Positions 1 to 64,000 of a DNA stretch of 64,000 bases are shown piece by piece. A program made the translations under genes and the position numbers. The stretch spans positions 1-64,000 of the forward strand of contig JAGUVW010000017.1 of the NCBI GenBank assembly GCA_020062665.1. The letters run 5' to 3'. The notes beneath the pieces were generated by a model that had not been told where the DNA came from, did not search any database, and worked only from the letters and a program-made list of their open reading frames with translations. Source of the stretch: Pseudomonadales bacterium (lineage in GTDB: Bacteria > Pseudomonadota > Gammaproteobacteria > Pseudomonadales > Ketobacteraceae). Every line of letters starts with the position of its first letter. Positions within the stretch are counted from its first letter, which is position 1.

Positions 1-1
1 T

Positions 2-73
2 GAGCTGGACGCGATTAGCGAGCGGGCCGAGAAAGCAGGAGTAGTCAGCGAGCTGGCAGAAATCAAAGCCTGA
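2..73 (+). CDS. C-terminal end of an unrecognised protein (cut by window edge)
   Basis: An open frame enters from the left edge and stops with TGA at 71-73. The last 23 residues are charged and helix-prone (they end ELAEIKA) and are followed 18 bases later by a strong intrinsic terminator, so this is probably the true end of a gene. Too little is visible to name a family. Confidence 0.4.
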   Translation, partial: ELDAISERAEKAGVVSELAEIKA

Positions 74-91
74 TCCCACCCCCACCACCAG

Positions 92-115
92 AGCCCGCCC
101 AGTGCGGGCTTTTTT
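92..115 (+). terminator. Rho-independent terminator of the left-edge gene
   Basis: A perfect 7-bp stem (AGCCCGC at 92-98, GCGGGCT at 104-110) closes a 5-base loop and runs into a T tract at 110-115. Confidence 0.85.
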
Positions 116-173
116 GTGGGTGCTTGGTTTGCGCTGGGTTGTTCTTGCATGTTCGCTTTTGTGCGCCCTAAAC

Positions 174-193
174 AGTCACTGATTAGTCACTGA
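174..193. repeat. Short direct repeat AGTCACTGA x2
   Basis: AGTCACTGA occurs at 174-182 and again at 185-193, one helical turn apart, in the gene-free stretch between the left-edge terminator and the tRNA. Its role is unknown. Paired short repeats next to a tRNA 3' end can be recombinase arm sites, but nothing else here proves that. The rest of 116-251 shows no gene or other signal that I can see. Confidence 0.4.
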
Positions 194-251
194 ATGGGCA
201 TTTGTGAGGATTTTTGAAGGGCCTAAAATCGACATAAAGTATTGATTTAAA

Positions 252-328
252 TGGCGTCCCGGAGACGATTTGAACGTCCGACCTGCCCCTTAGGAGGGGG
301 CTGCTCTATCCAGCTGAGCTACCGGGAC
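252..328 (-). tRNA. tRNA-Arg (anticodon CCT)
   Basis: The reverse complement folds as a full cloverleaf. The acceptor stem GTCCCGG/CCGGGAC pairs 322-328 with 256-262. The D arm is AGCTCAGCTGGATAGAGC, the anticodon stem GCCCC/GGGGC carries the loop CTCCTAA (anticodon CCT, reads AGG), and the T arm contains GTTCAAATC. The discriminator base is G, and CCA (252-254) is encoded. The 3' end faces the left window edge. Confidence 0.95.
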
Positions 329-524
329 ACGAGCGCGGATTCTAAACCGTCATTCTGGCGGAATCCACCTTTCAACTGGCCGGAATTCTGGTTTATGTTG
401 TTTTAAGCTTTTGTCAGGAATTCCGGTGGTTTAGGTCAATGACGGCTTCTGTGCCCCTGATTACCATGCCCCGCCAGCTATACTTTTCCCTCCATCCACC
501 CACTGCCGACAGTTGAGGAGAGCA

Positions 525-1694
525 ATGGACATTCAATTCAAGCCCGAAGATCTGGCGTTTCGCGATGAAGTGCGCGCCTTTCTGAAAGAAAAAATGACCC
601 CGGAAATCAAGAACGCGGTGGTGGGCGGCCATATCAGCAAGGAAGGTATGATCGAATGGCAGAAGATCCTCTACGCCAAGGGTTGGGTGGCACCCAACTG
701 GCCGCAGAAATACGGCGGCACCGGCTGGAATATCACCCAGAAATACATTTTCGAGAACGAGTGCGCCGAAGCGGGCGCGCCGGCAGTGGTGCCGTTCGGC
801 CTGAAGATGGTGGGGCCGGTGATTTACAAATTCGGTAACGACGAACAGAAGGCGCGCTTTCTGCCGGACATCCTGCAGAGCAATGTGTGGTGGTGCCAGG
901 GTTATTCCGAGCCGGGCGCCGGTTCCGATCTTGCAGCGCTGAAAACCAAGGCCGAGCGTGATGGCGACGATTACATCGTCAACGGCCAGAAAATCTGGAC
1001 CACTTACGCCCAGCTGGCAGACTGGATTTTCTGCCTGGTGCGCACGGATTCCAACGCGAAAAAGCAGGAAGGCATTTCGTTCCTGCTGATCGACATGAAG
1101 ACGCCCGGCATCACCGTGCGCAAGATCGATTCCATCGACAACCAGCATTCCCTCAATGAAGTGTTCTTCGACAATGTGCGGGTGCCAGTGGCCAACCGCA
1201 TCGGCGAGGAAAACCAGGGCTGGACGTACGCCAAATACCTGCTCACCCACGAGCGCACGGCGATTGCCGGTGTGCCGCAGTCGAAGAAGGCGATCCAGAG
1301 CATCCGCGAGATGGCGCGCAAGGAAATGTCCGGCGGCCGGCCGCTGATCGAAGATCCGGTGTTCTGTGCCAAGCTGGCAAAGATCGAAGTGGATCTGATG
1401 GCGCTGGAATTCACTGAACTGCGGGCCATTGCCAGTCTGGCATCCGGTGCGGCGCCAGGGCCGGATTCCTCGATCCTGAAAATTCGCGGCACCGAAATCC
1501 AGCAGGCGCTGTCGGAATTGTCGGTGGAAGTCTGCGGCCATTACGCTCACGCGCTGAATGTGGAAACGCCGATCGGCAATGACTATGCCTGGGCCGTTTC
1601 CGCCAAGTATCTGTATGGCCGTGCGGCCACCATTTACGGTGGTTCCAACGAGGTACAGAAGAACATCATCGCCAAATCAGTACTGGGTCTGTAA
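525..1694 (+). CDS. Acyl-CoA dehydrogenase, putative catalytic subunit of a heteromeric enzyme
   Basis: This 389-residue flavoprotein of the acyl-CoA dehydrogenase family would oxidise an acyl-CoA thioester to the trans-2-enoyl-CoA. The family signatures are present: WCQGYSEPGAGSD in the middle domain and the C-terminal IYGGSNEVQKN (from residue 370). At the usual MCAD catalytic position in that C-terminal motif there is Gly, not Glu. Glu243 in LLTHERTAIAG instead sits where isovaleryl-CoA dehydrogenase and the steroid-type heterotetramers carry their base. ATG 525 was chosen over TTG 513 because GAGGAG at 515-520 lies just ahead of it. It is followed after 11 bases by a second acyl-CoA dehydrogenase gene that seems to lack a base, which suggests an alpha2-beta2 pair. 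The substrate is unknown; CoA esters of a steroid or branched chain are possible. Confidence 0.88.
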   Translation: MDIQFKPEDLAFRDEVRAFLKEKMTPEIKNAVVGGHISKEGMIEWQKILYAKGWVAPNWPQKYGGTGWNITQKYIFENECAEAGAPAVVPFGLKMVGPVIYKFGNDEQKARFLPDILQSNVWWCQGYSEPGAGSDLAALKTKAERDGDDYIVNGQKIWTTYAQLADWIFCLVRTDSNAKKQEGISFLLIDMKTPGITVRKIDSIDNQHSLNEVFFDNVRVPVANRIGEENQGWTYAKYLLTHERTAIAGVPQSKKAIQSIREMARKEMSGGRPLIEDPVFCAKLAKIEVDLMALEFTELRAIASLASGAAPGPDSSILKIRGTEIQQALSELSVEVCGHYAHALNVETPIGNDYAWAVSAKYLYGRAATIYGGSNEVQKNIIAKSVLGL

Positions 1695-1705
1695 GGGGCT
1701 GCACC

Positions 1706-2836
1706 ATGGATTTCAATTATTCCGAAGAACAGAATCTGCTGGCCGACAGCGTCACCAAATTCATCGGCAACGATTACAGCTACGAGTTGCGCCGCAAGCG
1801 CACGGCGACTGCAGACGGTTTCGATCGCGCCACCTGGAATACGTTTGCCGAGCTGGGCTGGCTTGCAGTGCCGTTTTCTGAAGAGGACGGCGGCATCGGT
1901 GGCGGCCCCATCGAAACCATGATCGTGATGGAGGAATTCGGCAAGGGCCTGGTGGTGGAGCCTTATGTGTCCAGCGTGATTCTGGCGGGCACGGCGCTGA
2001 AAGTTGCGGGCAGCGCGGAACAGAAAGCCGAGCTGATCGGCGGCATCATCGACGGCAGTCGCCTGCTCAGTCTGGCGTATTTCGAACCGCAGGCGCGCTT
2101 CGATCTGTTCGACGTGAATACCAGCGCGAAGAAGGATGCCCAGGGGAATTACGTGATCAACGGCAGCAAGGCGATGGTGCTGAATGGAGGCACCGCCGAT
2201 ACGCTGATCGTGTCTGTGCGCACGGGCGGTGGGCAGCGCGATGAAAGCGGCATCACCCTGTTGATCGTGCCGGCCAATGCGGCGGGCGTGTCGGTGCGTT
2301 CCTATCCCACGCTGGATGGTCACCGCGCGGCGGAAGTGCAGTTCAGCAATGTCAGTGTGCCCGCCAGTGCGCGGCTGGGTGAAGAAGGCAAGGGGCTGGC
2401 GGTGCTGCAGCAGGTTGCCGACACAGCCAATCTGGCGCTGTGTGCCGAAGCCGTGGGCATGATGGAAAAGCTCTACAAAGAAACCGTGGAATACACCAAG
2501 ACCCGCAAGCAGTTTGGTGTGGCGATTGCGGTGTTTCAGGCGCTGCAGCATCGCATGGTGGACATGTTCACGCTGCACGCGGAATGCAAATCCCTGCTGC
2601 TGCGGGCGGTGATGACGGCCGCGGTCAACGACCCGGAAGCCCGCCGCAACATTTCCGCGCTGAAGTACGCCATCGCCACCAAAGGTCAGAAGGTTGCGCA
2701 CGAGGCGGTGCAGATCTTTGGCGGCATGGGCATGACGGATGAAATGAGTGTGGGCATGTACCTGAAGCGCATCAATGTGATCAATACCCTGTTTGGCAAT
2801 GGGGATTATCACCTGCAGCGCTTCATGGCCGCCTGA
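1706..2836 (+). CDS. Acyl-CoA dehydrogenase-like, putative non-catalytic partner subunit
   Basis: A second acyl-CoA dehydrogenase family protein, 376 residues, in the same operon as the gene before it. It keeps the fold landmarks, including the KTRKQFG segment and the C-terminal FGGMGMTDE motif. It lacks a Glu at both places where the family puts its base: there is none in the ADTANLALCAEA helix that corresponds to Glu243 of the first subunit, and none in the C-terminal motif. In known heterotetrameric dehydrogenases of this type one subunit supplies the base and the partner completes FAD and substrate binding, so I infer that the two products work together. AAGGGG at 1692-1697 serves as ribosome binding site. 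A terminator follows. Confidence 0.85.
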   Translation: MDFNYSEEQNLLADSVTKFIGNDYSYELRRKRTATADGFDRATWNTFAELGWLAVPFSEEDGGIGGGPIETMIVMEEFGKGLVVEPYVSSVILAGTALKVAGSAEQKAELIGGIIDGSRLLSLAYFEPQARFDLFDVNTSAKKDAQGNYVINGSKAMVLNGGTADTLIVSVRTGGGQRDESGITLLIVPANAAGVSVRSYPTLDGHRAAEVQFSNVSVPASARLGEEGKGLAVLQQVADTANLALCAEAVGMMEKLYKETVEYTKTRKQFGVAIAVFQALQHRMVDMFTLHAECKSLLLRAVMTAAVNDPEARRNISALKYAIATKGQKVAHEAVQIFGGMGMTDEMSVGMYLKRINVINTLFGNGDYHLQRFMAA

Positions 2837-2857
2837 TCCACGCTGTTTGGAACCACT

Positions 2858-2890
2858 AAAGCCCGCCGGGTTTGCGCCTTGGCGGGCTTT
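2858..2890 (+). terminator. Terminator of the acyl-CoA dehydrogenase pair
   Basis: AAAGCCCGCC (2858-2867) pairs with GGCGGGCTTT (2881-2890) around a 13-base loop, and the T run continues downstream. It separates the dehydrogenase operon from the arsS operon. Confidence 0.8.
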
Positions 2891-2965
2891 TTTCTGCCCT
2901 CGCGTTTCGTCCGGCCCCTGATGTATCCTTTGTCGGTTGCTCACTTTTCTTGGGAATCTGCCGGG

Positions 2966-3934
2966 ATGTTGGATACCAAACCGCTTCTGTTTCGTTCGAA
3001 CACAGACTTTCCTGCCATCCGGCGTGGCAAGCTGGATATTCTGCAGGTCAACCTGGGCTATCGCTGCAATCTCAGCTGCACGCACTGCCATGTGAATGCC
3101 GGCCCCACCCGCACAGAAATGATGACCGATGAAACCCTGCGTGATGTATTGCGCGTGCTCGATACCCATCAGGTCGGCACATTGGATCTCACCGGCGGTG
3201 CGCCGGAACTGCATCCGCAATTCCGCGCATTGGTGGAAACGGCCCGCGCCATGGACATCACTGTCATCGACCGCTGCAATCTCACCATTCTGGATGAGCC
3301 GGGTCAGGAAGGACTGGCGCAGTTCCTGGCGCAACACCAGGTGAAAGTGGTGGCGTCGTTGCCCTGCTACAGCCAGAAAAATGTCGACGCCCAGCGCGGC
3401 AAAGGTGTGTTCGAACGTTCCATTGCCGGCCTGCAGCAGTTGAATGCGGTGGGCTACGGCATGGCCGATTCCGGCCTGACGCTGGATCTGGTGTACAACC
3501 CCGGCGGCGCTTTCCTGCCACCGTCACAGCAAAAACTCGAAGCCGATTACAAGCAACGTTTGCTGGAAGATTTCGGCATTCACTTCAATCATCTGCTTAC
3601 GCTGACCAACATGCCCATCAGCCGGTTTGGCGCGGTGCTGTTGTCCAAGGGTCTGTTCGACGAATACATGCAACTGCTGCGGGAGAATTATTCCGCCGCC
3701 AATCTGGACGGTGTGATGTGCCGCAACACCGTGAGCGTGGACTGGCAGGGCTACCTGTACGACTGCGATTTCAACCAGATGCTGAATCTGCCGATCGAGA
3801 ACAGCAGCGGCGGGCGGCGTACGCTGGCAGATCTGTTGCAGCAATCCATCGCCGGCCATCCCATCGTGGTGGCAGATCATTGCTATGGTTGCACGGCGGG
3901 GCAGGGCAGCAGTTGCGGTGGCGCGCTGAGCTGA
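2966..3934 (+). CDS. arsS: Arsenosugar biosynthesis radical SAM protein ArsS
   Basis: This 322-residue radical SAM enzyme has the [4Fe-4S] motif C34-x3-C38-x2-C41 within LGYRCNLSCTHCHVNAG, which is the ArsS family signature. The C-terminal region has CRNTVSVDWQGYLYDCDFNQM and a Cys-rich end (CYGCTAGQGSSCGG) typical of the SPASM-like extension in this family, where some members carry selenocysteine. ArsS is known to join a 5'-deoxyadenosyl group to dimethylarsenite, giving the precursor of arsenosugars. ATG 2966 was preferred to the upstream 2879 start because the conserved family N-terminus begins here and the upstream part overlaps the terminator. Two transferases follow with almost no spacing, as in known arsS clusters; arsM is not seen nearby. 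Confidence 0.88.
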   Translation: MLDTKPLLFRSNTDFPAIRRGKLDILQVNLGYRCNLSCTHCHVNAGPTRTEMMTDETLRDVLRVLDTHQVGTLDLTGGAPELHPQFRALVETARAMDITVIDRCNLTILDEPGQEGLAQFLAQHQVKVVASLPCYSQKNVDAQRGKGVFERSIAGLQQLNAVGYGMADSGLTLDLVYNPGGAFLPPSQQKLEADYKQRLLEDFGIHFNHLLTLTNMPISRFGAVLLSKGLFDEYMQLLRENYSAANLDGVMCRNTVSVDWQGYLYDCDFNQMLNLPIENSSGGRRTLADLLQQSIAGHPIVVADHCYGCTAGQGSSCGGALS

Positions 3935-3937
3935 GTC

Positions 3938-4630
3938 ATGTCATCGGCCTTGCAGGGCAGCATCATCATTCCGGTGTTGAACGAAGCCGCAACTATCGCC
4001 GAGCAGTTGCGGCGCCTGCGCGAACAGTTGGGTACCCGCTGGGAATTGATCGTGGTGGATGGCGGCAGTTCAGATGCCACGGCGGCGCGGGCCTCACCCC
4101 ATTGTGATCATCTTGTGCAAGGTCCTGCCGGTCGCAGTCGGCAGATGAATGCCGGCGCGGCGGTGGCAGCGGGCCAGGTCCTGGTGTTTCTGCACGCCGA
4201 CACCCGTTTGCCGGCAGACTTCGAGCAGCAGATGCAGACTTTTCTGAACGCAGAAAAGGGCTGGGGCCGTTTCGATGTGCAGCTGGACGACAACCATCCC
4301 ATGCTGCGAATCATCGGCGGCATGATGAACCTGCGCTCGCGTCTGACCGGCATCGCCACCGGCGATCAAACCTTCTTCGTGCGGCGTGAGTTCTTCAAAG
4401 AATTGCAGGGCTTTCGCGACATCCCGTTGATGGAAGACGTGGATTTCAGTCGCCGTGCCTGCCGGCTGCAGCGTCCATTCTGCAGTCGATCCCGTGTGAT
4501 TACTTCGGCGCGCAAATGGCAGCGCAATGGCATCTTTCGCACCATGGCCTTGATGTGGTGGATTCGCCTGGCGTATTTTGTCGGTGTATCCCCTGCAACG
4601 TTGCACCGCTGGTATTACCCATCCCGATGA
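3938..4630 (+). CDS. Family 2 glycosyltransferase, radical-SAM-associated transferase 2 (TIGR04283-like)
   Basis: A GT-A glycosyltransferase of 230 residues that starts 3 bases after arsS. It shows the GT2 nucleotide-sugar fold in order: SIIIPVLNEAATI at the N-terminus, VVDGGSSDAT, the FLHADT metal-binding region and GDQTFFVRRE. The C-terminus has the WIRLAYFVGVSP segment found in the subfamily linked to ArsS. It probably attaches or alters the sugar part of the arsenosugar, but the exact donor is not shown. Its stop overlaps the next start (ATGA at 4627-4630), which implies translational coupling. Confidence 0.82.
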   Translation: MSSALQGSIIIPVLNEAATIAEQLRRLREQLGTRWELIVVDGGSSDATAARASPHCDHLVQGPAGRSRQMNAGAAVAAGQVLVFLHADTRLPADFEQQMQTFLNAEKGWGRFDVQLDDNHPMLRIIGGMMNLRSRLTGIATGDQTFFVRREFFKELQGFRDIPLMEDVDFSRRACRLQRPFCSRSRVITSARKWQRNGIFRTMALMWWIRLAYFVGVSPATLHRWYYPSR

Positions 4631-5235
4631 CGACTCTGATCCAGATTTTTGCCAAGGCTGCTGTGGCGGGCGCTGTGAAAACCCGCCTGGCCAAACAGGT
4701 GGGCAATGCGGCGGCGTTGCTGATACATCAGCGGCTGTGCCGGCATGTGGTTGAACAGGCCCGTGCAGCTGGCGCCGATGCCGTGGAAATCTGGGCGGCC
4801 CTCGATGCGCAGGATGCGTTCCTGCATTCCTTCGGATTGCCGGTATTCGAACAGCAGGGCAGGGAGTTGGGGACGCGGCTCGATTTCGCCCTGCGGCACG
4901 GCCTGACGCGGCACGGGCGGGTGGTGATTGTGGGCGCCGATGTCTATTCGCTGTCGCCGGGTTATCTGCAGCAGGCGTTCAAGGCGCTGCAAACCAGTCA
5001 GATCGTGGTGGGCCCTGCCGAGGATGGCGGTTATGTGCTGATGGGCGCCAGCCATTCCCTGCCAGTGGTGTTTCAGGATATTCCCTGGGGAACGCCGGAC
5101 GTGATGGGCGCGACCATGGATCGCCTGCTGTCGAACATGATCAGTTTTGAATTGCTGCCGGAGCGCTGGGATATTGACACGCTGGAGGATGTTCGGCGGC
5201 ACGCGCCGGAACTGCTGAAGGATTTACCCACCTGA
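4627..5235 (+). CDS. GT-A type transferase, radical-SAM-associated transferase 1 (TIGR04282-like)
   Basis: A protein of 202 residues with the nucleotidyltransferase-like GT-A core. The N-terminal FAKAAVAGAVKTRLA matches the phosphate-binding loop of this family, VVIVGADVYSL is the central metal-site strand, and VGPAEDGGYVLMG is the conserved substrate loop. Family members sit next to arsS and a TIGR04283 glycosyltransferase, as here. The likely role is making or transferring an activated sugar for the arsenosugar product. It is the last gene of the operon and converges on flgZ with a 10-base gap and no clear terminator. Confidence 0.82.
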   Translation: MTTLIQIFAKAAVAGAVKTRLAKQVGNAAALLIHQRLCRHVVEQARAAGADAVEIWAALDAQDAFLHSFGLPVFEQQGRELGTRLDFALRHGLTRHGRVVIVGADVYSLSPGYLQQAFKALQTSQIVVGPAEDGGYVLMGASHSLPVVFQDIPWGTPDVMGATMDRLLSNMISFELLPERWDIDTLEDVRRHAPELLKDLPT

Positions 5236-5245
5236 ACCTGATCAC

Positions 5246-6013
5246 CTACATGCGCTGCTTGCGCTGCACGTCGGTCAGGTAGCGATTCAGCGCCCGCTGG
5301 GTGGCGCCATCCAGATGTTCGAACTGAATACCCAGGTACGTCACATCCGGATCGGAATCGTAGAGCCAGTGCATCAGCCGCGCTGTGCACACCACCGGTT
5401 GGCCATCACTCAACACGAAGTGACAGCTGGTGTATTGCTCGCCCCGGCCAGGTTTGGGCTGGATCAATCCCGCTACCCGCACCCGCATGCCACTGGCCGA
5501 CAGATCGGCGATGGTGCCGGTGAGATGCGGCTTTTCCGCATGCGTGAGCGCGACCTTGATGGGGTGTGCCTGACTGAGTTTGACGCGGAACGCATCCCGC
5601 AACTGAACCTGTTCGATGCCCTTGGGGAATTCAAACCAGTGCCGCAATTGATCGCCACTGCCTTCGCTGCTTTGCCACAGACACTCGAACTGATGACGAA
5701 TACCGTGATGAGACAGCGACAGAATCGCCACCGAGCCTGGTGTCAGCAACGGATTGGCATTGGCAGGAATCAGCGGGTCGGTGGCAAAGCGGCGCTGGCG
5801 GGCATCCACTTCGATGATGCCGGTGGACATCTTGGCTGCCTTCTTCGAGCCGTCGTTATCAATCTTCAGACTCAGCGTCAGCAGATGGTTTTCGGCCTGG
5901 TACAGCTTCAGCAGTTCACCGATGTCGGACACGCGATGTTTGACATGGCGGGACGAACCACCGGTGGCCTGTTGTCCATTGCCGAAAAGTCTACCCAGCA
6001 GGTTGGAAAGCAT
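5246..6013 (-). CDS. flgZ: Flagellar brake protein, PilZ domain c-di-GMP receptor (FlgZ/YcgR type)
   Basis: A 255-residue protein with an N-terminal YcgR-like domain (about 1-130) and a C-terminal PilZ domain. The two c-di-GMP contact motifs are visible: the RxxxR box as RDAFR and the DxSxxG box as DLSASG. Proteins of this type bind c-di-GMP and slow or bias the motor at the stator or rotor. It is the last gene after flgM and flgN, the same order as flgM-flgN-flgZ in Pseudomonas, so sigma-28 read-through expression is likely. The symbol ycgR would fit equally well. Confidence 0.88.
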   Translation of the reverse strand: MLSNLLGRLFGNGQQATGGSSRHVKHRVSDIGELLKLYQAENHLLTLSLKIDNDGSKKAAKMSTGIIEVDARQRRFATDPLIPANANPLLTPGSVAILSLSHHGIRHQFECLWQSSEGSGDQLRHWFEFPKGIEQVQLRDAFRVKLSQAHPIKVALTHAEKPHLTGTIADLSASGMRVRVAGLIQPKPGRGEQYTSCHFVLSDGQPVVCTARLMHWLYDSDPDVTYLGIQFEHLDGATQRALNRYLTDVQRKQRM

Positions 6014-6082
6014 CGCCGCCCTAAACCCGGAATTTATTGGAATGTTGGTTAAGTGTAGCAGTTGCTGTGATGGCGCCAGGGT

Positions 6083-6580
6083 TCAGGCGGTTGCCAGGAT
6101 GCGCTGGCCCCCACCCATGCTGCGACGACCGTTGGCCTGGTAGATCGAGGGCTGGCTGCCCTGTCCCAGAATGATCACCATCAGACGCTCGATGGCGTTC
6201 TGGGAATGCGCCAGAATCTTGCCATTGACCTTGTTCAGGCGCGCGCAGGTGTTCATGGTGTCAGACAGGGATTCCCAGATTTCCAGATACTTGTCTTTCC
6301 AGCTGGCGGGCACAAACTGCAGGAACGCCATGAAACCGGAACGATCCGCGTTGAAGCCCATGGATTCCATCAGCTGTTTGCGCTGATGGTCGGCTTGATC
6401 GAGCTGCAGCAGCAGGTCGGTTTTTGCTTTCACCACCTGTTGGTAGGCAGGGTATTGCCGCAGCTCCAGGCAGCTCTTTTCCTCTTGCAGAATCGACTTC
6501 AGACGGGTGGCCAGAGCCAGATCCTGCTCCATTGCCTGTAGCAGCTGCTGTGCGACCTTGGGGGATACTTTGCCGGACAT
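6083..6580 (-). CDS. flgN: Flagellar hook-filament junction chaperone FlgN
   Basis: This 165-residue, mostly helical protein matches FlgN, the cytoplasmic chaperone of FlgK and FlgL. It has long amphipathic helices rich in Gln, Leu and Lys, with the early family pattern LEQDL and later LNxxNGxIL seen here as LNKVNGKIL. The ATG at 6580 (MSGKVSPK) was chosen because GGAG lies about 8 bases ahead; the frame is open upstream but has no supporting site. It follows flgM in the same direction. Confidence 0.85.
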   Translation of the reverse strand: MSGKVSPKVAQQLLQAMEQDLALATRLKSILQEEKSCLELRQYPAYQQVVKAKTDLLLQLDQADHQRKQLMESMGFNADRSGFMAFLQFVPASWKDKYLEIWESLSDTMNTCARLNKVNGKILAHSQNAIERLMVIILGQGSQPSIYQANGRRSMGGGQRILATA

Positions 6581-6699
6581 AATTGCACTCCACTCTGAGC
6601 GTTGACGCTGAGAGGACAGGAGCAATTAGCGTGCCGTTTGTTGTTCAGGCTGGACGATGTGTGCGGGAAAGAAAATGCGTGGCGGTGGGGAATGGATGA

Positions 6700-6737
6700 A
6701 AGCGATCAGTGCTGTCGATCAGAACAGCTGATCGCTT
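6700..6737 (-). terminator. Hairpin over the flgM stop (possible attenuator before flgN)
   Basis: A perfect 10-bp stem, AAGCGATCAG (minus strand, 6728-6737) with CTGATCGCTT (6700-6709), starts inside the last codons of flgM and ends beyond its stop. Only three Ts follow the stem, so I expect partial termination or an mRNA-stabilising hairpin between flgM and flgN rather than full termination. Confidence 0.5.
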
Positions 6738-7030
6738 TCGATCATGCGCTTGGCAATGGCCTGGGCATCGGGTTTGTAGCTGCCGTTGGCAATGGCAGAC
6801 TTCAGGGCCTCGACCTTTTCACGGTTGATTGGGGCTTCTTTGCCAACCTGGCTTTGAATGCGGTTCAGCATCTGGCCCTGGGCACTGATCTGCACGGTGT
6901 CGCCGCCGGATTTGGCATTGGCGGTGGCTTCGGCTGCAGAGCCGGGTTTGGGCGCAGCAACGTTCTGACCGCCACGCGCTTTGTTCGCGTTGGTTTGGTT
7001 GGAATTTAAGCCGTTGATTTCCATAGCCAT
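6719..7030 (-). CDS. flgM: Anti-sigma-28 factor FlgM
   Basis: A 103-residue protein that begins MAMEINGLN, close to the FlgM N-terminal pattern, with a disordered Ala/Gly/Lys-rich first half. The sigma-binding helices form the C-terminal half (VGKEAPINREKVEALKSAI and the AQAIAKRMIESDQLF end). FlgM holds FliA inactive until the hook is finished and FlgM is exported. The start at 7030 fits the family better than the Met two codons later. A sigma-28 promoter lies 54 bases upstream, giving the usual feedback. HsbA, encoded at 54618, is a known FlgM partner in Pseudomonas. Confidence 0.9.
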   Translation of the reverse strand: MAMEINGLNSNQTNANKARGGQNVAAPKPGSAAEATANAKSGGDTVQISAQGQMLNRIQSQVGKEAPINREKVEALKSAIANGSYKPDAQAIAKRMIESDQLF

Positions 7031-7083
7031 CTTGATACGCCTTCAATTCATTACTGCGTTCTTGCTTTGTGCTCTTACTTTGT

Positions 7084-7110
7084 ATGTCGGCAGGCAAGGC
7101 ACAGACTTTA
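7084..7110 (-). promoter_or_regulatory. Sigma-28 (FliA) promoter of flgM-flgN-flgZ
   Basis: On the minus strand, TAAA (7107-7110), 15 bases, then GCCGACAT (7084-7091) matches the FliA consensus TAAA-N15-GCCGATAA with two changes. Confidence 0.82.
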
Positions 7111-7159
7111 GTACATTTTAAACACGAAAACTGCTTTTCTCTAACCGGTTATCGGCGGT

Positions 7160-7909
7160 TCACAGGGCAACTTTAATCTGTCCCGGTGCGGATATGCGGC
7201 CTTCCACCACCTTATTGGATTTGGTGTTTTTCACCTGGATCAGTTCGCCCATGGCGCCGTTCATCAGCGCTACGCCCATCGCGCGGATGGTAATGCCCGG
7301 TGCTTCGGCGAGGATCGATACGGTTTCGCCTTTCTGCACCAGGTTCGCGGGATTGACAGTCACGGGGGAGAGCACCTGGCCGGCAGGAATCGGACGCTTG
7401 GTGACAAATCCCCGCACCTCGGCAATATCCCGGTAGTAGCCGCGATAGAGCAGGGCTACATCCATCTCTTGCACCGTCAATTCCTTGCCGGTCAGATGTG
7501 TCGCCATGGGAATGCTGTTGCCGGCCACCACGACATGGTCGAACAGCTGCACGGTGGCGGGAATGCGCACCGACCAGCCTCCCGTGTCGCTGCAGCTGAC
7601 CTTCAAAGTGATGCGTCCACCTATCCGTTCCCGCGGCTGATGTTCCACTTCCAGCGGATTTTCGCACGCCGGCAACTGCAGCCGGTTGTCCAGCGGTTGC
7701 ACGTTGGCGTCCATGCGCGTGTAGCGATTGCTTTTCAATTCAGCCAGATAGCCATCGATGGCGATGCTGATCTGGGACTGTGCCGATGCCGTTTCCTCGG
7801 CAGATTGTCCGTGTAGCGCCGACGTGGACAACAGGCCACAGGCCAGCGTCAGCGTACCCAGCAATGCGCGGATTTGAGTGGACAGATTTTGGCGCTTGAT
7901 TCTGTTCAT
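7160..7909 (-). CDS. flgA: Flagellar P-ring assembly chaperone FlgA
   Basis: A 249-residue periplasmic protein with a Sec signal peptide at the N-terminus (a hydrophobic run LLGTLTLACGLLSTSAL before AHGQSAEE-like small residues). The C-terminal SAF domain includes GKELTVQEMDVAL, RPIPAGQVLSPVTV and the family end NKVVEGRISAPGQI. FlgA helps FlgI form the P ring around the rod. It is divergent from cheV and is transcribed towards flgM; the sigma-28 promoter between the two shows flgM can also be expressed separately. Confidence 0.92.
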   Translation of the reverse strand: MNRIKRQNLSTQIRALLGTLTLACGLLSTSALHGQSAEETASAQSQISIAIDGYLAELKSNRYTRMDANVQPLDNRLQLPACENPLEVEHQPRERIGGRITLKVSCSDTGGWSVRIPATVQLFDHVVVAGNSIPMATHLTGKELTVQEMDVALLYRGYYRDIAEVRGFVTKRPIPAGQVLSPVTVNPANLVQKGETVSILAEAPGITIRAMGVALMNGAMGELIQVKNTKSNKVVEGRISAPGQIKVAL

Positions 7910-7948
7910 TTATCCAAATTGACCTATGCTGAATGAGCGGCGCGGTGG

Positions 7949-7967
7949 AAGGTAACACTGTCACCTT
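7949..7967. promoter_or_regulatory. Near-perfect dyad between divergent flgA and cheV
   Basis: AAGGTAACA (7949-7957), one base, then TGTCACCTT (7959-7967) is a 9-bp inverted repeat with one mismatch, about 40 bases from the flgA start. It looks like an operator, possibly shared by both genes. I see no sigma-28 or sigma-54 box in this 146-bp gap. Confidence 0.45.
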
Positions 7968-8055
7968 TTTGGCAATCACCGGATTTACCGGGAATTAAAG
8001 CAAGCCCTGTGCCGCATCCGAACTGACATCGTGGGAATTTTCGACGGAGTTTTCT

Positions 8056-8994
8056 ATGGCCGGGGTATTGGATACCGTTGATCAACGAACCAGGCTGGTG
8101 GGACAGAACCGCCTGGAGTTGCTGTTGTTCCGGCTCGACGGCGACCAGGTGTACGGCATCAATGTCTTCAAGGTGCGCGAAGTACTGCAGTGCCCCAAGC
8201 TCACCGAAATTCCCCAGCGCAATCCCATCGTGCGTGGCATCGCCCATATTCGCGGCGGCACCATTTCCGTCATGGACATGAATCTGGCGATGGGCAATTC
8301 GCCGCTGCCGGACATCAACAGCTGCTTTGTGATCATCTCTGAATACAACATGGCGGTGCAGGGTTTTCTGGTGAAGTCCGTCGAAAAGATCGTCAATCTC
8401 AACTGGGAAAATATTCATCCACCACCGAAAGGAACGGGCAAGGGCAGCTACCTGACCGCCGTCACCGAGGTGGACAACCGCATCGTGGAAATCATTGATG
8501 TGGAAAAGATTCTGTCGGAAGTGTCACCCATGCGGGAAGAAGTGACTGCCGAGCTGATCAAGCCGGAAATTGTGCAATCTGCCAGTGACAAGCAGATGGC
8601 GGTGCTGATTGCCGATGATTCCAGTGTGGCACGCAAGCAGATCAAGCGTTGCGTTGAGCAGCTGGGTGTGAAAACTCACCTGGTGGCTGATGGGCGTCAG
8701 GCGCTGGAGCATCTGCAGGAGCTGGCGGCCAACGGAGATAACATCAATGATCACTACGTCATGCTGATCTCGGATATCGAGATGCCTGAAATGGATGGCT
8801 ATACGCTGACGGCGTCGATCCGCGATGATCCCCGACTCAAAGATCTTCACATTCTGCTGCATACCTCGCTCAGTGGTGTGTTCAATGAAGCCATGGTCAA
8901 ACGGGTGGGTGCCAATAATTTTCTGGCAAAATTCAAACCCGATCGTTTGGCTGAACTGGTTCAGGAACAGATCAATCAAGCATTGGAACGTTGA
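8056..8994 (+). CDS. cheV: Chemotaxis coupling protein CheV (CheW-receiver fusion)
   Basis: A 312-residue protein with a CheW-like domain (about 20-165; VYGINVFKVREVL, RNPIVRGIAHIRGGTISVMDM) joined to a receiver domain (about 183-305). The phosphorylated Asp is Asp240 in SDIEMPEMDG, and the acidic pair is in IADDSS. CheV couples receptors to CheA and can act as a phosphate sink. The order flgA-cheV-cheR-flgB is conserved in Pseudomonas relatives. Confidence 0.93.
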   Translation: MAGVLDTVDQRTRLVGQNRLELLLFRLDGDQVYGINVFKVREVLQCPKLTEIPQRNPIVRGIAHIRGGTISVMDMNLAMGNSPLPDINSCFVIISEYNMAVQGFLVKSVEKIVNLNWENIHPPPKGTGKGSYLTAVTEVDNRIVEIIDVEKILSEVSPMREEVTAELIKPEIVQSASDKQMAVLIADDSSVARKQIKRCVEQLGVKTHLVADGRQALEHLQELAANGDNINDHYVMLISDIEMPEMDGYTLTASIRDDPRLKDLHILLHTSLSGVFNEAMVKRVGANNFLAKFKPDRLAELVQEQINQALER

Positions 8995-9036
8995 TGATCG
9001 GGCACAGTTCGCTGTGTCCGTATCTGAGAAGGAAAG

Positions 9037-9882
9037 ATGGTATTTTCAGCGTCGAACCAGTCCCAATTCAGCGACAGTGAGTACGCCCAGTTTCGGCAGT
9101 TCCTGGAACGTTCCTGCGGCATCGTGCTGGGGGACAACAAGAACTACCTGATCGACAGTCGCCTGCGCAAGATATTGAAAGACAATGATATCGCGTCGCT
9201 GTCGGAGCTGATTCGCGAGATCGATCGGCCGGGCGCGGCACGGCTGCGGCAGCAGGTCATCGACGCGATGACCACCAACGAGACACTCTGGTTTCGCGAT
9301 CGCCACCCGTTCGAATTCCTCCAGTCCACCCTGTTGCCCGAGCTGGCCAAGCGTCCCGGCGACATCAATATCTGGTGCGCCGCCTGTTCCACCGGGCAGG
9401 AGCCATATTCGATCTCGATCTGTGTTGAAGAGCTGCGGCGCAAGAATTTCAGCTTCACCAACAAGAATGTCAGAATTCTGGCAACGGATATTTCCTCCAA
9501 GGTGCTGGAGACCGCCAGGCGTGGCTTGTACGAACCGCTGTCGCTCAAGCGCGGCATGTCGGAAGAACGCCTGGATGTACACTTCAAGCATGACAACGAA
9601 GGCGCCTGGGAGATCAAACCCGAGATCAAGCGGCGCATCGATTTCCGCTCTATCAATCTCAAGGACAGCTTCATCAATATCGGCAAGTTCGATATTGTCT
9701 TCTGTCGTAACGTGTTGATTTACTTCTCCAGCGATCTGCAGAAGCAGATCGTGTCCAACATTCATCGGGTGCTCAATCCCGGTGGCTATCTGTTTTTGGG
9801 CGGATCGGAAACGCCCAAGGGCCTGAATGATCTGTTCGATATCCGCTACTACACGCCTGGCGTGGTGTACGTCAAAAAATGA
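9037..9882 (+). CDS. cheR: Chemotaxis protein methyltransferase CheR (first copy)
   Basis: A 281-residue SAM-dependent methyltransferase that methylates receptor glutamates. It has the N-terminal helical CheR domain and the Rossmann domain, with the SAM loop IWCAACSTGQEPYSIS and the strand FDIVFCRNVLIYFS. The segment TTNETLWFRDRHPFEFL is the family hallmark. It lies 42 bases after cheV, probably in the same transcript. A second, divergent CheR is encoded at 50945. Confidence 0.93.
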   Translation: MVFSASNQSQFSDSEYAQFRQFLERSCGIVLGDNKNYLIDSRLRKILKDNDIASLSELIREIDRPGAARLRQQVIDAMTTNETLWFRDRHPFEFLQSTLLPELAKRPGDINIWCAACSTGQEPYSISICVEELRRKNFSFTNKNVRILATDISSKVLETARRGLYEPLSLKRGMSEERLDVHFKHDNEGAWEIKPEIKRRIDFRSINLKDSFINIGKFDIVFCRNVLIYFSSDLQKQIVSNIHRVLNPGGYLFLGGSETPKGLNDLFDIRYYTPGVVYVKK

Positions 9883-10035
9883 CGGACTGAATTCCGTCGT
9901 TTGAATCGGTTTGTTTGCCGCCTGTTGCCGCTCTGTTCTTGCCGATTGCCGCTGGCGGAATGCCTTTGCCGCCGGGAAATGAAAAATTGACGCGCCAATT
10001 GGCTAAGCCCCTGATAATCCGTGATATTGACTTGC

Positions 10036-10050
10036 TGGCACAGCGCTTGC
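10036..10050 (+). promoter_or_regulatory. Sigma-54 promoter of the flgB operon
   Basis: TGGCACAGCGCTTGC has GG at 10037-10038 and GC at 10049-10050 with exactly 10 bases between, close to TGGCACG-N4-TTGCW. It lies about 70 bases before flgB in the 236-bp gap after cheR, as expected for a FleR- or FleQ-activated middle operon. Confidence 0.85.
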
Positions 10051-10118
10051 TTTGCACTGCGCAGAGAAACGTTTCATTGGCGTTGTGCAGTGAAACCCCG
10101 ACCAGCGAGTACAGGCAA

Positions 10119-10523
10119 ATGGCCATCAGCATCGACAAACACCTCGGCATCCACCAGCACGCGCTGCAGTTGCGGTCGCAGCGGGCGTCTGTTCTGGCGA
10201 ACAATATTGCCAACGCCGATACGCCGGGCTTCAAGGCTCGTGACATGGATTTCGCGCAGATGCTCAAGGCGCAGATGGGCGAGACCTCGGACACCTTGCC
10301 GATGACGGCAACGGGTTCCCAGCACGTGCAGGGTTTGATCCAGGCCGAAGCCATCAACGGCATGAAATATCGCACGCCGTCCCAGCCGTCCATCGATGGC
10401 AACACCGTGGATGCCGACCGGGAGCGCACCGAATTCACCCGCAACACCATGGAATTCCAGGCGGCATTTGAATTCCTCAACGGCAAGATCAAGTCGCTGA
10501 TCAGCGCAATCAGGGGAGAATGA
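10119..10523 (+). CDS. flgB: Flagellar proximal rod protein FlgB
   Basis: A 134-residue rod protein whose N-terminal motif is LANNIANADTPGFKARDMDF, the shared rod/hook assembly motif. The C-terminal helix (FTRNTMEFQAAFEFLNGKIK) packs with it in the axial structure. ATG 10119 gives the family start MAISIDKHLGIH; the open frame extends further upstream across the sigma-54 promoter, so earlier starts are ruled out. First gene of flgBCDE; its stop overlaps a possible flgC start (ATGA). Confidence 0.93.
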   Translation: MAISIDKHLGIHQHALQLRSQRASVLANNIANADTPGFKARDMDFAQMLKAQMGETSDTLPMTATGSQHVQGLIQAEAINGMKYRTPSQPSIDGNTVDADRERTEFTRNTMEFQAAFEFLNGKIKSLISAIRGE

Positions 10524-10525
10524 GC

Positions 10526-10969
10526 ATGTCCTTGAATAGTGTATTTGATATCGCTGGTAGCGGCATGAGCGCACAGAGTGTGCGCCTGAACACCACCAGC
10601 TCGAATATCGCCAACGCGGAAAGTGTCTCCAGCAACACGGATGAAACCTATCGTGCCCGCCATCCGGTGTTCGCGGCCCAATTGCAGTCGGCCATGAGCA
10701 GTTCACCTTTCAATTTCTCGGCCAGTCAGCTCGATGCCGGCGGTGGTGTGGATGTATTGGGTGTGGTGGAAAGCGATGCGCCGTTGCAGTTGCGCTATGA
10801 GCCTCATCATCCCCAGGCCAATGAAGAAGGCTATGTGGCCTATCCCAATGTGAATATCGTCGAAGAAATGGCGAACATGATCAGCGCATCCCGAGCCTTC
10901 CAGAACAACGTGGATGTGATGAACTCTGCCAAACAGATGCTGCAACACGCATTGAGTCTGGGACGCTGA
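10526..10969 (+). CDS. flgC: Flagellar proximal rod protein FlgC
   Basis: A 147-residue rod component with the N-terminal start MSLNSVFDIAGSGMSAQ and SSNIANAESVSS motif, and the C-terminal NVNIVEEMANMISASRAFQNNVDVM signature of FlgC. ATG 10526 was preferred to ATG 10520 because GGGGAG (10513-10518) then has a 7-base spacing. The product sits in the proximal rod on top of FlgB and FlgF. Confidence 0.93.
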   Translation: MSLNSVFDIAGSGMSAQSVRLNTTSSNIANAESVSSNTDETYRARHPVFAAQLQSAMSSSPFNFSASQLDAGGGVDVLGVVESDAPLQLRYEPHHPQANEEGYVAYPNVNIVEEMANMISASRAFQNNVDVMNSAKQMLQHALSLGR

Positions 10970-10995
10970 CAGGTAACTGATCCGGGAGCACGAGC

Positions 10996-11679
10996 ATGAC
11001 GATTTCCAATGTAACTTCCAACAGTGTACTCGACGATCTGGCGATCAGTTCCAAACAGCAAGGCGGTGGCAAGAATGAAATCACCGCCGACAAAAACATG
11101 TTCATGAAGCTGCTGCTGGCGCAGATCAAGAATCAGAATCCGCTCAACCCGGCAGATCAGACCGAGTTCGTTGCCCAGCTGGCGCAGTTCAGCACGCTGG
11201 AAGGCATCCAGAATCTGAATTCATCGGTGCAGGACATCAGCTCGATGTATCGCTCCACCCAGGCTTTGCAAGCCACCGCGCTGGTGGGGCGTGATGTACT
11301 CGTGCCGGGCAATATCGGTTATCTGGAAGCAGGTTCAAAGATCGAAGGTACCATCGCTCCCGGCCAGGCGTCTGGCGACATCACCATGACTATCAAGGAT
11401 GCCAAGGGCGCGGTGGTGGCTAGCCGTGATCTGGGCAACATCGGTGACGCGGAAACGCCATTTGCCTGGGACGGTACCGACAACAGCGGCAATCCATTGC
11501 CGGCTGGCCCATATTCGATTTCCATCGAAGGCAACTCGGGTGGCAATAATCAGGCGCTCGAAACCAACATCTACAGCCGGGTCAACAGTGTCAGCATCGT
11601 GAACAATCAAGGCGGCATGATGCTGAATCTGAATGGCATCGGTCAGATCAGTTCCAACAATATTCAAGAAGTACGCTAA
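10996..11679 (+). CDS. flgD: Hook-capping protein FlgD
   Basis: A 227-residue scaffold that caps the growing hook and is absent from the finished organelle. The N-terminal region carries the export/assembly motif FMKLLLAQIKNQNPLNPADQ followed by EFVAQLAQFSTLEG. The C-terminal half has the FlgD tudor/Ig-like segment, with FAWDGTDNSGNPLPAGPYSI. GGGAG lies 9 bases before the ATG. Part of the sigma-54-driven flgBCDE transcript. Confidence 0.93.
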   Translation: MTISNVTSNSVLDDLAISSKQQGGGKNEITADKNMFMKLLLAQIKNQNPLNPADQTEFVAQLAQFSTLEGIQNLNSSVQDISSMYRSTQALQATALVGRDVLVPGNIGYLEAGSKIEGTIAPGQASGDITMTIKDAKGAVVASRDLGNIGDAETPFAWDGTDNSGNPLPAGPYSISIEGNSGGNNQALETNIYSRVNSVSIVNNQGGMMLNLNGIGQISSNNIQEVR

Positions 11680-11696
11680 CGCGGCAGGAGTAAAAC

Positions 11697-13031
11697 ATGA
11701 GTTTCAATATTGCATTGAGCGGTCTGAATGCGGCGCAGGCCCAGCTGGATGTCACCAGCAATAATATCGCCAACGTGGAAACCATCGGCTTCAAGGAATC
11801 CCGGGCAGTATTTGGTGATATCTATGCCAACTCCCAGTTTGGCAACAGCCAGACTGCGATTGGCAACGGCGTATTGCTGCAGGAAGTGGCGCAGCTTTTC
11901 AATCAGGGAAACTTGAACTTCACCTCGCAGGCGCTGGATCTGGCCATCAGTGGCGAGGGGTTCTTTGTTATCTCGCCCGATCAGCTCAGTCAGGAGCGGT
12001 TATACAGCCGGGCAGGGGCGTTCGGTGTGGACTCCAATGGATTCGTGGTGAACTCAGCCGGCCAGTTCCTCCAGGTGTTTCCGGTGAATACCGATGGCTC
12101 GGTGACAGCAACGGCGCTGTCCAGCACCGTGCCGCTCCAATTGCCTGATACGGCAGGCGCGCCACAGGCCACCGCAGAAGTGGAAATTGGCGCCAACTTG
12201 CCGGCCAATGCTGCCAACCTTGCGGTTGATGCGTTTAACCCGGCGCAACCCAACACCTACACGGCGTCAACGTCGATCACCGTTTACGATTCTCTGGGTG
12301 ATTCCCATATTGTCACTGCCTATTTTGTGAAGGAGCCGCTGCTGGATGGCGTCAACCAGAATACCTGGGGCGTGTTTCTGACCACTACTGATTCCACTGG
12401 CGCGGTTGTAGACCTTGATGTATTCGACGGGGTCGGCGGTGCTGCCAGTCCGTTGGTGAATGCGAACGGCACGGCTTATGGCACGCTCGCTTTCAACCAG
12501 CAAGGTGTGTTTCAGGGCACCATTCCAGCGAGCGGGATCTACACTGAGGCTTTCAGTTTTCTGAATAACGGCGCCGATCCGACCCAGCAGGTGTTCTTCG
12601 ATTTCAACAACAATACGCCGACCCAGTTTGCTTCTCCGTTTACCATCAATACCTTGTCACAGGATGGTTTCACTATCGGCCGTCTGACCGGATTGAATGT
12701 GGATTCCAAAGGTGTGATTCAGGCGACCTATTCCAATGGTCAGACTGAAGCGGTGGGCAAGGTGGCGCTGGCGCGTTTTCCCAACCCGCAAGGCTTGTTG
12801 CAGGTGGGCAATACTACATGGCGCGCTTCTACTGCGTCGGGCGAACCACTGGCCGGTGAAGCTGGCACATCGAGCTTTGGTTTGATTCAGTCGGGCGCGC
12901 TGGAATCTTCGACGGTGGATCTGACCAAGGAGCTGGTGACGCTGATCACGGCGCAGCGGAATTTCCAGGCCAACGCCAAGTCTATCGAAACTTCCAACGC
13001 GGTAACGCAGACCATCATCCAGATCCGATAA
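11697..13031 (+). CDS. flgE: Flagellar hook protein FlgE
   Basis: A 444-residue hook subunit, a usual length for the family. The N-terminal D0 motif is SNNIANVETIGFKESRAVF. The middle contains the FlgE D2 region (YDSLGDSHIVTAYF), and the C-terminal helix is LTKELVTLITAQRNFQANAKSIET. Polymerises under the FlgD cap to make the universal joint. Last gene of its transcript; a strong terminator stands 19 bases downstream. Confidence 0.94.
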   Translation: MSFNIALSGLNAAQAQLDVTSNNIANVETIGFKESRAVFGDIYANSQFGNSQTAIGNGVLLQEVAQLFNQGNLNFTSQALDLAISGEGFFVISPDQLSQERLYSRAGAFGVDSNGFVVNSAGQFLQVFPVNTDGSVTATALSSTVPLQLPDTAGAPQATAEVEIGANLPANAANLAVDAFNPAQPNTYTASTSITVYDSLGDSHIVTAYFVKEPLLDGVNQNTWGVFLTTTDSTGAVVDLDVFDGVGGAASPLVNANGTAYGTLAFNQQGVFQGTIPASGIYTEAFSFLNNGADPTQQVFFDFNNNTPTQFASPFTINTLSQDGFTIGRLTGLNVDSKGVIQATYSNGQTEAVGKVALARFPNPQGLLQVGNTTWRASTASGEPLAGEAGTSSFGLIQSGALESSTVDLTKELVTLITAQRNFQANAKSIETSNAVTQTIIQIR

Positions 13032-13049
13032 GTGATCTGAAGCAATACG

Positions 13050-13076
13050 AGCCCCGCATTCGCGGGGCTTTTTTTT
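13050..13076 (+). terminator. Terminator of flgBCDE
   Basis: GCCCCGC (13051-13057), loop ATTC, GCGGGGC (13062-13068) and an 8-base T tract (13069-13076). The end of the T tract forms the T of the next sigma-54 -24 box. Confidence 0.92.
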
Positions 13077-13091
13077 GGCAAGTGATTTGCA
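13076..13091 (+). promoter_or_regulatory. Sigma-54 promoter of flgF-flgL
   Basis: TGGCAAGTGATTTGCA has GG at 13077-13078 and GC at 13089-13090 with 10 bases between, nearly the full consensus. It starts at the last T of the flgE terminator and lies 56 bases before flgF. Confidence 0.87.
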
Positions 13092-13146
13092 GTAGATCAG
13101 TGAGTCGAAACAAACCGCATTTTTTTGACAGTCAGGAGCGAGCAGC

Positions 13147-13884
13147 GTGGACAAATCACTCTACATATCCATGACAGGAGCGCGCGAATCGCTGGATGCG
13201 CAGCAGCTACGTGCCAACAACCTGGCTAACGTTTCCACTAACGGATTCAAGGCGGACTATCACCAGTTTCGCAGCATGTCGGTGTTCGGCGAGCATCATC
13301 CCTCGCGGGCCTACGCCATGGGTGAGCGCCCGGGTACAGATCTTTCTTCCGGTGTGCTGATGGAAACCGGGCGCGATCTGGATGTCGCGATCAAGGGTGA
13401 AGGCTGGCTTGCAGTTCAGATGCCCGACGGATCAGAAGCCTATACCCGCGCAGGTGACTTGCAACGAGATGTCAGCGGGATGCTGGTGACGGGTTCCGGT
13501 TTGCCAGTGATGGGCGACAACGGCCCCATCATTTTGCCGGAGTATGAAACCCTGGAGCTCGGTATCGATGGAACTATTTCCATTCGAGGGCTGGGTGACG
13601 ACGGTCAGACTATCACGCAGGTCAACCGACTGAAGCTGGTCAATCCCGATCTTGCAACATTGGTGAAGGGCGAGGACGGATTGATGCGTACGCGCGATGG
13701 CGAGCAGCCTGTTGTCGACGCCAACGTGCAAATTATCAACGGCATGCTGGAAGGCTCCAACGTCAATCCAGTTGCAGAGCTGACCGGACTCATCACGATG
13801 TCGCGCCTGTTCGAACTGAACGTACGCATGATGAAGACAGCGCAGGAAAATGACGAAGCAGCGGCACGGATGATGCAAGGTTAG
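13147..13884 (+). CDS. flgF: Flagellar proximal rod protein FlgF
   Basis: A 245-residue rod protein. It begins MDKSLYISMTGARESL, the FlgF pattern, from a GTG start, and carries NNLANVSTNGFKADYHQF. The C-terminal NVNPVAELTGLITMSRLFELNVRMMKT segment is typical. First gene of the second rod/ring/hook transcript. GTG 13147 was chosen because it gives the conserved N-terminus. Confidence 0.92.
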   Translation: MDKSLYISMTGARESLDAQQLRANNLANVSTNGFKADYHQFRSMSVFGEHHPSRAYAMGERPGTDLSSGVLMETGRDLDVAIKGEGWLAVQMPDGSEAYTRAGDLQRDVSGMLVTGSGLPVMGDNGPIILPEYETLELGIDGTISIRGLGDDGQTITQVNRLKLVNPDLATLVKGEDGLMRTRDGEQPVVDANVQIINGMLEGSNVNPVAELTGLITMSRLFELNVRMMKTAQENDEAAARMMQG

Positions 13885-13979
13885 TGAAAGCGCCAGAATT
13901 TCCACGCACGAACGATGAAGTCGGCAGAAGTTGGCCCCGCCCGGGAAAACGTTTGCCGTATTAACGAGAGGATCAAGCT

Positions 13980-14765
13980 ATGCAATCAGCACTGTGGGTC
14001 AGTAAAACCGGATTGAGTGCTCAGGACACCAAGCTGAAAACCATTTCCAACAACCTGGCCAACGTCAGCACCAACGGTTTCAAACGCGATCGGGCAGTGT
14101 TTCAGGATCTGCTGTACCAGATCAACCGCCAGCCTGGAGGTCAGTCTTCGCAGAATACGGAATTGCCGTCTGGCTTGCAGCTGGGTACGGGTGTGCGACT
14201 GGTGGCGACGCACAAACAGTTCACCATGGGCAATATTCAGGTGACAGATCAGGGCCTGGACATGGCCATCAATGGACGTGGTTTTTTTCAGATCCTGATG
14301 CCAGACGGTTCCACCTATTACACCCGTGATGGTGAATTCCAGTTGAACTCAAATGGTGAGCTGGTGAATGCCAGCGGATTTCCGCTGGAGCCGGGCATCA
14401 CGATTCCTGAGGGCGCGCATAGTGTCACGATCGGAACCGATGGCGTCGTGAGCGTGGTGGATGCGCAGACCGGCGATTCCACTCAGGTGGGCAACATCCA
14501 GCTGGCTGATTTCATCAATCCGGCTGGCCTGGAAGCCATGGGCGGCAATCTGTTTCGTGAAACCGTAGCGTCCGGCGCACCCACGCAGGGTGAGCCCGCC
14601 CAGAACGGACTGGGCCCCATCATCCAGGGCGCACTGGAAAGCTCTAACGTCAATGTCGTGGAAGAGCTGGTGAACATGATCGAAACCCAGCGTGCCTATG
14701 AAATGAATTCGAAAGTGATTTCAACAGTTGATCAGATGCTGCAGTACATCGGACAGCAGTTGTAA
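13980..14765 (+). CDS. flgG: Flagellar distal rod protein FlgG
   Basis: A 261-residue distal rod subunit, nearly invariant in length across proteobacteria. N-terminal MQSALWVSKTGLSAQDTK and SNNLANVSTNGFKRDRAVFQDLLYQ are diagnostic; the C-terminal NVNVVEELVNMIETQRAYEMNSK helix completes D0. GAGAGG lies ahead of the start. The rod segment it forms crosses the P and L rings made by the next genes. Confidence 0.95.
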   Translation: MQSALWVSKTGLSAQDTKLKTISNNLANVSTNGFKRDRAVFQDLLYQINRQPGGQSSQNTELPSGLQLGTGVRLVATHKQFTMGNIQVTDQGLDMAINGRGFFQILMPDGSTYYTRDGEFQLNSNGELVNASGFPLEPGITIPEGAHSVTIGTDGVVSVVDAQTGDSTQVGNIQLADFINPAGLEAMGGNLFRETVASGAPTQGEPAQNGLGPIIQGALESSNVNVVEELVNMIETQRAYEMNSKVISTVDQMLQYIGQQL

Positions 14766-14783
14766 TTGAGTGAGGATCTGACC

Positions 14784-15479
14784 ATGAAATTCCCGCTTCT
14801 TGTGATCCTTTCAAGTCTGCTGGCCAGCGGTTGCGCTGCGCTGGATCCGCCCAAGCCAGGTGATCCACGCTATTCGCCGGTAATGCCGGTGGCGCAGCCC
14901 AGTGGCATCCAGTCTGTTGGGTCCATCTACGCCAGCGGAGCGGGTATCAGCCTGTGGGAAGACAAGCGTGCGCGCCGGGTCGGCGACATCATTACAGTTT
15001 ATCTCGATGAAAAAACCATGTCGTCGAAGAGCAATAAGACTGAGATCGAGAAAGAAGACACATTGGAAATGAATGTGAATTCTCTGCTGGGAACGCAACC
15101 GAATTTCCGCTTGCCTGGCGTTACCGACAACGCATTGACACTCAATACTTCGGCGTCCAATACGCGAGAGTTCACTGGTGATGCCGGCTCGGATCAGAGC
15201 AATCGCATGGTGGGCCAGATTTCCGTCACCGTGGCGGATGTGCTGAGCAATGGTGTACTGGTGGTCAGGGGTGAGAAGTGGATGACCTTTTCCCAGGGCG
15301 ATGAATTTATCCGGATAGAGGGCATGCTGCGGCCGTCGGACATTTCGCCACAGAACACGGTGATTTCAAGCCGGATTGCCGATGCACGCTTGACCTATAG
15401 CGCCACAGGTGCACTTGCAGATGCTCAACAGCAGGGTTGGATGTCGCGGGTATTCAATAGCCCGTGGTGGCCGTTCTGA
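14784..15479 (+). CDS. flgH: Flagellar L-ring lipoprotein FlgH
   Basis: A 231-residue outer-membrane lipoprotein. A type II signal peptide ends in the lipobox LASG-Cys at about residue 18. The mature part has the FlgH landmarks GSIYASGAGISLWEDKRARRVGDIITVYL, the NGVLVVRGEKWMTFSQGDEFIRIEGMLRPSDI block and DARLTYS. ATG 14784 was chosen over the TTG at 14766 because GAGG precedes it and the signal peptide begins there. Confidence 0.94.
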   Translation: MKFPLLVILSSLLASGCAALDPPKPGDPRYSPVMPVAQPSGIQSVGSIYASGAGISLWEDKRARRVGDIITVYLDEKTMSSKSNKTEIEKEDTLEMNVNSLLGTQPNFRLPGVTDNALTLNTSASNTREFTGDAGSDQSNRMVGQISVTVADVLSNGVLVVRGEKWMTFSQGDEFIRIEGMLRPSDISPQNTVISSRIADARLTYSATGALADAQQQGWMSRVFNSPWWPF

Positions 15480-15491
15480 CGGAGTATGACA

Positions 15492-16601
15492 ATGAAAGAT
15501 TTGTTCAGATATATGGTGGCATGCGTCGTTCTGGCTTCGGCTTCAAGCATAAGTCTGGCTGATCGCCTGAAGGACATTTCGGATGTGCAGGGAGTGCGTA
15601 CCAACCAATTGATCGGCTATGGCCTGGTGGTGGGGCTTGATGGCACCGGCGACAAGACTGCGCAGACGCCTTTCACATCTCAAACGTTCCGCAACATGAT
15701 GGAACAGTTTGGCATCAGCGTTCCCGAAAACATGACCCCCAAGTTGAAGAACGTAGCAGCAGTTTCCATTCATGCAGTGCTACCTCCATTTTCCAAGCCA
15801 GGTCAGAGAATTGATGTCACCGTGTCTTCGATTGGCAACGCGAGCAGTCTGCGTGGCGGCAGTTTATTGATGACACCGCTGCGAGGTGCAGACGGAAAAG
15901 TCTACGCCATCGCGCAGGGTGATTTGGTCGTTGGCGGCTTTGGTGCGCAAGGCAGCGACGGTTCGAAGATTACCGTGAATGTACCCAGCGTCGGGCGCAT
16001 TGCCAACGGTGCCACTGTTGAAGTGGCGGCGCCAAACCCCTTCATGGACGGCGACACGCTTACCTTCAATCTGCATCAGCCAGACTTCACCACCGCCAAG
16101 CGAGTGCGTGACGAAATAAACCGCTTACTGGGACCTGGTGTTGCGCGGTCCATGGATGCAACCTCGATTGTTGTAACGGCGCCCAGGGATCCGTCGCAGC
16201 GGGTTACCTATCTGTCGGTGCTGGAAAATCTGGATGTGCAGCCGGCAGAACCGACTGCCCGGGTGATCATTAATTCCCGCACCGGAACCATTGTGGTGGG
16301 TTCGAATGTGAAGGTGTTTCCTGCGGCGGTCAGTCATGGAAATCTGACGGTGACGATTGCAGAAGGCGTCGAAGTATCCCAGCCCAATGAGTTTGCCGGT
16401 GGTCGCACGGTAGTGGCGCAGGACACTCAGATTGATATTGAGCAGGAACCCGTGCGCATGTTCAAGGTCGGTAGCAGCGTCACACTGGATGACATCGTCA
16501 GCGCCGTCAACAGGGTAGGTATGGCGCCCGGTGATTTGATGGCGATCCTTGAAGCGCTGAAGCAGGCTGGCGCTCTACGCGCAGAACTGATTGTGATCTG
16601 A
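15492..16601 (+). CDS. flgI: Flagellar P-ring protein FlgI
   Basis: A 369-residue periplasmic ring protein with a Sec signal peptide (hydrophobic run to SLA, then mature [11 protein letters not shown]). It carries the conserved [19 protein letters not shown] and [20 protein letters not shown] near the ends. GGAG at 15481-15484 is spaced 7 bases from ATG 15492, so I prefer it to ATG 15486. Needs FlgA (7160-7909) as chaperone. Confidence 0.94.
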
Positions 16602-16604
16602 GCC

Positions 16605-17642
16605 ATGACTGTATCGAAGCTGCCCGATGCGCAGACATCCTATCTGGATTTCGCCCAGTTCAACCAGCTGAAAAAGGCCAATCGCACCGATTCCGAGGCT
16701 GGCATGCGCGCTACTGCGCGTCAGTTGGAGGGTGTGTTCCTCAATATGATGCTGAAGAGTATGCGGCAAGCCAATCAGATGTTTGGCGAGGACAATTACC
16801 TCAGCGGCAAAGATGCAGAATATTTCCGCGACATGTATGACCAGCAGATCAGCCAGTCGCTGTCAGCGGGCAGGGGTATCGGGCTGGCCGAGATGGTGGT
16901 GCGGCAGATGCAACGCCTTGAAAGCGCAAAGGCGCCAGAGCATGTCGCGGAGTCATTGCCGGTAAATCCGAACAAGCAGTTCGATATTGCATATTATCGC
17001 GAGCGCGCTGTTCCCGTGCTGTTGCGCCAGGACATCTCTGAATTGGATGGGCTGCGGCTGGAGCAGGCGGTCGAGGAAAAGACCCTGGAAGCCGAAATCT
17101 TTGCACCTACTTCGCCGGCATCTGAAGAGCGGCAACCCGCTGCCAGGGCCTGGCAAACACCGGCTGAATTTGTCGACGCGATATTGCCGCACGCGCAGCG
17201 GGCGGGTCGCAAACTCAATGTGGATCCCATGGCGATCGTGGCCCAGGCCGTGCTCGAAACCGGCTGGGGTAACCATGTCATGCGCGATGCCGATGGCCAG
17301 CACAGCTTCAACCTGTTCGGCATCAAGGCCAGCGCCAGCTGGGACGGCGATACCGTCAAAAAGAAGACCCTGGAATACCGGAATGGAATTGCCGCCCAGG
17401 AGTACGCTGCTTTCCGCTCTTACGCATCGCTGGACTCGGCGTTCGATGATTACGTCAGATTTCTGCAGCAAAATCCCCGCTACCAGAACGCGCTAAACGC
17501 AAATAGTGAAGCAAAACAATGGGGTTTTTCGCTGCAAAAAGCCGGATATGCCACCGACCCGAATTATGGCAACAAAATTGCAAGTTTGCTGGAAAGTGAC
17601 ATTTTACAGGCGAAAGCCAAGGCAAGCGTAACCACGCTTTGA
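16605..17642 (+). CDS. flgJ: Rod cap and peptidoglycan hydrolase FlgJ
   Basis: A 345-residue two-domain protein. Residues about 20-105 are the rod-capping domain (RQLEGVFLNMMLKSMRQAN, MYDQQISQSLSAGRGIGLAEM). Residues about 185-340 are a glucosaminidase-type domain that opens the wall for the rod (FVDAILPHAQRAG, AIVAQAVLETGWG with the presumed catalytic Glu, and HSFNLFGIKA). A Pro/Ala-rich linker joins them. It lies 3 bases after flgI. Confidence 0.93.
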   Translation: MTVSKLPDAQTSYLDFAQFNQLKKANRTDSEAGMRATARQLEGVFLNMMLKSMRQANQMFGEDNYLSGKDAEYFRDMYDQQISQSLSAGRGIGLAEMVVRQMQRLESAKAPEHVAESLPVNPNKQFDIAYYRERAVPVLLRQDISELDGLRLEQAVEEKTLEAEIFAPTSPASEERQPAARAWQTPAEFVDAILPHAQRAGRKLNVDPMAIVAQAVLETGWGNHVMRDADGQHSFNLFGIKASASWDGDTVKKKTLEYRNGIAAQEYAAFRSYASLDSAFDDYVRFLQQNPRYQNALNANSEAKQWGFSLQKAGYATDPNYGNKIASLLESDILQAKAKASVTTL

Positions 17643-17658
17643 GTGACGGATTCCGGTA

Positions 17659-19647
17659 ATGGCAGACATCTCTAAAATAGCAGTTTCAGGATTGACGGCA
17701 GCGAAGACTGCCCTGTCCACTGTCAGCCATAACATTGTCAATGTGGACACGGCTGGCTACAGCCGCCAGCGCACCGAATTTCTGACCCGCACGCCCATTC
17801 AGTATGGTGGCGCATTTGTCGGGCAGGGCGTGGATGCGAACACCATTACCCGCATTGCCAATCAGTTTGTCACCGATCAGCTGCGCCGCGATACCCAGAA
17901 TTTCAATTCATACGAAGCCTATTACGAGTATGCGGTGCGCATGGACTCGCTGCTGGGCGACGATGCCACCGCAATCACGCCAACGCTGCAGGGATTTTTT
18001 GACACCATTCAGGAACTGTCGACTGATCCATCCTCGATTGCAGCCCGTCAGGTTCTGCTGAGTGACGGCCGGGCGCTGGTCAATCGCTTCAATACCGTTT
18101 ACGACCAGATTTTTCAGCAGAACGAGACCCTGAACGTCGAGCTGGAAAACGTGGCGTCTGAAATCACCAAGCTTGCCGCTGGCATTGCAGATCTGAACAG
18201 CACTATTCGAACCTATGCGGCCAATAATCTCGGCAAGCAACCCAACGATCTGCTGGATCAGCGGGACGAAGCGGTGCGACAGCTGTCGGAGCTGGTGGGT
18301 CTGCAGATCGTTCAGGAATCTGATCTGACCGTGAACATATTCGTCGGCAATGGTCAACCACTGGTAGTAGGCGGTGACGCTTATCAGCTTTCCAGTGATC
18401 CCGCTGTCAGTGGTGTGTCGCGCAATAATCTGGTGTTGACCTATGGCTCGGCCCAGTTTGATGTTACGACCCAGTTGTCGGGTGGCCGTTTGGGCGGCTT
18501 GCTGAAAGTGCGTGAAGAGCTCATTGATCCGATCTTTAACGAGCTTGGCCGGATTGCCATGGTGCTGTCGGATACCTTCAACACTCAGCACCAGCTTGGT
18601 ATGGATCTGAATAATCAGATCGGCGGGCTTTTCTTCGGTGGCCTCAATCAGCCGGCATTTGAAGCTGCCCGGGCATCAGCAGATCTGGGCAATACCGGGA
18701 GCACCACGCTGTCGGTCACCATCGATGATGCGTCGATCCTGAAAGCGGCGAACTACGAACTGCTTTATGACGGCAACACCGGTAACTACAGCCTTCGCAA
18801 CACCACAACCAATACGTTGGTGGACACGTTTGCGAATCCTGGCGCCGGCAATAGCTACACATTCCTCACTGAAGGCTTCACCATCAATTTTTCCGGCGGT
18901 GCGCCGGCCAGCAGTGACCGCTTTCTGGTGACGCCAACCCGCATGGGTGCCAGCAACATGTCGCTCGAGATCGATAGCGTCGACCAGGTTGCCGCAGCAT
19001 TGCCGGTGCGCACCCAGCTGCCATCCACCAACACGGGTGGAGGCTTCTTGGAGCGGGTGGTGGTAACCGATACAACCACGGCAGATTTTTCCACCACGAC
19101 GTTCGCGCTGACCCCGCCTTATACCGTCGTGTTCACCAGCCCCACAACCTATGACGTGATTGATTCCGGTACCGCGGCAGTCGTTGTCGGTGGTGTGGCA
19201 TTCACGCCCAATCAGTCCAACGGATTGCTGGAGCAGGCGGGGCTTTATCCTGCATCGGGCTACGATGTGGTGTTCAATGGCGTGCCCGCTACCGGCGATC
19301 AGATTCAGATTCAGTACAACAACGGTGGCGTGGGCGATAACCGCAATGCGCTGTTGCTATCAGGTTTGCGTACGGCGAAAACCATTGGCAACGGCACCGC
19401 CAGCTATCAGAGCGCCTATGGACAGTTGGTGAGTGGGGTCGGTACTCGCACCCGCGATGCACAGATTGGGAGTGAAGCGTCACAAAGTATTCTGCGTCAG
19501 ATCGAAGCCCAGCGCGAATCGATAGCAGGCGTGAATCTGGATGAAGAAGCTGCGGATCTGATTCGCTTCCAGCAGTCCTACCAGGCGTCGGCCCGGGTGA
19601 TTCAGGTGTCCTCTGAATTGTTCGACTCCATTCTCAGTGCGTTGTAA
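17659..19647 (+). CDS. flgK: Hook-filament junction protein FlgK
   Basis: A 662-residue junction protein. It starts with the axial motif SHNIVNVDTAGYSRQRTEF and ends with VNLDEEAADLIRFQQSYQASARVIQVSSELFDSILSAL, the FlgK signature. The large middle (about 330-540) is Thr/Ala/Gly-rich and variable, typical of surface-exposed domains. FlgN (6083) is its export chaperone. Confidence 0.94.
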   Translation: MADISKIAVSGLTAAKTALSTVSHNIVNVDTAGYSRQRTEFLTRTPIQYGGAFVGQGVDANTITRIANQFVTDQLRRDTQNFNSYEAYYEYAVRMDSLLGDDATAITPTLQGFFDTIQELSTDPSSIAARQVLLSDGRALVNRFNTVYDQIFQQNETLNVELENVASEITKLAAGIADLNSTIRTYAANNLGKQPNDLLDQRDEAVRQLSELVGLQIVQESDLTVNIFVGNGQPLVVGGDAYQLSSDPAVSGVSRNNLVLTYGSAQFDVTTQLSGGRLGGLLKVREELIDPIFNELGRIAMVLSDTFNTQHQLGMDLNNQIGGLFFGGLNQPAFEAARASADLGNTGSTTLSVTIDDASILKAANYELLYDGNTGNYSLRNTTTNTLVDTFANPGAGNSYTFLTEGFTINFSGGAPASSDRFLVTPTRMGASNMSLEIDSVDQVAAALPVRTQLPSTNTGGGFLERVVVTDTTTADFSTTTFALTPPYTVVFTSPTTYDVIDSGTAAVVVGGVAFTPNQSNGLLEQAGLYPASGYDVVFNGVPATGDQIQIQYNNGGVGDNRNALLLSGLRTAKTIGNGTASYQSAYGQLVSGVGTRTRDAQIGSEASQSILRQIEAQRESIAGVNLDEEAADLIRFQQSYQASARVIQVSSELFDSILSAL

Positions 19648-19658
19648 AGGTGACTGCC

Positions 19659-20882
19659 ATGGCCATTCGTGTATCGACATCTCAGTCATTCACCCAGGGA
19701 ACCAACGCGATCATGGACAACCAGTCCAAGGTCGCGCAGACCCAGCTGCAACTCTCCATCGGCAAGCGAATCCTCAAGCCATCGGATGATCCGATCGGTA
19801 CCGCCGTGGCGCTGAATCTGAAGCAGCAACTGGATACAACAAAGCAGTACATCGAAAACGGCAACAGTGCGAAGACACGCCTGGAATTGCAGGAAAGTGC
19901 GCTGGACAACGTCACCAGTATTTTGGGCCGTATCCGTGAACTGGCGCTGCAGGGCGCGAATGGCACGCTGAACTATCAGGATCGCAACGCCATTTCAATT
20001 GAGATCGAACAGCGCCTCGGCGAGCTGATTGGCCTTGCGAACTCCCAGGTAGCCAGCGGTGATTATCTGTTTTCCGGTTTTCAGAGCAGCGTTCAGCCTT
20101 TCACCCGTGACGGAACCGGAACCGTTTCATACAACGGTGACCAGGGCGTGCAGCTGGTCAATGTCAACAGCACGGTCATGGTTGAAAAGGGCAACAGCGG
20201 TGATGCAGTTTTCATGAATGTCACCACCGGCAACGGTGCGTTTGTGACGACAGCCGATGCAAACAATCTGGGCACAGGCATCATCAGCACCGCTGTTCTG
20301 TCAGATCCCGTCAGCTATGTGGGCGATGTCTACACAGTGGATTACTCACTGGATGGATCCGGCTCCGTCGTTTACCAGGTTACGGGCGCCAACTCTGGGC
20401 CGGTTTTCACTGCACCATTGCCGCGGTTCGATGAGAACGGGAGTGTGACATTCAACGGCATTACCTTCTCTGTTTCCGGATTCCCCGAAGCGGGTGACAG
20501 TTTCACCATCCAGCCCAGCTATTCGCAGAGCATTTTCACCACGGTTGGCCAGATTGTGTCAGCGCTGCGGATGCCAACGGATTCCGAGACCCAACAGGCT
20601 TCTTTCCGCAATGCCTTGAATGTCGGTATTCAGAATCTTGATCAGGCGGCATCACACATCGACGACGTCCGCGCCAGCGTGGGTAGCCGGCTGAATGTCA
20701 TCGACAGTGAGAACAGCATTAATGAAAGTTTGCTGGTTCAGGCCAAGTCAGCTCTCTCTCTGGTGGAGGATCTCGACTATGCAGAAGCCATTACAGAGCT
20801 GAACAAACGCACGCTGGCCTTGCAGGCCGCGCAACAAAGCTTTGTGAAGATTCAGAATCTTTCTTTGTTCGAGTTCATTTGA
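19659..20882 (+). CDS. flgL: Hook-filament junction protein FlgL
   Basis: A 407-residue flagellin-like protein that joins FlgK to the filament. N-terminal helices (MAIRVSTSQSFTQG, GKRILKPSDDPIGTAVALNL) and C-terminal LSLVEDLDYAEAITELNKRTLALQAAQQSFVKIQNLSLFEFI are diagnostic. AAGG lies 8 bases before ATG 19659, which makes it better than GTG 19650. No terminator is visible before the flagellin leader. Confidence 0.93.
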   Translation: MAIRVSTSQSFTQGTNAIMDNQSKVAQTQLQLSIGKRILKPSDDPIGTAVALNLKQQLDTTKQYIENGNSAKTRLELQESALDNVTSILGRIRELALQGANGTLNYQDRNAISIEIEQRLGELIGLANSQVASGDYLFSGFQSSVQPFTRDGTGTVSYNGDQGVQLVNVNSTVMVEKGNSGDAVFMNVTTGNGAFVTTADANNLGTGIISTAVLSDPVSYVGDVYTVDYSLDGSGSVVYQVTGANSGPVFTAPLPRFDENGSVTFNGITFSVSGFPEAGDSFTIQPSYSQSIFTTVGQIVSALRMPTDSETQQASFRNALNVGIQNLDQAASHIDDVRASVGSRLNVIDSENSINESLLVQAKSALSLVEDLDYAEAITELNKRTLALQAAQQSFVKIQNLSLFEFI

Positions 20883-20932
20883 TATGAGTCGACTAATACG
20901 AACACAGTCTGAACGATGGCGAGGAGGGTAGC

Positions 20933-20956
20933 ATGAAACGCAACCTCCGGAGTTAA
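20933..20956 (+). CDS. Seven-codon leader ORF (MKRNLRS) before the first flagellin
   Basis: A minigene with a very strong Shine-Dalgarno (GAGGAGGG, 20921-20928) four bases before ATG encodes MKRNLRS and stops 68 bases before fliC. GGAGGGT (20923-20929) can pair with AACCTCC (20942-20948), so the ribosome site and the coding part may form a hairpin. It may be a translational leader; it could also be chance. Confidence 0.4.
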   Translation: MKRNLRS

Positions 20957-20985
20957 GCATCGACCAACCAAACAAATTGAATATT

Positions 20986-21002
20986 CCGCTCTGAAAGAGC
21001 GG
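20986..21002 (+). promoter_or_regulatory. 5' UTR hairpin just ahead of the first flagellin
   Basis: CCGCTCT (20986-20992), loop GAA, AGAGCGG (20996-21002) is a perfect 7-bp stem 22 bases before the fliC ATG and upstream of its AGGAG site. There is no T tract, so it is not a terminator. It may set mRNA stability or translation. No good promoter of its own is visible in the 142-bp flgL-fliC gap. Confidence 0.5.
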
Positions 21003-21024
21003 TGAATAGAGCAGGAGAACAACC

Positions 21025-22578
21025 ATGCCTCAGATTATTAATACCAACATTTCTTCGATCAATGCGCAGCGTAACCTGAATAAATCACAGGGCGCATTGC
21101 AAACATCCCTTCAGCGGCTATCATCCGGCTTGCGTATCAATAGTGCGAAGGATGACGCCGCCGGTCTGGCGATTTCAAACCGCTTTACAACGCAGGTTAG
21201 AGGTTTGAACGTGGCCATTCGTAATGCGAATGACGGTGTCTCGCTCGCGCAAACCACCGAAAGTGCGCTGGATGAGATAACCACCGCATTGCAGCGTATT
21301 CGTGACCTTGCGGTGCAGTCTGCGAACGATTCAAACAGCGAGGCAGATCGTCTTTCGCTGCAGGCGGAAGTCGATCAGCTGAAGGATGAAATCAATCGCA
21401 TATCATCCACAACCACCTTCAACGGTCGTTATGTGCTGAATGGATCGCTGAAATCCTATTACTTCCAGATCGGTGCCAACGCCGGAGAGGGCGTGGAAGT
21501 CGGCGGTGTGGATGCACGTATTTCGGCTCTCGGTTCGCAGCCTGGTGCCGTTCAGTTGAGTTTCGATGATGGTAATGCTGCCGGTGCAAACCAGACTGCA
21601 CTGGAGATCCGTATTGGAACTTCGGCCAATGCAACGTCGGTGGATGTTCTGGCCAACGCTTATGGCGGTGCCATCACGGGTGCAACTGTCGGTGAGCTGA
21701 TTGATACCGAGTCAGATAATTTTGGATCTGGTTTCGCCAAGTCCCTGGCGGAACGCATCAACAATCTGCGTGTCGATGGGGTTGAAGGCCTTGGCGGTGT
21801 CTATGCCAGTGCGGTGACTACCTTCAATTACGAGGACGCTGGTGTGGCAGCGGCCAACGCAGCAGAGGCCTATGTAGGTGCCGGCTCTCTCAATCATGGT
21901 GACCTCGTGATCAATGGCGTCAATATTGGCCCGGTGGAAGTGCAGGAGCGGGATGCCAATGGTGCGCTGCTCAATGCCATCAATTCCCGCTCATCGGTAA
22001 CGGGTGTGGCTGCAAGTATCGACCAGAATGGCCGCCTTCTGCTGACAGCGGATGATGGTCGCGATATCGTTGTGACCACTACCAATAACTCGGCAGACAT
22101 CCTGTTCGGTGGTGGAAATGCTGAAGCACTTGCCCCGGCAGATTTTGCCAACAGCGTCAAAACCGGCCAGCTGACCATTTCTGCCCAGGACACCATCAAC
22201 TTTACTGAAACCGGTGCTCTGGCCAACGCTGACACCACTGATGACAACGTTCAGGCAGTAGGAACCATTGCCAACGCGGACATCACTTCAGTAGAGGCTG
22301 CCAATATCACCATGAAATCCATCGACAGTGCCTTGGCGCAGATTGATGGCTTCCGGGGTGAGCTGGGTGCGGTGCAGAACCGCTTTGAGTCCACCATTCG
22401 CAACCTGTCAGCCGTGGCGGAGAGTCTTTCTGCAGCCAACAGCCGGATTCGGGATGCGGACTTTGCTGCCGAGACCGCTGAACTGTCGAAGAATCAGGTA
22501 CTGCAGCAGGCGGGTATCTCGGTTCTGGCCCAGGCCAACGCACTGCCGCAGCAGGTTCTGAGTCTGCTGCAGGGCTAA
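21025..22578 (+). CDS. fliC1: Flagellin (first of two tandem copies)
   Basis: A 517-residue filament subunit. The conserved N-terminal D0/D1 region (INTNISSINAQRNL, SGLRINSAKDDAAGLAI) and C-terminal D1/D0 (RNLSAVAESLSAANSRI to the end PQQVLSLLQG) enclose a variable middle (about 170-410) rich in Asn, Thr, Ala and Asp. Several N-x-S/T triplets occur, for example NIS at residue 8, NGS at 139, NAT, NQT, NNS and NIT, relevant if the neighbouring GT41 enzyme is an N-glycosyltransferase. AGGAG lies ahead of the start. It is closely related to the next gene but is terminated separately. Confidence 0.95.
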   Translation: MPQIINTNISSINAQRNLNKSQGALQTSLQRLSSGLRINSAKDDAAGLAISNRFTTQVRGLNVAIRNANDGVSLAQTTESALDEITTALQRIRDLAVQSANDSNSEADRLSLQAEVDQLKDEINRISSTTTFNGRYVLNGSLKSYYFQIGANAGEGVEVGGVDARISALGSQPGAVQLSFDDGNAAGANQTALEIRIGTSANATSVDVLANAYGGAITGATVGELIDTESDNFGSGFAKSLAERINNLRVDGVEGLGGVYASAVTTFNYEDAGVAAANAAEAYVGAGSLNHGDLVINGVNIGPVEVQERDANGALLNAINSRSSVTGVAASIDQNGRLLLTADDGRDIVVTTTNNSADILFGGGNAEALAPADFANSVKTGQLTISAQDTINFTETGALANADTTDDNVQAVGTIANADITSVEAANITMKSIDSALAQIDGFRGELGAVQNRFESTIRNLSAVAESLSAANSRIRDADFAAETAELSKNQVLQQAGISVLAQANALPQQVLSLLQG

Positions 22579-22603
22579 TTCAGGCCAGGTGCTGTTTCAA
22601 TCC

Positions 22604-22630
22604 GAGGGGGCGATGCCCCCTCATCTTTTT
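22604..22630 (+). terminator. Terminator of the first flagellin gene
   Basis: GAGGGGGC (22604-22611), loop GAT, GCCCCCTC (22615-22622), then ATCTTTTT. The rest of the 441-bp gap to the next flagellin (22631-23019) holds no gene that I see. It has an imperfectly placed inverted pair ATCCGCC (22746-22752)/GGCGGAT (22791-22797) and the sigma-28 promoter listed separately. Confidence 0.9.
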
Positions 22631-22881
22631 GGTTTCCTCGCTTTTCCCGCCATCGACAGCTTTCCGTCAAACTTTCTCTGAGTTCTGCTGTGCGTTTCCT
22701 GCAGCGCCATTATCCCGGCGCTATTGGCTCGTTGTAATTAAAACCATCCGCCTCATAAAAAATCGATTTAAGGGATGTTTTCCTGTAAATGGCGGATCGT
22801 CGATATAAAGGTCATTGAAAACAACAATTTATCCCTGCCTGAGGAATTGGCGCGATGCACCGTCGTCACTTCAACATTTTT

Positions 22882-22908
22882 TAAAGTTCAAAAAAACGAC
22901 GCCGATAA
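22882..22908 (+). promoter_or_regulatory. Perfect sigma-28 (FliA) promoter of the second flagellin
   Basis: TAAA (22882-22885), exactly 15 bases, then GCCGATAA (22901-22908) matches the FliA consensus at every position. It lies about 110 bases before the ATG, so the transcript has a leader of roughly 105 bases. Confidence 0.95.
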
Positions 22909-23019
22909 ACTGGGTGTAGGCGGATGAAGAAGTTCACACGGCCTCCGTAACAGAGGCACAGCCGAATAGAGAATTACCTCGACTTCGTTGAGGTCGTGTT
23001 TAAATCGCAGGAGACTACC

Positions 23020-24576
23020 ATGCCCCAGATTATCAATACCAACGTATCGTCGCTGAACGCGCAGCGTAACCTGAACAAGTCCCAGGGTGCACTGCAGACA
23101 TCACTGCAGCGTCTGTCTTCTGGTCTGCGCATCAACAGCGCCAAAGATGACGCCGCCGGTCTGGCGATTTCCAACCGCTTCACCACCCAGATCCGTGGCC
23201 TTGGTGTAGCGACCCGCAACGCCAACGACGGTATTTCCTTCGCCCAGACAACTGAATCTGCGCTGGACGAAATCACCACTGCCCTGCAGCGTATTCGCGA
23301 CCTGGCAGTACAGTCAGCCAACGATTCCAACAGCTCATCCGACCGTCAGTCCTTGCAGGCGGAAGTAGGTCAGCTGGTCTCTGAAATCAATCGGATTGCC
23401 GAAACCACCACGTTCAACGGTGCCCGCGTAGCGGATGGTTCGTTGAAGGCCTTGAACTTCCAGATCGGTGCCAACGCTGGTGAAACCGTTTCGGTTAAAG
23501 GTGTGGATGCCCGTGCATCTGCTCTGGGTTCTCAGCCGGGTGCCGTTCAGCTGACCTTCGACGATGGTAACGCTGCAGGTGCCAACCAGTCCGCCCTGGA
23601 AATCCGTATCGGTTCATCTGCGAACGCAACAGCGGTTGATGTCATGTCAGCTGCTAACGGTGGCAACATTACGGGTGCTACCGTAGCCCAGTTGACTGAT
23701 ACTGAAGATGACAACTATGGCACCGGTTTTGCCAAGTCTCTGGCTGAGCGTATCAACACCCTGCGGCAAAATGGTGTAGAAGGTTTGGAAGGCGTATATG
23801 CCACTGCCAAGACTACCTACAACTATGAAGATGCGGGCATTGCTTCTGCTAATGCGGCTGAAGCCTATGTCGGTGCCGGCACGCTGGAAAATGGTGACCT
23901 CACCATCAACGGTGTGGACATCGGGCCTGTTCAGGTTCAGGAGAAAGATGCCAATGGCGCCCTGACCAATGCCATCAATGCCAAGTCCAGCATTACAGGT
24001 GTTAAAGCAAGTATCGATGAAAGTGGACGTCTGGTACTGACTGCTGAGGATGGCCGCGATATCGTGGTATCGACTGCCGATGCTGACGCAGCTGATGTTC
24101 TGTTCGGTGGTGGTGATGCCGAAGCACTGGCTGCAGCTGACCTGACTGACTCAGTCAAGACAGGCAAGCTGACCATCTCTGCCCAGGACACCATCAACAT
24201 CGACACTAACACCGGTGGTGCAACCAACACCGACACTGATGATGACAACGTCCAGGCCGTGGGCACCATTGCCAACGCTGACATCACCACTGTGGAAGGC
24301 GCCAACATCACCATGAAGTCCATCGACAGCGCGCTGTCTCAGATCGACTCCTTCCGGGCAGATCTGGGTGCGATTCAGAACCGCTTTGAATCCACCATCC
24401 GCAACCTGTCGGCAGTATCGGAAAGCCTGGCAGCAGCCAACTCCCGGATCAAGGACGCAGATTTCGCTGCAGAAACAGCCGAACTGTCCAAGAACCAGGT
24501 GTTGCAACAGGCGGGTATCTCGGTGCTGGCTCAGGCCAATGCCCTGCCGCAGCAGGCTCTTTCACTGCTCGGCTAA
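23020..24576 (+). CDS. fliC2: Flagellin (second of two tandem copies)
   Basis: A 518-residue filament subunit, nearly identical to the first copy in the N-terminal 60 residues and the C-terminal 100, and similar in the middle, including the shared DDGNAAGANQSALEIRIG block. N-x-S/T triplets include NVS at residue 8, NDS, NSS, NQS, NAT, NIT and NLS; the NGS of the first copy is replaced by DGS. The ATG at 23020 has AGGAG about 7 bases ahead, better than the upstream in-frame Met at 22996. It has its own perfect FliA promoter and is likely the main late-class flagellin. Confidence 0.95.
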   Translation: MPQIINTNVSSLNAQRNLNKSQGALQTSLQRLSSGLRINSAKDDAAGLAISNRFTTQIRGLGVATRNANDGISFAQTTESALDEITTALQRIRDLAVQSANDSNSSSDRQSLQAEVGQLVSEINRIAETTTFNGARVADGSLKALNFQIGANAGETVSVKGVDARASALGSQPGAVQLTFDDGNAAGANQSALEIRIGSSANATAVDVMSAANGGNITGATVAQLTDTEDDNYGTGFAKSLAERINTLRQNGVEGLEGVYATAKTTYNYEDAGIASANAAEAYVGAGTLENGDLTINGVDIGPVQVQEKDANGALTNAINAKSSITGVKASIDESGRLVLTAEDGRDIVVSTADADAADVLFGGGDAEALAAADLTDSVKTGKLTISAQDTINIDTNTGGATNTDTDDDNVQAVGTIANADITTVEGANITMKSIDSALSQIDSFRADLGAIQNRFESTIRNLSAVSESLAAANSRIKDADFAAETAELSKNQVLQQAGISVLAQANALPQQALSLLG

Positions 24577-24612
24577 GGTGTTGTCCCTTAGGTAAAAAGG
24601 GTAAAACGATGA

Positions 24613-24647
24613 GCGAGCCCCGGGATCGAAAGGTTCCGGGTGCTCGC
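24613..24647 (+). terminator. Probable terminator after the second flagellin
   Basis: GCGAGC (24613-24618) pairs with GCTCGC (24642-24647), with an inner CCGGGA/TTCCGGG pairing. The T tract is short (GTTTCC), so read-through into flaG is likely. Confidence 0.55.
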
Positions 24648-24676
24648 GTTTCCATTGAGAACATCAGGTGGCAGTC

Positions 24677-25120
24677 ATGATCAGCAACAGTACGACAAGC
24701 CTGGAACCCAAATCCGGCTATACTTCTGTAGAAAGGAAGCAGCCGGCGGAGGAAGTTCCGCGTGCGCAGTCTGATTCAGCTTCAGTCGCCGTCCCTGTGG
24801 AAAAGGAAGAGTCAGCAGGCGTCCAGGCATCGGAACTTCAGGCCGAACAAAGGGAGCAGACCAGGGCGCAACGGGATGAGGTCAAGCGTAAGGTGGCGGA
24901 AGCCATCCCGAAAGTGCGGGAGTTGATGCAGAAGAATCAGCGCAGCCTGGACTTCGAAGTGGCCGAAACCGAAAACAGGGTCATCATCACCGTTATCGAC
25001 AAGGAGACGGAAAAAGTCATCCGCCAGATTCCACCGGAAGATATTCTGCAGATCGCCGAGGCCATTGATCAGGGCATCGAGCAGGGTCTGGGTGGATTCA
25101 TCCTCAGCTCCCGGGCGTGA
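24677..25120 (+). CDS. flaG: Flagellar protein FlaG
   Basis: A 147-residue protein with a polar N-terminal part (Ser/Glu/Gln/Arg-rich, about 1-75) and the compact FlaG domain at the C-terminus: SLDFEVAETENRVIITVIDKETEKVIRQIPPEDILQ. FlaG acts on filament length in Pseudomonas and Vibrio relatives; its biochemistry is not settled. AGGTGG (24666-24671) just before ATG 24677 decides the start over GTG 24668. Position between fliC and fliD is the standard one. Confidence 0.88.
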   Translation: MISNSTTSLEPKSGYTSVERKQPAEEVPRAQSDSASVAVPVEKEESAGVQASELQAEQREQTRAQRDEVKRKVAEAIPKVRELMQKNQRSLDFEVAETENRVIITVIDKETEKVIRQIPPEDILQIAEAIDQGIEQGLGGFILSSRA

Positions 25121-25214
25121 TCGTCAATATTCCGGGGTTGACCTAAAGAAATCGCGGCTGCAACCGATAACCTGACTGAGGCAACGCATGATGTAGGGAA
25201 TGCATAGAACGAGT

Positions 25215-25230
25215 TGGCCTGTTAATTGCT
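25215..25230 (+). promoter_or_regulatory. Candidate sigma-54 promoter of fliD
   Basis: TGGCCTGTTAATTGCT has GG (25216-25217) and GC (25228-25229) with 10 bases between; it differs from consensus at the fifth and seventh positions. It lies 58 bases before fliD, in the 167-bp flaG-fliD gap, fitting the FleQ/sigma-54 control of fliD in Pseudomonas. Confidence 0.65.
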
Positions 25231-25287
25231 GGATTCCACTGTGTGTCAGGAAATTGACCGAAGCGAGGAATCTGGAGCGAGGTTCAA

Positions 25288-26700
25288 ATGGCTACCATCA
25301 CCGCAGCCGGTACCGGATCCGGTATTGATATCGAAAATATCATCACCAAACTGGTCGAGGCTGAGTCCGTCCCCGTACAGCAACGTCTTGCGTTGCGGGA
25401 AACCGAAATTCAGGCAGAGATATCTGCTTTCGGTTCCTTGAAGAGTACGCTGTCCGACTTCCGGAAATCTCTTGCCAATCTTTCTTCACTGCAAAGTCTT
25501 GCCGCCCGGGCGGCAACTTCCAGCAACCCAGAATCCTTTACTGTATCCGCGACCAATGCAGCGTCTGTTGGCAACAGTCAGATTGAAATCGTCAACCTGG
25601 CGTCTGCGCACAAGATGGTGTCCTCCGCGAACTTCTCCGGGCCCGATGCGGCCGTGGGTGCAGGCTCGATCAATATCGCGGTGGGTTCAGCATCATTTGA
25701 TGTCACCATTGTCGGTGGCCAGAACAACACGCTGGCCGGCATCCGAGACGCAATCAACAACGCGGAAACCAATCCGGGCGTAACCGCCAGCATCCTGACA
25801 GTGTCCGATGGCATGGGTGGAACCGTATCCAAGCTGGTGCTGTCTGCCGATGAAACCGGTGCCGCCAATGCAATTACGGTTTCAGTCACCGGTGATTCCG
25901 ATGGCAATGATACGGATAACACCGGGCTATCGGCATTTCTGAATGGCAACATGGATCAGAAGGGAACAGCGCAGGATGCCTTGATCCGGGTCGACGGATA
26001 CGACGTTACATCGTCTTCGAATGTTTTTCAGAACGTGATTCAGGGCGTGACACTGACAGCGGTGAAAGCCAATCCGGGCGTTACTGAAAACCTCGGCGTC
26101 AGCATCGACAAGACCGCCATCAAAACCAATCTGACCACCTTTGTTGAAAGCTTCAATGCACTGGCAGAGACGCTCAAGTTCCTGACCAAATATGACCCCG
26201 AGGCCAACGAAGCAGGATTGCTGACGGGTGATTCGACCGTCCGTTCCATCGAAAACCAGATTCGCAGAACCATCACCGGTACCGTGGATGGTTTGGCAGG
26301 TGCGTTCAATTCGCTGGTTTCACTGGGTATCACTACCCAGCGCGATGGAACGTTGAAACTCGATGCCACCAAACTGGATCAGGCTCTCAACACCAACTTT
26401 GATGACGTGGCCAATTTGTTGGCAAGCGATGATGGCGTCATCAAGAAGCTGGATAACACCATCAATGATTTTGTCAAAACCGGCGGGCTGATTTCCAGCC
26501 GGAATGAGACCTTCCTCAAGCAGTTGAAGGATATTGATGAGCAGCGCGAGCGGTTGGAAATGCGCATGACGTCCCTGGAAGAACGTTTGCGGGCACAGTA
26601 CTCCGCAATGGATTCTCTGGTGGCGACGCTGAATTCCACTGGCGACTATATCGCGCGGCAGATGGAATCCATTTCCCAGATTACCACCAAGAAAAAGTAA
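25288..26700 (+). CDS. fliD: Filament cap protein FliD
   Basis: A 470-residue cap protein. N-terminal GSGIDIENIITKLVEAESVPVQQRL and the C-terminal coiled coil with RLRAQYSAMDSLVATLNSTGDYIARQMESI are the family's marks. The middle (about 90-280) is Asn/Thr/Ala-rich and holds the outer domains. The cap folds incoming flagellin at the filament tip. Starts a short transcript with fliS and the fliT-like gene. Confidence 0.94.
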   Translation: MATITAAGTGSGIDIENIITKLVEAESVPVQQRLALRETEIQAEISAFGSLKSTLSDFRKSLANLSSLQSLAARAATSSNPESFTVSATNAASVGNSQIEIVNLASAHKMVSSANFSGPDAAVGAGSINIAVGSASFDVTIVGGQNNTLAGIRDAINNAETNPGVTASILTVSDGMGGTVSKLVLSADETGAANAITVSVTGDSDGNDTDNTGLSAFLNGNMDQKGTAQDALIRVDGYDVTSSSNVFQNVIQGVTLTAVKANPGVTENLGVSIDKTAIKTNLTTFVESFNALAETLKFLTKYDPEANEAGLLTGDSTVRSIENQIRRTITGTVDGLAGAFNSLVSLGITTQRDGTLKLDATKLDQALNTNFDDVANLLASDDGVIKKLDNTINDFVKTGGLISSRNETFLKQLKDIDEQRERLEMRMTSLEERLRAQYSAMDSLVATLNSTGDYIARQMESISQITTKKK

Positions 26701-26721
26701 GGCTTACAGGCAGGAATACCC

Positions 26722-27141
26722 ATGAACATGTCAAAAGGCGCGCAGCAGTACGCAAAACTGAACAAGAGCACTGCTGTTGAGGAGGCGACTCCCCACCAGC
26801 TGATCCAAATGTTGTATCAGGGTGCGTTGGACAATCTGCAACAGTCCATCGGCCATATGGAGCGCAAAGACTACGAAGCCAAAGGCAATACCATTGGCCG
26901 GGCCATCAGCATTCTGGGCGGCTTGCAAGGTTTTCTGGATCACGAAAAAGGCGGCGATATCGCGCGTAACCTCGATAGCCTGTACGACTACATGATGATC
27001 CGGCTGTACGAAGCAACCCGTGAAAACAGCCAGCAGAAAGTCCAGGAAGTCATCGGATTGCTGAAGCAGATCAAATCTGGCTGGGACAGCATTGCTGAAG
27101 AAGCCAACAAACTCCATACCCAGCAGGGAAAGGGATCCTGA
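26722..27141 (+). CDS. fliS: Flagellin export chaperone FliS
   Basis: A 139-residue four-helix chaperone that binds the C-terminal helices of flagellin and keeps it unfolded for export. The pattern AKLNKSTAVEEATPHQLIQMLYQGALDNLQQSIGHM is the family N-terminus, and IGRAISILGGLQGFLDHEKGGDIARNLDSLYDYMMIRL the central block. Three bases separate it from the next gene. Confidence 0.94.
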   Translation: MNMSKGAQQYAKLNKSTAVEEATPHQLIQMLYQGALDNLQQSIGHMERKDYEAKGNTIGRAISILGGLQGFLDHEKGGDIARNLDSLYDYMMIRLYEATRENSQQKVQEVIGLLKQIKSGWDSIAEEANKLHTQQGKGS

Positions 27142-27144
27142 ATC

Positions 27145-27459
27145 ATGTTCGCGCAGGTGATCGACGGACTCAATGCCAGATTGAAGCAAGCCATTGCCGC
27201 TGGTGACTATGAGGAAGTTCGTCTGGTCGATCTGGCGTGCGTGAGGTTCATGAATGAAAACCTGCCGCCGCCACCCGGAACCGATGCGGCGGAACTGCAG
27301 GCGGTGATGGATAGCCTCGCGCGACTCAGTGCCACCTATGGCGAGGCCAGGGACAACTGCACTGCTGCCCGCAACGATCTTCAGCAGGCGCTGCAAACGG
27401 CCGGGCACAACCGTCGCAACACCATGCGATATCTTGACGTGGCGCGCAATCTGGGCTGA
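27145..27459 (+). CDS. FliT-like export chaperone (hypothetical)
   Basis: A 104-residue, wholly helical, acidic-basic protein that follows fliS by 3 bases, the standard place for fliT. Sequence similarity to FliT is not obvious by eye. What can be seen are a first helix (NARLKQAIAAGDYEEVRLVDLACVRF), a Pro-rich turn (PPPPGT) and two further helices ending in a basic segment. A chaperone role for FliD is inferred from position. Confidence 0.6.
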   Translation: MFAQVIDGLNARLKQAIAAGDYEEVRLVDLACVRFMNENLPPPPGTDAAELQAVMDSLARLSATYGEARDNCTAARNDLQQALQTAGHNRRNTMRYLDVARNLG

Positions 27460-27489
27460 ATGCCCCGGCTGCGGCCAGAGGTAAATGAT

Positions 27490-28692
27490 ATGTCCCTTCA
27501 GCCTGTTTCCCTCCCGTACCTCATTCCCGACATGCCGCCGGCTGAAGAAGTAGTGCCTTTTCTGCGGGAGATTGATGGCAATCGCTGGTACACCAATTTC
27601 GGCCCCCTTGCCACCCGACTGAACGATCAGATTCTGCGTACCCATTTCACGGATGACCGTGTGAAGCTTCTGCTGTGCAGCACGGGAACTGCCGCGTTGG
27701 AACTGGGCCTGGCAGCCCTGGGCCTGAAGCCGGGGGCGCGGGTACTTGTGCCGGCATTTACTTTTCCCGCATCGGCAAATGCCATCCAGAACTGCGGGTT
27801 TGAGCCGGTTTTCTGCGACGTGGATGAAAACAGCTGGGTGATGACACCCGACATCGCGCTGGAAGCCGTGTCGAGAGCAAATATAGATGCCGTCATGCCG
27901 GTGGCTGCGCTTGGGCGCCCATTGTCCGCGTCGCAGTGGGATCGCTTTTTTGAAAAAACCGGACTGCCGGTGTTGATCGATGCGGCGGCGGCGCTTGGCA
28001 ATCAGGAAGTGGGCCGACATATTTTGGTAGCGTTCAGCATGCACGCCACCAAGGCATTTGGTATTGGTGAAGGTGGCTTGCTCGCCTGCCAGAATGATAA
28101 CGTGATTGCCCGTGCGCGACGCATCTGCAATTTTGGTATGGATGCGCGGGGCCAGGTGGTGGGTCATGGTACCAATGCCAAATTGAGTGAGTATCATGCA
28201 GCGGTTGGGTTGGCGCAGATCGCCCGCTGGCCTGCACGGCAGCTGAAACGTGCGCGGGTTGACGCCAGCTATCAGGCCCAGATGAAAACGTGTAGCCATC
28301 TTTGGGTTTCACAATCGTTCACAGACAACGAGTCACTTGGCGAGAAAGTGCTGATTCCCCTGCCGGTGCGTCATAACCGCTCCACCATGCCGGTCCGCCT
28401 GCACGCGGGCATCCGCGTCAGTGTTCAGTCAGTCCAGGAACAGCTCGCTGCACAGGGTATTGGCACACGGCTTTGGTACAATCCTGGCCTTCATCGGCAT
28501 CCACATTGGGTGGCCTGTGCCCAGGTCTGTCGCGCGGGTGAATCGACCCTTGTCACCGTAGACAGGCTCAACGACCGTCTTATTGGATTGCCTTTCCACA
28601 ACTTTCTAACCCCCCAGGACATTACGTTCATCGTCGGCAATTTGCGCCAAATAGTTGAAAACAAGGAATATTCTGCTTCACTTAGCCAATAA
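27490..28692 (+). CDS. DegT/DnrJ/EryC1 family PLP-dependent sugar aminotransferase
   Basis: A 400-residue aminotransferase of the nucleotide-sugar type. The internal-aldimine Lys is Lys188 in SMHATKAFGIGEGG, preceded by LLCSTGTAALELGLAALGL (PLP phosphate site) and VPAFTFPASANAI. Such enzymes usually transaminate a 4-keto or 3-keto nucleotide sugar. ATG 27490 was chosen because AGAGG (27477-27481) is spaced 8 bases from it; ATG 27460 overlaps the preceding stop without a good site. First gene of the accessory island. With rfbA nearby, a dTDP-amino-dideoxy sugar is a reasonable guess, as in viosamine on Pseudomonas flagellin, but the substrate is not shown. Confidence 0.85.
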   Translation: MSLQPVSLPYLIPDMPPAEEVVPFLREIDGNRWYTNFGPLATRLNDQILRTHFTDDRVKLLLCSTGTAALELGLAALGLKPGARVLVPAFTFPASANAIQNCGFEPVFCDVDENSWVMTPDIALEAVSRANIDAVMPVAALGRPLSASQWDRFFEKTGLPVLIDAAAALGNQEVGRHILVAFSMHATKAFGIGEGGLLACQNDNVIARARRICNFGMDARGQVVGHGTNAKLSEYHAAVGLAQIARWPARQLKRARVDASYQAQMKTCSHLWVSQSFTDNESLGEKVLIPLPVRHNRSTMPVRLHAGIRVSVQSVQEQLAAQGIGTRLWYNPGLHRHPHWVACAQVCRAGESTLVTVDRLNDRLIGLPFHNFLTPQDITFIVGNLRQIVENKEYSASLSQ

Positions 28693-28717
28693 GGATTCTG
28701 GCTGAGGAAATGGAATA

Positions 28718-30583
28718 ATGAGCAACGACGATCCGCTGAAGAATGTGGACGCGCTGACGGTTCTACGACTGTTCGAAACCGACGTGACGCGCAGGCGCTA
28801 CAAACAGGCGGAAGAATGCCTCCTTTGGCTGCTGTCCAATTGCTCTGTGCATTCAGCCCAGCCCAACAAAGTCATCCTGCCCACCTATGACGAACGTGAA
28901 GTTACCTATGTGGCAACCCGTATCGCCAGCGGTGTTTGCCAGATGTTCAGCGACCCCGCTTTTGGTGTGGAAGACAGCGACTTCTACAAATTCGCCATTG
29001 GGCACGGCAGCCTGAAAGCTCTGCTTGAAGTGTCTGGCTTCGGGAACGCTGATCATGTCATCCAGAACCTGCTGGAACCAGTAGAGGCGCAGAAGACAGA
29101 GATCGTTTCCCGCCAGACCTTCAACAAGGTTCTGTTGCTGCACGGCATTCATTCAGAGATCAAGATCCCGTTCGAGCAGTATCTCCAGAGTCATCCGCGA
29201 CACATTCTGTGGATGGTGCTGCTGTCAGTCGCGACGCTGTTCTGTGTCACTGAGCGGGAGAATGCTGCACGGGACAAGCTGATCTCATCGATGATGCATG
29301 ATCTGGACGTGACGGCATTCGAGCCATCAATGCTGGGATGGTTATGTATTGGCTGGATGCACTGCAGCTACGCCACCATTGCCGAGCGCAACTATTTCAA
29401 GAAGACGCTCAACAGGATGCTGGTGCACTGGATGAAGCGCATTGGCGTTGAGCAGAATCAGGTGCAGAAGAAAAAGCAAAGCAGGAACAAGCCGGTTTTG
29501 CTGGTGGTCAACGAGTACTTCAAATCCGGGCATGCGATGTATCGATGCTATGCGCCGACCATCAAGGCGCTGCGAACGCATTTCCATGTTATTGGCATGA
29601 CCGAAAAGAAGGATTGCGATGAGAACTCAATAAAGTGCTTCGACGAGCACCACTATCTGGAATGGAGTGAGGAAATCGGCGGATCGCTCAAGCGAGCGAT
29701 CAAAGCCATCAAGGACATTCGGCCGGATGCGATTTATTATCCCAGCGTGGGCATGCACATATCGGCCATTCTGCTTGCCAATATCCGCCTGGCGCCGTGT
29801 CAGTTCATGAGTATGGGGCATCCGGCGAGTTCGCATTCAGACGTGATGGACTACTGTCTGGTGGAAGATCAGTTTGTGGCAGATCCAACGCAGTTTTCGG
29901 AAAAACTGTTTTCTCTCGAGCACAATGCAAGCAGTTTTGTACCGCATATCAATCAACCGCCCCGAAGTGAAATGCTCGAATGGAAGGAACCTCGACAAGC
30001 AGGGGAACCTGTAAGAGTTATCATCACGGGCTCCTCCATGAAGATCAATGCAGGGTTCATCAGTGTCCTGGCAGAGATTGCGGACAAGACCACCCGGGAA
30101 GTTGAATATCATTTCATACCGAATCTGAACAACCTTTCCCTCAGCCTGTTCCGGAAAAAGATCGCGCAAAAGCTGAAGCGCTTCGTGGTACATCCATCCA
30201 TGAACTATCCCCAGTATCTGCGCAAGGTGGCTCACTGCCATATTCACCTGAGTCCGTTCCCCTTTGGCAGTACCAATAGTCTGGTTGATTCCATGCTGCT
30301 GGGATTGCCGCTGGTGGTGATGCGGGTGCGGGACAGTGAGCTGCAGATCGATGCCGGCATCATTGATAAGTTGAATATCGATGCGCTCCGTCCCGCTGAA
30401 ACCGTGGAAGAATATATTGCAACGGCTTGTCGGCTTATTGATGACGATGATGAGCGCAGGCGTTTGACGGCGTTGCTGGAGGAAAAAGATATAGAAGGGA
30501 CATTCTTCGGTGATTGCGCCGATGCCCTCGAGCGATCTGCAGCCGGCATTCTGGAAATGGTTCTGAATCACCCATGTGCGTAA
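28718..30583 (+). CDS. GT41/HMW1C-like cytoplasmic glycosyltransferase, putative flagellin glycosyltransferase
   Basis: A 621-residue protein with an all-helical N-terminal region (about 1-245), a basic linker (KKKQSRNK) and a GT-B domain (about 260-600). The GT domain shows MGHPASSHSDVMDYCLVEDQF and, at residues 513-524, PFPFGSTNSLVD followed by a GLPLVV strand. These resemble HMW1C-type enzymes of family GT41, which put hexoses on Asn in N-x-S/T in the cytoplasm or extend them. No signal peptide or membrane helix is evident. It is the only recognisable glycosyltransferase in the island and lies 1.3 kb after fliS, so flagellin is the obvious acceptor. Family membership is judged by motif; acceptor and linkage are inference. 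An O-linked OGT-like activity is the main alternative. Confidence 0.72.
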   Translation: MSNDDPLKNVDALTVLRLFETDVTRRRYKQAEECLLWLLSNCSVHSAQPNKVILPTYDEREVTYVATRIASGVCQMFSDPAFGVEDSDFYKFAIGHGSLKALLEVSGFGNADHVIQNLLEPVEAQKTEIVSRQTFNKVLLLHGIHSEIKIPFEQYLQSHPRHILWMVLLSVATLFCVTERENAARDKLISSMMHDLDVTAFEPSMLGWLCIGWMHCSYATIAERNYFKKTLNRMLVHWMKRIGVEQNQVQKKKQSRNKPVLLVVNEYFKSGHAMYRCYAPTIKALRTHFHVIGMTEKKDCDENSIKCFDEHHYLEWSEEIGGSLKRAIKAIKDIRPDAIYYPSVGMHISAILLANIRLAPCQFMSMGHPASSHSDVMDYCLVEDQFVADPTQFSEKLFSLEHNASSFVPHINQPPRSEMLEWKEPRQAGEPVRVIITGSSMKINAGFISVLAEIADKTTREVEYHFIPNLNNLSLSLFRKKIAQKLKRFVVHPSMNYPQYLRKVAHCHIHLSPFPFGSTNSLVDSMLLGLPLVVMRVRDSELQIDAGIIDKLNIDALRPAETVEEYIATACRLIDDDDERRRLTALLEEKDIEGTFFGDCADALERSAAGILEMVLNHPCA

Positions 30584-30612
30584 TACCAAGACAATCTACT
30601 GGTTGCTGAGCT

Positions 30613-31761
30613 ATGTCAGACAGGACGGTCGAAAACAGGAATGCTTCGCAAGTCAGGCTGCTGGTGTTCCCGCTGGATATTGATAAAGCCAAAGAGGTTA
30701 TCGCGTTTGCGCGGTCGCTTGATCTGGAGGTTGTCGGCGCCAGCTCGGTCATGCGGGAATCGGAAGCAGGACGCTATCCAGTGGTGTCGTTCCATCGCTT
30801 GCCCTTTGTTACTGATGCGGCGTTCGAGCAGGCGTTTCTGACACTGGTTGAGGCGGAAAGGATTACCCATGTCTTTACGCCTCATGGTGTTATCTGGTCG
30901 CACCTGATGCAGTGTCAGGAGTCATACCCCGATCGTTTCCAGTTTCATCTCTGGCAGCCATCGCCCTATGAAGAGGATTGGCTGGCGCTGGCGCCCAGTC
31001 GTGAGTGGGCTGATCAGATGCTGACAGAAAAATTCGCCAATGCATTGCCGGATGACGTGAAACTGAAGGCACCGCTGCGGCGAGGACAACTGGTCAGTCT
31101 GCACCGTCGTTTCCTCGATATTCCCGGCCAATCCGACGAATGCAAGCTGATGATGTTGGCGCACATCGCGCGTCTGTTGCCTGTCGGCGATCTGGTGGAA
31201 GTGGGTTCATTTCAGGGGCGTTCAGCGTTTGCCATTGGCTGGCTGGCCAGCCACTACCAGATCGGCAATCTGGTCTGTATCGATCCCTGGGATCTCAAAA
31301 AGATCGAGCATCAAGGTGAAAAGGCACATCTTGCAACTCAGGAATTGCGCCGGGGCAGGGATTTCATCGATCTGGATAAGATTTTTCAGAGTTTTATTGC
31401 GGCGGTCGCATTGCTGGGCAATGTAGGTTACATCCGTGACATATCGGAGGCTGCCATTCATGTCTATCGCGATGCTGCTGCCCGCGGGCGTTTGCCCGCC
31501 AACGAATTGGACAGCCTGCCTCTGTCTGGGCAGATTGCCATGTTGCACATAGACGGCAACCATCGTTATGACTTTGTGCGCAAGGATGTGGATTTGTGGT
31601 TGCCCCACGTGATGGATGGAGGTTGGGTGCTGCTGGACGACTACGTGTGGGCATTCGGCGATGGGCCCAAACGGGTGGGTGATGAATTGCTGGGATCGGA
31701 ACAATTCGATCTGGCGTTCACCGCGAGCGACACGCTGTTTTTGCGCAAGAGGAAGACCTGA
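30613..31761 (+). CDS. Fusion of a pre-ATP-grasp-like domain to a class I SAM methyltransferase
   Basis: A 382-residue protein. Residues about 13-115 look like the Rossmann-type pre-ATP-grasp domain (LLVFPLDIDKAKEVIAFARSLDLEVVGAS, then an ITHVFTPHG strand). Residues about 175-380 are a methyltransferase of the Methyltransf_24 kind, with the SAM loop LVEVGSFQGRSAFAIG (Glu196), VCIDPWD, LHIDGNHRYDFVRKDVDLWLP and GGWVLLDDY. The stop lies one base before the ATP-grasp gene, which suggests joint action. A role in methylating or acylating a sugar before or after transfer to flagellin is inferred. Confidence 0.68.
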   Translation: MSDRTVENRNASQVRLLVFPLDIDKAKEVIAFARSLDLEVVGASSVMRESEAGRYPVVSFHRLPFVTDAAFEQAFLTLVEAERITHVFTPHGVIWSHLMQCQESYPDRFQFHLWQPSPYEEDWLALAPSREWADQMLTEKFANALPDDVKLKAPLRRGQLVSLHRRFLDIPGQSDECKLMMLAHIARLLPVGDLVEVGSFQGRSAFAIGWLASHYQIGNLVCIDPWDLKKIEHQGEKAHLATQELRRGRDFIDLDKIFQSFIAAVALLGNVGYIRDISEAAIHVYRDAAARGRLPANELDSLPLSGQIAMLHIDGNHRYDFVRKDVDLWLPHVMDGGWVLLDDYVWAFGDGPKRVGDELLGSEQFDLAFTASDTLFLRKRKT

Positions 31762-31762
31762 G

Positions 31763-32911
31763 ATGGCCAAGGTTTTGCTGGTTGATACCAATCTGGCTGC
31801 CTGGCCGATTCACCAGGCACTGGTTGCGCAGGGCCATGAAGTTTTTGTGGTGGGAGGTAATCCGCAGGATTATCTTGCCAATGCCTCGCCAAACTACATC
31901 TGCCAGGACTACGCGGATCGCAGGCGGATGGGTGTGCTACTTGAAGAGCTCGGGATTGATCACCTGGTGCCGGGTTGTAACGATTTTTCCTATACAGTTT
32001 GTGCGGATCTGAACGAGCAGTTCGGGTTCAGCGGAATCGACTCGGTTGTCAACACGCAGATCATCAATAACAAGGAACAGTTTCGCCGCTTTGCTCTGGC
32101 GAATTCCATTCCGGTACCCGCCGTGTTTTCGGTGGAGCAGGCGCTTGATTTCCTGCCAGTCATTGTCAAGCCGGTCGATTCCTATAGCGGTCGCGGTGTT
32201 ACTGTAATCCGCGACAGAAACACGGCGGCCTTGGCACAGGCGATCCATGCCGCTGAAGCCCAGTCCCGTAGCGGTCAGTATCTGGTGGAGCAGTACATAG
32301 AGGGCCAGCTGCTAAGCCATTCCGCGTTCCTGCGCGGGGAAAAAATATTACTGGATTTCTTTGTTGAAGAGCAGTGCATTGCCAGCCCTTTTGCCGTGGA
32401 CACCAGCAAGGTGGTGGCAGATCTGAGTGATACGGTCAGGGCGAAAGTTCGCAGCGCAATCGAGTCGATGGCTCAACTGCTGGGACTGGCAGATGGACTG
32501 GTTCACACCCAGTTCATTCTGCAAGGAGACGCTATCTGGATCGTGGAAGTGACACGTCGTTGCCCTGGTGATCTCTATAGCCTGTTGATTGAGTATTCGA
32601 CCGGTTACGCATATGCCCAGATGTATGCCAGTCCGTTTTTGGGAATACCGTTGTCCGTAGCGGGAATTTCAGGGGAACGTTTCATCGTTCGGCATACCGT
32701 GACCGTACCGCAGGAAACCCGTTTCACAGCCGTCGCTTTCAAACGTGCTGTGAGCCTGGCGGGATATTTTTCATTGGCGCGGTCGGGTGAGTTGATGGCG
32801 AAGGCGCCTCTCGGCAGGATTGGCATCTTTTTTACCGAATCACCCAACAGACAAGACCAACAATCCATCTACGACGATCTAGTACGGCGAACACTGTATG
32901 CCATCCGATAA
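31763..32911 (+). CDS. ATP-grasp family ligase
   Basis: A 382-residue ATP-grasp protein. It has a pre-ATP-grasp N-domain (VLLVDTNLAAWPIHQALVAQGHEVFVVGG), the nucleotide-binding strands VIVKPVDSYSGRGVTVI and YLVEQYIEGQLLSHSAF, and a metal-site segment WIVEVTRRCPGDLYSLLIEY. Such enzymes join a carboxylate to an amine or thiol through an acyl phosphate, so this one could couple an amino acid or other acid to an amino sugar made by the DegT enzyme. ATG 31763 was chosen because the family's N-domain begins there, one base after the previous stop. Its end overlaps the FkbM gene by 14 bases. Confidence 0.82.
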   Translation: MAKVLLVDTNLAAWPIHQALVAQGHEVFVVGGNPQDYLANASPNYICQDYADRRRMGVLLEELGIDHLVPGCNDFSYTVCADLNEQFGFSGIDSVVNTQIINNKEQFRRFALANSIPVPAVFSVEQALDFLPVIVKPVDSYSGRGVTVIRDRNTAALAQAIHAAEAQSRSGQYLVEQYIEGQLLSHSAFLRGEKILLDFFVEEQCIASPFAVDTSKVVADLSDTVRAKVRSAIESMAQLLGLADGLVHTQFILQGDAIWIVEVTRRCPGDLYSLLIEYSTGYAYAQMYASPFLGIPLSVAGISGERFIVRHTVTVPQETRFTAVAFKRAVSLAGYFSLARSGELMAKAPLGRIGIFFTESPNRQDQQSIYDDLVRRTLYAIR

Positions 32912-34034
32912 TGCCGGTGATGTGATGTCGCTTCCCCAGAGTGGCGAAGACTTTGTGAAGTGTGTGCAATCTGCTTTGCAAGCGGAGAGTCGCGGCCTGG
33001 ATTTGGCGAAGCAGTTCCTGGATGAGCGCATCGCTATTCCGCGCTACCTCATTGGCCGAAATGAAGATGCCCGATCGCTGCAGAAACTGATTGCAATCAA
33101 CGGTGTGATTGATGACTTCAGTCACGTTCAGATGGATGAGCAGGGGACTCCGATCGTCAAAAGCAGCGAGCTGCCGGAGGATGCCTGGGTTATCAACTGC
33201 TCGACCTCTATCAGTCCGGTCAATGTCAACAAGCGCCTTGCGTCATTGGCGTTGCAGCACTGCCTGGGCATCAACCAGATTGTTCTGGCGTCCGATGGCA
33301 AGCTGGCCTGGCCCTGGTTCGTCCGCGATCAGCGCAACTGTATTGAGCGTCGGCTTTCGGAATGGGCAGCGCTCTATGACAGACTGGCTGATGCAGAATC
33401 ACGTCAGACGCTGCTCGACGTTGTGCGTTACCGACTGACAGCCGACGCTGGGTATATGCAGAACTACTCGGTGCGCATCCAGGAGCAGTACTTTGAGGAC
33501 TTCATGGCCTATTCCCGCGAGCTTTTCGTGGATGCGGGTGGGTTTGATGGCGACACCACTGAAGCATTCTGTCAACGCTATGCTGATTATCAGCGTGTCT
33601 ATTTGTTCGAGCCTTCGGCGCAGAATATGCAGGCTGCTCAGAAGCGGTTGCACGCCTGCCGCGATATCGACTATCGGCAGGCTGCCCTTTCTGATCGGGA
33701 AGAATGGCTTGAGTTCGATGCGACGGCCGGATCTGCATCGTCGGTGTCGCAAGGCGCAGCGGAAAAAGTCAGGGCATGTCGGCTTGATGATGTAGTGAAC
33801 GGAGATGTGACTTTTATCAAGATGGATCTTGAAGGCTGGGAAATGAAAGCGCTTGCCGGGGCGGAACGATTGATTCGCTCGAACCGGTGCAAGCTGGCGA
33901 TCTCCGTCTATCACCGGGCGGATGATTTTCTGGATGTGCCGCGATTTCTGCTCGGACTCAACCCCGATTACCGGATCTATCTGCGTCATTACACGCAGGG
34001 ATGGTCTGAAACCATCATGTATTTCAGGATGTGA
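32898..34034 (+). CDS. FkbM family SAM-dependent methyltransferase
   Basis: A 378-residue protein whose C-terminal part (about 205-370) is an FkbM methyltransferase: ELFVDAGGFDGDTTEAF as SAM loop, VYLFEPSAQNM, and the catalytic-region strand VTFIKMDLEGWEMKALAGAE. The first 200 residues are an extra domain that I do not recognise; it includes SSELPEDAWVINCSTSISPVNVNKRL and may bind a sugar nucleotide or partner. FkbM enzymes O-methylate sugars and polyketides. ATG 32925 is an alternative start, 9 codons later. Confidence 0.8.
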   Translation: MPSDNAGDVMSLPQSGEDFVKCVQSALQAESRGLDLAKQFLDERIAIPRYLIGRNEDARSLQKLIAINGVIDDFSHVQMDEQGTPIVKSSELPEDAWVINCSTSISPVNVNKRLASLALQHCLGINQIVLASDGKLAWPWFVRDQRNCIERRLSEWAALYDRLADAESRQTLLDVVRYRLTADAGYMQNYSVRIQEQYFEDFMAYSRELFVDAGGFDGDTTEAFCQRYADYQRVYLFEPSAQNMQAAQKRLHACRDIDYRQAALSDREEWLEFDATAGSASSVSQGAAEKVRACRLDDVVNGDVTFIKMDLEGWEMKALAGAERLIRSNRCKLAISVYHRADDFLDVPRFLLGLNPDYRIYLRHYTQGWSETIMYFRM

Positions 34035-34075
34035 AGGTGTTGCCAGTGCTGGCGGCAGCTCCTCATGGAGGCGTT

Positions 34076-35200
34076 ATGAATTTGCATCAGGAACCACTCC
34101 AGGTTGCATTTGTGGGTGGCGGTGTTCACTCTGCCGTTGGATACGCCCATTTCAATGCCAGTCGCCTGGATGGTCACTTTCGGCTTGTGGCCGGCTGCTT
34201 CAGTCGCGATGCTGCTCATAATCAGCTGTCGGCCTCGACATACGGAATTGATCAGGAAAAAACGTACCCTACCTGGCAGGCATTGCTGGAAGCAGAGGCG
34301 GGAAAGCTGGACGCGATTATTGTGCTGACGCCAACGCCCAGTCACGCGGACATCGTATTGAGTGCGGTGAAAGCCGGCTACCCGGTGATATGTGAGAAGG
34401 CCTTGGGCATGTCGAGCGATGAATGTTTTCAGATTGAAAAGGCTCGGCAGGATCGTCAAGGGTATCTCGCGGTGACGTTCAATTACTCCGGCTATCCCAT
34501 GGTGCGCGAATTGCGACGCATGATCAGGGCAGGAAAGCTGGGAAAACTTCAGCAGGTGCACATTGAAATGCCGCAGGAGGGATATCTGCGTCTGGGTGCC
34601 AATCCCCAGAGCTGGCGGCGCAGCGATTACGACATCCCCACCGTGTCACTGGATCTTGGTGTTCATGTGCATCATCTGGTGGATTTTATTACCGATGGCA
34701 AGAAGCCTCTCAGCGTTGTGGGCGATCAGGCCCGCTACGGTCAGTTTGATGGGGTGATTGACAATGTCTACTGCATGGCTCACTACGAGGACGATATCCG
34801 CATGGTGAGCTGGTGGGGCAAGTCTGCGTTGGGCTATCGCAACGGATTACGAATCCGCGTTTACGGAAGCGAGGGCGGTGCCGAGTGGTATCAGATGGAA
34901 CCGGAGGTGCTGCGTTTCTCTGACAATCAGGGTTGCACTCAAATCCTGGATCGGGGCGCTGCCGCAGCAGGGCTTGCACTGGAGCTGCGCTATAACCGTT
35001 TCAAGGCGGGACACCCGTCAGGTTTTATCGAAGCCTTTGCAAATCTGTATGCGGACATTGCATCAGACCTACGCCAGTCCCGCTTGGGGCAGCCTCGTTC
35101 GAACGAATTCGTGTATGGTGCGCTGGAAGCAGCCAGGGGAATGAGTTTTCTGGAACGGGTCTCTGTGTCCGCCGCTCGCCGGGAATGGCTGAGTCTCTGA
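34076..35200 (+). CDS. Gfo/Idh/MocA family NAD(P)-dependent oxidoreductase
   Basis: A 374-residue oxidoreductase. The N-terminal Rossmann fold starts VAFVGGGVHSAVGYAHF, followed by DAIIVLTPTPSHADIVLSAVKAGYPVICEKALG, where E-K is the family's catalytic Lys region. The C-terminal domain has SLDLGVHVHHLVDFI, with the His/Asp pair usual for substrate oxidation. Probably dehydrogenates or reduces a (nucleotide-)sugar. ATG 34076 has GGAGG (34067-34071) just ahead, so it is better than the GTG at 34031. Last plus-strand gene of the island. Confidence 0.85.
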   Translation: MNLHQEPLQVAFVGGGVHSAVGYAHFNASRLDGHFRLVAGCFSRDAAHNQLSASTYGIDQEKTYPTWQALLEAEAGKLDAIIVLTPTPSHADIVLSAVKAGYPVICEKALGMSSDECFQIEKARQDRQGYLAVTFNYSGYPMVRELRRMIRAGKLGKLQQVHIEMPQEGYLRLGANPQSWRRSDYDIPTVSLDLGVHVHHLVDFITDGKKPLSVVGDQARYGQFDGVIDNVYCMAHYEDDIRMVSWWGKSALGYRNGLRIRVYGSEGGAEWYQMEPEVLRFSDNQGCTQILDRGAAAAGLALELRYNRFKAGHPSGFIEAFANLYADIASDLRQSRLGQPRSNEFVYGALEAARGMSFLERVSVSAARREWLSL

Positions 35201-35214
35201 GTCATCAGAGCTAG

Positions 35215-35236
35215 ACGCCCCGAAAAAATGGGGCGT
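35215..35236. terminator. Hairpin between convergent genes
   Basis: ACGCCCC (35215-35221), loop GAAAAAAT, GGGGCGT (35230-35236) is a perfect 7-bp stem in the 40-bp gap between convergent genes. No clear T tract on either strand, so termination is only likely by position. Confidence 0.5.
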
Positions 35237-35240
35237 TCAC

Positions 35241-36113
35241 TCAATCAAATTTCCGCTGCAGTTTCAGGTCGAGTTCTGGTGGAAATGGCTCCTTGTTCCA
35301 CTCCATTCTGCTCCAGTCGAAAGGACACCGTTCAGCGAGGCTGTCGAGATCAGCGTCCAGTTCGCCGACGCTATTCACCAGCGGGAATCCAAGCTGGGTC
35401 GGCATCAGGCGTGCGAACAGGTGGCTCGACGGCCACAGAATGGCGGATGCCCACCGGTGTGGTGACTCCCAGCCGGATTTGTCAGCACTGCCTCTGCCTT
35501 CACGCCCCTCTGGTTGCTCAAAGATGTAGTGCCGCCATTGGCTGTCGCGCAGTATGGATCGATATACTTTGATCAAGTCGGGTTTCGCGCTGCTTCTATC
35601 CAGTCTGCCCCAGTTTGCGCAGTATTCGACGTTATCCAGAATGACAACGGAATTGACCTGATGCTGATGTATCGTGCTGAGCAGTTCCTTGCGTGCAATA
35701 CCATCGTTCACGATGAAGTCCCACCGCTCGGCCGTTACCAGATGGGACACGTCGGCATATTCTTTTGCCTTGATGATCACCAGATCATGGTGCGCTACCA
35801 GCTCCAGGCTGAAGCTTTCCGCGCTGACGCTGGCTGTCTTGAAACCGATGTTTGTGGCTGCAGAGGCGATGAAGTCGATGTAGCGATCATCGCTTTCGAT
35901 GGTGACGACTCGTGATCCTTTGCCGAGCAGATACAGTGTTGAATTGCCGCCGCCGAATTCCAGTGTGACGGGCGGGGCGGTCAGGGTGGCGGGCAGCCAC
36001 TTGAAGACGTTGTTGAGAAAGGTCGAGCAGTCATCCGTCCACCAAGGTACCACGCGCAATCTGAACGGGTGAGCATTGTCAGTGATGGACGGTGCATTCT
36101 GGTCGTGGGTCAT
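35241..36113 (-). CDS. Class I SAM methyltransferase-like protein
   Basis: A 290-residue soluble protein. The segment VTLEFGGGNSTLYLLGKGSRVVTIESD resembles a methyltransferase glycine loop followed by the acidic SAM-ribose strand, and WDFIVNDGIARKELL and VVILDNVEYC are the later strands. No close family can be named. It lies 69 bases after rfbA in the same direction and converges on the main part of the island, so it may modify the same glycan. Confidence 0.62.
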   Translation of the reverse strand: MTHDQNAPSITDNAHPFRLRVVPWWTDDCSTFLNNVFKWLPATLTAPPVTLEFGGGNSTLYLLGKGSRVVTIESDDRYIDFIASAATNIGFKTASVSAESFSLELVAHHDLVIIKAKEYADVSHLVTAERWDFIVNDGIARKELLSTIHQHQVNSVVILDNVEYCANWGRLDRSSAKPDLIKVYRSILRDSQWRHYIFEQPEGREGRGSADKSGWESPHRWASAILWPSSHLFARLMPTQLGFPLVNSVGELDADLDSLAERCPFDWSRMEWNKEPFPPELDLKLQRKFD

Positions 36114-36182
36114 AGGTTTTACCTGAATGGGTTCTTGCCGGTGTTCTGTGTGCGAGTACCGGGCGTGGAGAGTCGTTCATGG

Positions 36183-37076
36183 CTATCGGGCATCAAAGCG
36201 GCGGTTTTCATCCAGAATCCTGCGCAGATACTTGCCATAGCCGCTTTTTTCCAGCGGGGCAATCAACTGCTCCAGCTGATCGTCATCGATGTATCCCATC
36301 AGGTAGCTGATTTCTTCCGGGCAGCAGATCTTCAGGGACTGTCTGTCTTCGATCAGTTTGATGAAGTTGGCGGCATCCAGCAGCGCATCGTGGGTGCCGG
36401 TATCGAGCCAGGCAGTGCCGCGCCCGAACAGTTCCACCTTCAGATCACCTCTGTTCAGGTAGGCGTTGATGATGTCGGTGATTTCCAGTTCGCCGCGGGG
36501 TGAAGGCTTGACGTTGCGGGCGATGTCCACGACGTCCTGGTCGAAGAAGTAAATGCCAGTGACCGCGTAAGAGGATTTTGGCGTGCTCGGTTTTTCTTCG
36601 ATGCTGGTGACATTGCCGGCGCGGTCGAAGCCCAGAACGCCGTAGCGTTGTGGATCACGGACATAGTAGCCAAATATGGTGGCGCCACGTTCCCGCCGGG
36701 TGGCGTTCTGCAGCTGCATGGAAAGGCCTGAACCGTAGAAAATATTGTCTCCCAGCACCAGGCAGGCGTTGCTTCCGGCCAGAAAAGTCTCGCCGATCAG
36801 AAACGCCTGCGCCAGGCCGTCCGGGCTGGGCTGCTCTGCATAGTGAAATGACATGCCCCACTGGGAGCCGTCGCCCAGTAGATGCTGGAAGGCCACACTG
36901 TCCCGCGGCGTGGTAATGATGAGAACGTCGCGAATCCCGGCCAGCATCAATGTTGAAACCGGGTAATAGATCATCGGCTTGTCATAGACCGGCATCAGCT
37001 GCTTGCTGACGCTGGAGGTTAGCGGATGAAGGCGGGTTCCTGTGCCACCCGCCAGAACGATTCCTTTGTAGTGCAT
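36183..37076 (-). CDS. rfbA: Glucose-1-phosphate thymidylyltransferase RfbA
   Basis: A 297-residue nucleotidyltransferase, full length for RfbA/RmlA. It makes dTDP-glucose from dTTP and glucose-1-phosphate. Seen: [16 protein letters not shown] (nucleotide loop with the key Arg), [47 protein letters not shown] and [20 protein letters not shown]. The ATG at 37076 gives the family N-terminus; the frame is open further upstream. It is divergent from fleQ. rfbB, rfbC and rfbD are absent, so it probably feeds the island's aminotransferase pathway, with the dehydratase elsewhere. Confidence 0.95.
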
Positions 37077-37139
37077 CGCGCGACGAGTATCTCTTATAAC
37101 AATCCAGAACGAATATGGGCGATCCATATAAAGGTAGAA

Positions 37140-37156
37140 GACATCGGCTCGATGTC
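37140..37156. promoter_or_regulatory. Perfect dyad GACATCG-3-CGATGTC between rfbA and fleQ
   Basis: GACATCG (37140-37146), GCT, CGATGTC (37150-37156), 64 bases from the rfbA start on its upstream side. A candidate operator or leader hairpin of rfbA. Confidence 0.45.
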
Positions 37157-37206
37157 CAGTCATAAAACCCGCGCCCAGCTGACGGTTACACCAAACCTGA
37201 CTCGAT

Positions 37207-37240
37207 TTGGTCAAAAATATCACGCCAACAATTTGACCAA
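37207..37240. promoter_or_regulatory. Inverted repeat TTGGTCAAA-16-TTTGACCAA upstream of fleQ
   Basis: A perfect 9-bp dyad (37207-37215 and 37232-37240) with a 16-base spacer. The half-sites contain GTCAA/TTGAC, like those reported for FleQ boxes in Pseudomonas. The right half covers the -35 of the fleQ promoter candidate. Confidence 0.55.
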
Positions 37241-37262
37241 CCCAGGGTTCCCTGACTTTACT
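37233..37262 (+). promoter_or_regulatory. Candidate sigma-70 promoter of fleQ
   Basis: TTGACC (37233-37238), 18 bases, TTTACT (37257-37262). The -35 is a good match and the -10 is moderate. fleQ is sigma-70-dependent in Pseudomonas. The start codon would be about 70 bases after the transcription start. Confidence 0.45.
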
Positions 37263-37340
37263 GATAGGTACTCCAAACAAAAGCGTCAAATACCAATCAT
37301 GAACGGGGAGTGGCGGGAATCCGCCAACGGCAAACTCAAC

Positions 37341-38771
37341 ATGTGGCGAGAAGTACAGGTTTTACTGATTGATGATAACCAGAGCCGCCGGCATGACATG
37401 AAAGTCATTCTGGATTTTGTCGGCGAGGCCACGTTCGCATCTGGCTCTGCCGACTGGCGTCAGGTCGTGGGTGAAACGCCGGGCGAGCATTTCGCCTGTG
37501 CGTTCATTGGTGCCGTGCCCGATCTGGGGCGGTTGATGAAAGAATTGCTGGATTGGGAAAAGACGCTGCCACTGGTACTGGTGAACGGCAATGGCGCCGC
37601 GGGTGACGACGACGAGGAAACCGAGCGTGCAGTCATTGCCCAGATTGAAACACCTCCGTTGTACACCAAGCTGATGGATACGCTGCATCGTGCTCAGGTG
37701 TATCGCGATCAGGTGTCGGCAGATCCGGTGCGTGCCCATCGTCGCGAAGCCCAGTTGTTCCGCAGCCTGGTGGGTACCAGCCGCTCCGTGGTGAAAGTGC
37801 GTGAGCTGATGGCACAGGTGGCCGACAAGGATGTGAGCGTGCTCATTACCGGCGAATCTGGCACCGGAAAGGAAGTGGTGTCCCGCAACCTGCACTATCA
37901 TTCCCACCGGCGCCACAAGCCCTTCGTTCCCGTCAATTGCGGCGCGATTCCGCAGGAACTGCTGGAAAGCGAGCTGTTCGGGCATGAAAAAGGTGCGTTT
38001 ACCGGCGCCATCACCAGCCGGCCAGGCCGCTTCGAGCTGGCGCAGGGCGGCACCATTTTCCTTGATGAAATCGGCGATATGCCGTTGCACATGCAGGTGA
38101 AGCTGCTGCGCGTGTTGCAGGAAAAAACCTACGAGCGCGTCGGTGGCACCAAGACCATGGAAGCCGATGTCAGGGTGATCGCTGCCACACACCAGAATCT
38201 GGAAAAGCTGATCGAGGAAGGCAAATTCCGCGAAGATCTTTACTACCGGATCAACGTGTTTCCCATCGAGATGCCGCCACTGCGGGAGCGCACTGAAGAT
38301 ATCCCTCTGCTGCTGAATGAACTGGTGGCCCGCATCGAGAACGAAAAGCGTGGCTCCATCCGCTTCAACTCCGCTGCGATCATGGCGCTGTGCCGGCACG
38401 AGTGGCCGGGCAACGTCCGTGAGCTGGCGAATCTGGTGGAGCGCTTGGTCATCACTCACCCCTATGGCGTGATCGGCGTATCAGATTTGCCCAAGCGCTT
38501 TCGTCATGTGGATGATCTGGATGAAGAACGGGAGTTGCCGGAAGAAGTGGCCGCGCCCGCCGGCCCAGGCTATGTCAGCATGGATGCCCCGGCGCTGCTG
38601 CCGGTGAATGGCATCGATCTGAAAGAGTATCTGAACAATCTGGAATACAACCTGATCAAGCAGGCGCTGGATGATTGCAATGGCGTGGTGGCCAGGGCTG
38701 CCGAGAAGCTGAAGATACGGCGAACGACCCTGGTGGAGAAAATGCGCAAGTTTGATTTGAACCGGGTGTAA
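37341..38771 (+). CDS. fleQ: Flagellar master regulator FleQ (sigma-54 enhancer-binding protein)
   Basis: A 476-residue regulator. It starts [17 protein letters not shown], the FleQ-type receiver-like domain (about 1-125), which has no phosphorylatable Asp where CheY has one. LFRS (Arg141) and SRN (Arg182-Asn183) match the c-di-GMP-binding residues known in Pseudomonas FleQ. The AAA+ domain has Walker A GESGTGKE at 171-178 and GAFTGA at 218-223, needed for sigma-54 contact. A Fis-type helix-turn-helix lies at the C-terminus ([20 protein letters not shown]). ATG 37341 was chosen because the conserved N-terminus begins there. It should activate fleSR and early basal-body genes, and act with c-di-GMP. 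Confidence 0.93.
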
Positions 38772-38872
38772 TGCCCGGTTCGTCGTTCTGGGCAGCCACT
38801 TCTTTGACGGCAGTTGCGGATCGGCTTGGTTCTGTGACGCTAAGTACTGGTCATATTTGCAAATTTCTCTTT

Positions 38873-38888
38873 TGGCACGACATTTGAA
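38873..38888 (+). promoter_or_regulatory. Sigma-54-like promoter of fleSR with a GA at -12
   Basis: TGGCACGACATTTGAA has the full -24 block TGGCACG, but the dinucleotide 10 bases after GG is GA (38886-38887) instead of GC. It is 37 bases before the fleS ATG, and fleSR is FleQ/sigma-54-dependent in relatives. Confidence 0.55.
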
Positions 38889-38924
38889 GAAACGCTGCAA
38901 ACTGTCAAAAGTTGGAGTGTTTCG

Positions 38925-40118
38925 ATGAGTGGGCTGGCCCTGGAAAAGAAAGTCACGCCGTTACCCGGTCATGATGGCGCGTTGCTCGGTCGCATTGCTG
39001 ACATCAATGATATTTCCCATCAGCTGGATCGGTCGCAGCAGGCACTGGAAAGCCGCATCGTCCAGCTGCAGGTGCAACTGGCGCAATCCAATCAGCAGCG
39101 CATGCAGGAGTTCGATGCCAGGGAAAAACTGGCAGATCGCCTGGATCTGATTCTGGGTGTGATGCCGGTGGCGGTCATTCTGCTGGATGGACGCGGTGTG
39201 GTGTCCCAGGCCAATGCCATGGCGGAAGAGCTGCTGGGTTGTGAGTTGCCCGGCACGCGCTGGCTCGATGTCATTCGCACGTGTTTTGCTCCGACGCCGG
39301 CCGATGGGCACGAGGTGCTTTTGCGCAATGGGCGCCTGGTCAGCCTGGCAACCCAGTCACTGCGCAACGAAACCGGTCAGATCATTGTGCTGACGGATCA
39401 GACAGAAACCCGCCGTCTGCAGGACAACCTCAATCACCACCGCAAACTGTCCGAGATGGGGCGCATGACAGCGTCGTTGGCCCATCAAATCAGAACACCG
39501 CTGTCTTCAGCCATTCTGTATGCCGATCATCTGAAAAACCCGGCGTTGCCTGACGAAAAAAAGCGTCACTACGTCGATCGCATCCGCAACCAGCTTAACC
39601 AGCTGGAACAACAGGTGCGCGACATCCTGATTTTCTCGAAAGGTGGCGTGGTGCTGGATCAGCGCGTGACGGTCGAGGAACTGTGCCGGCGTCTGCAGGA
39701 TCAGCTGCGTGAGGTGTGTCAGCTGCACAAAGCTGAATGCGAAATTGACTGTGCCGTGATTCCGGGCCATGTCCGCTGCAATCCGGAACTGTTGCTCAGC
39801 GCGTTTGGCAATCTGGTGGAAAACAGCATTCAGGCGTGCCGGCAGCACAAGATCGCGCCACAGTTGCGTTTTGCGATGCGCCAGAGCAAGGACGCGTTGC
39901 TGGAAATACGCCTGATCGACAACGGGCTGGGCATCCCCGCCGGATTCGAACAGAAGATTCTGGAGCCGTTTTTTACCACCAAGTCCACCGGTACCGGGCT
40001 TGGTCTGGCGGTGGTGAATGCCATTGTCCAGGGACACGGCGGCACCTTTGCCATCAGCAACCAGCCTCCAGGTGGCGCCAGCGCCATCATGCTGTTGCCG
40101 ATGATGCCGCAAGACTGA
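38925..40118 (+). CDS. fleS: Flagellar two-component sensor kinase FleS
   Basis: A 397-residue cytoplasmic kinase with no membrane segment. Coiled coil at about 30-70 (QQALESRIVQLQVQLAQSNQQ), PAS domain about 75-165, HisKA with phosphorylated His187 in ASLAHQIRTPLSSA, and a HATPase domain with NGLGIPAGF and EPFFTTKSTGTGLGLAVV. Its partner FleR follows after 15 bases. In Pseudomonas FleS is needed for hook and basal-body gene activation. Confidence 0.92.
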   Translation: MSGLALEKKVTPLPGHDGALLGRIADINDISHQLDRSQQALESRIVQLQVQLAQSNQQRMQEFDAREKLADRLDLILGVMPVAVILLDGRGVVSQANAMAEELLGCELPGTRWLDVIRTCFAPTPADGHEVLLRNGRLVSLATQSLRNETGQIIVLTDQTETRRLQDNLNHHRKLSEMGRMTASLAHQIRTPLSSAILYADHLKNPALPDEKKRHYVDRIRNQLNQLEQQVRDILIFSKGGVVLDQRVTVEELCRRLQDQLREVCQLHKAECEIDCAVIPGHVRCNPELLLSAFGNLVENSIQACRQHKIAPQLRFAMRQSKDALLEIRLIDNGLGIPAGFEQKILEPFFTTKSTGTGLGLAVVNAIVQGHGGTFAISNQPPGGASAIMLLPMMPQD

Positions 40119-40133
40119 TTTCAGGAGACACCC

Positions 40134-41483
40134 ATGCAAACTGTAAAAGCCCACATTCTGGTCGTTGAAGATGATGCGAATCTGCGCGAGGCGATCACGG
40201 AAACACTGCAGCTGTCCGATTATGCGGTGTCAGAAGCCGATTGCGCCGAGGCGGCGCTGACGTTTCTGAATCAAAGTGTTTGTGATCTGGTGATTTCAGA
40301 CGTGAACATGCCCGGCATGGACGGCTATCAGTTGCTGCGCCGGATCGTGGCAGAGAACCCGCAGCTGCCAGTGCTGATCATGACAGCGTATGGCAGCATC
40401 TCCAATGCGGTGCAGGCCATTCGTAACGGCGCGGTGGATTTTCTGGAAAAGCCGTTTTCTACCGACAAGCTGATGAGCATCGTCGAAAAATATATCAGGC
40501 CGCCACTGGTGGATGATCAGGAGCCGGTGGCAGAAGACGCCGATACCCGCCGCGTGTTCCAGCTCGCCAAAAAAGTGGCGCAGACCGATTCGAGCGTCAT
40601 GATCATGGGTGAGAGTGGTACCGGCAAGGAAGTGCTGGCGCGCTTCATTCACCGTCATTCTCCCAGGGCGCAGCAGCCATTTGTCGCTATAAATTGCGCC
40701 GCAATCCCCGAGAACATGCTGGAAGCCACCCTGTTTGGCTACGAGAAAGGTTCATTTACCGGTGCCCATCAGAGCAGCGCCGGCAAGTTTGAACAGGCCA
40801 ACGGCGGTACTCTGCTGCTGGACGAGATCTCAGAAATGGATGTCAATCTGCAGGCGAAGCTGCTGCGGGTTCTGCAGGAAAAAGAAGTGGAACGGATTGG
40901 CGGCAAGCGGCCAATAGCCCTGGATGTGCGGGTGCTGGCCACCACCAACCGCAATCTGCGGGCGGAAGTGGAAAAAGGCAATTTCCGCGAGGACCTCTAT
41001 TACCGCCTGTGTGTCTTCCCGCTGACCTGGCGCCCCTTGCGTGAACGTCGTGATGACATCATTCCGCTGGCGCTGCGCATGATCGCCCAGAAGCACAAGA
41101 CAGGCCAGATCCAGCTGGACGCCAGCGCCCGCCATCGACTCCAGCAACATGATTGGCCCGGCAATATCCGCGAACTGGACAACGTCATTCAGCGCGCGCT
41201 GATTCTCTGCGACGGCAATGTCATAACGGCGGACGATATCTTTATTCCCGAAGACGATATGCCAGGTGCGCTGGATGATTTCGAGCTGGAAGGTGATGGC
41301 AGCAGCGTACTGGGGGAAGATCTGCGCAAGCGCGAGTTTGAACTCATTCTGGAAACCCTGCGCGCCGTGGGTGGCAGCAAAAAGCACACGGCCGAGAAAC
41401 TGGGTATCAGCCCCCGCACATTGCGCTACAAACTGGCGCGTATGCGGGAATCTGGCATAGATGTTGAAAGAATCTGTGCATAA
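40134..41483 (+). CDS. fleR: Flagellar two-component response regulator FleR (sigma-54 activator)
   Basis: A 449-residue NtrC-family regulator. Receiver domain with Asp56 in ISDVNMPGMDG, AAA+ domain with Walker A GESGTGKE, and a C-terminal Fis-type helix-turn-helix (HTAEKLGISPRTLRYKLARM). The sigma-54 contact loop reads GSFTGA (206-211) instead of the usual GAFTGA, a conservative change. It should act at the sigma-54 promoters of flgB, flgF and possibly fliE. Confidence 0.93.
   Translation: MQTVKAHILVVEDDANLREAITETLQLSDYAVSEADCAEAALTFLNQSVCDLVISDVNMPGMDGYQLLRRIVAENPQLPVLIMTAYGSISNAVQAIRNGAVDFLEKPFSTDKLMSIVEKYIRPPLVDDQEPVAEDADTRRVFQLAKKVAQTDSSVMIMGESGTGKEVLARFIHRHSPRAQQPFVAINCAAIPENMLEATLFGYEKGSFTGAHQSSAGKFEQANGGTLLLDEISEMDVNLQAKLLRVLQEKEVERIGGKRPIALDVRVLATTNRNLRAEVEKGNFREDLYYRLCVFPLTWRPLRERRDDIIPLALRMIAQKHKTGQIQLDASARHRLQQHDWPGNIRELDNVIQRALILCDGNVITADDIFIPEDDMPGALDDFELEGDGSSVLGEDLRKREFELILETLRAVGGSKKHTAEKLGISPRTLRYKLARMRESGIDVERICA
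41453..41468 (+). promoter_or_regulatory. Sigma-54-like box at the end of fleR, before fliE
   Basis: TGGCATAGATGTTGAA has GG at 41454-41455 and GA (not GC) 10 bases later at 41466-41467, the same pattern as the fleSR box. It overlaps the last codons of fleR, 58 bases before fliE. Confidence 0.45.
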
Positions 41484-41526
41484 GCAGAACAGTGTCAAAA
41501 ATCCGCTAGAGTAAGGTTGGTTTTAT

Positions 41527-41865
41527 ATGACTACGCCAGTGCAGATGAATTCACTTCTCCAGCAAATGCGCGACATGCAGCGCATTGCATCCCGTGATGT
41601 GAGCCCGCAGGAAAAGCTGAATACATCGGATCAGGCGGCGGCGCCGTCGTTCTCCAACATGTTTTCCCAGGCCTTGAATCAGGTCAACGAGATGCAGAAG
41701 TCCTCCAGCGCTTTGCAGGAGTCTTACATTCGCGGGGACAGCGGGGTGGATATCACCCGCGTCATGGTGGCGTCGCAAAAGGCAAGTATCGGCTTTCAGG
41801 CAGTGGTGCAGGTGCGCAACAAGCTGGTGGAAGCCTATAAAGATGTCATGAACATGCCAGTGTGA
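41527..41865 (+). CDS. fliE: Flagellar hook-basal body complex protein FliE
   Basis: A 112-residue protein that links the MS ring to the rod. The family core [71 protein letters not shown] is seen in the C-terminal two thirds (described here in pieces: [48 protein letters not shown]). Starts the fliEFGHIJ basal-body and export operon. Confidence 0.93.
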
Positions 41866-41879
41866 CAGGAGCGTAGTTC

Positions 41880-43568
41880 ATGGCAGAAGCAGCGGAGAAA
41901 AAAACCTCGTCCGGATTTGCGGTGCTGGACGGTCTGGGTGGATTGGGCGTCATCAAGCAGATTGGCTTGATGATTGGGCTTGCGGCCAGCATCGCGCTGG
42001 GATTTGGCGTCATCCTGTGGTCGCAGGAACCGGATTTCACGCCACTTTATACGGATATTTCCCATCTTGAAGCAGGTCAGGTGGCGGATCTGCTGCAGCG
42101 CGAGAATATCCGCTTCAAGGTCGATACTGCCAGCGGCATGCTGCTGGTGGAATCCAACCGTATTCACGATGCGCGCATGAAACTGGCGGCGGAAGGTTTT
42201 CCCACCGGTGCCAGTCTGGGATACGAGCTGCTCGACAAGGAGCAGGCCTTTGGCACCAGCCAGTTCATGGAAAAAACCCGTTACCACCGCAGTCTGGAAG
42301 GCGAGCTGGCGAAAACCATTTCCAGCATGAACCGGGTGCGGGGTGCCCGCGTCCACCTTGCCATGCCCAAGCGTTCTGTTTTCATCAGCGACAATCGCAA
42401 ACCGAGTGCGTCGGTATTCGTCGAACTCTATCCGGGTCAATCACTGGAGCGCATGCAGGTGGCCGCAATCGTGCAACTGGTGGCCGCCAGCATTCCCGAA
42501 CTGTCGGAAAAGCAGGTGACGGTGGTGGATCAGCGTGGTCAGCTGCTGTCGGATTCCGATCATGACAGCGAATTGGCGCTGGCGACCAAACAGCTGGATT
42601 ACAGCAAGAAAATCGAAGATCGCTATGTCGCGCGCATCAGCGGCATTCTGCAGTCCATCGTGGGTGACGATGGCTATCGCGTGCAGGTGAGCGCGGATGT
42701 GGATTTCAGCCAGACCGAGCAGACCTCGGAATCGTTCAACCCCGACCTGCCGGCTGTACGCAGCGAGCAGACGCTGAGTGAAATAGTGGGCGCGGGCGGT
42801 GCAGCGGCAGGTGTGCCAGGTGCGTTGTCGAGTCAGCCGCCCGGCGCGGTGACTGTGCCGGAGACCGCAGCAGGAGGCGCCAATGCCGCCCAGGCTGAAG
42901 GCGCGACTGCGGGTAACACGCGGCAACAGGCCACCCGCAATTTCGAGCTGGATCGCACCATCAGCCACACCCGCCATCAGGTCGGCGCCGTCAAGCGTCT
43001 GACAGTGGCGGTGGTGCTGGATGACAAACCGGTTTTGGTTGCCGGTGCAGACAACAAGCAGGAATTCACCCGTCAGCCATTGTCAGATGCCGAACTGGAG
43101 CGGATTCGTGTGCTGATCAAGGACGCCATTGGTTTTAACGCCGCCCGTGGCGACAGCGTTACGGTTATTAACCAGTCCTTCCGCATTCCGCAACCGTCGG
43201 ATGTGGTTGAGATTCCTCCGCCGCCGATCTGGGAGCAGCCCTGGTTTTGGGATCTGGTGAAGCGTGGCGGTGGTTTTCTGTTGGTTATCTTCCTGATTTT
43301 TGGAGTATTGCGTCCTATACTGAAACGGCTGGCGGACGTGGGTAAAGACGACGCGCTGGCCGCGCTGGAATCCCAACTCGGTGGTTCGCTGGGAATGGAA
43401 GGCGCGCTGGCCGGCGGCCCGGAAGTGACGTTGAGTGGCGCCTCCAACCCGTTGCTGCCAGGCCCGAATGCATCCTATGACCAGCATCTGGATGCAGTGA
43501 AATCCATGGTGGCGGAAGATCCCCGCCGCGTTGCGCAGGTGGTTAAAACCTGGATAGCCAATGAGTGA
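41880..43568 (+). CDS. fliF: Flagellar MS-ring protein FliF
   Basis: A 562-residue inner-membrane ring protein. First membrane helix at about 24-44 (IGLMIGLAASIALGFGVILW), periplasmic ring-building motifs (LYTDISHLEAGQVADLL, EGELAKTISSMNRVRGARVHLAMP), and second helix at about 460-480 (GGFLLVIFLIFGVLRPIL). The C-terminus is the FliG-binding tail (DPRRVAQVVKTWIANE). It overlaps fliG by 8 bases. Confidence 0.95.
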   Translation: MAEAAEKKTSSGFAVLDGLGGLGVIKQIGLMIGLAASIALGFGVILWSQEPDFTPLYTDISHLEAGQVADLLQRENIRFKVDTASGMLLVESNRIHDARMKLAAEGFPTGASLGYELLDKEQAFGTSQFMEKTRYHRSLEGELAKTISSMNRVRGARVHLAMPKRSVFISDNRKPSASVFVELYPGQSLERMQVAAIVQLVAASIPELSEKQVTVVDQRGQLLSDSDHDSELALATKQLDYSKKIEDRYVARISGILQSIVGDDGYRVQVSADVDFSQTEQTSESFNPDLPAVRSEQTLSEIVGAGGAAAGVPGALSSQPPGAVTVPETAAGGANAAQAEGATAGNTRQQATRNFELDRTISHTRHQVGAVKRLTVAVVLDDKPVLVAGADNKQEFTRQPLSDAELERIRVLIKDAIGFNAARGDSVTVINQSFRIPQPSDVVEIPPPPIWEQPWFWDLVKRGGGFLLVIFLIFGVLRPILKRLADVGKDDALAALESQLGGSLGMEGALAGGPEVTLSGASNPLLPGPNASYDQHLDAVKSMVAEDPRRVAQVVKTWIANE

Positions 43569-44589
43569 CAATGCAAACAAGAAAGAGGCAGCCAAGAGCA
43601 TTCCCGCGTTGGAAAAGGCGGCCATTCTGCTGATGTCCCTCGGCGAGGAAAATGCCGCCGAGGTGTTGCGTCATATGGGGCCCAAGGAAGTACAGAAAAT
43701 CGGCCTCACCATGTCGCGCCTGCAGAACATCAACAAGGATCAGGTTGAAGGCGTCATGGCGGAATTCATCGAGCAGATTTCCAATCAGACCGCCCTGGGA
43801 GTAGGCGCAGACGGCTACATTCGCAAAATGCTCGTCAATGCTTTGGGTGAAGACAAGGCCGGCACGCTGATCGATCGCATTCTTACCGGCGGCAACACCA
43901 CTGGCCTCGACACCTTGCGCTGGATGGATGCCCGCTCCGTTGCGGATCTCATCCGCTTTGAGCATCCCCAGATCCAGGCGATTGTGATTGCCTATCTCGA
44001 TCCGGATCAGGCGGCGGAAGCCTTGCGCTTTTTCGACGAACGCGTGCGGCTGGATATCATCATGCGGATTGCATCGCTGGAATCGGTGCAGCCCCATGCC
44101 ATGCAGGAACTCAACGACATCCTCGAAAAGCAGTTTTCCAAGCAGTCCGGTTCCGCTTCCACCAATCTGGGCGGTACCAAGTGTGCTGCTGACATCATGA
44201 ACTTCCTCGATACCACGGTCGAAGCGCAGCTGATGGAATCCATCAAGGAGATGGATGAAGATCTGGCGCAGGAAATCCAGGATCTGATGTTTGTCTTCGA
44301 CAACCTGGCGGATGTGGATGACCGGGGCATCCAGGCGTTGCTGCGGGAGGTTTCCTCGGAGTCCCTCATTCTGGCGCTCAAGGGTGCCGACGAAGTGGTG
44401 AAAGAAAAAATCTTCACCAACATGTCCAAGCGTGCGGCCGAATTGCTGCGGGATGACCTTGAAGCCAAGGGGCCGGTGAAAATCAGCGAAGTGGAAGCGG
44501 CGCAGAAGGAAATCCTGTCCATTGCCCGCCGCATGGCGGAAGCAGGCGAGATCGTGCTGGGAGGCAAGGGCGGCGAGGAGATGATCTGA
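43561..44589 (+). CDS. fliG: Flagellar motor switch protein FliG
   Basis: A 342-residue rotor protein. The N-terminal domain (ALEKAAILLMSLGEENAAEVLRHM) binds FliF. The EHPQ motif is in the middle domain (RFEHPQIQAIVIAYL). The C-terminal domain has the charged torque helix (DDRGIQALLREVSSESLILALKGA) that faces the stator. Translation is probably coupled to fliF by the 8-base overlap. Confidence 0.96.
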   Translation: MSDNANKKEAAKSIPALEKAAILLMSLGEENAAEVLRHMGPKEVQKIGLTMSRLQNINKDQVEGVMAEFIEQISNQTALGVGADGYIRKMLVNALGEDKAGTLIDRILTGGNTTGLDTLRWMDARSVADLIRFEHPQIQAIVIAYLDPDQAAEALRFFDERVRLDIIMRIASLESVQPHAMQELNDILEKQFSKQSGSASTNLGGTKCAADIMNFLDTTVEAQLMESIKEMDEDLAQEIQDLMFVFDNLADVDDRGIQALLREVSSESLILALKGADEVVKEKIFTNMSKRAAELLRDDLEAKGPVKISEVEAAQKEILSIARRMAEAGEIVLGGKGGEEMI

Positions 44590-44638
44590 TGATCATGTTC
44601 TTGACGCGCTGCGTCTGGTCGGATGGAGTTTTACTCCG

Positions 44639-45511
44639 ATGAAAGATCCCAAAACCGATATCCTCAGCGAAGACAACACCTCGCCGGATCAGTTGAGTGC
44701 CTGGGCGCGCTGGCAATTGCCCAACATGGACGCCGATGCGCCTGCCAAGCACAACGCCTTCAATATCGCAGCGCAGAAACGCCGCAAAGGCGAGCTGGCC
44801 GCTGAGCTGGAGCCTGAACCCGAAATCAAACCACCCACGCTGGAAGAAATCGAAGCCATCCGTCAGGCAGCTTATGCCGAAGGACGCGAGGAAGGGCGCG
44901 CGGCTGGCCACGAAGAGGGCTACAAGGATGGCTTCAAGCGGGGTGAAAGTGACCTGAAAGCTGCGGTTACCCGTGTCGGCCAGATTGCCCGTGTGCTGCT
45001 GGAACCCATTCCGCAGCAGGACGACGAGCTGGAGTCGGCTGTGCTGCAGCTGGTGGAAAATATCTGCAAGCGGGTGGTGCAGCGGGAGTTGTCAGTGGAT
45101 TCCAGCGGTTTGCGCAAGGTGGTGAGTTCGGCGCTGGAATGTCTGAACACGGGTGCCCAGCGCATTCGTGTGCATTTGAATCCGGTCGACTGCGAGATGA
45201 TCACCGCGCATCTGCGCGCCATGAGCGAACTGGAAGACAACTGGCGAGTGGTGCCCCATCCCACCATTACCCCCGGCGGCTGCATCGTCGAAACCGACAA
45301 CAGCCTGATCGATGCGCGGGCCGAAAAGCGTCTGGCTGCCGTCATTCAACAGGTGTTCGAGCGTCAGCAGCAGGCGCTGGAGGAATCATCGCAACAGCAG
45401 CGGGGCATGGATCAACTGCTGGGTGAGGTGGCGGCCTTCGCCGTTGATGATGTGACACCGCATGAGGATGACAGCGAGTTGGATGAGGATGATCCGTTCC
45501 ATGTCCCCTGA
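44639..45511 (+). CDS. fliH: Flagellar export ATPase regulator FliH
   Basis: A 290-residue stalk protein of the export apparatus. The N-terminal W-x-LP-x-D pattern (ARWQLPNMD) resembles other FliH proteins. A glycine-repeat helix ([23 protein letters not shown]) has the GxxxG spacing typical of FliH, and the C-terminal domain ([34 protein letters not shown]) binds FliI. It overlaps fliI by 11 bases. A palindrome GGAGTTTTACTCC just before the ATG may sequester part of the start site. Confidence 0.88.
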
Positions 45512-46850
45512 TCTGAATCAGCGCGTCAGCATCGCGCGACGCATCAAGAACTACATTCCTTACACGCACAAGTCGCCGCCGTTTGTGACGGAAGGAAGGC
45601 TGCTGCGCATGGTGGGGCTGACGCTGGAAGCGGTCGGCTGCAAAGTGCCGGTCGGCGGACACTGCACCATTCGTTCACCCCAGGTTGGCGATGTGGAAGC
45701 AGAAGTGGTGGGCTTCTCCGATCAGAAAATGTTTTTGATGCCGATCGAGCCTGTTTCGGGCTTGCAGCCAGGCGCGCGCGTGATTCCCAATCAGCACGTT
45801 GCCAAAGTGCCGGTGGGCGAAGGCCTGCTGGGGCGCATCCTGAATGGCCGTGGCGAACCGCTCGACAGGAAAGGCCCGCTGGCGGTGGACGGCTATGTGC
45901 CGATGATGCGCGAAGCGATCAACCCGCTGGAGCGACAGCCGATATCGGAGCCACTCGATGTAGGCGTGCGCGCGATCAATTCCATTCTGTCGGTGGGGCG
46001 CGGCCAGCGCATGGGCCTGTTTGCCGGCAGCGGTGTGGGCAAGAGCGTGCTGCTGGGCATGATGACCCGCTTCACCAATGCCGACATTACCGTGGTGGGT
46101 CTGATCGGTGAGCGCGGTCGCGAGGTGAAGGAATTCATCGAGCACATCCTGGGCGCCGAAGGTTTGAAACGTTCCGTGGTGGTGGCGTCACCCGCAGACG
46201 ATTCCCCGTTGATGCGTATGCATGGTGCGATGCTGGCCACTGCGATTGCGGAACATTTTCGTGATCAAGGCAAGAACGTGCTGCTGCTGATGGATTCGCT
46301 GACGCGCTATGCCCAGGCTCAGCGCGAAATTGCGCTGTCGGTGGGTGAGCCGCCTGCGACCAAAGGTTATCCGCCCTCCGTGTTTGCCAAAATTCCACAA
46401 CTGGTGGAAAGGGCAGGTAACGGTCGCGAGGGTGGTGGTTCAATCACGGCGTTCTATACCGTGTTGACAGAAGGCGATGATGTCCAGGATCCGGTGGCAG
46501 ACGCAGCGCGCGCCATTCTGGATGGTCACGTGGTGCTGTCGCGGCGTCTGGCGGAGGAAGGCCAGTATCCTGCCATCGATATCGAGGCCTCCATCAGCCG
46601 GGCGATGCCGCAGATCGTTACGCCGGAGCATCTGCAGCAGGCGCAGGTGGTCAAACGTTTGTACGCCCGCTATCAGCAGAGCCGCGACCTGATCAGCGTG
46701 GGCGCCTATGTGCCGGGCAGCGATCCCGAAACCGATCTGGCGATCCAGAAAATCAAACCGATCCGCCAGTTTCTGGGGCAGGGGATTCTCGAAAAGGTGG
46801 ACTACAACAGTGCGCTGCAGCAACTGCAGAAGCTGACGACAGGGCGGTAA
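45501..46850 (+). CDS. fliI: Flagellar type III export ATPase FliI
   Basis: A 449-residue ATPase that powers or readies export of rod, hook and filament proteins. Walker [16 protein letters not shown], catalytic-Glu region [12 protein letters not shown], Walker [20 protein letters not shown], and [17 protein letters not shown]. The ATG at 45501 gives a normal length; an earlier Met at 45462 would lie deep in fliH. It forms the ATPase complex with FliH and FliJ. Confidence 0.95.
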
Positions 46851-46856
46851 GCCGGC

Positions 46857-47297
46857 ATGAAAAAATCCGTGCGGCTGCGCCCCGTCCGCGATATCAAGCA
46901 ACAGCAGGAAAGGGCGGAAGCCCGCAAGCTGGCGGATCTGCAGCAGCAGCTGCAACAGGCGCGGCGTCAATGCCAGGAACTGGAAGGCTATCTGAAGGAA
47001 TACTTCAACGCCATCAGTACGCAGCGCCAGCACGTGCACCAGGCGTCCCAGCTGGCGTTGTACCAAGCCTTTGTTACCCGCCTGCAACAGGCCATCCAGC
47101 ATCAGCACCAGATGATTCGCCAGCGCGAAATGGCCGTTCAGGCGCAGACCAAAAAATGGATCGCCGCCAGCGAGCGCCTGCGTACCATGGATGATCTCAT
47201 CACGCGCACCCAAGCCCAGGAGCAGTTGGATGCCGACAAAAAGGAGCAGAAACTGCTGGACGACCGACCCTTTCGCTCCAACTCCGGCTTTGAATAA
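46857..47297 (+). CDS. fliJ: Flagellar export chaperone FliJ
   Basis: A 146-residue protein that is almost all coiled coil (very high Gln, Lys, Arg, Leu), 6 bases after fliI. The family's start (VRLRPVRDIKQQQE) and length fit FliJ, the central stalk of the export ATPase. It ends the operon; fliK to fliR, which usually follow, are not present next to it. Confidence 0.86.
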   Translation: MKKSVRLRPVRDIKQQQERAEARKLADLQQQLQQARRQCQELEGYLKEYFNAISTQRQHVHQASQLALYQAFVTRLQQAIQHQHQMIRQREMAVQAQTKKWIAASERLRTMDDLITRTQAQEQLDADKKEQKLLDDRPFRSNSGFE

Positions 47298-47392
47298 CTG
47301 GTTGTCAATCAAGACATTAATGGCTTGAACATCACATCGCGCGGACGCTGCCGGAACATGCGCCCGCCTGCCTGCCTAGAATCAAACGCCGC

Positions 47393-47419
47393 TAAAAGTA
47401 TTCGCGCTATAGCCAAACA
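47393..47419 (+). promoter_or_regulatory. Candidate sigma-28 promoter of the chemotaxis operon
   Basis: TAAA (47393-47396), 15 bases, GCCAAACA (47412-47419) keeps the -35 and the GCC of the -10 but matches the -10 box in 5 of 8 bases. It is in the 253-bp gap between fliJ and the STAS gene. Confidence 0.45.
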
Positions 47420-47426
47420 GAATAGT

Positions 47427-47449
47427 GATCTGATCCAGATCGGGTTTTT
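47427..47449 (+). terminator. Hairpin with T tract between fliJ and the chemotaxis operon
   Basis: GATCTG (47427-47432), ATC, CAGATC (47436-47441), GGG and TTTTT (47445-47449). It can be the fliJ terminator. If the sigma-28 candidate just upstream is real, it would instead form the 5' end of the chemotaxis mRNA. Confidence 0.5.
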
Positions 47450-47550
47450 GCTTCGATCAAACTAGCGTAAGTGTCGAAGCTGGCTATCCTTTTTAATGGA
47501 AGGATCGTTCCCCATCCCCTGTAATCATGCTCTGCCAGAAGACATCCGCT

Positions 47551-47832
47551 ATGGCCGAAACATCCCGGTTTGCACTGGAAAAAAACAGCGATATCAGCAA
47601 AGTGGAACAGCTGCACGAACGGCTGGAATCATTGCTGGAAGCAGCCTGCGCTGTCGAGATCGATGCCAGTGCGGTTGAACGCATTGACACCAGTACCCTG
47701 CAGGTGCTGACCGTGTTCATCAGAACCATGGCCAAGCATCATCTGGATGCGCGGATCGTGCAGCCGTCGCAGGGATTTGTGGATGCGGCCAGGTTGATGG
47801 GGCTGCAGCAATCCCTCCATTTGAATTCTTGA
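47551..47832 (+). CDS. STAS domain protein at the head of the chemotaxis operon
   Basis: A small STAS protein of 93 residues (101 if ATG 47527 is used). It has the hallmark AVEIDASAVERIDTSTLQVLTVFIRTM, with S/T at the phosphorylation position (IDTSTLQ), followed by the HHLDARIVQPSQGFVDAARLMGL half. STAS proteins at the head of che operons are poorly understood; it may tune CheA or a phosphatase input. The start is uncertain because neither candidate has a strong ribosome site. Confidence 0.82.
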   Translation: MAETSRFALEKNSDISKVEQLHERLESLLEAACAVEIDASAVERIDTSTLQVLTVFIRTMAKHHLDARIVQPSQGFVDAARLMGLQQSLHLNS

Positions 47833-47859
47833 CACACGTGCAACAACGGAGATTCCGAC

Positions 47860-48222
47860 ATGACGAAAATTCTGGCTGTCGATGATAGTGCGTCGATGCG
47901 ACAGATGGTGAGTTTCACCCTGCAGGGAGCAGGCTATGAGGTGGTCGAAGCCTGTGACGGTCAGGAAGCCCTCAATAAAGCCAAGCAGAGTCAGGTGGAT
48001 CTGGTGTTGTCGGATGTGAATATGCCGGTCATGGATGGGATTGCACTGATCAAGCAGCTGCGCACGCTGCCCAACTACAAATTCACACCCATCCTGATGC
48101 TGACCACGGAATCTGCCGCCGACAAGAAGACCGAAGGCAAAGCCGCCGGCGCAACGGGCTGGATCGTAAAACCCTTCAATCCGGATCAGTTGCTCAACAC
48201 CATCAAGAAAGTGCTGGGATAA
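47860..48222 (+). CDS. cheY: Chemotaxis response regulator CheY
   Basis: A 120-residue single-domain receiver. Acidic pair Asp8-Asp9, phosphorylated Asp52 in LSDVNMPVMDG, conserved Thr in LMLTTES and Lys in WIVKPFNP. Phosphorylated by the CheA in the next gene and expected to bind the switch (FliM, not in window) or to act as a sink. CheA starts 5 bases after its stop. Confidence 0.94.
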   Translation: MTKILAVDDSASMRQMVSFTLQGAGYEVVEACDGQEALNKAKQSQVDLVLSDVNMPVMDGIALIKQLRTLPNYKFTPILMLTTESAADKKTEGKAAGATGWIVKPFNPDQLLNTIKKVLG

Positions 48223-48227
48223 GCCCG

Positions 48228-50342
48228 ATGAGTATCGATCTGAGTCAGTTTCACCAGGTTTTTTTCGAAGAAAGTTTCGAGGGCCTGCAGTTGATGGAAT
48301 CCAGTTTGCTGGATCTGGATTGCGACAATGTGGACTCAGAGACGATCAATGCCATCTTTCGCGCTGCCCATTCCATCAAGGGCAGCAGCAGTACCTTTGG
48401 TTTCACTGCAGTGGCGGAATTCACTCACGTGCTGGAAACCCTGCTGGATCAGGTGCGTGAAGGTTCACGGCAGCTGACGGCAGAGATCGTGGATCTGCTG
48501 CTGCAGTCGGTGGATTGTCTGCGCAACCTGCTCACCGGGCTGCAGGCCGGACAAACGCCGGATGCTACTCATTCCCGTGAATTGATTGCCGCATTCAACC
48601 GGATTCTGGCGGTCAAACCGGTGGCTCAAGGGGCCGGAACCCAGTCCGCAACGCAAGCCGGCAAGATCGATCAGCCGGCAAAGATGGAGGCGGGCGAAGC
48701 GCAGGGAGTCACCCGCTGGCAGATCCGCTTCGTGCCCGACTCCAATATTCTGCGCACGGGCAATGAACCACTGCGCATGTTTCGCGAGCTGGCCGAACTG
48801 GGCGAGCTGCAATGCGTCGCCTCGGTTGACCGGCTGCCGGATCTGAATCAGCTCAATCCCGAGGAATGTCATCTGGGCTGGGACATCAGTCTGACTACTG
48901 CAGCGCCGCGCAGCAAGATCGAAGAAATCTTCGAGTGGGTGGCGGATGAATCCGATATCAGTATCGAAGCGGTGGATGCCATCGTGCCCCTGGCGACACC
49001 ACAGCCAGATGCAGAACCAGCGCAACGGGTGAGCCCGTCTGCAACGCTTCCTGAGCCGATGCCCGATAAAGTCGCACCCGTCAGCGTCGGCAAAGAAAAG
49101 GAAAAAGAATCTGCCAAAGCGGAATCCACCTCCATCCGTGTGTCCATCGAAAAAATCGACTCGCTGGTGAATCTGGTCGGCGAGCTTGTCATCACCCAGT
49201 CCATGCTGGGTCAGTTGGGTACAGAGTTCGACATGAGCAAGCTGACACGACTGCAGGAAGGGCTGGCCCAGCTTGAACACAACACGCGGGAGCTGCAGGA
49301 AAATGTCATGCGCATCCGCATGCTGCCGATCAGTTTCACCTTCAGCCGGTTTCCGCGCATGGTGCGGGATCTGTCCCGGCAACTGGGCAAGAAAATCGAA
49401 TTGAAACTGTCCGGCGAGCAGACCGAGCTGGATAAAACCGTGCTGGAAAAAATCGGCGATCCCCTGGTGCACCTGGTGCGCAATGCGCTCGATCACGGTC
49501 TGGAAACACCCGAACAGCGACGCGCAGCCGGCAAGTCGGAAACTGGCACCATCACTCTGCACGCCTATCATCAGGGCGGCAACATCATGATCGAAATCAG
49601 GGATGACGGGCGTGGACTCAACCGGCAGAAGATTCGCGCCAAGGCGATATCGAACAACCTCATTGGTGAGAATGATCCGCTCAGCGATGAACAGATTCAG
49701 GATCTGATTTTCCGGCCCGGCTTTTCCACCGCAGAAAAAGTGACGGATGTGTCCGGGCGTGGTGTCGGCATGGACGTAGTGCGCCGCAATATCAACGAAC
49801 TCAACGGCAGCATCGAGGTGCGCTCCGAGGAAGGTATCGGCAGCACCTTCACTATCCGCTTGCCGCTGACACTCGCCATTCTCGACGGACAGTTGATCCA
49901 GGTGGGCGATCAGGTCTACATCGTGCCGCTGGTATCCATCGTCGAATCCCTGCAGCCCAAGCTGGCGTTGGTCAATCGGGTGGCCGGTGGCTGCGACGTG
50001 TTTCGCCTGCGCAACGAATATATTCCCATCATCCATCTGGCCGAAATCTTTGGCATCCGGCCTCGCAATGACAATCTGGAAAAGAGTCTGCTGGTGGTGG
50101 TGGAAACCGGAACCGCCAAGGTTGCGCTGGTAGTTGATGATTTGTTGGGGCAGCAACAGGTGGTCATCAAGAGCATGGAAACCAACTACAGAAAGGTGGA
50201 AGGGGTTTCCGGCGCCACGATTCTTGGCGATGGCACCGTGTCACTGATACTGGATATTACCGATCTGGTGCAGATGGCCGGCGTACATCAGCAGCACAAA
50301 AATGGGCTCAGGCTGGTATCCAGTCGGGCCGCTCAGGGTTAA
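48228..50342 (+). CDS. cheA: Chemotaxis histidine kinase CheA
   Basis: A 704-residue kinase with the P1-P5 plan. Phosphorylated His48 lies in AAHSIKGSSSTFG (P1). A poorly conserved P2 and linker follow (about 150-290, with a Lys/Glu-rich stretch before 300). P3 dimer is IEKIDSLVNLVGELVITQSML, P4 ATPase has LVRNALDHGLETPEQR, DDGRGLN and GRGVGMDVV, and the CheW-like P5 closes the protein. The P4 motifs are intact, so it should be an active kinase. Confidence 0.94.
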   Translation: MSIDLSQFHQVFFEESFEGLQLMESSLLDLDCDNVDSETINAIFRAAHSIKGSSSTFGFTAVAEFTHVLETLLDQVREGSRQLTAEIVDLLLQSVDCLRNLLTGLQAGQTPDATHSRELIAAFNRILAVKPVAQGAGTQSATQAGKIDQPAKMEAGEAQGVTRWQIRFVPDSNILRTGNEPLRMFRELAELGELQCVASVDRLPDLNQLNPEECHLGWDISLTTAAPRSKIEEIFEWVADESDISIEAVDAIVPLATPQPDAEPAQRVSPSATLPEPMPDKVAPVSVGKEKEKESAKAESTSIRVSIEKIDSLVNLVGELVITQSMLGQLGTEFDMSKLTRLQEGLAQLEHNTRELQENVMRIRMLPISFTFSRFPRMVRDLSRQLGKKIELKLSGEQTELDKTVLEKIGDPLVHLVRNALDHGLETPEQRRAAGKSETGTITLHAYHQGGNIMIEIRDDGRGLNRQKIRAKAISNNLIGENDPLSDEQIQDLIFRPGFSTAEKVTDVSGRGVGMDVVRRNINELNGSIEVRSEEGIGSTFTIRLPLTLAILDGQLIQVGDQVYIVPLVSIVESLQPKLALVNRVAGGCDVFRLRNEYIPIIHLAEIFGIRPRNDNLEKSLLVVVETGTAKVALVVDDLLGQQQVVIKSMETNYRKVEGVSGATILGDGTVSLILDITDLVQMAGVHQQHKNGLRLVSSRAAQG

Positions 50343-50372
50343 CACGTGATTCAGGAAGTTGGGAGAAATCGC

Positions 50373-50933
50373 ATGAATTCGGCAGAACAACGCGCACTGG
50401 ATGTTTCGGATGTGGACTCGCCCCTGCACAGCACCGAGCAGACCGATCAATACCTCACTTTCATCATGGCCGGGGAAGAATACGGTGTGGACATTCTGCG
50501 GGTGCAGGAAATCCGTGGCTGGGAAACCGTGACGCCGATTCCCAACGCACCGCCGCACATCAAGGGTGTGATCAATCTGCGCGGCACCATCGTCCCCATC
50601 ATCGACCTGCGTCAGCGTTTTGGTCTGAGCAAAGTGGAATACGGCCCGCTGACAGTCGTGATCGTGCTCAAGGTTGAAACCCGCAAGGGCGCCCGCGTAA
50701 TGGGCATCGTGGTGGACGCTGTGAGTGATGTCTACAGCCTGTCGTCGCAAGAGATGCGTGCTGCGCCGGATCTGGGTGACAACGTCAATACGTCCTACAT
50801 CAAGGGGCTGGTCAATGTCGCTAGCAAGATGGTGATCCTGCTCGACATCAACGAGCTGCTGGGCATGGACACCATTCCGGAAGTATCGGCGTCGGCGCTG
50901 AATGAATTGAAGCAGGCCGTCGATCGCCACTGA
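50373..50933 (+). CDS. cheW: Chemotaxis coupling protein CheW
   Basis: A 186-residue CheW. The fold marks are QYLTFIMAGEEYGVDILRVQEI, PNAPPHIKGVINLRGTIVPIIDLRQRF and VVDAVSDVYSLSSQE. It joins receptors to the CheA above. ATG 50373 has GGGAG with 8-base spacing; the GTG at 50346 is a less likely start. Confidence 0.93.
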   Translation: MNSAEQRALDVSDVDSPLHSTEQTDQYLTFIMAGEEYGVDILRVQEIRGWETVTPIPNAPPHIKGVINLRGTIVPIIDLRQRFGLSKVEYGPLTVVIVLKVETRKGARVMGIVVDAVSDVYSLSSQEMRAAPDLGDNVNTSYIKGLVNVASKMVILLDINELLGMDTIPEVSASALNELKQAVDRH

Positions 50934-50944
50934 ACCTTCACCGT

Positions 50945-51826
50945 ATGCAGACACAACCGTCACTCCATCGAGCCGCAGAAAAAGGAGGATTTGCCGACCG
51001 CGAGTTCCCCATGACCGACGCGGACTTTGCGTTTATCCGCCGGCTCGCGAAAGAGCGCACGGGCATCGAGCTGGGTGATCACAAGAAGGAGATGATCTAT
51101 AGCCGTATCGTGCGCCGCATCCGCGCACTGGACCTGGGCGACTTCCGTGCCTACTGCGACTATCTGTCGCAGCATGAGGACGATGAACTGACGCCCTTCA
51201 TGAATGCCATCACCACCAATCTCACTTCATTCTTTCGTGAGCCGCATCACTTCGAATTTCTGGCCAGAAGCGTGTTCCCTGAGCTGAAGCGCCGGCAGGC
51301 CGGTTCACGCCGCTTGCGCATCTGGTCTGCCGGTTGTTCCACCGGTGAAGAGCCCTATTCGATCGCCATCACGCTCAGCCAAAGCCTCGGCACAGAGCGT
51401 TGGGACGCGCGCATCCTGGCGACCGATCTGGATACCAATGTCCTCAACCATGGCCGCGCCGGCATCTATGCGCAGGAGCGGGTGGCGGGCATTGATCCCG
51501 AGTTGCTTAAAAAACATTTCCAGATCCAGCGTGGCAAGAATCCAGACGATGACAAATATCGGGTCAAGGAACCGGTGCGGGAATTGATCCGTTTCAACCA
51601 GCTTAATCTGCTTGAAGAGTGGCCCATGCGCGGCCCGTTCGACGTGATTTTCTGTCGCAATGTGGTGATCTATTTCAGCAAGGACACCCAGAAAATTTTG
51701 TTCGATCGCTATGCCGACATTCTGGCGCCCGGTGGCTATCTATTTATCGGCCATTCCGAAAGTCTGCATGGCGTATCGCGGCGTTTCGAACCCCTGGGTC
51801 GCACCATCTACAGGAGAATTCAGTGA
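50945..51826 (+). CDS. cheR2: Chemotaxis protein methyltransferase CheR (second copy)
   Basis: A 293-residue CheR. The helical N-domain (FAFIRRLAKERTGIELGDHKKEMIYSRIVRRIRAL), ITTNLTSFFREPHHFEFL, the SAM loop IWSAGCSTGEEPYSIAI and FDVIFCRNVVIYFS are typical. It differs from the CheR at 9037, so it is not a recent duplicate. An ATG at 51011 is a possible shorter start. The stop overlaps the cheD start by one base. Confidence 0.92.
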   Translation: MQTQPSLHRAAEKGGFADREFPMTDADFAFIRRLAKERTGIELGDHKKEMIYSRIVRRIRALDLGDFRAYCDYLSQHEDDELTPFMNAITTNLTSFFREPHHFEFLARSVFPELKRRQAGSRRLRIWSAGCSTGEEPYSIAITLSQSLGTERWDARILATDLDTNVLNHGRAGIYAQERVAGIDPELLKKHFQIQRGKNPDDDKYRVKEPVRELIRFNQLNLLEEWPMRGPFDVIFCRNVVIYFSKDTQKILFDRYADILAPGGYLFIGHSESLHGVSRRFEPLGRTIYRRIQ

Positions 51827-52485
51827 TGCTGGAACCCCGGCACTCCTTCGATACACCCACTCATCCCCAGCCGAGGGCACCCAAGGGATTCAGTCACATC
51901 AACCGTTACTGGGACAAAAGCCAGGGCGTGTTTGCGGCGAAGATTCTGCCGGGTGAATTCTATGTCAGTCTGGCGGGTGAAATGATCGTCACGGTGCTCG
52001 GTTCCTGTATTGCCGCCTGCGTGCGGGATCGGGTCAAAGGCGTGGGCGGAATGAATCATTTTATGCTGCCGATCCAGCGCGAAAATATGGGCAACGGCCC
52101 GGCCGTATTCAGTGAATCAGCCCGTTATGGCAACTGGGCCATGGAATACCTGATCAACGAGGTGCTGAAGAACGGCGGCGACAAACGCAATCTCGAAATC
52201 AAGATCTTCGGCGGTGGCCGGGTGCTCGAGAACATGCAGCAGATCGATGTGGGCCAAAAGAATATCGACTTCGTGCGTCACTTCATTGCCAACGAGTCAC
52301 TTTATCTGGCCGCCGAAGACGTGGGCGGCGTTTTCCCGCGCAAAGTGCTGTATTTTCCCGACACCGGTTCCGTGAAAGTGCGCAAGCTCAAGACTGTCCG
52401 CAACGACGTGGTCTTCGAGCGCGAACGCAATTACGCCAAATCCATCAACACACGTCCTGCCCAGGGCGACATCGAATTGTTCTGA
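51826..52485 (+). CDS. cheD: Chemoreceptor glutamine deamidase CheD
   Basis: A 219-residue CheD, which deamidates receptor glutamines. The catalytic region is visible: VTVLGSCIAACVRD with the nucleophilic Cys, GGMNHFMLP with the His, and later EIKIFGGGRV. AGGAG (51812-51816) lies 9 bases before ATG 51826. CheD is common in CheZ-less systems. Confidence 0.92.
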   Translation: MLEPRHSFDTPTHPQPRAPKGFSHINRYWDKSQGVFAAKILPGEFYVSLAGEMIVTVLGSCIAACVRDRVKGVGGMNHFMLPIQRENMGNGPAVFSESARYGNWAMEYLINEVLKNGGDKRNLEIKIFGGGRVLENMQQIDVGQKNIDFVRHFIANESLYLAAEDVGGVFPRKVLYFPDTGSVKVRKLKTVRNDVVFERERNYAKSINTRPAQGDIELF

Positions 52486-52497
52486 CGGGAAACCTCC

Positions 52498-53583
52498 ATG
52501 GTGGATGCTGGCAAGATCAAGGTGCTCGTGGTGGATGATTCGGCAGTCATCCGCCAGTTGCTGACCGAAATCATCAACGCACAGCCGGATATGGAAGTGG
52601 TCGGCACGGCGTCAGATCCGTTCATCGCCCGTGACAAGATCAAAAAGCTGTCCCCGGACGTGCTCACCCTCGATATCGAAATGCCGCGCATGGACGGCAT
52701 TACCTTTCTGCGCAACCTGATGCGTCTGCGGCCGATGCCGGTCATCATGATTTCGACGCTGACGGAAGTCGGGGCGGACATCACGCTCGAGGCACTGGAT
52801 ATCGGCGCGTTCGATTTCTTGCCCAAGCCTCGGGAAAACCTGGGCAAGGGGCTGGTGGAATATCAGGAGGAAATCACCCAGAAGATTCGCGCTGCGGCCA
52901 AGGCCAACGTTCTGCAGCTGGAGAAGAACAGCGAGCGGCAACGGGCTCCGGTGGTCAGCAAACCCACGTTGCGCGTGCCCGACTATGTGCCCAGATCCAA
53001 CGCGCTGGTGGCCATCGGCGCTTCCACCGGTGGCACCGAAGCGATCAAGGAAGTGTTGATCCGTCTGCCCGTCAACTGTCCGCCCGTGATCATCACCCAA
53101 CACATTCCCTCCCAGTTCAGCAAATCCTACGCCCAGCGCATGGACAACACCTGCGCCGTGCGTGTGCATGAAGCCACGCAGAACCAGAAACTGCTGCCAG
53201 GCAATGTCTACATCGCGCCGGGTGATTTCCATCTGCTGGTGCGCAAGGGCGTCGACGGCCTGTTCGTCCAGTTGAGCGACAGCGAGAAAGTCAATCTCCA
53301 TCGCCCGTCGGTGGACGTGATGTTCGATTCCCTCGTCAGCCTGGGAATGAGCACGGCAGTAGGCGTATTGCTGACTGGAATGGGCGCTGACGGCGCCCGT
53401 GGACTGCTGCGCTTGAAGGAAATGGGCTGCCATACCATCATCCAGGATCAGGACACCTCGGTAGTGTGGGGAATGCCGGGGGCAGCCTGGCAACTCAACG
53501 CCCATTGCGAAGTGACGCCGCTGGACGCCATCGCACACCGGCTCCTGACACTCACCAACCGCTCCAGAGCGAATGAAGCCTGA
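52498..53583 (+). CDS. cheB: Chemotaxis response regulator and protein-glutamate methylesterase CheB
   Basis: A 361-residue protein with a receiver (Asp13-Asp14, phosphorylated Asp59 in TLDIEMPRMDG) and a methylesterase domain whose triad is Ser176 in GASTGG, His202 in TQHIP and Asp298 in GMGADGARGL. It removes receptor methyl groups added by CheR2. The next gene overlaps its end by 11 bases. Confidence 0.95.
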   Translation: MVDAGKIKVLVVDDSAVIRQLLTEIINAQPDMEVVGTASDPFIARDKIKKLSPDVLTLDIEMPRMDGITFLRNLMRLRPMPVIMISTLTEVGADITLEALDIGAFDFLPKPRENLGKGLVEYQEEITQKIRAAAKANVLQLEKNSERQRAPVVSKPTLRVPDYVPRSNALVAIGASTGGTEAIKEVLIRLPVNCPPVIITQHIPSQFSKSYAQRMDNTCAVRVHEATQNQKLLPGNVYIAPGDFHLLVRKGVDGLFVQLSDSEKVNLHRPSVDVMFDSLVSLGMSTAVGVLLTGMGADGARGLLRLKEMGCHTIIQDQDTSVVWGMPGAAWQLNAHCEVTPLDAIAHRLLTLTNRSRANEA

Positions 53584-54505
53584 CGTGAACGCACACGACC
53601 TGCATGCCCGAAAGGCCCTCATGGCGGTTGCCCTGTGCAGCTCGGTTCTGGTGTTGCTGTTGCTGCACTTCGAAGGCATCAGTGCCGGCGCCATCATCAT
53701 GACCGTCATCACCTATCTGCTCTGGCTGCTGGCGGCCCGAGCCTCCCTGCGGGGTGAGTCTGCGATTGCCGATGCGCCAGTGCACGACTCCAACCCATTG
53801 CGCAGCGTGCCCGCGCAGGTGGAGCACAACCTCGATCACTACTACGCCCGTTTGCTGGCGAACCTGGAATTCGGCTGGGCCCGTTTTCAGCACGATCACG
53901 ACCACGCCCTGCACGCGCTGCACAATGTGGAACGCTCCCTCGATCGCGCCATCGATATTGCCGAAAGCACCGGCCTGCTGGCCAGCAACGCCCTGATGTC
54001 CGCAGCCCATTGCGGTGAGGTAGGACGGGGCTTCGTGTCGGTGTCGCGGGATCTGATCGGTATCAGCGAACAATCCCGCGAGGACCTTGGTCGCCTGCGT
54101 CGTATGGTGCGCAGCTTCGTGGCAGAACTGTCCTACTGCCGCCTGCTGGTGGAACATCCCCTCGAATTCTGGATGGTGTCGAGCGCCGGCCTGCCGATGA
54201 CAGAATTGGTCAAACTTCGTACGGAAGTGGAGCGGTTTCAGCGCGAACTGAATCTTATCGGTGATCGCTATCGACGCGCGCAACAGGCCGATGTCCGCTG
54301 GCTCCAGCTCGGTGACGCCATTCGCCGTCTGCTCAGTGAACTCATCAACACTCTGTATCAGCTTGAGTTGCACCTGCAGGATGTGTTATCAGATATGCGC
54401 CTGCTGCAACTGAGTCATGGAAAAGCCCGGCAAATTGTTGAAATAAAAGACAGAATGCCCGGGCAGACCGCTGCTGGCGAGCCCCTCCAAAAATTTATGT
54501 TCTAA
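53573..54505 (+). CDS. Membrane protein with an MCP-like hairpin motif
   Basis: A 310-residue protein that does not match a family I know. Two membrane helices near the N-terminus (about 14-33 and 36-56) are followed by a long soluble part predicted as helices. At about 148-165 it has GEVGRGFVSVSRDLIGISEQS, which resembles the GRGFAVVADEVR tip of chemoreceptors. There is no sensory domain and no clear methylation helices. It overlaps cheB by 11 bases, so it is translationally linked to the chemotaxis operon. It may be a degenerate receptor or a kinase-binding partner; the resemblance could also be chance. Confidence 0.65.
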   Translation: MKPDVNAHDLHARKALMAVALCSSVLVLLLLHFEGISAGAIIMTVITYLLWLLAARASLRGESAIADAPVHDSNPLRSVPAQVEHNLDHYYARLLANLEFGWARFQHDHDHALHALHNVERSLDRAIDIAESTGLLASNALMSAAHCGEVGRGFVSVSRDLIGISEQSREDLGRLRRMVRSFVAELSYCRLLVEHPLEFWMVSSAGLPMTELVKLRTEVERFQRELNLIGDRYRRAQQADVRWLQLGDAIRRLLSELINTLYQLELHLQDVLSDMRLLQLSHGKARQIVEIKDRMPGQTAAGEPLQKFMF

Positions 54506-54562
54506 ATTTTATTGGCGCGGCAAATATAGTCTATGCTCTTAATTAATGGACGTTTTTTAGCG

Positions 54563-54580
54563 GCCCTTGCGGGCGTTTTT
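54563..54580 (+). terminator. Weak hairpin with T tract before hsbA
   Basis: GCCC (54563-54566), loop TTGC, GGGC (54571-54574), G and TTTTT. The stem is short, so termination of the che operon is only moderately likely. Confidence 0.45.
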
Positions 54581-54617
54581 ACTATTCAAGGCAACTTGTT
54601 TTTTTGAGGTGTAGATA

Positions 54618-54920
54618 ATGGCGATTTGGTCTACTGAAGCCTCCTCGGGTGAACTGACAATCAAGATACAGGGTCGTTTCGATTTCAGCGCTCACCAGGA
54701 ATTCCGAGACGCATACGAAAAAGTTTCCGAAGAGCCCAAGGCGTATATCGTGGACATGAAAGAAACTACTTACCTGGACAGCTCTGCACTGGGCATGTTG
54801 CTGTTGCTGCGGGATCATGCCGGCGGCGACAATTCCAATATCGAAATCATCAACTGCAATCCGGACGTGAAAAAGATCCTCACGATTTCGAATTTCGAGC
54901 AGTTGTTCACCATCCGTTGA
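54618..54920 (+). CDS. hsbA: Anti-anti-sigma factor HsbA (STAS domain)
   Basis: A 100-residue STAS protein. The phosphorylation motif is YLDSSALGM with Ser56, the same position as the regulatory Ser of Pseudomonas HsbA, which binds FlgM or the cyclase HsbD depending on phosphorylation. hsbR and hptB follow in the same order as in Pseudomonas. FlgM is encoded at 6719. Confidence 0.88.
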   Translation: MAIWSTEASSGELTIKIQGRFDFSAHQEFRDAYEKVSEEPKAYIVDMKETTYLDSSALGMLLLLRDHAGGDNSNIEIINCNPDVKKILTISNFEQLFTIR

Positions 54921-54968
54921 GTTTGCACTCTGCACCTGCCGCAAGGTGGGTGCAGAGCCTGCCTCGCC

Positions 54969-56714
54969 ATGATCAACGGCACCTCCTCTATCGCCCCCCT
55001 GGAAGAACCGCAGGAACAGCTGCGCATCCTGATTGCGGACGACAACGACTCTGATCGCCTGATCCTGCAAACCATCGTGCGCAAGGAAGGCCACACGGTC
55101 TATACCGCGCGTGATGGTCAGGAAGCCATCGATATTTTCCGTCAGGAATCGCCGGATATCGTGCTGCTGGATGCCTTGATGCCCAATGTGGACGGTTTCG
55201 AAGCGGCCCGTACCATCAAGCAGCTGGCGGGCGACAATCTGGTGCCCATCATCTTTCTCACCTCCTTGCGGGACGCCACCTCGCTGGCAGACTGTCTGGC
55301 AGCCGGTGGACTCGACTTTCTCAGCAAGCCCTACAACCGCATCATTCTGCAGGCCAAGATCAAGGCCTTCGCCAGCATGCGTCGCCTGCATGAAACCGTG
55401 CAGCGCCAGCGCGACGAGATATCCCTGCACAACGACCGCCTGATCCACGAACAGGAAGTGGCAAAGCAGGTGTTCGACAACATTGCGCACCCCGGCTGTA
55501 TCGACGCGCCCAACATCAAATACCTGCTGTCGCCCATGGCAGTGTTCAACGGCGATCTGGTGCTGGCCTCGCGCAAGCCTTCCGGCGGCATGTTCGTGTT
55601 CCTGGGGGATTTCACCGGTCATGGTCTGCCAGCGGCCATCGGTGCCATGCCGGTGTCAGAAATCTTCTATGGAATGGCGCAGAAAGGTTTCTCGCTGCAG
55701 GACGTGCTGCGGGAGATCAACAAAAAGCTCAAGCGCATCTTGCCGGTGGGTGTGTTCTGCTGCGCCTGCATGGTGGATCTGAGTTTCCGCAAGCGTTCTG
55801 CCGAAATCTGGGTGGGCGGGCTGCCGGATGTGCTGGTCTACCGCAAGAATTCCCGCGAGGTGGAATGCCTGCCGTCCCGTCACCTGCCGCTGGGCGTGGT
55901 GGACAATGATCGCTTCAAGACCGAGACCACCGTGATCCCGCTGGAACTGGGCGACCGGATTTTCCTGTGGTCCGACGGCATCATCGAAGCCAGCAACGAT
56001 CAGGGCGAAATGTTCGGCGAAGAGCGCGTGCGCCAGGTCATTGCCAGGACTGAAAACCAGGATCAGATTTTTTCCGCCATCGAAGCCGCCGTGGAAAAAC
56101 ATGCCGGCCGGGGCGAGCAGGATGACGACTACACCATGGTGGAAGTATCCATGGTAAACGAGGAAGACGTGGGGGAATATTTCGCCGAGCGCGGCAAATC
56201 GTTCCTGGCAGGCGGCCCCAAGGACTGGAGCATGACCTATGAACTGCGCCCCCAGACCCTGCGCGAGTTCAATCCATTGCCGCTGATCACACATCTGCTG
56301 ATGGAAGTGCCTGGCCTGCGCCCGCACAGCGGCAAGATCTATACGATCCTGTCAGAACTGTATTCCAATGCGCTGGAGCACGGCGTGCTGGGATTGAAAT
56401 CCGATCTCAAGGCATCCGCCGACGGCTTTGCGCGTTATTATATGGAGCGGACACAAAAGCTCTCGGATCTCTACGAGGGTGCGGTGAAATTTCTCATCGA
56501 TCATCATCCCGTGCAGGATGGTGGTGTGCTCACAATCGTGGTCGAGGACACGGGCCCCGGATTCGATTTCCAGGCCAAGGAAAGCGCCGAGCACAAAACG
56601 GAAGGTTACAGTGGCCGGGGTATTCCGCTGATTCGTACCATGTGCCGCTCCGTGCGATACCTGCCGCCAGGCAATAAAGTGGAAGTGGTTTTCGATTGGC
56701 ACGTTGATGTTTGA
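54969..56714 (+). CDS. hsbR: Response regulator HsbR: receiver, PP2C phosphatase and kinase-like ATPase
   Basis: A 581-residue switch protein. Receiver about 18-135 with phosphorylated Asp68 in VLLDALMPNVDG; SpoIIE/PP2C phosphatase about 185-395 with metal-site Asp214 in LGDFTGHGLPAA and DDDYTMVEVS; an anti-sigma-type HATPase domain about 425-575 with LYSNALEHGVLG and EDTGPGFDF. The dual phosphatase/kinase outputs set the phosphorylation of HsbA. It is phosphorylated through HptB, the next gene. Confidence 0.9.
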   Translation: MINGTSSIAPLEEPQEQLRILIADDNDSDRLILQTIVRKEGHTVYTARDGQEAIDIFRQESPDIVLLDALMPNVDGFEAARTIKQLAGDNLVPIIFLTSLRDATSLADCLAAGGLDFLSKPYNRIILQAKIKAFASMRRLHETVQRQRDEISLHNDRLIHEQEVAKQVFDNIAHPGCIDAPNIKYLLSPMAVFNGDLVLASRKPSGGMFVFLGDFTGHGLPAAIGAMPVSEIFYGMAQKGFSLQDVLREINKKLKRILPVGVFCCACMVDLSFRKRSAEIWVGGLPDVLVYRKNSREVECLPSRHLPLGVVDNDRFKTETTVIPLELGDRIFLWSDGIIEASNDQGEMFGEERVRQVIARTENQDQIFSAIEAAVEKHAGRGEQDDDYTMVEVSMVNEEDVGEYFAERGKSFLAGGPKDWSMTYELRPQTLREFNPLPLITHLLMEVPGLRPHSGKIYTILSELYSNALEHGVLGLKSDLKASADGFARYYMERTQKLSDLYEGAVKFLIDHHPVQDGGVLTIVVEDTGPGFDFQAKESAEHKTEGYSGRGIPLIRTMCRSVRYLPPGNKVEVVFDWHVDV

Positions 56715-56777
56715 TCGTGACACGAGTGTTAATGCAGTCGTTTAACGGATCCGGCTGGATCCACAAGGGAACTCACT

Positions 56778-57125
56778 ATGACAGCGAATCCGGAACATCA
56801 TATCGATATCGGCGCTCTGCAGGATCTGAAAGAGATCATGGAAAGCGAGTTCGAGACGTTGATCAATACGTTCGTCCTGGATTCTTCCAACAAGCTCGAT
56901 GAACTGGCGGTTGCTATCGCTGGCCGCGATGCAGACAGCCTGCGCAAGATCGCCCACAGCCTTAAAGGTTCGTCCAGCAACATCTGTGCGGGGGCGCTGT
57001 CAGAGCTGGCGCGGCAGCTGGAGTTCATGGGCAAGGAAGGAACGACCGACGGCGCTGCCGCCATCCTGGCGCAGCTGAAAGTCGAGTTCGATGTGGTGAG
57101 AGGGATTCTGGAAAAAAGCCTCTGA
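56778..57125 (+). CDS. hptB: Histidine phosphotransfer protein HptB
   Basis: A 115-residue four-helix Hpt protein. The phosphorylated His is His60 in IAHSLKGSSSNICA. In Pseudomonas HptB takes phosphate from several hybrid sensor kinases and passes it to HsbR, so the sensor kinases here are expected outside the window. The ATG has AAGGG about 8 bases ahead. Confidence 0.9.
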   Translation: MTANPEHHIDIGALQDLKEIMESEFETLINTFVLDSSNKLDELAVAIAGRDADSLRKIAHSLKGSSSNICAGALSELARQLEFMGKEGTTDGAAAILAQLKVEFDVVRGILEKSL

Positions 57126-57145
57126 TCCCTCCTGGTGAGGAGGGA
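57126..57145 (+). terminator. Hairpin directly after hptB
   Basis: TCCCTCCT (57126-57133), loop GGTG, AGGAGGGA (57138-57145), a perfect 8-bp stem that begins at the base after the stop. There is no T tract, so it may be a Rho-assisted end or an mRNA stabiliser. Confidence 0.45.
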
Positions 57146-57260
57146 GTGGCCGGGTGGGTTGTCGGTGCTTGCGCGTCTGCGCAGGGTGTGGGTTTTTCGC
57201 GTTGGTGTGGATGTTGATAGTTACACCGATAACCGGCGGGGCCCAGCCACTCTCATTCGG

Positions 57261-57776
57261 TCAGATGAATTCCCGGTATTTTTCGTCTTCTCCTTCAAAG
57301 CTGGCTTCCAGATGACGGGTGTTCATTACTTCCCGTACCTTGTTTTCCTGTTGCGGTGTGTAGGTATCGAGCATCAGCAGTGTGTCGCCCTGCTCGATGG
57401 CCTCGTGGAAGCGTGCGATGTGGTGGTTGTCGTGTGAAATGCCCACAATGCCGCCGGTCCAGGCCCCAAAGAACGCAAAGATGCCACACACGAATGCAAA
57501 CAGCATGAAGTTCATGTGCGGCCCCAGTTCCGATGTCATCAGGTAGAGCGCAAACAGCACGCCCACACCCAAACCGATCATGCCGCCATAAAACCCGCTG
57601 TGCTGCAGATCCCGTTCCTGAAAAACGGACGCGGTATGCACGTTGGATAGCTGCAGATTGGCTTGATCCCGGCTCAGAAAATGGAGTTGGCCGTTGTCCA
57701 GGCCTGCCAGTTGCAAATCATCGGAAATGGAGCGGGCATGTTGAGTGCCGCGAAAAAGATAATACAAACGCTTCAT
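57261..57776 (-). CDS. Small membrane protein of unknown function
   Basis: A 171-residue protein with a soluble N-terminal part (about 1-58), two membrane helices (about 62-81 and 88-113, both Gly-rich, with GGMIGLGVGVLF and GGIVGI) and a soluble acidic tail with HDNHHIARFHEAIEQGD. No family can be named. GGGAGG is the ribosome site, about 10 bases ahead. It stands alone between hptB (convergent) and ychJ. Confidence 0.7.
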   Translation of the reverse strand: MKRLYYLFRGTQHARSISDDLQLAGLDNGQLHFLSRDQANLQLSNVHTASVFQERDLQHSGFYGGMIGLGVGVLFALYLMTSELGPHMNFMLFAFVCGIFAFFGAWTGGIVGISHDNHHIARFHEAIEQGDTLLMLDTYTPQQENKVREVMNTRHLEASFEGEDEKYREFI

Positions 57777-57936
57777 ATGACATTGGCCTCCCTGTCGTCA
57801 CATGTGCGTTAACTATCGTGCAAACCCTGCCACTTGTGTAATGGTAATTCGTCATTAACAGGCAACTTGCTATAGCGGAAGGTCGCTAAAATCGGCCAGG
57901 GAATGATCGTCGTGCAGTTTGGTTTTAATCGCCGCT

Positions 57937-57960
57937 CAGCGCGTTATTAAAAACGCGCTG
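57937..57960. terminator. Hairpin after ychJ
   Basis: CAGCGCGTT (57937-57945), loop ATTAAA, AACGCGCTG (57952-57960), a perfect 9-bp stem just past the ychJ stop. It has no T tract on the minus strand (only ATTTT on the plus strand), so strength is uncertain. The rest of 57777-57936 shows no gene. Confidence 0.5.
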
Positions 57961-57977
57961 ATTTTCGCCTGTATGAA

Positions 57978-58448
57978 TTAGCCGTGACACTTCTTGAATT
58001 TTTTTCCGCTGCCGCACCAGCAGGGGTCATTTCGCCCTGGGCTTTTTGCCGGCAACATCTCTCCGTCCACATACAGCCATTGGCCGTTTTCCCGCACGAA
58101 GCGTGAGCGTTCATGCAGCTGTCCTTTGCGCTGGCCACTGCGGAAGTGCGCGATGAATTCCACTGCGCCCTGATTGTCCTGCGCCGTACCTGCATCGCGT
58201 GCCACTATGTTCAGGCCTTCCCAGTGCGTGTCGCGAAAACTTTGTTCGAGCGCAGCGCGTTCATCCGCCCGGTGCTTGTCAGGGTGAAGCGTGGCCAGCA
58301 GATAGTCGGCCATGCCAAGCGCGAACGCACTGTAGCGCGAACGCATGAGTGCTTCGGCGGTATCGGGGCGGACCTGCTGGCGGTGAAAGCGGCCACAACA
58401 ATCGTCATAGGCGAGCGGAAGTCCGCAGGGGCAGCGCTCTGGGTTCAT
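57978..58448 (-). CDS. ychJ: YchJ-family SEC-C motif protein
   Basis: A 156-residue protein with two Cys-rich ends: N-terminal CPCGLPLAYDDCCGRFH and C-terminal SEC-C zinc motif CWCGSGKKFKKCHG. The middle is the YchJ NTF2-like fold (RYSAFALGMADYLLATLHP). ATG at 58448 was chosen because GGAG is about 8 bases ahead; a longer frame exists but has no site. The function of the family is not established. Confidence 0.88.
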   Translation of the reverse strand: MNPERCPCGLPLAYDDCCGRFHRQQVRPDTAEALMRSRYSAFALGMADYLLATLHPDKHRADERAALEQSFRDTHWEGLNIVARDAGTAQDNQGAVEFIAHFRSGQRKGQLHERSRFVRENGQWLYVDGEMLPAKSPGRNDPCWCGSGKKFKKCHG

Positions 58449-58524
58449 TCTTTGTGCTCCTGGAGGCAGACGGGGCAGGTTGGCAATGGCCAGTTGCAGC
58501 TGGAAAATGAGCCGCTTTGTTCTG

Positions 58525-58545
58525 GACCTTTGTGACTCAAAGGTC
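58525..58545. promoter_or_regulatory. Perfect dyad GACCTTTG-5-CAAAGGTC upstream of ychJ
   Basis: GACCTTTG (58525-58532), TGACT, CAAAGGTC (58538-58545), about 80 bases before ychJ. A candidate operator for an unknown regulator; it does not match the E. coli FadR site. Confidence 0.45.
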
Positions 58546-58648
58546 ACTTGGTTGCAGAAGACGATTTTATGTCTTTGCCACGCAGATTGCCTGCTTCCAC
58601 CCCCAAAGAACTTGCCAAAGACAGTGGGAATGGGCAGTATGCCAACAC

Positions 58649-58668
58649 TTTCAAACTATCGTTTGAAA
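58649..58668. promoter_or_regulatory. PsrA-type operator of fadBA
   Basis: TTTCAAAC (58649-58656), TATC, GTTTGAAA (58661-58668), a perfect 8-bp dyad. It matches the published PsrA motif (G/C)AAAC-N2-4-GTTT(G/C). PsrA is a TetR-type repressor released by long-chain acyl-CoA and controls fadBA in Pseudomonas. Confidence 0.72.
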
Positions 58669-58690
58669 CGATTTAACAGTCACAATCGTT
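58667..58690. promoter_or_regulatory. Second dyad overlapping the PsrA-type site
   Basis: AACGATT (58667-58673), 10 bases, AATCGTT (58684-58690), a perfect 7-bp dyad that shares two bases with the PsrA-type operator. The rest of the 304-bp ychJ-fadB gap shows no gene; GATCCGGGC is repeated near 58700. Confidence 0.4.
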
Positions 58691-58752
58691 CAGGTTGATC
58701 CGGGCCGGCGGGCGCTGATCCGGGCACCAGATCCAGTGCGGGAGAAACGTTG

Positions 58753-60900
58753 ATGATATACGAAGGAAAAGCCATTACGGTCAAACCGTTGCAAGATGGC
58801 ATCGTCGAACTGAATTTTGATCTTCAGGGCGAGTCGGTGAACAAGTTCAACCGCCAGACGGTGGAAGAACTGGGCGCTGCCGCTGAAGCATTGAAAGGCA
58901 ACAGCTCCATCAAAGGCATGATCGTCACCAGCGCCAAGTCCGTGTTCATCGTCGGCGCCGACATCACCGAATTCACCGACATGTTCAAGCTGCCGGAAGA
59001 AGATATCGCTGGCTGGTGCTTGAAGTCCAACAAGGCGTTCAACGCCATCGAAGATCTGCCGTTCCCCACTGTTACCGCCATCAACGGCATCGCGCTGGGT
59101 GGTGGTCTGGAAATGTGTCTTGCAACGGATTACCGCGTCATGTCCAGCAAGGCTGAAGTGGGTCTGCCGGAAGTGAAGCTGGGCCTGTTCCCAGGCTTCG
59201 GCGGCACCGTGCGCATGCCGCGCCTGATCGGTGTCGATAACGCCGTGGAGTGGATTGCTGCCGGTGGCCAGCACAAGGCAGCCAAGGCCATCAAGGATGG
59301 CGTGGTGGATGCGGTGGTTGAACCAGGCAAGGAACGTGACGCCGCGATTGCGCTGGTGAAAGAATGCATCGAAGGCAAGATCGATTACAAAGCCCGCCGC
59401 CTGGAAAAACAGAGCCCGCTGAAACTGCCGCCGATGGAAAACATGATGGCGTTCCAGACCTGCACCGCGATGGTGATGCAGCAGGCTGGCCGCAATTTCC
59501 CGGCACCCGTTGCAGCCGTGCAGGCCATGCAGCAGCACGCAGGCATGAAGCGTGATCAGGCGCTGGAAGTGGAAGCCAAGGGTTTCGCCAAAATCGCCAA
59601 GACCGCTGTCGCGACTTCCCTGGTGGGCATCTTCCTGAATGACCAGGTGCTGAAGAAAGTCGCCAGCAAGTGGGAAAAGCAAGCCAAGCCGATCAATCAG
59701 GCTGCTGTGCTGGGCGCCGGCATCATGGGTGGCGGTATCGCTTACCAGTCGGCTTCCAAGGGCACGCCGATCATCATGAAGGATATCGCGGACAAAGCAC
59801 TGGATCTGGGCATGTCCGAAGCCTCCAAACTGCTGTCCAAGGCGCTGGAAAAGGGCAAGATTGATGGCGTGAAATTCGGCAAGACCCTGTCGGCCATTCG
59901 CCCGACGCTGAACTACGGTGATTTCGGTGGTGTGGATATCGTGGTCGAGGCGGTCGTCGAGAACGTCAAGATCAAGCAGTCCGTGCTGGCAGATGTGGAA
60001 AAGCAGGTGAAGCCGGGCACCATTCTGGCGTCCAACACCTCCACCATCTCCATTACCAAGCTGGCAGAAGCGCTGCAGCATCCGGAAAATTTCGTGGGCA
60101 TGCACTTCTTCAATCCGGTGCACATGATGCCGCTGGTGGAAGTTATTCGTGGTGCCAAGTCCTCTGACGAAGCGGTCGCAACCACGGTTGCCTACGCCAA
60201 GAAAATGGGCAAGACCCCGGTTGTCGTCAACGACTGCCCGGGCTTCCTGGTGAACCGCGTGCTGTTCCCGTATTTCGGTGGTTTCGGCATGATGCTGCGC
60301 GACGGCGCCGACTTCCAGAAGATCGACAAGGTCATGGAAAAGTTCGGCTGGCCGATGGGCCCCGCGTACCTGATGGACGTGGTGGGTATCGACACCGGCG
60401 TGCACGCAGCTGCGGTGATGGCAGAAGGCTTCCCGGATCGCATGAAGCATGACTACAAGGATGCGTCCGAAGTCATGTTCGAGAACAAGCGTTTCGGGCA
60501 GAAGAACGGTATCGGTTTCTACAAGTATGAAACCGACAAGAAGGGCAAGCCGAAGAAAGTGGTCGACCAGACAACCTACGATCTGATCAAGCCTCACGTG
60601 GCAGCCAGCAAGGAATTCGACGATCAGACCATCATCGATCGCCTGATGATCCCGATGGCGCTGGAACTGGTGCGCTGCCTGGAAGAAAACATCGTGTCCT
60701 CTGTGGCTGACGCCGACATGGCGCTGGTCATGGGAATCGGCTTCCCGCCGTTCCGTGGTGGCGCACTGCGTTACATCGATTCCATCGGTGTGAAGGCGTT
60801 TGTCGAACTGTGCGACAAGTACAAAGATCTGGGCGGTCTGTACCAGCCCACTGCCAGGCTGCGTGAAATGGCAGCCAAAGGCGAATCTTTCTACCAGTAA
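58753..60900 (+). CDS. fadB: Fatty acid oxidation complex alpha subunit FadB
   Basis: A 715-residue multifunctional enzyme: enoyl-CoA hydratase/isomerase at about 1-190 with the two catalytic Glu at 120 (GGGLEMC) and 140 (GLPEVKLG), and 3-hydroxyacyl-CoA dehydrogenase at about 315-715 with the NAD loop [13 protein letters not shown] and the catalytic-His segment [18 protein letters not shown] (58741-58744) lies 8 bases before the ATG. fadA follows after 27 bases; the two form the alpha2-beta2 complex. Confidence 0.96.
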
Positions 60901-62103
<1,203 letters not shown>

Positions 62104-62132
62104 GAACTCGCTTCGACCGTCAAAGCCCCGGA

Positions 62133-62165
62133 AGCCCGAACCACCCCAAATGGTTCGGGCTTTTT
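62133..62165 (+). terminator. Terminator of fadBA
   Basis: AGCCCGAACCA (62133-62143), loop CCCCAAA, TGGTTCGGGCT (62151-62161), then TTTTT. Perfect 11-bp stem. Confidence 0.95.
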
Positions 62166-62218
62166 CTTTGCCTTATACTTTCCTGACACCCTTCAGAACA
62201 ACAACCCAAGGACACGGC

Positions 62219-62602
62219 ATGAATTCCGAAAAAGTGGTGTTTGCGTTCTTCATCCTCCTGGCTGCGACCCTCAACTTCGGCTTCTTCGTGGGCGCGGTGC
62301 ATGATTCCGGCCATCACAACGTCTACGAACTCTTTGCAGCCCTGGTCATCAGCCTGATCGCCACCGTCATGAAATTCGGTGATCGCACCCACATGGGCGC
62401 TGTGCTGCTGGCCACCAGTCTGGTGGCGGATCTGCAACTGATCATCGCCGCATTCGTGTGGGGCTATGCGGTGAACGTGGGTGAACCCGAGGATCTGCAA
62501 AGTATGCTCACCAGCGTGGTGTCGCTGTCTGCCGGCGCGCTGCTGGCCAATATCACATCCGTGGTGCTGCTGGTGATCGAAACCGTTACCGTCCGGCGCT
62601 GA
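62219..62602 (+). CDS. Four-helix membrane protein of unknown function
   Basis: A 127-residue inner-membrane protein with four hydrophobic helices (about 5-25, 36-53, 59-85, 101-124) and short loops. It resembles proteins annotated DUF6394, from memory, but I cannot verify that. AAGGA is 6 bases before the ATG at 62219. It lies 5 bases before the potassium channel gene, so the two are probably co-expressed and may work together. Confidence 0.75.
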   Translation: MNSEKVVFAFFILLAATLNFGFFVGAVHDSGHHNVYELFAALVISLIATVMKFGDRTHMGAVLLATSLVADLQLIIAAFVWGYAVNVGEPEDLQSMLTSVVSLSAGALLANITSVVLLVIETVTVRR

Positions 62603-62607
62603 ACGGC

Positions 62608-64000
62608 ATGAACTATGTTGCCTTCCTGATCATGCGGCGCCTGCGGGCGCCACTGATCACGCTGATCGTCATCTGGTCCATTGCCACGCTGGGGTATGTC
62701 ATCATTCCGGGGCAGGATAATGACGGCAACGCGGTGCGCATGGACTTCCTGCATGCGTTCTACTTTGTCAGCTACATGGGTACCACGATCGGGTTCGGCG
62801 AGATTCCCTATGCGTTCACGCCGGCCCAGCGCCTGTGGAGCCTGTTCACCATCTATGGCACCGTGATCGGCTGGTTTTACAGTATCGGTGCGCTGGTGAC
62901 GATTTTTCGCGATCAGTCCCTGTTGAATCTGGTGCGTCGCACCCGTTTCAGCTATCGCGTGGCCAGAATCAGGGAGCCGTTCTATCTGGTGTGCGGCTAC
63001 GGCCATACCGGCAGCGCGTTGGTGGCGGATCTGGCCGAGCATGGCGTGCAGACCGTGGTGGTGGACATTGATCCGCAGCGGATCGAGGCGCTGGAGCTGG
63101 ATGGCCATCCCTTCGACATTCCCGTCATCTGTGCCAATGCCAGTGATCCCGACGTGCTGCGGGATGCCGGTATCGAGCACCCACGCTGCCAGGGCGTGTT
63201 GTGTCTGACCAACGACGATCACGTCAATCTGTATGTGGCGATCGCCAGCAAACTGCTGGCACCGGAGCGGGTGGTGATCAGCCGGGTGTCGACCCGTGAA
63301 TATGCGGCCAACCTGGCATCGTTCGGTACCGATCACATCATCGATCCGTTTGAAACGTTCGCCGATTATCTTACCAACGCTATCGTGTCGCCGTTTCATC
63401 AACTGGTGTACAACTGGCTGGCGAGTCCGGTGCACCGTTCCCTCGATTCCGCGCACCGGACCCGTCAGGGGCGCTGGATCATCTGTGGCTATGGTCGCCT
63501 GGGCAAGGCGTTGCAGAAACGTTTCGATGTTCACGGATTGAAATCCGTCATCATCGAACCCGATCCCGAGGCGCGCGAAGTGTCCGAGGATTATCACGTG
63601 GTGACAGGCTGGGGCACCGAGGCCGCCACGCTGCTGGAAGCCGATATCCGCAATTCGGTGGGCATCGTGGCCGGTACACCCGACGACGCCAACAACCTGT
63701 CCATCGTGATGACAGCGCGGGAACTCAAACCCAGCATTTACACGGTGGCGCGGCAGAACCGTCAGTCCAACGGACCGATTTTCAAAGCGGCGAAGATGGA
63801 TCAGATTATGAATCCCAGCGTCATCATCGCGCAGCGCATCATGTTTCTGATCAAAACGCCGTTACTGATGCTGTTCCTGGATTCCCTGACGAATGAAAGC
63901 GAGGAGTGGTGCGAAACATTGCTCAAGCGCATCGATGCAATGGTGCAGGGCAGGGCGGTGGAAAGCTGGTCGTTCACCATTGATCAGCAGCAGGCGCCGG
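62608..64000 (+). CDS. Two-RCK potassium channel-like protein (cut by window edge)
   Basis: The first 464 residues of a two-helix ion channel fused to two TrkA-N/RCK domains. TM1 is about 14-35, the pore loop holds TTIGFGE at 59-65 (a variant of the K+ filter TVGYGD), and TM2 is about 75-100. RCK domain 1 begins FYLVCGYGHTGSALVADL and domain 2 WIICGYGRLGKALQKRF, each with the Rossmann GxGxxG-type loop. It runs off the right edge without a stop. Two RCK units suggest a dimer rather than the usual tetramer of single RCK subunits. Confidence 0.85.
   Translation, partial: MNYVAFLIMRRLRAPLITLIVIWSIATLGYVIIPGQDNDGNAVRMDFLHAFYFVSYMGTTIGFGEIPYAFTPAQRLWSLFTIYGTVIGWFYSIGALVTIFRDQSLLNLVRRTRFSYRVARIREPFYLVCGYGHTGSALVADLAEHGVQTVVVDIDPQRIEALELDGHPFDIPVICANASDPDVLRDAGIEHPRCQGVLCLTNDDHVNLYVAIASKLLAPERVVISRVSTREYAANLASFGTDHIIDPFETFADYLTNAIVSPFHQLVYNWLASPVHRSLDSAHRTRQGRWIICGYGRLGKALQKRFDVHGLKSVIIEPDPEAREVSEDYHVVTGWGTEAATLLEADIRNSVGIVAGTPDDANNLSIVMTARELKPSIYTVARQNRQSNGPIFKAAKMDQIMNPSVIIAQRIMFLIKTPLLMLFLDSLTNESEEWCETLLKRIDAMVQGRAVESWSFTIDQQQAP

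Follow-up and report, generated by a model that had tools for sequence, protein, structure and literature searches.

A glycosyltransferase of the HMW1C-like branch of GT41 in a flagellar gene cluster of a Ketobacteraceae bacterium lacks the sequon-reading residues of N-glycosyltransferases

The window analysed here is a stretch of 64,000 nt from contig JAGUVW010000017.1 of a member of the Ketobacteraceae (Pseudomonadales). It includes a flagellar region with the gene order flgL, fliC1, fliC2, flaG, fliD, fliS and a fliT-like gene, continuing with genes for a DegT-type aminotransferase, a GT41 glycosyltransferase, a methyltransferase, an ATP-grasp protein, an FkbM-family protein and a Gfo/Idh-type oxidoreductase, then a methyltransferase-like gene and rmlA on the minus strand, and finally fleQ, fleS and fleR. 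Except for FliC, FliS and FliT, the flagellar gene names are based on resemblance and position. Two flagellins, the proposed substrates, are specified on the plus strand: FliC1 (nt 21025–22578) and FliC2 (nt 23020–24576), both matching PF00669 and PF00700. A third, divergent flagellin-like ORF, an open frame of 821 aa, is found elsewhere in the same genome (G000:C87:15028-17484).

The modification island is bordered upstream by the fliS and fliT-like chaperone genes (nt 26722–27459, plus strand; FliS, PF02561, 8.6e-39; FliT, a weak match) and downstream by the fleQ-like regulator gene (nt 37026–38771, plus strand), which was recognised by position and by homology between relatives. Its plus-strand genes begin with the DegT-type sugar aminotransferase (nt 27460–28692; PF01041, 2e-61) and the GT41 gene (nt 28718–30583), and go on to a methyltransferase of the Methyltransf_24 family with an extra N-terminal part (nt 30613–31761), an ATP-grasp ligase (nt 31616–32911, with the real start likely near nt 31763) that is possibly an N-acyl ligase for an amino-sugar, an FkbM-family methyltransferase (nt 32898–34034; TIGR01444, 3.9e-21) and a sugar oxidoreductase of the Gfo/Idh/MocA family (nt 34031–35200; Pfam and NCBIfam). 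The minus strand carries a class-I methyltransferase-like gene (nt 35241–36113), which returned no Pfam or NCBIfam match but has the motif EFGGGNST when inspected by eye, and the gene for RmlA, glucose-1-phosphate thymidylyltransferase (nt 36183–37289, the real start lying inside this frame; TIGR01207, 474 bits, cut-off 361). The GT41 protein is the only glycosyltransferase of the island recognisable by Pfam and NCBIfam. A scan for promoters and terminators returned nothing above chance worth using.

The GT41 gene (plus strand) is single-copy in its genome, starts with ATG preceded by GAGGAA, and encodes a protein of 621 aa with an HMW1C-like architecture, i.e., an all-alpha domain (AAD) joined to a GT-B domain. 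The motifs cited in the original prediction are present, MGHPASSHSD at residues 366–375 and PFPFGSTN at residues 513–520, and contain the family-conserved residues H368 and N520, respectively. The helical N-terminal half described there corresponds to the HMW1C_N domain (PF18071, 40 bits, cut-off 27) and is all-alpha to about residue 241 in the predicted model. Glyco_transf_41 was matched below its cut-off. The NCBIfam family NGTferase (NF049992) matched residues 17–600 (E = 2.2e-88), and while the score of 297 bits misses the equivalog cut-off of 1000 bits, this alone decides nothing, as proteins of 634–694 bits that carry the sequon-reading residues discussed below miss it too. The nearest PDB sequences are ApNGT and AaNGT (E about 1e-68 to 1e-64; 25–27% identity), the best listed match being 3q3e (phmmer, 1.5e-68), with O-GlcNAc transferases (OGTs) far behind. 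An AlphaFold2 model built with 20 homologues (mean pLDDT 88, pTM 0.89) aligned with AaNGT over 599 residues, the N-terminal AAD included (VIA Z 46.7, 2.5 A), whereas comparisons with OGT and SPINDLY gave Z values of 25–35 over 424–488 residues, ruling out OGT as the nearest fold. There was no Pfam match to TPR repeats, and the N-terminal part aligns instead to the AAD of NGTs. Profile, PDB matches and fold agree with the predicted family: the protein is a full-length HMW1C/NGT-type GT41. With OGT and SPINDLY it shares the GT-B domain and, by proposal, an alpha-phosphate base chemistry (PMC10507012), but not the TPR domain.

The residues that bind the donor and those that read the acceptor sequon have fared differently. 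Two residues of the N-terminal domain, Arg177 and Asp215, bind the Thr at position +2 of the sequon in AaNGT, and Arg177 together with His214 binds the Thr at +3; the R177A and D215A variants are each inactive, and according to the authors both residues are conserved among NGTs (PMC10507012). An alignment of the window GT41, AaNGT and ApNGT, anchored by an ungapped MHCSY block and an F-x-x-T motif, places Leu174 (nt 29237–29239, plus strand) at Arg177 and Cys210-Ile211 (nt 29345–29350, plus strand) at His214-Asp215, and phmmer gives the same pairings. The donor site is conserved, including His272 (nt 29531–29533; AaNGT His276, a donor sugar contact), Lys442 (nt 30041–30043; AaNGT Lys440, pyrophosphate) and Asn520 to Asp524 (nt 30275–30289; AaNGT Asn520 and Asp524, pyrophosphate and ribose), all on the plus strand. 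These four residues are identical in the eight flagellar homologues described below, and the larger AaNGT set of His276, Arg280, His370, Lys440, Tyr500, Asn520 and Asp524 is kept across the nine flagellar enzymes (Arg276 and His368 in the window protein being the counterparts of Arg280 and His370). An exception at the nucleotide end is the pair His494 and Ser495, which hold the uracil in AaNGT (PMC10507012) and align with Ser and Met in the window GT41. The Arg-His-Asp (R-H-D) set is missing from all nine flagellar enzymes, which have L, Q, N or T at the first position, C, G or P at the second, and I, V, S, P or N at the third. As the Arg177/Asp215 dyad is absent, classical attachment at N-x-S/T by this enzyme appears unlikely from the alignment.

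The distribution of the R-H-D set divides the HMW1C-like proteins. It is kept in all 16 members of one clade (the NGT clade), comprising 14 rows of the tree (support 100/100) and two plasmid-borne betaproteobacterial members added later, and since the rows are related, the pattern is a clade difference and does not reflect many independent events. None of these 16 genes lies beside a flagellin gene; one (L105) follows a gene for a 1746-aa adhesin-like protein and two (L110 and L111) adjoin a ShlB transporter gene. The wider set lacking R-H-D is found partly in flagellin islands together with an aminotransferase. The unrooted tree groups eight of the flagellar enzymes in one clade (100/99) and leaves the ninth (L021, from genome G084) as a long branch of unsure position. 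When the tree was rooted with OGT-type sequences, the dyad clade was nested within dyad-less ones (95/100), a hint that the dyad was gained once and not lost in the flagellar enzymes, although the backbone is weak and a short outgroup row (L010) falls inside. As the dyad characterises a single sub-clade within the family, the step taken in the original prediction, from HMW1C-like motifs to glucosylation of Asn in N-x-S/T, fails, and fold alone is not sufficient to name HMW1C-like proteins N-glycosyltransferases.

Among 116 relatives, full-length GT41 homologues were found in eight other genomes, at identities of 71% (G006), 51% (G001), 27–32% (five genomes) and 25% (G084, from another family). 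In all eight the gene is located in the flagellar locus, after flagellin or fliS genes and mostly before fleQ. The smallest island (G002) consists of the DegT and GT41 genes alone between fliS/fliT and fleQ. The corresponding interval has no such genes in three GT-less genomes of genus g4 (G008, G010 and G014), and in two others of that genus (G004 and G012) it holds TPR, glycosyltransferase-8, sulfotransferase, capsule or methyltransferase genes; such varied contents mark the slot as a flagellin-modification hot spot. In the congener G001, two more GT41 proteins, both of the OGT type and one with TPR, are encoded downstream of the HMW1C-like gene (L071:6223-9649).

A segment of the exposed flagellin domain follows the presence of the GT41 gene. 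This loop, residues 178–225 (nt 21556–21699 in FliC1 and nt 23551–23694 in FliC2, plus strand), is 53–85% identical between the flagellins of G006, a member of genus g4, and those of GT-bearing genus g1, whereas G006 and its GT-less congeners share 35% identity on average. In its flagellin core, FliD, FliS and FleQ, G006 is as near or nearer to these congeners than to g1. The loop thus tracks the GT41 gene and not species kinship, as would be expected had enzyme and acceptor been transferred together or adapted to each other, short of proof. It includes an inserted Ser200 that every clade-1 flagellin has (six sequences, from the three nearest GT-bearing genomes), while only one of ten flagellins from GT-less genomes has S/T there. 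Given the conserved synteny, the lack of any other recognisable glycosyltransferase in the island and the covariation of the loop, flagellin is the probable substrate of the window GT41, as had been proposed.

The N-x-S/T triplets of the flagellins were also found at the predicted positions (NIS8/NVS8, NGS139 in FliC1, NAT202 in both, NIT427/429), but the statement that many lie in the exposed middle was too generous. The middle domains contain four in FliC1 (3.6 ± 1.6 expected from shuffling) and three in FliC2 (3.1 ± 1.5 expected), and sequon enrichment was dropped as evidence of targeting because the counts equal those of the shuffles. The sequons at positions 8, 19, 101, about 427 and about 460 fall within or at the conserved flagellin core, and recur in ten flagellins from five relatives without the GT41 gene. 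With sequons at chance level, and the core ones common to GT-less flagellins, sequon targeting gains no support. No middle sequon is general to both flagellar GT clades; NAT202, within the loop, is general in clade 1 only (6/6 flagellins), and the aligned site reads NGT in four of the ten GT-less flagellins. Asn itself makes up 7.7% and 7.1% of the flagellin middles in GT-bearing genomes versus 5.5%, N184 and N392 are Asn columns restricted to GT-bearing flagellins, and position 202 is Asn in all six clade-1 sequences.

Regarding the donor, DegT genes accompany 15 of 20 dyad-less GT41 genes, adjacent or nearby, as against one of 14 dyad-bearing loci. The best NCBIfam match of the window DegT is DesI, far below cut-off, and PF01041 gives no confident substrate. 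RmlB scored above cut-off in all nine GT-bearing genomes, but it is present in three of five GT-less relatives as well, and was therefore dropped as a marker of GT-bearing genomes. The DegT pairing, the presence of RmlA and RmlB and the replacement of the uracil-site residues are most simply read as pointing to a dTDP-4-amino-4,6-dideoxyhexose, which is probably the donor.

Taken as a whole, these features make it rather probable that the window GT41 is a flagellin glycosyltransferase of the HMW1C-like branch that is blind to the sequon and probably O-linking. It would be a soluble cytoplasmic enzyme of the AAD-containing part of GT41, supplied by RmlA, RmlB and the adjacent DegT protein with the dTDP-4-amino-4,6-dideoxyhexose, the sugar of which the ATP-grasp, methyltransferase and oxidoreductase gene products may acylate, methylate or oxidise. 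The nucleotide sugar would be held in the GT-B cleft by the conserved His/Lys/Asn/Asp set, and the sugar transferred with inversion onto the variable, surface-exposed middle of both flagellins before their FliS-assisted export. N-x-S/T would go unread, and local shape instead of a sequon would select the acceptor, probably Ser/Thr given the absent dyad and the analogy with other bacterial flagellins.

Asn could still be the nucleophile, since catalysis by AaNGT needs no protein base (PMC10507012), and the enzyme might then glycosylate flagellin at Asn independently of any sequon. The GT-specific columns N184 and N392, the invariant N202 of clade 1 and the somewhat higher Asn content would accord with this, but the excess of Asn is small and phylogeny may account for it, and no bacterial precedent was found in the literature searched; we regard it as unlikely. 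A shade more doubtful is the proposal that the dyad-less branch links the 4-amino-4,6-dideoxyhexose, modified or not, directly to flagellin Asn without a sequon; if true, this would be an N-linked route for bacterial flagellin with a new mode of acceptor choice. That the enzyme is a classical NGT glucosylating Asn within flagellin N-x-S/T is quite improbable: the HMW1C fold and donor residues are kept and NAT202 sits inside the covarying loop of clade 1, but the readers of position +2 that are essential in AaNGT are Leu and Ile, sequon numbers are at chance, four of ten GT-less flagellins have a sequon at the site aligned with NAT202, and the second flagellar clade shares no middle sequon. It is very improbable that the GT41 extends a sugar placed on flagellin by another glycosyltransferase and is not itself protein-linking, as it is the sole recognisable glycosyltransferase both here and in G002 with its two-gene island, even if the island of G001 offers two further GT41 proteins. 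Finally, synthesis of another surface glycan, with flagellin nearby by chance, might be imagined from the three TPS (ShlB) transporters encoded elsewhere in the genome and from the DegT and dyad-less GT41 pairs of L101, L106 and L107, which have no flagellin genes within the fetched stretch, but is extremely improbable with the flagellar placement kept in nine genomes, down to GT identities of about 25%, and a flagellin loop that tracks the gene.

A sequon-blind enzyme acting on flagellin would resemble known systems in part. According to a review, flagellin glycosylation takes place in the cytoplasm, its genes are linked to those of flagellin, and no sequon is known for the Maf enzymes (PMC12645811). 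Like ApNGT and AaNGT (GT41, NF049992, PF18071), the window protein has the full-length fold, the all-alpha N-terminal domain and the donor-binding residues, but its gene accompanies flagellin and DegT genes and not those of an adhesin or TPS transporter. GT41 proteins have likewise been reported from flagellin islands of Enterobacteriaceae that also encode DegT aminotransferases and FkbM methyltransferases (De Maayer and Cowan 2016, PMC4875605). They are described as SPINDLY/O-GlcNAc-transferase enzymes, most of them carrying a methyltransferase domain, and by that description differ from the unfused, HMW1C-type window protein. The viosamine island of Pseudomonas syringae (VioA, VioB, VioM and VioT) similarly combines a dTDP-4-amino-4,6-dideoxyglucose aminotransferase with a methyltransferase and acyl modification in making a flagellin glycan; in that glycan the Ser-linked sugar is rhamnose, attached by Fgt1, and viosamine is the outer sugar, added by VioT (PMC3927599), whereas the window has one GT41 only, with an ATP-grasp gene in place of the acyl-carrier route. 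Archaea are known to N-glycosylate flagellins (PMC2952790, PMC4336324). The literature searched, which left most subscription journals outside, yielded no paper placing an HMW1C-type enzyme in a flagellar locus and none describing N-linked glycosylation of bacterial flagellin via an NGT. With one glycosyltransferase, one aminotransferase, two flagellins and island-free relatives as controls, the locus is a small, testable system for studying acceptor choice by a cytoplasmic GT41 and the possibility of Asn-linked glycans on bacterial flagellin.

Three other HMW1C-like loci show unusual features. One protein (L109, from G837) exceeds the NGT equivalog cut-off at 1084 bits and retains R-H-D, but Lys440, Asn520 and Asp524 of AaNGT are replaced in it by Gln, Ser and Glu, so this copy may be inactive or altered. 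In a lake MAG (L023:6758-13954), the gene of an R-H-D-bearing glycosyltransferase has rmlB, rmlA and a DegT aminotransferase gene in its vicinity; its product is possibly a classical NGT with an amino-sugar donor. At L031:4928-11752, a dyad-less GT41 gene lies downstream of genes for a PapD-like chaperone and a protein of 1091 aa that contains an SdrD_B-like domain, and this locus is perhaps fimbrial.
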